Shown here one piece after another: positions 1 to 32,049 of a stretch of DNA of 32,049 nt. Where the stretch lies: contig CALMVT010000345.1 in assembly GCA_937873175.1 (NCBI GenBank), positions 39,340 through 71,388 on the forward strand, given 5' to 3'. The stretch comes from an uncultured Acetobacteraceae bacterium (GTDB lineage Bacteria > Pseudomonadota > Alphaproteobacteria > Acetobacterales > Acetobacteraceae). Every line of letters begins with the position of its first letter. The stretch's first letter is position 1. Made by a program: the position numbers and the translations under genes. A model generated the notes under the pieces. That model was not told the origin of the DNA. It did no database searches and was given only the letters and a program-made list of their open reading frames with translations.

Positions 1-259
1 GGTTGCTGTTGCCGGCCAGGCAATGCCAAGCTTCCCGTTCTTCTCGCGCCAACGCTTCCGTTGAAACAATGAAGAACGTACGTGGCAGGAACGAGCCTTA
101 AATCCCTTGCCGCCCTCCGGCCCGCGCCAACGCGCTTCCAACCCCGCTTCTGGCGCTTGCAGGCCGTCAAGCGGTGGGGCTGCCGGCCTTTTCCGGTTAC
201 AGCAGTGCGCGGTTCTACACGCAGATGGCGGCGTTCGCCGCATGAAGCAGGGGCGATCG
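1..259. other. left edge, no gene recognised
   Basis: I see no convincing coding region here. Short open frames exist but have arginine- and proline-rich shadow composition and no recognisable domain. The stretch lies upstream of the efflux operon and should contain its promoter. A TTGAAA at about 61-66 could be a -35 element, but there is no matching -10 at normal spacing. No TetR- or MarR-type regulator, the usual neighbour of such an operon, is visible within the window. Confidence 0.4.
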
Positions 260-1519
260 ATGGAGCCGTTTGAGGCGCGTGAGGGTGGGCAACGCGAGCA
301 TGCCGACGGCGACGAGAACAGGTTCGACGAACAGGACCCGGGCACGACCACGGCTGAACGGCAGCCAAGCCGTCCCGGCCGGGACGGCGCCGACAAGCAA
401 GACGACCAGAAGAAGAGCGAGGACGACAAGAAGAGCAACGAGGACAGGAAAAAGGAGCAGGACACCGAGCGCAAGCGCCGCCGCCGGCGTCCCTTCGTCA
501 TCGGCGGCGGGGTCCTGGCGGCCCTGCTCCTGGTCGGCGGCGGCCTGTGGTGGTGGCTGGCCACGCGCGGCACGGAGAACACCGACGACGCCTACACGGA
601 CGGCACCTCGGTCACGATCGCGCCCAAGGTGGCCGGCTACGTCGTGGAGCTGCTGGTCACGGATAACACCCGGCTGCGCGCCGGCGACCTGATTCTGCGG
701 ATCGACCCGCGCGACTTCATCGCGTCCCGCGACCAATCGCAGGCGCAGGTGGAGGTGGCGCAGGCCCAGCTCGCCAACGCGCAGGCCAACCTGGACCTGG
801 CCCGCGAAACCTTTCCGGCCCGGCTGCGCCAGGCGGAGGCGCAGCGCGAGCAGGCGCAGGCGCAGCAGCAGAAGGCCCAGGCCGACCTCAAGCGTCAGCG
901 CACCGTGGACCCGCGCGGCACCACGCAGGCGGACATCGACGCGGCGGTCGCCGCCGCGCGGGTGGCGTCTGCGACCACCGGCCAGCAGGTGGCCAACGTG
1001 GCGATCAACCGCCCGGTGCCGCTCAACATCAACCTCGCGCAAACCCAGGTGAAGCAGGCGGAAGCGTCGTTGTCGCAGGCCCGCGCGCAGCTGGAAGCGG
1101 CCGAGCTCAACCTGTCCTACACGGAGATGCGCGCGCCGGGGAACGGCTGGGTGACCCGGCGCAACGTGTATCTGGGCAACTACCTGACGGCCGGGCAGAG
1201 CCTGTTTTCCCTGGTGTCGCCCAACGTGTGGGTGACGGCGAACTTCAAGGAAAACCAGCTGGACCGCATGCGGCCCGGCCAGCCCGTGCGGATCAAGGTG
1301 GACGCCTACCCGCACCTCAAGCTGCAAGGGCACGTGGACAGCATCCAGATGGGCTCGGGCAGCCGGTTCAGCGCCTTTCCCGCGGAGAACGCCACCGGCA
1401 ACTTCATCAAGATCGTGCAGCGCGTGCCGGTGAAGGTCGTGATCGACTCCGGCATGGACCCCAACCTGCCGCTGCCCTTGGGGTTGTCCGTCGTGCCCAC
1501 CGTGCAGGTGGGCCCGTGA
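260..1519 (+). CDS. HlyD/EmrA-family membrane fusion protein of multidrug efflux
   Basis: This is the periplasmic adaptor of a tripartite efflux pump, linking the inner-membrane transporter to the outer-membrane channel. From the ATG at 260 it is 419 residues: a very charged Lys/Asp/Glu/Arg-rich cytosolic segment (about 1-77), one membrane helix (about 79-100, ending in a WWW-L run), then a biotinyl-lipoyl half-motif (NTDDAYTDGTSVTIAPKVAG), a long alanine/glutamine-rich alpha-hairpin and a beta-barrel with VWVTANFKENQL. These are EmrA hallmarks. The 260 start is preceded by AGGGG at about 6 bases. An ATG at 242 and an earlier in-frame one at 107 are possible but encode no conserved residues. 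The stop overlaps the next start (GTGA). The roughly 75-residue charged N-terminus is longer than in most EmrA proteins. Confidence 0.93.
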   Translation: MEPFEAREGGQREHADGDENRFDEQDPGTTTAERQPSRPGRDGADKQDDQKKSEDDKKSNEDRKKEQDTERKRRRRRPFVIGGGVLAALLLVGGGLWWWLATRGTENTDDAYTDGTSVTIAPKVAGYVVELLVTDNTRLRAGDLILRIDPRDFIASRDQSQAQVEVAQAQLANAQANLDLARETFPARLRQAEAQREQAQAQQQKAQADLKRQRTVDPRGTTQADIDAAVAAARVASATTGQQVANVAINRPVPLNINLAQTQVKQAEASLSQARAQLEAAELNLSYTEMRAPGNGWVTRRNVYLGNYLTAGQSLFSLVSPNVWVTANFKENQLDRMRPGQPVRIKVDAYPHLKLQGHVDSIQMGSGSRFSAFPAENATGNFIKIVQRVPVKVVIDSGMDPNLPLPLGLSVVPTVQVGP

Positions 1520-3102
1520 GCGGGTCGTCCGGCGGCGGCGAGGGCGGCGGCGACGCCAACTGGAAGCCGAAGTCCAACCCTTGGGTGATCGCGCTGGTGG
1601 TCACCACCGCGGCGTTCATGGAGATCCTCGACACCACCATCGTCAACGTGTCCCTGCCCTACATCGCGGGCAGCCTCGCGGCCAGCAACGACCAGGCGAC
1701 CTGGACGCTGACCAGCTACCTGGTCGCCAACGCCTTCGTGCTGGCGATCTCCGGCTTCCTGGCGCGCAAGTTCGGGCGCAAGCGGTATTTCGTCGCCTCC
1801 ATTGCGGGCTTCACCGCCTGCTCCTTTCTGTGCGGCATCGCGACCTCGCTTCCGGAGCTGATCATCTTCCGCGCCCTACAAGGGCTGTGCGGCGGCGGGC
1901 TGCAAACCAACCAGCAGGCCATCATCCTGGACACCTTTCCGCCGGAGAAGCGCGGCGCCGCCCTGTCCGTCACCGCGGTCGCGACCATAATCGCGCCGGC
2001 TTTGGGACCCACCCTCGGGGGCTGGCTCACCTACGACTATTCCTGGCACTGGGTTTTCCTCGTCAACATCCCCGTCGGCATCGCGGCCGTGTTCGGCGTG
2101 CTCGCCGTGGTGGAGGACCCACCCTGGCAGAAAGCCCAGAGGGGCCTGCACACCGATTACGTCGGCATCGCCCTGATCGCGGTCGGCCTCGGCTGCCTGC
2201 AGGTCATGATGGACCGGGGCGAGGACGACGACTGGTTCTCCTCCTCCTTCATCGTGACCTTCGCCGTGCTGGCGTATTGCGGCCTGGTCGGCGCGGCGTG
2301 CTGGCTGCTGACCGTGCGCCGGCCGGCCGTGAAGTTGGCGGTCCTGGGCGACCGCAACTTCGCGGTGGGCGTGGTGCTGATCTTCTGCATGTTCAGCACG
2401 CTCTATGCCTCGGCCGTGGTCGTGCCGCAGCTCGCGCAGCAGCAGTTCGGCTACACCGCGGAATGGGCCGGGTTCGTGCTGTCCCCGGGCGCGGTGGTGG
2501 TGGCGATGATCATCCCGGCGGTCGGCGCGCTCAGCAGCAGGGTGGAAACCCGGTTCATGGTCGCGTTCGGCTTCGCCGCGCTCGGCGCCGGGCTGGTTCA
2601 TTCCTATTTCCTTTCGCCGCAGATCTCCTTTTGGGACCTGGCCAAGATCCGCATCGCGCAGAGCGTGGGCATCGCGCTGTTGTTCGTGCCGATCAACGCG
2701 GCGGCGTTCCTGACCATTTCCAAGGAGGACACCGGCGACGCCTCGGCGCTGTTCGTCATGTTCCGCAACGTGGCCGGCTCCATTGGCATTTCGCTGTCCA
2801 CCGCCATGGTGACGGAGCGCACCCAGGTGCGCATGGCGCACCTCGGGTCCAACCTGACGCCGTTCGACCAGGGCTACCAAGACGCGCTGACGCGCTACAG
2901 CCAGCCGCTGATCGACATGGGCACGGCGGCGGGGCAGGTGAGCTCAACCGCGAGCGGGCTGCTTTACCAGCAGCTCCGCGCGCAGGCGGCCATCATGGGC
3001 AACGCCGACGTGTTCCTGGGCTGCGCGATCCTGGCCTTTGTCGGGGTGCCGCTGGCCTTCCTGCTTTCGGGCGGCAAGGGCAAGGGGGGTGCCGCGGGAT
3101 GA
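1516..3102 (+). CDS. DHA2-family MFS multidrug transporter (EmrB-like)
   Basis: This is the proton-driven inner-membrane pump of the operon, of the 14-helix DHA2 branch of the major facilitator superfamily. It has 528 residues. Helix 1 carries the family motif LDTTIVNVSLP, the loop between helices 2 and 3 has GFLARKFGRKRYF, and helix 5 carries ALGPTLGGWL, the antiporter motif C. Hydrophobic segments continue to a short Gly/Lys-rich tail. The GTG start lies inside the stop of the adaptor gene and the stop overlaps the ATG of the outer-membrane gene, so the three are translationally coupled. Substrates cannot be read from the sequence. EmrB-type pumps typically export hydrophobic drugs, uncouplers or aromatic compounds. 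Confidence 0.94.
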   Translation: MSGSSGGGEGGGDANWKPKSNPWVIALVVTTAAFMEILDTTIVNVSLPYIAGSLAASNDQATWTLTSYLVANAFVLAISGFLARKFGRKRYFVASIAGFTACSFLCGIATSLPELIIFRALQGLCGGGLQTNQQAIILDTFPPEKRGAALSVTAVATIIAPALGPTLGGWLTYDYSWHWVFLVNIPVGIAAVFGVLAVVEDPPWQKAQRGLHTDYVGIALIAVGLGCLQVMMDRGEDDDWFSSSFIVTFAVLAYCGLVGAACWLLTVRRPAVKLAVLGDRNFAVGVVLIFCMFSTLYASAVVVPQLAQQQFGYTAEWAGFVLSPGAVVVAMIIPAVGALSSRVETRFMVAFGFAALGAGLVHSYFLSPQISFWDLAKIRIAQSVGIALLFVPINAAAFLTISKEDTGDASALFVMFRNVAGSIGISLSTAMVTERTQVRMAHLGSNLTPFDQGYQDALTRYSQPLIDMGTAAGQVSSTASGLLYQQLRAQAAIMGNADVFLGCAILAFVGVPLAFLLSGGKGKGGAAG

Positions 3103-4772
3103 CGCGCATCCGGGTGATCCGCCCGTGCCGGGCCGCCGCCCTGCACGGGGCCGCCGCGCTGGCGCTTTCGGCCTGCGCCGTGGGCCCGGACTGGTCGGTG
3201 CCGAAATCGTGGTCTCCAAACAACTGGTTCGCGTCGGGCACGCCGCACCCGGCAGTGCCGAGCGAGCCGGCCGCCGCGCCGATCGACACCGAATGGTGGA
3301 AAAGGTTCAACGACCCCACGCTCACCGGCCTGGTGCGCCGGGTGGCGGCGCAGAACCTGGACGTGCGCTCGGCCGGGTTCCGGCTGGCGCAAAGCCGGGC
3401 GCAGCGGGGTGTTGCGGCGGCGAGCCAATATTTCCAGGTGAACGGCAACGGCTCCTATACACGGGAAAAGCAGAGCCAGAAGGGCGTCATCGGCCTGGTC
3501 GGCGGCAGCTCGGGCACCCAGGCCGGCAGCACCAGCGCGTCCACCGGCGGGCTGGCCGGCGGCATCACCGGCGGCACCGTGTCCGGCACGCCCGGCAGCA
3601 CGGCGAACGGCCTCGGCGGGCGGCAATCCGGCATCCCGCTCGGCGCCGCGGGCAGCAGCGGCGGGAGCGGGGGCGGCAGCGCGATCGGCAGCCCGTTCGA
3701 CTTGTGGCAGTACGGCTTCGACGCGTCCTGGGAGCTGGACGTTTGGGGCCGGGTGCGCCGGTCCGTGGAGGCCGCGGACGCCCAGCTCGAAGCGTCCACC
3801 GAGGACCGCCGCGACACGCTGCTGTCCGTGATCTCGGAGGTGGCGCGCGACTACCTGCAGCTCCGCGGCACGCAGGAGCAGCTCCGCGTGACGCGGGCCA
3901 ACCTGCGCACCGCGCAGGAATCCCTGCAGGTCACCCGGAGCCGGGCACGGTCCGGCCTCGCCCCCGACCTTGACGTGCAGAACGCCACCGCCCAGGTGGA
4001 GGAAACCGCCGCCTCCCTGCCGCAGCTTGAGCAGCAGGAAGAGCAGGGCATGAACGCGCTTGCTTTCCTGCTCGGCGCGCCGCCGGGCGCGCTGCGAACC
4101 GAGCTTGCGCAGTCGCGCCCGATCCCGCCCGTGCCGCCGCGGGTGCCGCTCGGCCTGCCGTCGGAGCTGGCGCGCCGGCGCCCGGACGTGCGACGGGCGG
4201 AAGCGCAGCTCCATTCCGCCATCGCCGACATCGGCGTGGCCGAGGCGGACCTGTTCCCGCGCATCACCCTGTCCGGCAGCCTGAGCCTGCAGTCGCTGCA
4301 GTTCAAGGACCTTGGCACCTGGGCGGCGCGCACCTACGCGCTCGGCCCCAGCATCAGCCTGCCCATCTTCCAGGGCGGCAGCCTGCGCGCCACGCTGGAC
4401 CTGCGCCGCCAAGCGCAGCAGGAAGCCGCGATCACCTACCAGAAATCGGTGCTGCAAGCGTTCCATGACGTGGACAATGCGCTGATCGCCTTTAACGCCG
4501 AGCAGCGCCGGCGCGAAGCGCTGCGGCGCCAGGTGGACGCGGACCGCCGCGCGCTGGACGTGGCGCGCAGCCGTTACCGGTCGGGCTTGACCGACTTCCT
4601 GAACGTGCTCACCGCCGAGCGCAGCCTGCTGGCGGCCGAGCAGTCGCTCGTGACCAACACCTCCACCATCACCACCAACCTGGTCCAGCTTTACAAGGCC
4701 CTCGGCGGCGGATGGGAATCCGAGTACCCCCGCGAGGAGGCTGTGGCCGCCCGCAGCGGACAGTCGGGTTAA
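3099..4772 (+). CDS. NodT/OprM-family outer-membrane efflux lipoprotein
   Basis: This is the outer-membrane channel of the tripartite pump. The N-terminus is a lipoprotein signal with lipobox LSAC, giving a lipidated Cys26. The body has two outer-membrane efflux repeats: the first with TEWWKRFNDPTLTGLV and a long helix, the second with SRYRSGLTDFLNVLTAERSLLAAEQ, plus the conserved LARRRPDVRRAEAQL segment. At 557 residues it exceeds the usual 450-500, mainly because of a Gly/Ser/Thr/Ala-rich insertion at about residues 133-198, within the first repeat before DLWQYGFDASWELDVWGRVRR. It starts with an ATGA overlap on the pump gene. Its TAA stop lies within a copy of an inverted repeat (4769-4791), so the last residues may have been altered by insertion, although the conserved domain is complete. 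Confidence 0.93.
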   Translation: MTRIRVIRPCRAAALHGAAALALSACAVGPDWSVPKSWSPNNWFASGTPHPAVPSEPAAAPIDTEWWKRFNDPTLTGLVRRVAAQNLDVRSAGFRLAQSRAQRGVAAASQYFQVNGNGSYTREKQSQKGVIGLVGGSSGTQAGSTSASTGGLAGGITGGTVSGTPGSTANGLGGRQSGIPLGAAGSSGGSGGGSAIGSPFDLWQYGFDASWELDVWGRVRRSVEAADAQLEASTEDRRDTLLSVISEVARDYLQLRGTQEQLRVTRANLRTAQESLQVTRSRARSGLAPDLDVQNATAQVEETAASLPQLEQQEEQGMNALAFLLGAPPGALRTELAQSRPIPPVPPRVPLGLPSELARRRPDVRRAEAQLHSAIADIGVAEADLFPRITLSGSLSLQSLQFKDLGTWAARTYALGPSISLPIFQGGSLRATLDLRRQAQQEAAITYQKSVLQAFHDVDNALIAFNAEQRRREALRRQVDADRRALDVARSRYRSGLTDFLNVLTAERSLLAAEQSLVTNTSTITTNLVQLYKALGGGWESEYPREEAVAARSGQSG

Positions 4773-4791
4773 ACCCAATACAGTTCACTTG
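4769..4791 (+). repeat. terminal-inverted-repeat copy at the efflux operon end
   Basis: The sequence starts TTAAACCCAATACAGTTCA and matches 19 of 23 bases of the reverse complement of 5716-5738. It also resembles 5622-5644 in the same orientation. The first bases supply the stop codon of the outer-membrane efflux gene. With the inverted copy at 5716-5738 it brackets about 970 bp. The TTAA at 4769-4772 fits the YTAR target pattern known for the IS5 group of IS5-family elements, but no transposase is present to confirm the family. Confidence 0.7.
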
Positions 4792-5070
4792 GTTGGATCT
4801 GCGCGCAACGACTCTGGTTGTCAGCCTCCAAGCTTCCTTCGTGGGCGAAGCTAAATGAACAGCGTTGGGGCGAATATCACACGCATCTCCTCTTGCAGGC
4901 CGTCGATGAATGCGCTGGCGCCCACATTGACAACGACTCCGGGGAGGAACAGCCTCGCGTGGCCACACGCTTCCAGCCGGCGAATGTCAGATGAGAACTT
5001 TGAGTCGGCCTGGCGTTGCGGCCGGATCAGCCGGACCGGCTTCGGCGGCTCAGCCCCAAGGAGGCTCGCC
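4792..5070. other. non-coding leader of the cassette gene
   Basis: About 280 bases between the inverted-repeat copy and the secreted-protein gene. A short weak hairpin (AGCTTC at about 4830 with GAAGCT near 4847) is visible. Open frames on both strands run through part of it but show no domain, have no good ribosome-binding site, and look accidental or like debris of a lost gene. The end contains an excellent Shine-Dalgarno AAGGAGG at 5058-5064, six bases before the ATG at 5071. Confidence 0.4.
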
Positions 5071-5613
5071 ATGACCAGCAGGATCCTTGCCCTCCCATCG
5101 CCGCTCGTTGCCGTCCTACTTCTCGCGGGGGGAATTAGCCCGGCAGTCGGTCAGGATCGGTGTAAGATGGCATTTAATGTCCCCGCGGCAGACACCACCT
5201 ACCCGGTGCAGCACAGCATCGATGTGGGCGACGGTCCCGGTCACCAGGTCCGGATCTTCGAGCTGAAGCGCAAGATTTCGAACGCCCAAGCCAACTGCGA
5301 GGGCCACAAGGTGACCGAGAGCCGGCAATGGGGCTACTCGGACTACGTCGAGCGGAATGGTAGATCCTGGGGGTACGGCGAGCACCTGCTCGACAACGGC
5401 GACAGGATCTTCTTCGTCTTCGACGGCACGACGCGCACAGTTGCCGGCCCCAACGGATCCCCCCAGAGCACCTACACCGGTATTGATCTCTGGAAGGGCG
5501 GAACCGGCAGTTATCAGCGCGTGCGCGGCATTGAACGGCAGACAGCCGCCTTCAACCCTGAAAAGAACCTCAACGAGGCGACGTTTGAGGCAGAGTATGG
5601 GTTTGAGAAGTAG
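5071..5613 (+). CDS. secreted protein of unknown function, possible beta-barrel fold
   Basis: This encodes 180 residues with a clear Sec signal peptide (positive start, hydrophobic core PLVAVLLLAGGI, likely cleavage after AVG). The mature part alternates polar and aromatic residues and has motifs such as HQVRIFELKRK, WGYSDYVERNGRSWGYGEH, DRIFFVFDGTT, TGIDLWKGGTGSYQRVRG and TFEAEYGFEK. The pattern of beta strands with a GTGxYxxVRG segment recalls bacterial allene-oxide-cyclase/dirigent-like barrels, but this is a resemblance by eye and I do not name the family. The start is set by AAGGAGG six bases upstream; an earlier in-frame ATG at 4855 would bury the signal peptide. The gene stands alone between inverted repeats, which suggests acquisition as cargo. 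Confidence 0.8.
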   Translation: MTSRILALPSPLVAVLLLAGGISPAVGQDRCKMAFNVPAADTTYPVQHSIDVGDGPGHQVRIFELKRKISNAQANCEGHKVTESRQWGYSDYVERNGRSWGYGEHLLDNGDRIFFVFDGTTRTVAGPNGSPQSTYTGIDLWKGGTGSYQRVRGIERQTAAFNPEKNLNEATFEAEYGFEK

Positions 5614-5621
5614 GGATAGGA

Positions 5622-5738
5622 TTAGGCCCAATACCGTTCAGTTAGCGCCGTTGGGTGCCGACCAGTTGGGGGTAAGCCGCTTGAGGAGGACCGTCCGATG
5701 ACTTGGAAAATTCCTTAACTGAACCGTATTGGGGTTAA
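5622..5738. mobile_element. miniature insertion-sequence remnant with terminal inverted repeats
   Basis: The ends 5622-5644 and 5716-5738 are inverted repeats matching at 20 of 23 bases, with the common core CCAATACSGTTCAGTTA. The roughly 70 bases between contain AGGAGG (5684-5689) and, eight bases later, an ATG opening the short frame MTWKIP, whose TAA stop lies in the right repeat. This looks like the 5' end of a transposase gene joined directly to the far end of the element by internal deletion. Such a derivative could be mobilised only in trans. Flanks TTAG and TTAA fit a YTAR target site. I cannot assign an IS name. Confidence 0.65.
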
Positions 5739-5769
5739 GCCGCATGTCCAAGCGCGGCGGTTCGGGCCA

Positions 5770-6732
5770 TCAGCGGAGGCCGCCAAGGAGCGCTCCGATC
5801 CTGTTTCCGGCGGAGGCGATCTGCTCCGCGTCCACCGCCTGGGCCTGCTCGATGTAATCGCGCCGGAGAACGGGCGCAGTCTCGCGCGTCGTGCCCGGGC
5901 GCAGCGCGCCGCGCCGGTAAACGACCTCGCGGGCCAAGTGCCGGCTATGCGAAACCCAGCCGTCGAAGGCGGCTTCGGGGTTCGGGACGGGCGGCTCCGC
6001 CTCGAAAGGGTGCTCCCGTTCGAGCTGCGCCACGAACGCTTCGGGGCTGGCGCGCGACAGGGCACCCGGCCGGCCTGCGGAGTCCCAGAACCAGTGCAGC
6101 CGCTCCGGCGCCGCGTCTTCGGACACGCGTACCCAGGCCCAGTTCCCGCCGGCGTCGCTGACCGGGAACCGCCACGAAATCCAGAGCGCCGCGTGCAACG
6201 GCTGGTGCATGTCGCCGACGATGTGCATCACCCAGCAAAGCGCGACCGCGCGGGCCGCATCATCGGCGCGGGGGTCGCGCGCGCTCGCCAGGTTGCGCCG
6301 GAATGCCTGCTCGGCGCCGCCGAACGCGAACGGGACCAGATGGCGCAGGGACGAGGCGAATACCTGGCTGTAATGCCAATCATCGTGGTCGAACGGGCCG
6401 CCCCTGGCGAGGTCCGGCCAGATAGCCATCAGCTCAAAGGTCCGGCGTCCGCGTGCGCGGCCGGCCACGTCGCCGAGGTCGCGGTCAAAGCGCGCCCGCT
6501 CCGGATGGGATTGCATCAGCCGCAGGATGGCGGCCACGGCCTCCGGATCGTGGCGCTCCAGGGCGTCAAAGGCGATGGCGCCCGTGGCCAGGTGGCCTTC
6601 CGGGAGCCACGCCGCGGCCGTGTGGGGAAGGAGCAGCGCCAGCAGCATGAGGAGGGCGAGCCGCCGCCGCAGCGCCCGGGCGACGCCCGCCGGCTCGGGG
6701 GCGGACACGATCGGGCGAGGCTGCTGCGGCAT
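5770..6732 (-). CDS. S1/P1-family zinc-dependent nuclease, secreted
   Basis: This is a predicted single-strand-specific nuclease/3'-nucleotidase acting outside the cytoplasm. It has 320 residues and a signal peptide ending AAA before Trp42. In this family mature Trp1 is a zinc ligand, so processing here would expose it. All trinuclear zinc ligands can be placed: Trp42 and His47 (WLPEGH), Asp in IWPDLARGG, His in DDWHYS, His-x3-Asp-x5-His in HIVGDMHQPLH, and His-x3-Asp in HWFWD. The family's GGN is also present (AGGNWA). The start at 6732 is chosen because the upstream in-frame extension to 6834 puts about 34 unlikely residues before the signal. The gene lies just beyond the inverted-repeat cassette and is transcribed toward it, divergently from the next gene. 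Confidence 0.9.
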   Translation of the reverse strand: MPQQPRPIVSAPEPAGVARALRRRLALLMLLALLLPHTAAAWLPEGHLATGAIAFDALERHDPEAVAAILRLMQSHPERARFDRDLGDVAGRARGRRTFELMAIWPDLARGGPFDHDDWHYSQVFASSLRHLVPFAFGGAEQAFRRNLASARDPRADDAARAVALCWVMHIVGDMHQPLHAALWISWRFPVSDAGGNWAWVRVSEDAAPERLHWFWDSAGRPGALSRASPEAFVAQLEREHPFEAEPPVPNPEAAFDGWVSHSRHLAREVVYRRGALRPGTTRETAPVLRRDYIEQAQAVDAEQIASAGNRIGALLGGLR

Positions 6733-6836
6733 GCGGCCTTGTGGACGCGGGAAGGGGCGCACGTCCAGCCTTGGGTTGCCGCTTGGCCCCGGCCGGGATC
6801 GGGCATAAACCCCACCGCGCAACGGGGGGAACAACC

Positions 6837-7622
6837 ATGCTGCTTTACGAGCACCCGCTCTCTTCCTACGCCCAGAAGGTCAAGATCGCCCTGCGCGAGA
6901 AGGGCGTGGCGTTCGACCTCGAAGTGCCCGACAGCTTCGGCACCGGGCGCACCGACGGGCCGTTCGCCGCCGCCACCCCGCGCATGGAAGTGCCGGTGCT
7001 GGTAGACGGGGCGACGCGCATCTTCGAGAGCACGGTCATCATGGAATACATCGAGGAGCGCTGGCCCAACCCGCCGCTGCTGCCGCGCGACCCGGCCGCC
7101 CGTGCGAGTGCGCGCATCACGGAGGACGTGTGCGACACGCAGTACGAGGCCGTGAACTGGGGCTTCGGCGAGGTGCTGTGGTTCCGGCGCGCGGCCGGGA
7201 CGCTCGGCGACGCGCTGCGGGCGCAGGCGGCGCGGCAGACCATGGTGCTGCAGGACTGGCTCGAAGCGCGGCTGGGGGAGGCGGACTGGTTCGGGGGCGC
7301 GGCGTTCGGCTGGGCCGATGCCGCCGCGGCGCCCATGGTCAACCGTTCCGTCCATTACGGCATGGGGCCGCCGCCGGGCAGCGCGCTGGCCGGCTGGCAC
7401 CGGCGGGTGCGGGAGCGGCCCTCCGTTGCCGCCACCTTTGCCGAGTTCGACGCTGCAGCGGCCCGCATGGCGGGAGCGGCCGAACTTTACACCACAGGCG
7501 GGCGGCGGCGGGAATATCGCGACCACCGGCTGGAATGGATGGTCAAGTCCGGCGGGATCGAGGTTGTGCAGGCCGGTCTGCGCGACGGCAACATCCGCTT
7601 CTCTTGGCCGGATGCTTCATAG
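6837..7622 (+). CDS. glutathione S-transferase family protein
   Basis: This is a predicted cytosolic GST of 261 residues. The N-terminal thioredoxin-like domain begins LLYEHPLSSYAQKVKIALREKGV, the region that carries the catalytic Ser/Cys in many bacterial GSTs, and has the cis-proline segment EVPVLVDG followed by IFESTVIMEYIEERWPNPPLLP, which binds the gamma-glutamyl part of glutathione. An all-alpha C-terminal domain follows, with a somewhat long tail after about residue 215. The start follows a GGGGG-rich ribosome-binding site. It is divergent from the nuclease gene and convergent with the P450 gene. The substrate is unknown. Confidence 0.88.
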   Translation: MLLYEHPLSSYAQKVKIALREKGVAFDLEVPDSFGTGRTDGPFAAATPRMEVPVLVDGATRIFESTVIMEYIEERWPNPPLLPRDPAARASARITEDVCDTQYEAVNWGFGEVLWFRRAAGTLGDALRAQAARQTMVLQDWLEARLGEADWFGGAAFGWADAAAAPMVNRSVHYGMGPPPGSALAGWHRRVRERPSVAATFAEFDAAAARMAGAAELYTTGGRRREYRDHRLEWMVKSGGIEVVQAGLRDGNIRFSWPDAS

Positions 7623-7661
7623 CCCGGCCCACGGGTCCCGCCGGGAACCGGCCGCCCCGGT

Positions 7662-9044
7662 TTAACAGGCTTCCGTGCGCGGCTCCGCCCGCATGGGCAA
7701 ACCGCCGCCGGGCCGCAGCGTGACCAGCAGCTCCGGACGCACCGAACCGTCGCCGGTGTGGTGGAGCCGGAACCGCGGCGCCAGCACCGACAGCGCGACG
7801 AGCATCTCCGTCATTGCGAAGTGGTTGCCGATGCAGGTGCGCGGGCCGCCGCCGAAGGGGAAATAAGTGTAAGGGGCCACCCGCGTCCCGGGCGCGAAGC
7901 GGGCCGGGTCGAAGCGGTCCGGGTCCGGCCAAAGCCGCGGGTCGCGCTGCACGAGCCAGGGACTCAGCACCATGATGGCACCGGCGGGAATTTCGTGGCC
8001 GGCGATCCGGTCGGAACCGGCCGCGAGGCGCCCGAACCACGCGGCTGGCGGGTAAAGCCGCATAGCCTCCTCGATCACCGCCCGCGTCAGGTCCAGCCGT
8101 CCAAGGCCCTCCGGGTCCGGCCGGGCCTGGCTGCCGAAAACCCGAGCCGCCTCGTCGCGAACCGCGTCGGCCACCGGTGGGTGGCACGCGAGCAAGTGCC
8201 AGATCCAGGTCAAGGTCGCCGCCGAGGTTTCGTGCCCGGCCATGAGCATCGTCATCGCCTCGTCGCGCACCTGCCGCTCATCGAGGCCGGCGCCTTCCCC
8301 CTGCGCGGCGAGCAGCATGCCGAGAAGGTCGTTGCCGGCCTCGCGGGCGGCGAGCCGCTCCCCTATGATGCGCATGAGTGCCGCGTCGAGGGTGGCGAGC
8401 GCGCGCCGGAAGCGGCGGTTGGCCGGGGTGGGCAGGCGCTCCGTCCAGCCTGGGGCGAGGGACCAGAAACGCCCGGCCACCCAGTCCTGTGCCTCATGCA
8501 CCGCCGCGCTGATCGCGGCGTCCCCGCCCCGGCGCTCCTGGCCGAACATGCAGCGCACCACGACATCAAGCGCGAGGTCCGACATTTCGCGCGAAACATC
8601 TAAAACGCGGCCCGGCCCGGCGGCCTCCCACCGGTCCGCCAGCGCAGCCGCCGCGGCGCCCATGGCCTCGACGAAGCGGCGGATCCGCTCGGCGCGGAAG
8701 GCGGGCTGCAGCAGGCGGCGCTGCCGGTGCCACAGAGGGTCCTCGCTGGTCAGCAGGCCCTCGCCCAGCACGGACTTGAGCTGGTCGTGGAACGGGGTGC
8801 GCCGGTAGTTCGCGTGGTTCTCCTGCAGCACCCGGCGGACATGCGCGGGGTCGGCGAGCACGAACACCGGGCGGCCCGGCACGGCAAGCCGGACCACATC
8901 GCCGAGCGGACGCGCCCGCTCGAATACCGCGAGCGGGTTTCGGGCAAGCGCCGGCAAGACGCCGAGCAGCGGCACGCTCCCGCGCAACACCGGCGGCGCC
9001 GCGCGCGCTGGTCCGGTCTCAGCCGCAGCCAGCAGTCCCATCAT
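7662..9044 (-). CDS. cytochrome P450 monooxygenase
   Basis: This is a haem-thiolate monooxygenase of 460 residues. Visible motifs in order: WHRQRRLLQPAF (C-helix, haem propionate contact), AGHETSAATLTW (I-helix oxygen-activation motif), EEAMRLYPP (K-helix ExxR), DPDRFDPARFAP (PERF-type region) and FPFGGGPRTCIGNHFA (haem-binding loop with the ligand Cys). The overall look (NYRRTPFHDQLKSVLGEGLLTSEDPLW) is of the CYP102/CYP4-like fatty-acid hydroxylase group rather than CYP101, but no reductase domain is fused. Redox partners are not nearby. ATG 9044 is preferred for its GAGG upstream; GTG 9059 is an alternative. Confidence 0.95.
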   Translation of the reverse strand: MMGLLAAAETGPARAAPPVLRGSVPLLGVLPALARNPLAVFERARPLGDVVRLAVPGRPVFVLADPAHVRRVLQENHANYRRTPFHDQLKSVLGEGLLTSEDPLWHRQRRLLQPAFRAERIRRFVEAMGAAAAALADRWEAAGPGRVLDVSREMSDLALDVVVRCMFGQERRGGDAAISAAVHEAQDWVAGRFWSLAPGWTERLPTPANRRFRRALATLDAALMRIIGERLAAREAGNDLLGMLLAAQGEGAGLDERQVRDEAMTMLMAGHETSAATLTWIWHLLACHPPVADAVRDEAARVFGSQARPDPEGLGRLDLTRAVIEEAMRLYPPAAWFGRLAAGSDRIAGHEIPAGAIMVLSPWLVQRDPRLWPDPDRFDPARFAPGTRVAPYTYFPFGGGPRTCIGNHFAMTEMLVALSVLAPRFRLHHTGDGSVRPELLVTLRPGGGLPMRAEPRTEAC

Positions 9045-9135
9045 GCACCTCGCCCTCACCGCTCCCCTAAGCTACCTCAAGAACGACCGAACTCGCCATG
9101 GGTCGAAGGCATTGAGAAAGCGCAGTCCATCCCGC

Positions 9136-10005
9136 TCACATCACATAGCTGAGCCCTGACACGATCAGCAGGATGTTCACCGCCAGGGCGAACTGCCGGT
9201 TCGATATCGTCCGGAAGCAGGCTATGCCGAGCCAGGTGCCAAGCAGCCCCGCCGGGAGGCACAGCAGGTCCGCCGGGTCAAAGCCGGCGACATGGCTCAA
9301 CCGCGGCCTCATCGCGCTGATCGCGAACAGGGCGGCGACCTGCATCAGCAGGATGAAGGGTTGGAACAGCGCGCGCTGCCGGGTCTTGTGCCAGCCTTTC
9401 AGGCCGCACCAGATGGTGACGGGAGCACCGGGAAAGCCGGCCGCGCCGCCCGTGATCCCGCCAAGGAAGCCGGCCGCAAGATCAAAGCCGGGGTGCCGCC
9501 ACCCGAGGACGCGCGGCCTGCAGGCCAGCATGTATGTCCCATACGCCAGCAGGACGGCGCCGAGCGCCCGCGTGTACAGGCCGTGGTCGGCGTGCAGCAA
9601 GGCCCAGACCCCGGCCGGCAGCCCGGCAGCGCCGCCGAGCAGGAACAGGCCCAGGCTGCGCCCCTCGACCTCGCGGCGCAGCGCCCAGACCATCGTGGCC
9701 TGGTCCGCAATGCTGCACGCGATCATGATCTGGACGGCCTGGACCTAGTCAACGCAGAGATGGAACAGCATCGCGCCGCAAATGGCCGAAAAGGCGAAGC
9801 CCGCGATGCTGGAGATGAGCGATGCCGTGGCGACGGCCTCCATCACCGCCGGGCCAGGGTTGCCACGGTGCGGGGTCAGGACGGCGCATCCGACCGCAGC
9901 CACGCTCAGGATCAAGGCCGGGGCGGCGGCGCGAAACGCCTGCGCCTGCTGGGACGATACGGCTGATAAAGGGTGGCCACCCGGTTCGCCCCCGAGCCAG
10001 GACAT
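9136..10005 (-). pseudogene. TauE/SafE (TSUP) family permease interrupted by an amber codon
   Basis: Two stretches in the same reading frame together make one typical TSUP anion permease. The N-terminal part (10005 to 9748) ends ICGAMLFHLCVD, then comes TAG at 9747-9745, then VQAVQIMIACSIADQATMVWALRRE and the rest to ...LIVSGLSYVM. In this family that helix-loop junction is continuous, so a single substitution explains the stop. The total of about 288 residues fits a full-length TSUP protein, with GGITGGAAGFPGAPV as the second-half family motif. The start at 10005 overlaps the stop of the AEC transporter gene (TGATG) with GGAG six bases before. Alternatives are readthrough, reinitiation at ATG 9726, or a sequencing error. 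Confidence 0.82.
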
Positions 10006-10922
10006 CAAACGCTCCACAGAAGCTGCGACCAGGCGGCGGCGGTCAGCAGCGACATCGGGATGCCGACGCCAACCATCAGCGACACCAGGCGCGGGTTCAG
10101 CCCATGCTCCATGGCGACGATGGCGGCGCCGATCTGCGGACCCATCGCGGCCTCGAACACCTTGACCTGCATCACGGTGCCGCTGCCGTGCAGGCCGAGC
10201 ACGAACAGCACTGAGATCAACGCCGGGCCGAGCACAAGCTTATACAGCAGGCCCGCCGACAGCTCCCGCGCGTTGCTGCGCAGCTCGCCCAGCCGCAGCT
10301 GATAACCGACGGACACGAGCGCGAGCGGCGTCAGCGTGCCGCTCAACCGGTCGAGCACCGCGGTGAACGCAGCCGGGTAGTGCACCGGGATCAGCAGCAG
10401 CCCTAGCGCCAAGGCCTGGAACGGCGGGAACACCAGGATGCGGCGCAGGATGGTCCCCGGCCGCACGCCGCCCGAGGTGTCGCCGACGGAGCACAGCGCC
10501 GCCACCACGACGCCCACCGTGCTCAGCACCATGTAGGTGCCGAGCTGATCCACCAGGATGCCGACGCCCAGAAAGGACGGGCCGTAAAAAGTTTCGATCA
10601 TCGGCAGCCCGACAAAGGACGTGTTGGCCAGGCCGCCCGAAAGCATTAGCCCGCCGGTCGTCTGCCGCGACCACCCGGCGGCGCGGCCGAGAACCGCGAA
10701 GAAGACCGTCCCCAGCGCGAACATCACCCAGGGCATCGCCGCCGGGAACAGCAAGGCGGGGTCCGGCCGCAGTTCATGGACGTAGCGCAGCACCAGCGCC
10801 GGCAGGGCGACGTTGATGACAAATGCGTTCAGCGTCCGGTGCGCCTCCTCCGGCAGCCGGCCGGACCTGCGCAGCGCAATGCCCAACACGAAGCACAGCA
10901 CCAGCACGATCAGGTTCGTCAA
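10005..10922 (-). CDS. AEC-family (auxin efflux carrier/malonate-type) transporter
   Basis: This is a membrane permease with about ten hydrophobic segments in two halves. The features match the AEC family: VLGIALRRSGRLPEEAHRTLNAFVINVALPALVLRY at the N-terminus, GGLANTSFVGLPMIETFYG in the middle, and EAAMGPQIGAAIVAMEHGLNPRLVSLMVGVGIPMS near the end. Bacterial members transport organic acids such as malonate or malate, and the substrate here is not determined. The start is uncertain. TTG at 10922 has a perfect GGAGG six bases upstream and gives the short N-terminus usual for the family, whereas ATG at 10946 has no ribosome-binding site. It is translationally coupled to the TSUP gene downstream. 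Confidence 0.9.
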   Translation of the reverse strand: MTNLIVLVLCFVLGIALRRSGRLPEEAHRTLNAFVINVALPALVLRYVHELRPDPALLFPAAMPWVMFALGTVFFAVLGRAAGWSRQTTGGLMLSGGLANTSFVGLPMIETFYGPSFLGVGILVDQLGTYMVLSTVGVVVAALCSVGDTSGGVRPGTILRRILVFPPFQALALGLLLIPVHYPAAFTAVLDRLSGTLTPLALVSVGYQLRLGELRSNARELSAGLLYKLVLGPALISVLFVLGLHGSGTVMQVKVFEAAMGPQIGAAIVAMEHGLNPRLVSLMVGVGIPMSLLTAAAWSQLLWSV

Positions 10923-11102
10923 CGGGGGCCTCCGTGTGATGCGCATGGGTCAAGCCGCATCGGCACGGTGGCAATCCGTCTCGGCGGCCGCAGTGACACG
11001 GGTCACACAGGGGCAGCGCCGAACCGCGCGGTTTCCCGCGGCGTGGCTACGGGTTGGAAGCGCGCATCAGCATGGCGTCAGGCCCGAACCAGCGCCGTCC
11101 CG

Positions 11103-12185
11103 TCAAACCTGATCGTAGTCGATCACCACGCGGGGCGTCGTCGGATGGGCCTGGCAGGTCAGCACAAAGCCCGCTTCGATTTCCCAAGGCTCCAGGGAGA
11201 AGTTCAGCTTCATCTCGACCGCACCTTCCAGGACGCGCGCCCGGCAGGTGCTGCACATCCCGCCCTTGCAGGCATAGGGCAGGTCCAGGCCGGCCCGCAG
11301 CGCGGCGTCCAGGACAGACTCGCCCTCCGCCACCGGCACGTCGGCCTGCCTCCCGTCCACCACCAGGCCGGCCGTGGCGTGGGGCGCGTCCACCTGCGCC
11401 GGCGTCGGCTTCGAGCGCGGCTTGCCGCCGAGGGCGGACACGAAGCGCTCCACGTGCACCTGGTCCGGCCGCATCCCGAGGTCGAGCAGCGTCGCCTCCA
11501 CCTCGTCGCTCATGCCCGCGGGGCCGCACAGGAACACGTGGTCCACCATGTCCACCGGAACCAGGTGGCGCAGCAGCAGCCGCACCTTCGCCTCGTCCAG
11601 CCGCCCGTTCAGGATGGGGATGTCCTGCTGCTCCTGGGACAGCACATGGAACACCGACATCCGGCCGAGGTGGCGGTCCTTCAGCTCCTCCAGCGCATCC
11701 CGGAACAGCATGTCGCCGGTGGAGCGGTTGCCGTAGAACAGGAACACGCGGCTCCCATCCTTCCGGCCCAGGATGCCCCGCATGATCGACAGCACCGGCG
11801 TGATGCCCGATCCCGCGGCGAAGAAAACGTAGCACTGCGCCGCGTCCGGGCCGTGCACCGTGCCGAAGCGCCCCACCGGCGTCATCACGTCCAGCGTGTC
11901 GCCCGCATGGATGTCGCTGTTGGCCCAGCCTGAGAACAACCCGCCATCCACGCGCTTCACGGCGATCCGCAGTTCCCCGTCATCGGGTCCGGAGCAGATG
12001 GAGTAGGACCGCCGCACCTCCTCCCCCTCCAGCGTCGTCCGCAGGGTCAAGTATTGCCCGGCGGCGAAGCGGTAATCTTCCCGCAGATGCGGCGGAACCT
12101 CGAACGCGACCGACACCGCGTCGGGCGTTTCCCGCCGCAGGTCGGCAACGCGGAGGCGGTGGAAACGAGGCGTGGCGCCAGACAT
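11103..12185 (-). CDS. paaE: 1,2-phenylacetyl-CoA epoxidase reductase subunit PaaE
   Basis: This subunit passes electrons from NADPH to the PaaA diiron centre. It has 360 residues: a ferredoxin-reductase FAD domain (RRSYSICS flavin motif), an NAD(P) domain (FFAAGSGITPVLS, then FLCGPAGM), and a C-terminal plant-type [2Fe-2S] ferredoxin domain with CKGGMCSTCRARV and a fourth Cys in LTCQAHP. The start MSGATPRFHRLRV matches the length of known PaaE. The frame stays open upstream but would run through paaD. It is the last gene of the paaABCDE operon, 8 bases after paaD. Confidence 0.96.
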   Translation of the reverse strand: MSGATPRFHRLRVADLRRETPDAVSVAFEVPPHLREDYRFAAGQYLTLRTTLEGEEVRRSYSICSGPDDGELRIAVKRVDGGLFSGWANSDIHAGDTLDVMTPVGRFGTVHGPDAAQCYVFFAAGSGITPVLSIMRGILGRKDGSRVFLFYGNRSTGDMLFRDALEELKDRHLGRMSVFHVLSQEQQDIPILNGRLDEAKVRLLLRHLVPVDMVDHVFLCGPAGMSDEVEATLLDLGMRPDQVHVERFVSALGGKPRSKPTPAQVDAPHATAGLVVDGRQADVPVAEGESVLDAALRAGLDLPYACKGGMCSTCRARVLEGAVEMKLNFSLEPWEIEAGFVLTCQAHPTTPRVVIDYDQV

Positions 12186-12193
12186 GACAGCGT

Positions 12194-12691
12194 TCAATGG
12201 CACTTGAAGTAGTCGAACGGCTCGCGGCAGTCTTCGCAGCGCCAAAGCGCCTTGCAGGACGTCGAGCCGAACTCCGACAGCACGCGCGTGTTGGCCGAGC
12301 CGCAATGCGGGCACTCGACTTCCTCCACGCCGAACAGCTCGCGACGCCCGCCGCCCGGCTTCGGCGGGGACACGCCGTACTCGCGCAGCTTGCGCCGGCC
12401 GTCCTCCGTCATCCAATCGGTGGTCCAGGCCGGGGACAGCACGGTCCGCACCTGCCCGCCCCCGATGCCCGCGCGGTCCAGCGCCATCTCGATCTCGAAC
12501 TGGATCATGTTCATGGCCGGGCAGCCGGAGTAGGTCGGCGTGATCGTCACCTCCACCCGGCCGTCCCGGATCGCAACGTCGCGCAAAACGCCGAGGTCGG
12601 CGATGGTCAGCACCGGGATTTCCGGGTCGCACACGCCCTTGACGGCCTGCAGCGCCCGCAGGCGCAGCGCCTCGGCATCCGCTGGCGTCAC
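12194..12691 (-). CDS. paaD: 1,2-phenylacetyl-CoA epoxidase subunit PaaD
   Basis: PaaD is a MIP18/DUF59-type protein thought to help iron-sulfur maturation of the epoxidase system. It has 165 residues. The N-terminal domain has CDPEIPVLTIADLGVLRDV and the conserved TPTYSGCPAMNMI motif. The C-terminus is a zinc-ribbon-like segment CPHCGSANTRVLSEFGSTSCK followed by CEDC. The GTG start at 12691 overlaps the paaC stop (GTGA). A second in-frame GTG lies one codon upstream at 12694. Confidence 0.95.
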   Translation of the reverse strand: MTPADAEALRLRALQAVKGVCDPEIPVLTIADLGVLRDVAIRDGRVEVTITPTYSGCPAMNMIQFEIEMALDRAGIGGGQVRTVLSPAWTTDWMTEDGRRKLREYGVSPPKPGGGRRELFGVEEVECPHCGSANTRVLSEFGSTSCKALWRCEDCREPFDYFKCH

Positions 12692-13464
12692 CACGCGGCT
12701 CCCGGGTAGGTGCGCTGGACGTGCTGCATGGTGCTGAGCAGGTGGCCGAGGTGCTCGCTGTGCCGCCCGGTCCGCCCGCCGCTCTGCATCCACCCGTTCT
12801 GGGGCAGGGTCAACGTGGCGCGGGACAGCACGGCGCCGATCGTGCCGTCCCAGGCGTCGCGGAGCGGGGCCGGGTCGATGACCGTGCGCCCGTCCGCAAG
12901 GGTGCGCTCGGCGGCGTCGCACTCGAACATCTCGCCCGTGTACGGCCAAAGCACGTCAACCGCCTCCTGCACGCGGGCGTGGCTTTCCTGCGTGCCGTCG
13001 CCGAGGCGGATCACCCATTCGGACGAGTGGCGAAGGTGGTAGGCGCTTTCCTTTTCCGACTTCGCGGCGACGGCGGCGAGCGTGGCGTCGCCGCTGGCCG
13101 TCATCGCGCGCCAGTACGGGTCCGCAAAGGCGGAGTAGAACAGTTGCCGCACCATGGTCTGCCCGAAGTCGCCGTTCGGCTGCTCGGCCAGCAGCAGGTT
13201 GCGATACTGCGGCGCGTCCCGGAGATACGCGAACGTGTCCTCGTCGTTGCCCGCGGCCTCCGCCTCGGCCGCGTAGGCGTACAGCGACCGCGCCTGCCCG
13301 ATCAGGTCGAGGCCGATGTTGCCGAGCGCCATCTCCTCCTCAAGAATCGGGCCGAGGCCGATCCACTCCGACAAGCGGTGGCCGAGGATCAGCGCGTCAT
13401 CGGCCCGGCGCAGCAAGTAAAGCACCAGCGGAGTCTCGTTGACCTGAATAGATGTCGTGGCCAT
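12688..13464 (-). CDS. paaC: 1,2-phenylacetyl-CoA epoxidase structural subunit PaaC
   Basis: PaaC is the non-catalytic ferritin-like partner of PaaA, needed for a stable PaaAC heterodimer. It has 258 residues, the usual family length. Recognisable stretches are LRRADDALILGHRLSEWIG, EEEMALGNIGLDLIGQAR, FAYLRDAPQYRNLLLAEQPNGDF and KSEKESAYHLRHSSEW. It lies 16 bases after paaB and overlaps paaD by four bases. Confidence 0.96.
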   Translation of the reverse strand: MATTSIQVNETPLVLYLLRRADDALILGHRLSEWIGLGPILEEEMALGNIGLDLIGQARSLYAYAAEAEAAGNDEDTFAYLRDAPQYRNLLLAEQPNGDFGQTMVRQLFYSAFADPYWRAMTASGDATLAAVAAKSEKESAYHLRHSSEWVIRLGDGTQESHARVQEAVDVLWPYTGEMFECDAAERTLADGRTVIDPAPLRDAWDGTIGAVLSRATLTLPQNGWMQSGGRTGRHSEHLGHLLSTMQHVQRTYPGAAW

Positions 13465-13480
13465 CGGGAGGGTCTCGCGC

Positions 13481-13777
13481 TCACATATGGCCGACCTCGT
13501 CCGGCACGTCGTAGAAGGTCGGGTGGCGGTACGCCTTGGACACCGTGGGCTCGAACATCATGCCCTTGTCCGCCGGGTCGGATGCGGTGATCGCGTTGGA
13601 CGGCACGATCCAAAGCGACAAGCCCTCGCCCCGACGCGTATAAAGGTCGCGCGCGGCCTGCAGCGCCAAGGTCGAATCAGCGGCGTGCAGGGAGCCGACG
13701 TGCTTGTGAGCCAGGCCGTTCCGGCTGCGGATGAATACTTCCCAGAGCGGGGTGTTGGGCGTCTTCACATCGGACAT
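13481..13777 (-). CDS. paaB: 1,2-phenylacetyl-CoA epoxidase subunit PaaB
   Basis: PaaB is a small bridging subunit of the epoxidase complex. It has 98 residues. Diagnostic features are PLWEVFIRSRNGLAHKHVGSLHAAD near the N-terminus, followed by RDLYTRRGEGLSLWIVPSNAI. The frame is open upstream, but ATG 13777 has a strong GGAGGAG Shine-Dalgarno about eight bases before and matches known PaaB starts. It lies 38 bases downstream of paaA. Confidence 0.96.
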   Translation of the reverse strand: MSDVKTPNTPLWEVFIRSRNGLAHKHVGSLHAADSTLALQAARDLYTRRGEGLSLWIVPSNAITASDPADKGMMFEPTVSKAYRHPTFYDVPDEVGHM

Positions 13778-13815
13778 TACGTTGTCTCCTCCCCTTGGCC
13801 CGGCCCCGCGGCGCG

Positions 13816-14835
13816 CTAGGCCGCGAGCTTCTGCTTGGCCTGCTTCGCAGCATAGGCCGCCGCCGCTTCGCGCACCCAGGCGCCTTCCTTGTGGGCGCGC
13901 CGCCGCGCGGCAATGCGCTCGCGGTTGCACGGGCCGTTGCCGGCCAGCACCTGCCGGAACTCGTCCCAGTTGATCGAACCGTGCCGCCAATGCCCGCGCG
14001 CCCCGTCCTTGGTCGCATCGCCCTCGCCCAGCTCGAAGCGCAGGTCGGCGTCGGGCAGGGTCAGGCCCAGGAACTCGGTCTGCGGCACCAGCGCGTCCAG
14101 GAACTTCTGCCGCAGCTCGTCATTGGAAAACCGCTTGATCTTCCACCGCGTGGACTGGTCGCTGTGGGTGCTGTCGCCATCCGGCGGGCCGAACATCATC
14201 AGGCACGGCCAGTACCAGCGGTTCAGCGCGTCCTGCGCCATCGCCTTCTGCTCTGGCGTGCCCCGGCACAGCGCGACCATGATCTCGTAGCCCTGGCGCT
14301 GGTGGAAGGATTCCTCCTTGCACACGCGGATCATCGCCCGGGCATAAGGGCCGTAGGAGCAGCGGCACAGCGGGATCTGGTTCATGATGGCCGCGCCGTC
14401 CACCAGCCAGCCGATGGCCCCCATGTCGGCCCAGGTCAGCGTCGGGTAGTTGAAGATGGACGAGTACTTGGCCTTGCCCGAAAGCAGGTCGTCGAACATC
14501 TCCTCGCGGCTCCGGCCGAGCGTTTCGGCCGCGGCGTAGAGATACAGGCCATGGCCGGCCTCATCCTGCACCTTGGCGAGCAGGGTGGCCTTGCGCCGCA
14601 GCGTCGGCGCGCGCGTGACCCAATTGCCCTCCGGCAGCATGCCGATGATCTCGGAATGGGCGTGCTGGGAAATCTGCCGGGTGAGCGTCCGGCGGTAGGC
14701 GTCCGGCATCCAGTCGTTCGCCTCGATCCGCTCTTCCGCGTCAACCCGTTCCTGGAAGCGCGCCGCCAGCCCGGCACCCTCCGCAGCCTTTGCAGGGGCG
14801 GCGGTGTCAGGGTTGGACAAGCCTTGCGTGTACAT
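13816..14835 (-). CDS. paaA: 1,2-phenylacetyl-CoA epoxidase catalytic subunit PaaA
   Basis: PaaA is the diiron oxygenase subunit that epoxidises the aromatic ring of phenylacetyl-CoA, the key step of aerobic phenylacetate breakdown. It has 339 residues. Diiron ligand motifs are visible as [13 protein letters not shown] (ExxH) and [12 protein letters not shown] (second ExxH). Conserved family blocks include [32 protein letters not shown] and [27 protein letters not shown] precedes the ATG. It is first in the operon. The 98-base gap upstream should hold the promoter, with only weak candidates (TTGGAT and CATATC at 17-base spacing). The CoA ligase (paaK) and ring-opening genes (paaZ, paaG) are not in the window. 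Confidence 0.97.
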
Positions 14836-14933
14836 GGCGGCCTCCGTTGCTTACAGCCAGGATATGATACGACATGCGCCGGCATCCAACGCCCGCCGGG
14901 GCGGAAAAGGCTTGCCCATTCCGCCCGTCCCGA

Positions 14934-16070
14934 TCACGACAGCCGGTCGATCGCCTCGGCCGTGCTGAACGCGAGGCGGCCGTGCGCCAAGGTGGCCACT
15001 ACGCGCGAACCGTCCCCAGCCATCAGGACGATGTCCGCGCGCTTGCCTTCGGCCAGGCTCCCCCGGTCCGTCAGCCCGGCGGCGGCCGCCGGGTTGGCCG
15101 ACACCAGCGCCCAAGCGTCCCGCAGGTCCAGCCCGCCCCGGGCGGCCAGCAGGAAGGGCGCTTGCCGCAGTGCCGGGTAGTAGTAGTCGCTGGTCAGGAT
15201 GCGGCACACCCGCGCTTCCGCCATGCGCCCCGCCGAACCCCAGCCCATGTGCGACCCACCGCGGACGACGTTGGGGCTGCCCATCGCCACCCAGTCCCCT
15301 GCCGCGGCGGCGGCCTGGGCGACGGCCTCCGTCATCGGGAACTCGCACAGCCGGGCGCCATGCCGGCGGAAGCCGTCGCGCGTGGCGGCGCTGTCGTCGT
15401 CATGGCTTGCCATCGGCAGCCCGGCCGCGCGGGCGGCAGCGGCCACCTGCGCCTGGGCCGGCCCCACCTCGGCCCGGCGCGCGGCGGTCTCCTCGGCCAA
15501 GGCGCGGAACGCTGGGGCTGGCACGCCGGCGCGTTCGCTGTATTTCGCCAGCGCCGCCGGGTCGTCCAGCTTGCGCAGAATGGCGGGCGTGTGGTCGTTG
15601 AACGCCAGCAAGTGCACCTGCCCGGCGCCGATGGCGTCCAGCGCCAGGCCGAGCGCGTCGATGTTGAACGCTTCCCACCGCAGGTGGACGCGCATGTCGC
15701 ACCGGCTATGGGGCCGGGCCGCATGGAGGGCGTCGAGCAGGGCGGTCCAGGTCTCGGTACCGCGCAGCCCGGGTTCCCAGGACAGCGTGACGCCGTGATA
15801 CGCGGTGGTGATGCCGTTGGCGAGCAACTGCGCTTCCGTGTCGGCAAGGGCGAGCGGGAGGGGAAAACCGACGCCGGGGCGCGGCTGGATCTGCCGCTCG
15901 AACGCATCCCCGTGCAGGTCCACGATGCCGGGCAGCACCAGGAGGCCGCTGGCGTCCAGGCGGCGGGATGCCGGGCCGGGCGGCGCGATGGCGTTATCGG
16001 CGATCCGCAGGTCGGCGGGCGCGAAGCCCTCAGGCAGCAGGCAGGTGCCGCCGGTAATGCTCAGGCTCAT
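14934..16070 (-). CDS. phnM: alpha-D-ribose 1-methylphosphonate 5-triphosphate diphosphatase PhnM
   Basis: PhnM is an amidohydrolase-fold enzyme that removes pyrophosphate from ribose 1-(methyl)phosphonate 5-triphosphate to give the substrate of PhnJ. It has 378 residues. The metal site motif VDLHGDAFERQIQPRPG is the PhnM hallmark. ITTAYHGVTLSWEPG, LLAFNDHTP, ASHDDDS, GSPNVVRGGSHMGW and a DYYYP block follow. The ATG overlaps the phnF stop (ATGA), so regulator and enzyme share one leftward transcript, separate from phnGHIJKL. Confidence 0.96.
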   Translation of the reverse strand: MSLSITGGTCLLPEGFAPADLRIADNAIAPPGPASRRLDASGLLVLPGIVDLHGDAFERQIQPRPGVGFPLPLALADTEAQLLANGITTAYHGVTLSWEPGLRGTETWTALLDALHAARPHSRCDMRVHLRWEAFNIDALGLALDAIGAGQVHLLAFNDHTPAILRKLDDPAALAKYSERAGVPAPAFRALAEETAARRAEVGPAQAQVAAAARAAGLPMASHDDDSAATRDGFRRHGARLCEFPMTEAVAQAAAAAGDWVAMGSPNVVRGGSHMGWGSAGRMAEARVCRILTSDYYYPALRQAPFLLAARGGLDLRDAWALVSANPAAAAGLTDRGSLAEGKRADIVLMAGDGSRVVATLAHGRLAFSTAEAIDRLS

Positions 16071-16816
16071 GCCGACTCCTCCGGTTCAAACACGATCTGG
16101 ACACGCGGGGTCGGGTAGCGGGCGATGCCGAACTCGATGACGCGGCCGGCGCGGTCCACGTTGACGTTCTCGCACACCAGCAGCGGCAGCCCGCGCGCCA
16201 TCGCCAGGGCTGTCGCCTCGGACGCCGAAGGCAGCCGGGCCGAGACGCGGGTGGATTGGCGCAGGTAGTCGGCCACCCCAATGCGGGCGAGCGCCGCGGT
16301 GATGCTGTCCTCCCGCCCCAGCGCGTCCTCCATGCCGGGCAGGCGGGAGGCGGGGAAATGGTGGCTGGACAGGCTCACCGGCCGCCCGTCGGCTAGGCCC
16401 ACGCGCTCCAGCACCACGACCGGCTCGCCTTCCCGAATGCCCAGCCCGTCCGCGACCGCGGGAAGCGCCGGCAGTTCATGCAGCGCCAGCACGCGGCCGG
16501 ATGGTTCCCGGTTGTGACGCCGCACCCATTCGGAGAAGCGGGTGCGGGCGCCGACAACGTAATCCAGCACGTCTTCCGCCACGAAGCTGCCGCGCCCCTG
16601 CTCGATCCGGATCGCCCCGGCGCGGGACAGGTCTTCCAAGGCGCGGCGGACGGTGTGGCGGTTGACGCCGAAGCGGGCGGCCAGGCGGGCTTCGGTGGGC
16701 AGTTGGGCGCCGGATCCCAGCGCGCCGCCGGCGATGTCGGCCCGCAACGTGTCCGCGATCTGCCGCCATTGGGCAACGCCGCTGCCCGGCGCCGGGCGGT
16801 CCGCCCGCGATGTCAT
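16067..16816 (-). CDS. phnF: GntR-family phosphonate regulator PhnF
   Basis: This is a transcription factor of the HutC subfamily of GntR regulators, 249 residues. An N-terminal winged helix (QLPTEARLAARFGVNRHTVRRALEDLSRAGAIRIEQGRGSFV) contacts DNA. The C-terminal UTRA domain (from about residue 95, with VVLERVGLADGRPVSLSSHHFP and LLVCENVNVD) binds a small effector. It is expected to repress the divergent phn operon and possibly itself through the palindrome at 16889-16902. The frame is open for another 300 codons upstream as an antisense shadow of phnG and phnH. ATG 16816 is chosen because it begins the conserved domain and leaves a normal divergent control region. Confidence 0.93.
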   Translation of the reverse strand: MTSRADRPAPGSGVAQWRQIADTLRADIAGGALGSGAQLPTEARLAARFGVNRHTVRRALEDLSRAGAIRIEQGRGSFVAEDVLDYVVGARTRFSEWVRRHNREPSGRVLALHELPALPAVADGLGIREGEPVVVLERVGLADGRPVSLSSHHFPASRLPGMEDALGREDSITAALARIGVADYLRQSTRVSARLPSASEATALAMARGLPLLVCENVNVDRAGRVIEFGIARYPTPRVQIVFEPEESA

Positions 16817-16858
16817 GGGAACTTCATCATGGAGCGGAGTAGGGCCGGGGCACATCGG

Positions 16859-16904
16859 TTGACAGCTACCACGCGTTGGCCCTATTTGTCTAGATGTATA
16901 GATG
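16859..16904 (+). promoter_or_regulatory. divergent phn control region with PhnF operator candidate
   Basis: A consensus TTGACA sits at 16859-16864. A weak -10 candidate TATTTG lies at 16883-16888 with an 18-base spacer. Immediately after is the imperfect palindrome TCTAGATGTATAGA (16889-16902, arms TCTA and TAGA), placed where a bound repressor would block the start of phnG transcription. HutC/PhnF-type regulators are known to bind such T/A-rich palindromes with TCTAGA-like arms. The assignment to PhnF is inferred from position and symmetry. Confidence 0.55.
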
Positions 16905-16919
16905 ATAGGTGGCGGGCGC

Positions 16920-17369
16920 ATGGACCATGCCAAAACGGATGAGCAACGGAAGCACTGGATGGCGGTGCTCGCCCGGGCCAAGGCGCCCGAGGTCGAGGCG
17001 CACCTTCCCGGATCGTTGCCGCCGCACACGCGGCTGCGTGGGCCGGAGGTCGGGCTGGCCATGGTGCGTGGCCGGGCCGGCGGCACCGGGGCTGCGTTCA
17101 ACCTGGGCGAGATGACAGTGACGCGCTGCACGGTGCGCGACGAGGCCGGGCGGGTCGGCCACGCCGTGATCGCCGGGCGCGACCCGCAGCAGGCCGAGCT
17201 GGCGGCGGCGTTGGACGCGGCCTTGCAGGACCCGACGCGGCAGGACGGGCTGCTGCAAGCCGTGATCGCCCCGCTGCATGCGGCCCAGCAGGCGGCGCGC
17301 GCCGTCACGGCGGGCAAGGCCGCGGCGACCCGCGTGCAGTTCTTCACCTTGGCGACCATGCGCTCATGA
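16920..17369 (+). CDS. phnG: C-P lyase complex subunit PhnG
   Basis: PhnG forms the core PhnG2H2I2J2 complex with PhnH, PhnI and PhnJ; with PhnI it attaches phosphonate to the ribose of ATP in place of adenine. It has 149 residues, with LARAKAPEVEAHL, FNLGEMTVTRCTVR and GHAVIAGRDPQQAELAAALDAAL, which are typical of the family. ATG 16920 has AGGTGG upstream; an in-frame ATG at 16902 would fall inside the operator. The stop overlaps phnH (ATGA). Confidence 0.95.
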   Translation: MDHAKTDEQRKHWMAVLARAKAPEVEAHLPGSLPPHTRLRGPEVGLAMVRGRAGGTGAAFNLGEMTVTRCTVRDEAGRVGHAVIAGRDPQQAELAAALDAALQDPTRQDGLLQAVIAPLHAAQQAARAVTAGKAAATRVQFFTLATMRS

Positions 17370-17941
17370 CGCTCGACCGGCCCGGCTTCGCCGATCCCGC
17401 CGCGGACGCGCAATCCTGCTTCCGCGCCGTGCTGGACGCCATGAGCCGGCCGGGCACGGTCGTCGCCGCCGGGGCCGGGCTGTGTTCCCCGGCGCCGCTC
17501 GACCCGGCTACGGCGGCGGTGCTGCTGACGCTGGTTGATGCCGACACGCCGTTGTGGCTGGACCCGGCGGCCTCCGCGGCGGCGGATTGGGTGGCCTTCC
17601 ATTGCGGCGCCCCGCAGGCCGAAAGCATCAAGGCTGCCGCCTTTGCCTGTGCGCTTGCGATGCCGGCGCTGTCGGGCCTGCATCCCGGCACCGACCTGGC
17701 GCCGGAAGCGTCGGCGACGCTGATCCTGCAAGTGCCGGCAATGGGGCGGGGGACGCCCTTCCGCCTGTCCGGCCCCGGGCTACGCGCGCCGGCGATGCTG
17801 CGCCTGGAGGGGCTGCCCGACAACTTCGCGGCGCAATGGGCGGCCAACCACGCCCTGTATCCCTGCGGCGTGGACGTGGTGCTGTGCGCCGGGGAGCAGC
17901 TTTGCGCCCTGCCGCGCAGCGTGCGGACCGAGGAAACCTGA
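17366..17941 (+). CDS. phnH: C-P lyase complex subunit PhnH
   Basis: PhnH is a core structural subunit of carbon-phosphorus lyase with a fold like PLP-dependent transferases but no PLP site. It has 191 residues. Family signatures include QSCFRAVLDAMSRPGTVV near the N-terminus, a central LTLVDADTPLWLDP, GPGLRAPAMLRLEGLPDNFAAQW and a C-terminal HALYPCGVDVVLCAGEQLCALPR. It starts inside the phnG stop and ends three bases before phnI. Confidence 0.96.
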   Translation: MTLDRPGFADPAADAQSCFRAVLDAMSRPGTVVAAGAGLCSPAPLDPATAAVLLTLVDADTPLWLDPAASAAADWVAFHCGAPQAESIKAAAFACALAMPALSGLHPGTDLAPEASATLILQVPAMGRGTPFRLSGPGLRAPAMLRLEGLPDNFAAQWAANHALYPCGVDVVLCAGEQLCALPRSVRTEET

Positions 17942-17944
17942 CGG

Positions 17945-19027
17945 GTGGCCTACGTCGCGGTCAAAGGCGGCGAGCGCGCCATCGACGCCGCCCATGCCTG
18001 GCTGGCGGAGGACCGGCGCGGGGATCCCGCGGTCCCCGAACTCGCCACGGCGCAGATCGCCGAGCAGTTGGGACGCGCCGTGGACCGGGTGATGGCGGAG
18101 GGCGCGTGCTACGACCCGGGCCTCGCGGCGCTCGCGATCAAGCAGGCGCAGGGCGACCTGATCGAGGCGGCGTTCCTGCTGCGGGCCTACCGCACCACCT
18201 TGCCGCGCTTCGCCGACACCCGCCCGGTGGAGACCAGCGCCATGGCGGTGCGCCGCCGGGTGTCCGCCGTGTTCAAGGACATGCCCGGCGGCCAGGTGCT
18301 CGGCCCCACCTACGACTACACGCACCGTCTGCTCGATTTCGCCTTGGCCGAACCCGGCGGCGCCGTGGCGGAGGCCGGCACCGCCCCGCCGGGCGAGCCG
18401 ATGCCCGGGGTGATGGACCTGCTGGGACAGGAGGGATTGATCGAGCCGGAAACGGGTTCCGACAACCGCCATATGAACGTTCCTGGGGACCTGACCCGCG
18501 AGCCGCTTGCCTTTCCCGCCGGGCGCGACGTGCGCCTGCAAGCCTTGGCGCGCGGCGACGAGGGTTTCCTGCTGGCGCTCGGCTATTCCGGCCAGCGCGG
18601 CTACGGCGGCGCGCACCCGTTCGTCGGCGAGCTATGCGTGGGCGAAGTCGCGGTGGAAGTCGAGGTGCCGGAACTGGGTTTCGTCCTGGACATCGGCGAC
18701 ATCACCGTGACCGAGTGCCAGATGGTCAACCAGTTCCGCGGCAGCAAGCAAGTCCCGCCGCAGTTCACCCGCGGCTACGGCCTGTGCTTCGGCCACAGCG
18801 AGCGCAAGGCGATGGGCATGGCCCTGGTGGACCGCGCCATGCGGGCAGCGGAGCTGGGGGAGGACGTGACGGCGCCGGCGCAGACCGTGGAGTTCGTGCT
18901 GTCCCACTGCGACAACATCGAGGCGACGGGCTTCGTCGAGCACCTGAAGCTGCCGCACTACGTCGATTTCCAGAGCGAGCTTGAGACGATCCGGCGATTG
19001 CGGGCCGGCGTGGAGGAGCCGGGATGA
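17945..19027 (+). CDS. phnI: C-P lyase complex subunit PhnI (nucleosidase)
   Basis: PhnI is the catalytic subunit that swaps the adenine of ATP for phosphonate, working with PhnG, PhnH and PhnL. It has 360 residues from a GTG start. Conserved blocks are MAYVAVKGGERAIDAAH at the start, LAIKQAQGDLIEAAFLLRAYRTTLPRF, RRRVSAVFKDMPGGQVLGPTYDYTHRLLDF, GYSGQRGYGGAHPFVGEL and GLCFGHSERKAMGMALVDRA. The stop overlaps phnJ (ATGA). Confidence 0.97.
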   Translation: MAYVAVKGGERAIDAAHAWLAEDRRGDPAVPELATAQIAEQLGRAVDRVMAEGACYDPGLAALAIKQAQGDLIEAAFLLRAYRTTLPRFADTRPVETSAMAVRRRVSAVFKDMPGGQVLGPTYDYTHRLLDFALAEPGGAVAEAGTAPPGEPMPGVMDLLGQEGLIEPETGSDNRHMNVPGDLTREPLAFPAGRDVRLQALARGDEGFLLALGYSGQRGYGGAHPFVGELCVGEVAVEVEVPELGFVLDIGDITVTECQMVNQFRGSKQVPPQFTRGYGLCFGHSERKAMGMALVDRAMRAAELGEDVTAPAQTVEFVLSHCDNIEATGFVEHLKLPHYVDFQSELETIRRLRAGVEEPG

Positions 19028-19860
19028 ACGGCTACAATTTCGCCTACCTGGACGAGCAAACCAAGCGCATGATCCGCCGCGCCCTGCTGAAGGCGGTGGC
19101 CATCCCCGGCCACCAGGTGCCGTTCGGCTCGCGCGAAATGCCGCTGCCTTACGGCTGGGGCACCGGCGGCATCCAGGTCACGGCGAGCATCCTGGGCCGC
19201 GCGGACGTGCTGAAGGTCATCGACCAGGGCGCCGACGACACCACCAACGCCGTGTCCATCCGCCGCTTCTTCGCCCGCACCGCCGGCGTCGCCACCACCA
19301 CGCGCACGGCCGAGGCCAGCGTAATCCAGACCCGGCACCGCATCCCGGAGGTGCCGCTCCGCGAGGACCAGATCATCGTTTACCAGGTCCCGCAGCCCGA
19401 GCCGCTGTCCAAGCTGGAACCCAGCCGCGCGGAAACCCGGCGGATGCACGCGCTCGCGGAGTACGGGCTGATGCACGTGAAGCTGTACGAGGACATCGCC
19501 CGCGTCGGCGCCGTCACCATCAGCTACGATTACCCGGTGATGGTGAACGGGCGGCATTTGATGTCGCCCTCGCCGATCCCGGCCTTTGACACGCCGAAGA
19601 TGGACGGCATGGCGGCGCTGCAGTTGTTCGGCGCGGGGCGGGAAAAGCGGATCTATGCCATCCCGCCTTATACGGCGGTCAGGCCGCTGGACTTCGAGGA
19701 CCACCCGTTCCGCCTGACCCGCGCGCCGCACGCCTGCGCGCTGTGCGGCGCCGGGGACAGCTACCTCGATGAGGTCGTGACCGACGACCGTGGCGGGCGC
19801 ATGTTCGTGTGCTCCGACACGGATTTCTGCGCGGCCCGCCAGCCCGCCGGGGCGGCATGA
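19024..19860 (+). CDS. phnJ: C-P lyase radical SAM enzyme PhnJ
   Basis: PhnJ cleaves the C-P bond, releasing the alkane and a ribose cyclic phosphate. It is an unusual radical-SAM enzyme whose [4Fe-4S] cysteines lie near the C-terminus. In this 278-residue protein they are Cys238, Cys241 and Cys263 (C-x2-C-x21-C), with another conserved Cys269. This is exactly the E. coli spacing of 241, 244, 266 and 272, offset by three. The glycine carrying the radical (Gly32 in E. coli) is Gly29 here, in AIPGHQVPFGSREMPLPYGW. No catalytic residue appears lost, so the lyase should be functional. Confidence 0.97.
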   Translation: MNGYNFAYLDEQTKRMIRRALLKAVAIPGHQVPFGSREMPLPYGWGTGGIQVTASILGRADVLKVIDQGADDTTNAVSIRRFFARTAGVATTTRTAEASVIQTRHRIPEVPLREDQIIVYQVPQPEPLSKLEPSRAETRRMHALAEYGLMHVKLYEDIARVGAVTISYDYPVMVNGRHLMSPSPIPAFDTPKMDGMAALQLFGAGREKRIYAIPPYTAVRPLDFEDHPFRLTRAPHACALCGAGDSYLDEVVTDDRGGRMFVCSDTDFCAARQPAGAA

Positions 19861-20657
19861 GCTCGGATGCGCGATCTTCGCGCAGCCCGGACGCGCTGCT
19901 GTCGGCGCGCGGCCTGCGGCTGTCCTACGGCCGCATCGCCGCGCTGGACGGGGTGGATGCGGAGGTGTTCCCCGGCGAGGTGCTCGCCGTGGTGGGCGAA
20001 AGCGGCTCGGGCAAGACGACGCTGCTGCAAGCCTTGTCGGGCGCCATAAGCCCGGATGCCGGAACGGTGTGGTATCGCGGCCGGGACGGCTCCGTGCAGG
20101 ACGTGCACCGTATGCCTGCCCCGGCGCTGCGCGCGCTGCACCGCTCGGACTGGGGCACGGTGCACCAGGACCCGCGGCAATCGCTGCGCATGGCCGTGTC
20201 CGCCGGGGGAAACGTGGGCGAGCGGCTGATGGCACAGGGCGTGCAGCATTACGGCGGCATTCGCGCGGCGGCGATCGATTGGCTGCGGGAGGTGGAAATC
20301 GCGGCTGACCGGGTGGACGACCTGCCCCGCACCTTTTCCGGCGGCATGCTGCAGCGGCTGCAGATCGCCCGCACGCTGGTGACGCAGCCGCGGCTGGTGT
20401 TCATGGACGAGCCGACCGGTGGGCTGGACGTGTCGGTGCAGGCCCGGCTGCTCGACCTGATCCGCGGGCTGGTGGCCCGGCTGGGCGTGGCGGCTGTGCT
20501 GGTCACGCATGACATCGCGGTGGCGCGACTGCTCGCCGGGCGGATCGTGGTGATGCGGGCCGGGCGGGTCGTGGAAACCGGGCTGACCGATCAGGTGCTG
20601 GACGACCCGCAGCACCCCTACACGCAGTTGCTGGTCAGCTCGGTGCTGCACGCATGA
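19857..20657 (+). CDS. phnK: C-P lyase accessory ABC ATPase PhnK
   Basis: PhnK is an ABC-type ATPase that docks on the C-P lyase core rather than on a membrane permease. It has 266 residues, with Walker A GESGSGKTT, signature FSGGMLQRLQIAR, Walker B LVFMDEPT and the switch His in VTHD. The PhnK-typical WGTVHQDPRQSLRM is present. The start chosen is ATG 19857, overlapping the phnJ stop (ATGA). It overlaps phnL by four bases. Confidence 0.96.
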   Translation: MSSDARSSRSPDALLSARGLRLSYGRIAALDGVDAEVFPGEVLAVVGESGSGKTTLLQALSGAISPDAGTVWYRGRDGSVQDVHRMPAPALRALHRSDWGTVHQDPRQSLRMAVSAGGNVGERLMAQGVQHYGGIRAAAIDWLREVEIAADRVDDLPRTFSGGMLQRLQIARTLVTQPRLVFMDEPTGGLDVSVQARLLDLIRGLVARLGVAAVLVTHDIAVARLLAGRIVVMRAGRVVETGLTDQVLDDPQHPYTQLLVSSVLHA

Positions 20658-21361
20658 GCGCCGGGGACGCCGTGCTGCGGGTGGAGGGGGTCGGCAAGTC
20701 GTTCACGCTGCACCTGCAAGGCGGCGTCCGCATCCCCGTGCTGGACGGGGTTTCGCTGGAGCTGCAGGCGGGGGAATGCGTGGTGCTGTCGGGACCATCG
20801 GGCGCGGGGAAGTCCACCCTGCTGCGCACCGTGTACGGCAACTACCGGGCGGAGGGTGGCAGCATCCTGCTCCGCCACCGCGGCGCCTGGCTGGACCTGG
20901 CGGCGGCCGGGCCGCGGACGGTGCTGGAGATGCGGCGGGACACGCTGGGCTATGTCAGCCAGTTCCTGCGCGTGGTGCCCCGCGTCCCCGCCCTGCACAT
21001 CGTGGCGGAGGCGCTGACGGCGCGCGGCGTCGGCACGGAGGAAGCGCGGGCAAGCGCGCGGGCGATGCTGCTGCGCTTGCACGTGCCGGAGCGCCTACAC
21101 GGCCTGCCGCCCGCTACCTTTTCCGGGGGCGAGCAGCAGCGGGTCAACCTGGCCCGCGGCTTCCTGGGCCGCCACCCGATCCTGCTGCTGGACGAGCCGA
21201 CGGCGTCGCTCGATGCCGCCAACCGCGCCGTCGTGGTGGGGCTGGTCCGGGCGGCAAAGGCGAGGGGCGTCGCCGTCCTCGGCATCGTGCACGACGCCGA
21301 CACCCGCGACGCCATCGCCGACCGCTTGTTTCCCGTGGAGCCGTTGCAGGACGCGGCCTGA
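20654..21361 (+). CDS. phnL: C-P lyase accessory ABC ATPase PhnL
   Basis: PhnL is the second ABC ATPase of the pathway and is required for phosphonate use together with PhnK. It has 235 residues, with Walker A GPSGAGKSTLL, the PhnL-specific LGYVSQFLRVVPRVPALHIVAE, signature FSGGEQQRVNLARGF and Walker B ILLLDEPTASLD. It is the last gene of the phnGHIJKL operon. phnN, phnP and the phosphonate importer phnCDE are not found after it. Confidence 0.96.
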   Translation: MSAGDAVLRVEGVGKSFTLHLQGGVRIPVLDGVSLELQAGECVVLSGPSGAGKSTLLRTVYGNYRAEGGSILLRHRGAWLDLAAAGPRTVLEMRRDTLGYVSQFLRVVPRVPALHIVAEALTARGVGTEEARASARAMLLRLHVPERLHGLPPATFSGGEQQRVNLARGFLGRHPILLLDEPTASLDAANRAVVVGLVRAAKARGVAVLGIVHDADTRDAIADRLFPVEPLQDAA

Positions 21362-21394
21362 TGGTTCAATCAAGCAGCGACGGGAGGATGCGCG

Positions 21395-21793
21395 ATGGCG
21401 GACACGACGCGGCGGGGTGGCTGCAACTGCGGCAAGGTCAGGATCGAGCTTCGGGGCGAACCGCTCCGCACGGGGCTGTGCCATTGCCTGACGTGCCGCA
21501 GGGAAACAGGCGGTGCCTTCATGGCCTTTGCCGTTTGGGATGCGAGCCAGGTGTCGGTCGCGGGGGAAACCGCAAGCTGGACGGCGACGACCGACCACCG
21601 CCATTTCTGCCCGGCCTGCGGCTCGTCCTTGTTCGGCACCCACGACGGGGACACCGAGGTTGAAGTCCGGCTCGGCGCGCTCGATGACGCGCCTTCGGGC
21701 CTCCTCCCGGACTACGAGCTGTGGACGCGGCGGCGGGAGCATTGGCAGCAACCCGTCGCCGGGGCGGCGCAGCACGGGGGCAACCGCCCGTGA
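21395..21793 (+). CDS. GFA-family (CENP-V/formaldehyde-activating-like) zinc protein
   Basis: This is a small zinc-binding protein of the Gfa-like fold, 132 residues. It has the expected cysteine clusters: Cys10 and Cys12 (GGCNCGK), Cys29, Cys31 and Cys34 (CHCLTCRR) and Cys72 and Cys75 (FCPACGSSLF). Members are annotated as glutathione-dependent formaldehyde-activating enzymes, but most have no proven activity. The ATG is preceded by GGGAGG. It lies 33 bases after phnL in the same direction and may be cotranscribed. Its stop codon abuts the stop of the opposing cupin gene with no gap. Confidence 0.9.
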   Translation: MADTTRRGGCNCGKVRIELRGEPLRTGLCHCLTCRRETGGAFMAFAVWDASQVSVAGETASWTATTDHRHFCPACGSSLFGTHDGDTEVEVRLGALDDAPSGLLPDYELWTRRREHWQQPVAGAAQHGGNRP

Positions 21794-22180
21794 TCACTGC
21801 GCCGGCATCACCACGGGCGCCCCCTTGTCCTTGACGAAAAAGGCGAGGAACTTGGCCGGCTCCGTGCTGCTCGCGTTGCGGCCGACCAAGTGGATGTCGT
21901 CCGGCGCTTCGTAGAAGGTTTGGCCGCGATGCAGCGTGACCGGCTCCGTGCCCTTCGCCTGCATGATGACCGAGCCTTCGAGCACATAAACGAACACATA
22001 CGCGCCGTGGCGGTGGATGGGGTCTGCCGCGCCGGGCGCATACTCCACCACCATCATTGAGCCTTCCTTGCCGGCGATGCTGGTCAGGTCGCGCGAAAGC
22101 AGCGGTGTCACCTTCGTCGTTTGCGCGGCACCCGCCCCGGCGATGGAGAGCAACGCGCCGACCAACAGCAATCGCTTCAT
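21794..22180 (-). CDS. secreted single-domain cupin protein
   Basis: This is a periplasmic cupin of 128 residues. The signal peptide MKRLLLVGALLSIAGAGAAQ is followed by a beta-barrel domain with metal-type motif 1 HRHGAYVFVYVLEGSV and a second motif ending GQTFYEAPDDIH. A C-terminal strand pair AKFLAFFVKDKG completes the fold. ATG 22180 is chosen because the signal peptide begins there. The function is unknown; such cupins are often annotated only by domain. It converges on the GFA gene. Confidence 0.88.
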   Translation of the reverse strand: MKRLLLVGALLSIAGAGAAQTTKVTPLLSRDLTSIAGKEGSMMVVEYAPGAADPIHRHGAYVFVYVLEGSVIMQAKGTEPVTLHRGQTFYEAPDDIHLVGRNASSTEPAKFLAFFVKDKGAPVVMPAQ

Positions 22181-22424
22181 CGGAACGAACCTTTGCTTTG
22201 GGCAAGGGGTTTGCGGCCCGGACAAGACGGCGATCCCGCCCCGACGTGGCCGCCGCAGTCTCAGTCAGGGCTGGCCGTCCGTCAACGGATCACCGCGGGG
22301 CTGGACATGGGCGGAGCTGGCCCGTCCGGCGCGGCAATGCGTGACGGGATGATGCAGTCAGGCAACGATCCGGGCCGGGGGTGGCGGCGTTCTCCAGGCT
22401 GGTATGGCATCACAGGAAACAAGA

Positions 22425-22739
22425 ATGAGCGAAACGAACGAGAGCGTGCCGGGCATGGCAGAAACGGAGAAGCTGAAGACCCAGGCGGAAACCGGGGGCG
22501 AGCGGTCGATGGCGCGGCCGGGCAACGCATCCGGCGCGGGCGGCGTGCAGCCGGGCGCCGGCGCGCCGGAAACGGGCATGCTTGGCGGCGGGATCGGCTC
22601 GGCCGGCCTGCGCGGCGGCTCGGGGGAAGGGACGGGCGCCACGTCCGGCATGTCGGGCGGGGAAACCAATGAAAGCATGCCCGGCGGCGGCGCCACGGGC
22701 GACCGGGAACAGCCCGACACCGTGCCGACCGACCGCTGA
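22425..22739 (+). CDS. small Gly-rich disordered protein with internal repeat
   Basis: This encodes 104 residues dominated by Gly, Ala, Ser, Thr and Glu, with no Cys, His, Trp, Tyr or Phe and no hydrophobic segment, so it is probably intrinsically disordered and cytosolic. The N-terminal ETNESVPGM recurs near the C-terminus as ETNESMPGG. I do not recognise a domain. AGGA lies seven bases before ATG 22425, which argues for this start over ATG 22404. It is followed after 27 bases by a similar small gene in the same direction; both contain a GTGATS stretch. Composition is similar to desiccation- or stress-type hydrophilins, but that is only analogy. Confidence 0.6.
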   Translation: MSETNESVPGMAETEKLKTQAETGGERSMARPGNASGAGGVQPGAGAPETGMLGGGIGSAGLRGGSGEGTGATSGMSGGETNESMPGGGATGDREQPDTVPTDR

Positions 22740-22766
22740 TCCAGCCAATCATCAGGGAACGCTGAC

Positions 22767-23006
22767 ATGAGCAACACGACGCAGCCCTCCTCCCGCAAGG
22801 ACGGGTTCGGGACCGAGGGCATCGGCGAGGACGGCGACGGCAGCATGGGCCAGGCCGGCAGCAGCGGAGGCGGCACCGGGGCGACCTCGGCCGCGGGTCG
22901 CGGCGCGGCAAAGTCGCAGGGCGCGACCGGCAAGGAAAACGGCAGCATCGGTCGGCAGAACCAGGCCAACAAGCAGGGCCTGGGCGGCGACGGGCCGCAG
23001 GACTGA
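22767..23006 (+). CDS. small hydrophilic Gly/Ser-rich protein
   Basis: This encodes 79 residues, strongly hydrophilic, with only one aromatic residue (Phe in KDGFGTEG) and no Cys, His or Trp. It shares GTGATS and Gly-rich linkers with the preceding gene and ends GLGGDGPQD. A weak ribosome-binding site AGGGA precedes the ATG by about nine bases. No known domain. The tandem position and shared composition suggest a paired function or duplication. Confidence 0.58.
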   Translation: MSNTTQPSSRKDGFGTEGIGEDGDGSMGQAGSSGGGTGATSAAGRGAAKSQGATGKENGSIGRQNQANKQGLGGDGPQD

Positions 23007-23010
23007 TGAT

Positions 23011-23040
23011 GCCCGGCGCGGGCCTGGACGACGCCAGGCC
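23011..23040. terminator. hairpin between convergent small genes
   Basis: GGCCTGG at 23021-23027 pairs perfectly with CCAGGCC at 23034-23040 around a six-base loop. An adjacent GCCCG/CGGGC hairpin occupies 23011-23023. No T-run follows on either strand, so it could be a weak or factor-dependent terminator for the convergent genes, or chance in GC-rich DNA. Confidence 0.35.
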
Positions 23041-23139
23041 GCGTTGCGGGCCGCATCGCCCGCGAGGATGAAAACCGAACCGGCCCGACCGCACTCCTCC
23101 GTTACGAGACGGCGGCGCTGCAGCCGGGCCGGCGCGCGG

Positions 23140-23385
23140 CTACTTGTTGGTGCGGCCCACCCTGTTCGGGTTGACGCCGCCGCCCTTAGCGCCGTCGTTC
23201 ATCACGTCGCCCTCCGCCGTGTTGTCGGCTTCAATGGTTTCCGGGTCGGCGCCGGTGGCCGCGAACGCGCCCTTGGACGCGCCGATGCCCGGGTTGCGCT
23301 GGAGGTCGCTGGGCGGCCGCGGCGTGTCGGCGCCGAGATCGTCCGGACCCTCCGGCGGGCGCTTCGGGTGCTTGGATGAGGTCAT
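23140..23385 (-). CDS. small hydrophilic protein ending NPNRVGRTNK
   Basis: This encodes 81 residues, acidic and Pro/Gly/Asp-rich, without Cys, Trp or Tyr. The order HPKRPPEGPDDL, NPGIGASKGAF, DPETIEADNTAEGDVMND and NPNRVGRTNK resembles, by memory, short uncharacterised proteins common in Acetobacteraceae and Methylobacterium relatives. No function is known. AGGAGA lies six bases before the ATG. It is downstream of the SulP gene in the same direction after 175 bases in which I see no gene. Confidence 0.65.
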   Translation of the reverse strand: MTSSKHPKRPPEGPDDLGADTPRPPSDLQRNPGIGASKGAFAATGADPETIEADNTAEGDVMNDGAKGGGVNPNRVGRTNK

Positions 23386-23560
23386 GCGGGTTCTCCTATA
23401 GGCATGGCCCGGGCCGGCAGCGCGGGCAGGAAGGGCGGCTGCCTCTACGACGGGCCGCCCGTGCCGTTTCCAACGCCGCCACCCCGGCGAAGTGCCGCGC
23501 CGAACGCACACGATTTGCGGACGGCCCGCCGCGCCGCCGCCCCATCCCAATCCGGGCGCG

Positions 23561-25015
23561 TCAGCCCACGAGGATGCGCCGTCCCTCCTCCTTGCGCGCC
23601 GCCAGTTGCTGCAGCGTGCTGGCGAAGGTGTGGTCGATGTGCCACAGGCCGCGCGTGCGGATGCGGACATCACGGTCGGCCGGCGCACCCTCCACCGCCG
23701 ACAGCAGTTGCGGCAGCCGCAGGAACGTGGCGGTGCCCGCCAAGCGCAGCTCAGTGGCCGCGCCTGTGTCGAACGTGCGGACGCGGAACCCCGGACGACG
23801 CAGGGGCCACACCGATTCCACGACCGACAAGGCGAGGCCGGCCAGCACGCCGGTGAGCAAATCGGTCGTGACCACGCCCACGAACGTCGCCGCCCAAATC
23901 GCCGCCGGCATCCGCCCGTGATGGCGCAGCAGGTCCACCACGTGATGCACGCCGATCAGCCGCCACCCCGTCACCACCAGCACCCCGGCCAGCGCAGCGG
24001 TCGGCACCAGGCGCAACAGGCCCGGCAGAAGCGCCACGAACACCAGGATGATGAGGCCGTGCAGGATCGTGGACAGGCGCGTCACCGCACCCGCCTGCAC
24101 GTTGGCCGAGCTGCGCACGATCACCCCGGTCATCGGGATGCCGCCCAACAGGCCGCTCAGCCCGTTGCCGACCCCCTGCGCGAACAATTCCCGGTCGTAG
24201 TTCGTCCGTACCCGGTCCTGCATGCGGTCCACCGCGGACGCGGACAGCAAGCTTTCCGCGCTGGCGACAAAGGCCAGCGCAACGGCCGTCAGCATCAGGC
24301 CCGGCTGCAGCATCTGGCTGAACGCTTCGCCGTCCGGCAGGGCGACCGCGTCCCACAGCCGATCCGGCACACTCACATGCAGCACCGGCAGCGCCAGCGC
24401 CGCCGCCAACGCGGTGCCCGCGCCCACGCCCAGCAGCGCCCCCGGAACCAGGCGGAGCGCGGCCGGGCGCAGCTTCTCCCAGCCGACCATGACGACAATC
24501 GTGACCAATCCGACCAGAAGCGCCGTCTCGCCGCCGGCGCCGTCCAGGGGCAGCAGCCCAAGGAAAGCGCCGGGCGCGGCCAGCAGGTTATCCAAGCCGC
24601 CCGCCTGGGGCTTGTTGTCCACCAGGACCTGCAACTGCCCGGCGACGATCAGCACGCCGATGCCGGCCAGCATGCCATGCACCACGGCCGGGGAGATGGC
24701 CCTGAACCACCCGCCCAGCCGCAGCGCGCCGGCCAGGCATTGCAGCCCGCCGGCCAGCAGCAAGATCGGACCCAAGGCGCCAAGGCCGTAATCTCCGACG
24801 ATCTCGAAGACCATGACGGCAAGCCCGGCCGCCGGGCCGCTCACCTGCAAGGGCGAGCCGGACAGCAGCCCGACCACGACCCCGCCGATGATGCCGGTAA
24901 GCAGCCCCCGCTCGGGCGGCACGCCGGAGGCGATGGCGATGCCCATGCACAAGGGCATCGCCACCAGGAAGACGACGAAGGACGCCGAAACGTCGCGTAG
25001 GAGCCAACTGCGCAC
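23561..25015 (-). CDS. SulP-family anion (sulfate/bicarbonate) transporter
   Basis: This is an inner-membrane transporter with about 10-12 hydrophobic segments, 484 residues. SulP features are the N-terminal SFVVFLVAMPLCMGIAIASGVPPERGLLTGIIGGVVVGLLSGSPLQVSGPAAGL, the mid-protein VASAESLLSASAVDRM, and GNGLSGLLGGIPMTGVIVRSSANVQAGA. The C-terminal roughly 70 residues look like a short or degenerate STAS domain. The preceding gene is a carbonic anhydrase, one base-pair step away, so bicarbonate is a more likely substrate than sulfate, by inference. GTG 25015 has GGAG at eight bases; GTG 25021 (TAGTG overlap) is the alternative. Confidence 0.92.
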   Translation of the reverse strand: MRSWLLRDVSASFVVFLVAMPLCMGIAIASGVPPERGLLTGIIGGVVVGLLSGSPLQVSGPAAGLAVMVFEIVGDYGLGALGPILLLAGGLQCLAGALRLGGWFRAISPAVVHGMLAGIGVLIVAGQLQVLVDNKPQAGGLDNLLAAPGAFLGLLPLDGAGGETALLVGLVTIVVMVGWEKLRPAALRLVPGALLGVGAGTALAAALALPVLHVSVPDRLWDAVALPDGEAFSQMLQPGLMLTAVALAFVASAESLLSASAVDRMQDRVRTNYDRELFAQGVGNGLSGLLGGIPMTGVIVRSSANVQAGAVTRLSTILHGLIILVFVALLPGLLRLVPTAALAGVLVVTGWRLIGVHHVVDLLRHHGRMPAAIWAATFVGVVTTDLLTGVLAGLALSVVESVWPLRRPGFRVRTFDTGAATELRLAGTATFLRLPQLLSAVEGAPADRDVRIRTRGLWHIDHTFASTLQQLAARKEEGRRILVG

Positions 25016-25020
25016 GGGCA

Positions 25021-25749
25021 CTACTCCGCAGCCACGGGCAGTGCCGGGTTGGTCGCGCCGCCGCGGGGCGCCACGGCTACCGGGGGCGTGTCGTCGTCCA
25101 TCAGCGCGAACAGGCCGGTGTCGCCGTCGTAGGCCAGCACCGAGCCGTGCTCCAGCTCGAACAGCCAGCCGTGCAGCGTCAGCTTGCCGGCCGCGATCCC
25201 CGCGGCGACGGACGGGTGCGTGCGCAGGTGGTTGATCTGCACCACCACATTCTCCTTGGCCAGGGCGCGGTGGCGGGCGTCCGGCGGCGCGTCGCAATGC
25301 AGGGTTTGCTCCACGATGCGCTGGGCGGCCTGGCTGTGGTGGAGCCAGGCGGCGACGTTCGGCATCGTCGCGAGCTTCTCCGGATGCAGCAGCGCCCCCA
25401 TGGCGCCGCAGTCGGAATGGCCGCACACGATGATGTCCCGCACGCCGAGGGCCAGCACGGCATACTCGATCACCGAGGACACGCCGCCGTTTGTCCGTCC
25501 GAAAGGCGGCACGATGTTGCCGGCGTTGCGGCACACGAACAGCTCGCCGGGGCCGCATTGCGTGATCATCTCGGGGATGACCCGGCTGTCGGCGCAGGAG
25601 ATCATAAGCGCCTTGGGCTTCTGGCCGTCATGGACCAGCTTGCGGTAAAGGCTCCGCTCCCGCGGGTAAACCTCGCCCTGGAAACGGGCGACGCCGCGCG
25701 CCATGTCGCGAAAGGGGTTGGGGGTCTCAGGGTCGTGTTGGGTTGTCAT
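25021..25749 (-). CDS. beta-class carbonic anhydrase
   Basis: This enzyme interconverts CO2 and bicarbonate with a zinc centre. It has 242 residues. The zinc site is complete: Cys-x-Asp-x-Arg in SCADSRVIPEM and His-x2-Cys in CGHSDCGAM. The conserved RNAGNIVPP and a C-terminal HGWLFELEHGSVLAYD are present. AAGGAG lies nine bases before ATG 25749 and only three before ATG 25755, so 25749 is preferred. It leads a two-gene unit with SulP. Confidence 0.95.
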   Translation of the reverse strand: MTTQHDPETPNPFRDMARGVARFQGEVYPRERSLYRKLVHDGQKPKALMISCADSRVIPEMITQCGPGELFVCRNAGNIVPPFGRTNGGVSSVIEYAVLALGVRDIIVCGHSDCGAMGALLHPEKLATMPNVAAWLHHSQAAQRIVEQTLHCDAPPDARHRALAKENVVVQINHLRTHPSVAAGIAAGKLTLHGWLFELEHGSVLAYDGDTGLFALMDDDTPPVAVAPRGGATNPALPVAAE

Positions 25750-25762
25750 CAGCATGGGCTCC

Positions 25763-25887
25763 TTGCATTGTTGTGCAAAAGCCGTAGGCGCATGCTGTCT
25801 CGATAGGCGCGGGTTCCCCGCGTGCCATTGACCACCGCATACTCCTACGGTGATCCGACATCGCTAGGTTGGCCGGCGCTTAGCGCC
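25763..25887. repeat. inverted repeats upstream of the carbonic anhydrase gene
   Basis: The gap between 25756 and 26037 contains no gene. TTGCA (25763-25767) and TGCAA (25774-25778) form an inverted repeat just before the carbonic anhydrase ribosome-binding site. Further out, 25875-25887 is GGCGCT-T-AGCGCC with perfect six-base arms. Either could bind a regulator or, for the second, help end the inositol transcript arriving from the right. There is no T-run, so an intrinsic terminator is not supported. Confidence 0.35.
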
Positions 25888-26037
25888 AGCGTCCTGCCAG
25901 AGGGGCCCGGATCGTTATGATCCGTTGGTACGGGAACCCACGGGTGTGGCGCAAGTCAAAAATCGTCTGATTCCGCTAAACCTTGGATTTGTGACTACCG
26001 TGAGTTGATGCAAAACCGAACCAGGTGGATGCCGGCG

Positions 26038-27084
26038 TCAAGCCGCCGCCGTCGCCCGGCCTTGGCTCGAGGCAGCGTAAAGCCCGGGCCGTTCCCGCAT
26101 CGACACGGTTTGCCGGGCGCCGGTGCGCAACGCCTCAAGCGCGGCGTCGGAAACGGCCGTCGCGGCGTAGCCGTCCCAGGTGCTCGGCCCCGTGGCGGTC
26201 CCCTGCGCCGCAGCCGCGAGCCACGCCTCGAACTCAAGGTCGTAGGCGCGCAGGAACCGCTCCCGCCAGCCAGGCGGCACCCGCCCGCTGAACGCGCCCT
26301 CGCGCTTGACCACCACCGCGTTGCCCTCGGCGAGCGCCGCCGTGCCGGTCTCGCCCACGACCTCGCCGCGGATGTCGTAGCCATAAGCGATCGTCACGGA
26401 CACCTCCACATCCACCACGGCACCGCCACGCATCTCGAGCAACACGACGAGCGGGTCTTGCAGCGCCCCGGCCCGGCTGTTGCGGCGCGGCTTGAGCACC
26501 GTGGCCGCGGCGACCTCATCGTCCAGCAGCCAGCGCGCTACGTCGATGTCGTGCACCGCCGTGTCGTTGATCGCCATGTCAGCCGTGTAGTGCGGGGGCA
26601 CCGACGGGTTGCGGTGCACCGAATGGAACAGCAGCGGCGCGCCGATGACCCCGCCATCCACGGTCTCCTTCAATGCACGGTAGGCCGGGTCAAAGCGGCG
26701 CATGAAGCCGACCTGCACGAGCCGGCGGCCGTGGGCCGCCTCGGCGTCGAGGATGCGCAGGCACGCTTCCGTCGTGGTCGCCAGCGGCTTCTCGCAGAAC
26801 ACCGGCTTGCCGGCCGCGATGCAGGCGAGCACGTACTCCTCGTGGGTCGGCCCCCAGGACGCGACGACCACTGCATCGACGGCATCGTCCCCGATCAGCT
26901 CCTGGCCTGTGGCGAACACCCGCGGCGCCGCCCCGCCCGGCACGCCCACTGCCACGCTCCGCGCGCGCTCCGCGTCGGAGTCCGTGACCGCTACCACCGC
27001 GCTGCCCGGCAGCACCGCCGTCAGCCGGCGGACGTGGTCCTGCCCGATCATGCCCACCCCGATGACCCCGACCCTCACCGTCAT
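26038..27084 (-). CDS. iolG: inositol 2-dehydrogenase-like oxidoreductase (IolG type)
   Basis: This is a Gfo/Idh/MocA-family NAD(P)-dependent dehydrogenase, 348 residues, likely oxidising myo-inositol (or an isomer) to 2-keto-myo-inositol, the first catabolic step. The Rossmann motif is [12 protein letters not shown], the catalytic lysine motif is FCEKPLAT, and the C-terminal domain has [14 protein letters not shown] with the conserved Asp/His. The ATG overlaps the stop of the iolH-like gene (ATGA), making it the last gene of the operon. Assignment to inositol rests on the neighbours IolD and IolH; family members also use other polyols. Confidence 0.85.
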
Positions 27085-27992
27085 GCTGCCGCGCCCCAAT
27101 GTTTGTCCACGTAGCGCTGGATTTCCTGCCGCATGAAGCGCGAGGACTCAACGGCGCGCTCCTCCCAGGCGAACACGCAGCTTGTCACGATGCCGTCGAA
27201 CCCGACCTCGTGCAGCGTCCCGAAGAACACGTCCCAATCCACCTCGCCCTGGCCGATATCGAGGTGCTGATGCACCCGCGCCGTCGAGCCCGGCGGGTTG
27301 ACGATGTAGCGCAGGCCCGAGGACGCCTTGTGGTTGAACGTGTCGGCGACGTGGACGTGGGCCAGCACGGGGGCGGCGTCCCGGATCATCTGCGCCATGT
27401 CGCTGCCGAAGTGAAAGGTGTGGGGCGCGCAGTACAGGAACTTCACGTGCTTCGAGTTGATGGTGCGGATCATGTCCACGGCCGGGTGCAGGGTTTCGAC
27501 CCAATCCTCCGGGTGCGGCTCGATGTGCAGGTTGACGCCTTCCCGCTCGAACACCGGCACCAGTTCCTCCATGGAGCGCCACCAGGCGGCCTCCGACATT
27601 TTCGTGGTAATGCCGCCCGCGCAGCAGCTTGAGCAGCCGCCGCGCTCGGGGTGGGGGCCGCGGCCGAACTCCGAGTTCATGGTGTCGCAGCCCATCTCGA
27701 CCGCGATCTCGATGACTTTCTTCCAGTAGCCAACGGCGGTCTTGCGCTCCTCCTCGTCCGGGCTGGCCCAGCGATACATCGGCAGCAAGGAGGCGAGCTT
27801 GACCCCTTGATCCCGCAGGGCCGCCTTGAACGCCTCCATCCGCTCCGGAAAGGCGCGAGGGTGCACCCACCAGTCCAGGAAATCGGCGCGCGGCGAAAGC
27901 TCGATGTACTCGTATCCCAGCTCCGCCGCCAGCCGCGGCAGCTCGGTCAGGGACAGATGGCGGTGCATGAAAGGGTCCAGGGCAATCTTCAT
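27081..27992 (-). CDS. iolH: IolH-like sugar phosphate isomerase/epimerase (TIM barrel)
   Basis: This is an AP endonuclease 2-fold TIM-barrel protein of 303 residues, resembling IolH of inositol operons (start [90 protein letters not shown]). The exact reaction of IolH is not settled. Metal-ligand-type residues Glu and His are present in [12 protein letters not shown] and HVHVADT. A cysteine cluster CSSCC (Cys120, 123, 124) stands in the loop after the NSEFGRGP strand. The start follows the upstream gene by two bases. Confidence 0.85.
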
Positions 27993-27994
27993 AC

Positions 27995-28981
27995 CTACTC
28001 GCCTCCATCGGGCAGCGGCCGTCCCGGGATGGACTGCGCCCCGAAGCGCGCGTCCCACTCGTCCTGCACCGCTTGCAGCACCCGCATTGCCGGCAGCACC
28101 GAAGGACCGGAGGCCAGCGGCGGCCGGCCTTCCCGCACCGCGGCCACGAAGTCCCGCACGATTCGCGCGGCGTTGTCCTGCTCGCTTTCCAACGCCACCG
28201 TGCCCTCGCGGGTGCGCAGCGTCGCCGCCAGGGTGTCGTAAAAATACGTGTCCCGGTCAGTGACGATCAGCTTGTCGTAGAACCGGAAGCTCGCATGGTA
28301 GGAGCCGTGCACCAGCAGGGTGCGGTCGTCCTCCGTTTCCACCAGCACCACGCATTCCATGGGAATGCCCGTGGTCTCATGCAGCGGCCCCAAATGGCCT
28401 TGCACCCGGCGGATGGGAGCAAAATCGAACAGGAACAGGCCGAGATCGACGAAGTGGCAGAAATGATGCCAAAGGATGTTGTCGCTCCAGCTCCGCCGGT
28501 AGCCCGTCGCGCCGATGTTGACCAGGCGCGGGATGAAGAACCGCCCAGCGATGTGCCGGATGCGCTCCTCGCCCGCCGCCACCCGGGCGCGCAGCGCCTC
28601 GCGCTCCCGCCGGAAGCGCATGGGATGGCTCAGCCCGTATACCACCCCGGCGCGTTCCCCGGCGGCGACCACGCGCTCTGCGCCGGCGAGGCTCATGGCG
28701 ATGGGTATTTCGATCAGCGTGTGCTTGCCTGCTTGGAGGCAGCGGATCGCCTCGGCCTCGTGCCCTTCGCTCGGGGTGGCGAGGATCACGGCATCCACCG
28801 CCGGGTCGGCCAACGCCTCGTCGAGCGACAGCGTCCAGCGGCCGTAGCCATGGGTTTGGGCGAACGCCTCCGCCGCCTCCGGCCGGCGGCCAACGAGGGT
28901 GTGCAGTTCCGCCCCCGCGTCCCGCAGCGCCCGGGAATGCCATTCTCCCATCATACCGTAGCCGACCACGCAAACCTTCAC
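27995..28981 (-). CDS. Gfo/Idh/MocA-family oxidoreductase
   Basis: This is a second dehydrogenase in the inositol operon, 328 residues. The Rossmann motif VVGYGMMGEWH and the C-terminal substrate domain with FCHFVDLGLFLFDF are clear. In place of the usual EKP catalytic motif the protein reads HTLIEIPIAMS, so the lysine is replaced by isoleucine. It might act on a different inositol derivative or ketone, or have altered chemistry. It lies 28 bases after iolD and two bases before the iolH-like gene, so cotranscription is very likely. Confidence 0.85.
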   Translation of the reverse strand: MKVCVVGYGMMGEWHSRALRDAGAELHTLVGRRPEAAEAFAQTHGYGRWTLSLDEALADPAVDAVILATPSEGHEAEAIRCLQAGKHTLIEIPIAMSLAGAERVVAAGERAGVVYGLSHPMRFRREREALRARVAAGEERIRHIAGRFFIPRLVNIGATGYRRSWSDNILWHHFCHFVDLGLFLFDFAPIRRVQGHLGPLHETTGIPMECVVLVETEDDRTLLVHGSYHASFRFYDKLIVTDRDTYFYDTLAATLRTREGTVALESEQDNAARIVRDFVAAVREGRPPLASGPSVLPAMRVLQAVQDEWDARFGAQSIPGRPLPDGGE

Positions 28982-29009
28982 GCGCGCCTCCCCCGATTCA
29001 GGCCATCCC

Positions 29010-30867
<1,858 letters not shown>

Positions 30868-30875
<8 letters not shown>

Positions 30876-31233
30876 TGCGGCGCCCGCCGCGGCGGTACTG
30901 GTCGGCCATGACGGCGGCGATGATGATCAGGCCCTTCACGATGTCCTGGATGTAGGCGTCCACGCCCAGGGCCCGGATGTCCCCGGTGGTCGGCTGGATC
31001 ACCCCGGCGAGGATTTTCATCAATGTCGATTTGCCGGCGCCGTTCTCCCCCATCAGCGCGTGCACCGAGCCGGGGCGCAGGCGCAGGGTCACGTCCTCAA
31101 GCGCCTTGACGCCTGGGAACTGCTTGGACACTTCGATGGCTTCTAGGAGATACTCCCCCGGCGCGGCGTCGCCGAAACGCGAAGCGTTTGCGGCTGGGGC
31201 GGCAGGACGGTCCGCGGTGGCGTGTGCTGACAT
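30868..31233 (-). pseudogene. deletion chimera: ABC sugar ATPase N-terminus joined to permease C-terminus
   Basis: This open frame codes for 121 residues. The first part is a normal sugar-type ABC ATPase start ([47 protein letters not shown], with a full Walker A). After [10 protein letters not shown] the sequence changes to [29 protein letters not shown]-like, which is the last helix and tail of an RbsC/BPD_transp_2 permease. The break is near 30965-30978. An in-frame deletion has removed the rest of the ATPase (signature, Walker B, second half) and most of the permease. AAGGAG lies six bases before ATG 31233; a GTG at 31251 is also in frame. It cannot function as a transporter. Confidence 0.88.
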
Positions 31234-31247
31234 GGCTTGCTCCTTCC

Positions 31248-32049
31248 TCACGCGGCCGGCGCCCGGGCGTGTTCCGACAGCCCGGCGCGGATCAAGGCCA
31301 TGCTGTCGCGCAGCGCCGGCGCCGGGTCGTCCAGGTCCTGGACGCTCCGGGCGAACGGCTCAAAGGAAAGCGGCCCGGCGTAGCCGCCACGGCGGAGGGC
31401 GCGGATTTGCTCCAGGTTGCCGAGGCGGTCGCCCCGGCCCACCAGGATGCGGTGCCCGTCGCGCATGTCGGCGCGGGCCAGGCCCGGCTCCTCCACCCCC
31501 GGAGATGTGCACCAGCCCCGTCCGCTCCGGGAACATCTCGGCTTCCCCCGCGAGGTGGTGGTGGAAGGTGTCGTGCAGCACGGCAAAGGCCTGGCCGCCA
31601 TCCACGGCGTCAACCGCGTCCAGCGCGGTCCGCTTGAAGCGCAGCGAGCTTTCCTCGAAGCCGAGCGGCTCGATCAGGCCGGTCAGCCCGTGGTCAAGCA
31701 GGACTGGCTTGAGTGCCGTGAGCGCCCGCTCCAAGTCCGCGCGCCGCTCCGCCTCCCCCCGGCGGTCGTCGCGGGCGTTCAGCGGGCACAGCACGATGGC
31801 ACGCGCGCCGCAGTCCCGGGCATAGGCGGCGAGCGCCGCGGCCTCCGCTTCCCGCGCCCGCTCCCAAATGTTGAACCGCTGCAAGGCATTGATGGACAGG
31901 ATGGCCAGCCCGGCGGCCTCGGCCTCGGCCCGCACCCGGTCTGCCGGGGTTGCGTCCGCGATCTGCACGCCCGGCAGGTCGTTGCGGATTTCCACCGCGT
32001 CCATGCCGAGGCCGCGGGCCAGCGCTGCGAAGTCGTTGAAGCGCCGGTG
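31248..32049 (-). pseudogene. frameshifted TIM-barrel sugar phosphate isomerase, 5' end off window
   Basis: Reading enters from the right edge (RRFNDFAALARGLGMDAVEIRNDLPG) and continues as a TIM-barrel isomerase/epimerase with LSINALQRFNIW, LIEPLGFEESSLRFK, VLHDTFHHHLAGE and GLVHISG. At the five-C run 31496-31500 (G5 on the coding strand) the frame breaks. The next frame carries on without loss as [48 protein letters not shown] to a stop at 31248. One extra G explains it exactly. The family is shared with IolE-type and related inositol-operon proteins. It lies 14 bases before the ABC chimera. A sequencing or assembly error is possible. Confidence 0.85.

Follow-up and report, generated by a model that had tools for sequence, protein, structure and literature searches.

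To our knowledge, many general-stress genes of the Alphaproteobacteria are without a known function. Two described systems are close to the locus studied here. Hydrophilins are defined, in PMC4190154, by more than 6% glycine, a GRAVY below −1 and a mean hydrophilicity above 1, and the hydrophilins named there have mean hydrophilicities of −0.3 to 1. The promoter motif of sigma-EcfG1 of Rhizobium etli is GGAAC-N16-CGTT, as given in PMC3892343. The window, a stretch of 32,049 nucleotides from an uncultured Acetobacteraceae bacterium, contains three tiny ORFs, here called P1, P2 and P3, that were compared with these systems. Our main reading, to which we assign a probability of about 0.6, is that P3 is a small, disordered, hydrophilin-like general-stress protein and that P1 and P2 are lineage-specific, glycine-rich companions. 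The new finding is the association of the P3 family with an EcfG-type promoter.

P1 (22425..22739, + strand, 104 aa) and P2 (22767..23006, + strand, 79 aa) are in tandem, and P3 (23140..23385, − strand, 81 aa) is convergent to them, as the preliminary description had stated. An in-frame ATG upstream of P1 at 22404 would extend it from 104 to 111 aa. P3 is preceded by a Shine-Dalgarno-like AGGAG (23393..23397, − strand), read from the sequence 7 nt before its start. The flanking genes, which lie outside the set, are indeed a cupin (21794..22225, − strand, Cupin_2 match with E 9.4e-13) and a SulP transporter (23561..25033, − strand, Sulfate_transp match with E 2.7e-55). The SulP gene and a gene for a carbonic anhydrase (Pro_CA) overlap, together spanning 23561-25755 of the window, and we take this gene pair to suggest bicarbonate transport. 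The reported absence of cysteine and near absence of aromatic residues were both borne out, as the three proteins have no Cys and 0, 1 and 1 F/W/Y residues, respectively. All three are hydrophilic and rich in glycine (26.0%, 27.8% and 14.8%). The duplicated ETNES-x-PG motif described for P1 is real, with SETNESVPGM and GETNESMPGG differing mostly synonymously in the codons of their common part. The first copy reads EANESVPGM in a same-genus relative, so conservation of the full motif is not strict. None of P1, P2 and P3 matched a Pfam or NCBIfam model above its curated cut-off, and the sole match up to E = 1 was a 15-residue NCBIfam match of P3 (E 0.14).

P3 belongs to a conserved, unnamed alphaproteobacterial family (MTSSKHPK ... 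NPGIG.SKG ... NT.EGDV.ND ... GRTNK). A contig scan yielded 24 loci with relatives confirmed by tblastn, 8 in Acetobacteraceae, 4 in Paracoccus, 3 in Brevundimonas/Caulobacterales and 9 in Sinorhizobium/Ensifer. In profile searches scoring up to 14 first-look candidates per genome, P3 was found in 37/397 sampled same-family genomes, representing 13/102 genera, and in 2/385 genomes of a class sample, one of which is the window's own. It was unmatched in the 97%-complete same-genus genome G017 with all candidates scored. The distribution of the family is patchy. The Sinorhizobium meliloti version matches 54 plasmid records, and among the matches listed (30 of 54) the gene either bears the name 'hypothetical protein' or is unannotated. 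A phage origin of P3 was considered and rejected, as none of 50,697 phage records matched it at E 0.01. Alignment of 20 sequences, one from the window and 19 from the 24 loci, revealed 15 invariant positions, including PGI, T-x-x-GD and GR-x-N. The median dN/dS was 0.16 over 130 pairs with 70-97% identity and dS <1.5, indicating purifying selection; for the window's P3 against relatives L003, L058 and L074 it was 0.45, 0.16 and 0.34, respectively. Judged by this conservation, P3 is clearly a gene and certainly more than a chance frame. With homologues in several alphaproteobacterial orders and no Pfam/NCBIfam model, P3 also deserves the label of uncharacterised family given to it earlier. No published description of the family was found among the best-ranked literature, and the regulon tables of S. 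meliloti and R. etli may list the gene unnamed.

The motif GGAAC-N16/17-[CG]GTT lies within 150 nt of the start in 36/47 distinct P3 homologues, with a spacer of 16 nt in 28 and 17 nt in 8. The 47 homologues remain from the 57 loci in which a pattern search recognised P3 once three window copies and seven duplicates are removed; three loci missed by the pattern (L051, L077 and L081) and seven P3 hits of the profile search stand outside this count. L081 and L099 have GGAAC-N16-AGTT, which the strict pattern excludes. As controls, six scrambled −35 words and the reversed motif were each found in 0/47, as were spacers of 8-15 and 18-20 nt, while spacers of 20-22 and 23-26 nt were found in 1/47 and 3/47, respectively. 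The background rate of the motif was 0.17% per stretch in dinucleotide shuffles and 2.1% in random 150-nt stretches from the same loci, true sites included. In the 24 loci, the motif precedes only 4/329 mechanically called ORFs that are 200 aa long or longer. The 11 homologues that have no strict site include the four Paracoccus loci, in which the motif instead precedes the first gene of the cluster, and L003, L010, L058, L062 and L068, which have a site with one mismatch. Even with one mismatch allowed, L008 and L009 show no site. Because the sequences are related, the 36 sites are not 36 independent events, yet they span several orders and different surrounding DNA. These computations show that the EcfG-type promoter association holds at the level of the P3 family, with regulon membership read from promoter sequence only. 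For P3, the word stress in the preliminary description thus gains an EcfG general-stress promoter on most of the homologues examined.

A perfect EcfG site is lacking upstream of P3 in the window itself. The best candidate is GGCAC-N16-CGTT (23472..23496, − strand), which has one mismatch and lies 111 nt upstream of the start, further than in most homologues. Among random 150-nt stretches drawn from the window, 3.0% hold a site with up to one mismatch and 0.7% hold GGCAC..CGTT, the site itself included. A weight matrix derived from the 36 sites gave the candidate 5.3 bits vs a median of 19.2 for the set, and 4.7% of random stretches reach its score. The same one-base variant, GGCAC-N16/17-CGTT, is present in L003 and L058 at −85 and −56; the L003 site scored 3.4, a value reached by 12% of random stretches. 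The agreement of the three relatives, which are not independent and share a variant picked post hoc, suggests a real but shifted site in the window. The perfect motif occurs 75 times in the window's genome vs 139 for the reversed control, and this lack of enrichment counts against a simple promoter reading.

Genes for the regulators of the EcfG response are present in the same genome. PhyR, two ECF-type sigma genes, NepR and a HisKA_2/HWE kinase are encoded side by side. PhyR_sigma2 and Response_reg domains share a single 248-aa ORF, NepR is over its cut-off, and both sigma ORFs have sigma-70 regions 2 and 4. The two sigma genes lie in a row between phyR and nepR and are followed by the kinase gene (L130 626-3182, contig C434 of the window's genome, G000). 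From its position, one of them is presumably EcfG proper. Upstream of nepR stands GAAAC-N16-GGTT in place of a GGAAC element, so the local EcfG consensus may differ. A GAAAC-N16-CGTA nearer to P3 resembles the nepR site and may be an alternative promoter, which we note as a lead only.

In other lineages, P3 often has tiny neighbors of two further families, here called Q1 and Q2. Both lie beside P3 in 13/24 loci, made up of the 9 from Sinorhizobium/Ensifer and the 4 from Paracoccus; neither was matched in the other 11 (8 Acetobacteraceae and 3 Brevundimonas/Caulobacterales) or by P3 in Rhizobium bangladeshense (L081). In Sinorhizobium, P3 is followed by Q2 (80 aa) and then Q1 (72 aa), both tiny and hydrophilic. 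This P3-Q2-Q1 order is found in all 9 Sinorhizobium/Ensifer loci and in L050. In S. meliloti, the P3 homologue lies in the interval from a DUF2267 gene to thyA. All 4 Paracoccus loci have the order Q1-P3-Q2, Paracoccus sp. MA has P3-Q2, and in Agrobacterium fabrum Q1 is divergent from P3-Q2. Q1 and Q2 have rigid motifs, LSNRD in Q1 and G-x-NQES (QQ..TSNA.KDF..NQES) in Q2. Neither they nor the further P3 sequences that were tried matched a Pfam or NCBIfam model.

Q1 was unmatched in the window's genome and was found in 1/397 same-family genomes (G168) with up to 13 first-look candidates scored per genome. This Q1 match (L145, G168:C5:14452-14667) is in a genome that also holds the weakest-scoring listed P3, on another contig. 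On Rhizobium etli p42f (L098 2444-2653), treZ and malQ, genes of trehalose and glycogen metabolism, are closely followed by a Q1 gene with GGAAC-N16-TGTT upstream. In other Acetobacteraceae, a composition filter gave no small hydrophilic gene accompanying P3 among ten loci, nine of them distinct (L142-L144, L003-L007, L009 and L010, with L143 on the same contig as L003). This filter is not exhaustive, since neither P1 nor the P3 homologues of L143, L003 and L007 passed it.

P1 and P2 were considered as distant forms of Q1 and Q2 and rejected, as no tblastn match at E 1e-2 joined them in the loci compared. They also had no tblastn match in the P3 loci of relatives and no convincing relative outside the genus. 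EcfG-like sites are absent upstream of both: 29% of random 150-nt stretches score at least as high as the best candidate of P1, and 23% at least as high as that of P2. The idea of one common family of three, as the locus had been described, therefore does not hold. The three ORFs could still be one ordinary hydrophilin set that is induced together by stress, since they are alike in composition and P3 is one of three tiny hydrophilic genes that lie together in Sinorhizobium, Paracoccus and Agrobacterium. We consider this unlikely, because P1 and P2 are on the strand opposite to P3, lack both an EcfG-like site and a tblastn match to the Q1/Q2 loci, and have no match in other Acetobacteraceae P3 loci, most of which span 1.5 kb per side. 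A bolder proposal is that P3, Q1 and Q2 form an unrecognised 'disordered-protein module' of the general stress response, in which tiny proteins with short, rigid motifs would work jointly as a stress-induced condensate or hibernation factor encoded by a movable cluster that is also carried on plasmids, with P1 and P2 as lineage-specific replacements of Q1 and Q2. We regard it as very doubtful.

Whether P1 and P2 are genes at all was judged by codon usage and by relatives. The codon-usage scores of P1 and P2 were 0.29 and 0.26, exceeding all 37 wrong-frame open stretches of at least 75 codons (maximum 0.09). Five of six trusted genes scored 0.33-0.50 and the sixth only 0.06, so the scale separates imperfectly. 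GC3 is 0.88 for P1 and 0.94 for P2, and purine-rich, ribosome-binding-like stretches precede both starts. The first 53 codons of P1 recur in the same-genus genome G163 with 92% aa identity, at which point the contig ends. Codon changes between the two are 4 synonymous and 4 nonsynonymous. No convincing relative of P2 was found among 200 same-family genomes. Further P1 and P2 matches in other genomes, at E 1e-4 to 1e-2, were weak and lay over glycine-rich stretches, many within longer open frames and some across stops; except for G163, they were taken as compositional and set aside. The search for homologues proposed earlier thus succeeded for P3 in several alphaproteobacterial orders, gave one partial same-genus relative for P1, and failed to give a convincing one for P2. 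In G163, contig C313 ends inside P1 and contig C580 begins inside SulP; in G108, contig C117 begins 76 bases before the match to the SulP end. Because these contigs end or start in or beside the region, the missing P2 and P3 of G163 and G108 are uninformative.

The region 22200-23600 has no sigma-70 promoter-like site and one terminator-like site, with 1.0 given by shuffles. P1 and P2 could be chance open frames in high-GC DNA, leaving P3 as the sole gene. The absence of a known promoter, the lack of a convincing P2 homologue, the single partial same-genus homologue of P1, the equal numbers of nonsynonymous and synonymous changes, which give no clear sign of purifying selection, and the trusted gene at 0.06 all fit such an origin. 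The codon scores above every wrong-frame stretch, the high GC3 and the purine-rich stretches ahead of both starts speak against it, and we think it improbable. P1 and P2 look like real genes, seen so far only here and, for P1, in a sister species. They are best read as lineage-specific glycine-rich companions of P3, whatever role they may have.

Conserved synteny with the cupin and SulP genes was considered as a functional link and rejected, as neither gene was matched in any P3 locus but the window's own; both were also unmatched in L142-L144. G163 lacks window stretch 21832-22331, in which the greater part of the cupin gene lies, and matches the sequence on either side at 91-92%. The conserved synteny in Acetobacteraceae that was to be looked for is thus missing from the other P3 loci and, for the cupin, from the P1 locus of G163.

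AlphaFold2 modeling of P3 with 20 sequences gave a mean pLDDT of 55.8 and a pTM of 0.18. This result is consistent with an intrinsically disordered protein, and the shallow alignment could also lower the confidence. The earlier 'probably disordered' agrees with this prediction for P3. The name stress hydrophilins fared less evenly. Both the glycine content and the GRAVY of P2 (27.8%, −1.08) and P3 (14.8%, −1.09) are in the hydrophilin range, whereas the GRAVY of P1 (26.0% Gly, −0.76) is not, and the mean Hopp-Woods hydrophilicities of P1, P2 and P3 (0.37, 0.42 and 0.55) are all below 1. Because the hydrophilin definition is only partly matched, P3 is called hydrophilin-like rather than a hydrophilin. 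It is plausible that P3 works like one.

The following sequence of events is proposed for P3. PhyR would sequester the anti-sigma factor NepR, and sigma-EcfG would then transcribe P3 from a promoter of the GGAAC-N16/17-CGTT type, in the window probably from the variant GGCAC-N16-CGTT. The disordered P3 would most likely protect or organise cellular components in stasis, drying or osmotic stress, and its fixed motifs (PGI, T-x-x-GD and GR-x-N) may serve a specific contact. We infer both the induction of P3 and its protective action.

The same motifs could mean that P3 is a stress-regulated linear-motif adaptor, which binds and regulates one partner, such as a sigma/anti-sigma component, the ribosome, a chaperone or a nucleoid protein, rather than a bulk protectant. 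Rigid motifs are unnecessary for composition-driven hydrophilins, but P3 has 15 invariant positions, and Q1 and Q2 likewise have rigid motifs. The genomic neighbors of P3 vary between the lineages compared and no candidate partner was found, which makes an adaptor the less probable choice, although a possible one. A hydrophilin-like general-stress protein remains our preferred reading of P3. The family is conserved and defined by motifs, and it occurs in the genetically tractable S. meliloti; its promoter prediction is precise, and two companion families recur. It makes the role of small EcfG targets without a known function directly testable.

Three known systems resemble this locus in part. 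Differences from hydrophilins are the hydrophilicity of 0.37-0.55, below 1, the GRAVY of −0.76 in P1, and the rigid conserved motifs of P3, which lie outside the criteria given above from PMC4190154; glycine above 6%, the absence of Cys, the single aromatic residue at most and the predicted disorder of P3 are shared with them. The Sinorhizobium, Paracoccus and Agrobacterium clusters differ in gene order and strand, and their Q1 and Q2 have no tblastn homology to P1 and P2, but those of Sinorhizobium and Paracoccus have in common with the window a P3 homologue (45-54% identity) within a group of tiny hydrophilic genes. As for the sigma-EcfG/RpoE2 regulon, the window's own P3 copy has a one-base promoter variant and its membership is judged from sequence alone. 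The likeness to this regulon consists of the promoter on 36/47 homologues and of the genes for PhyR, ECF sigma and NepR that the window's genome carries.
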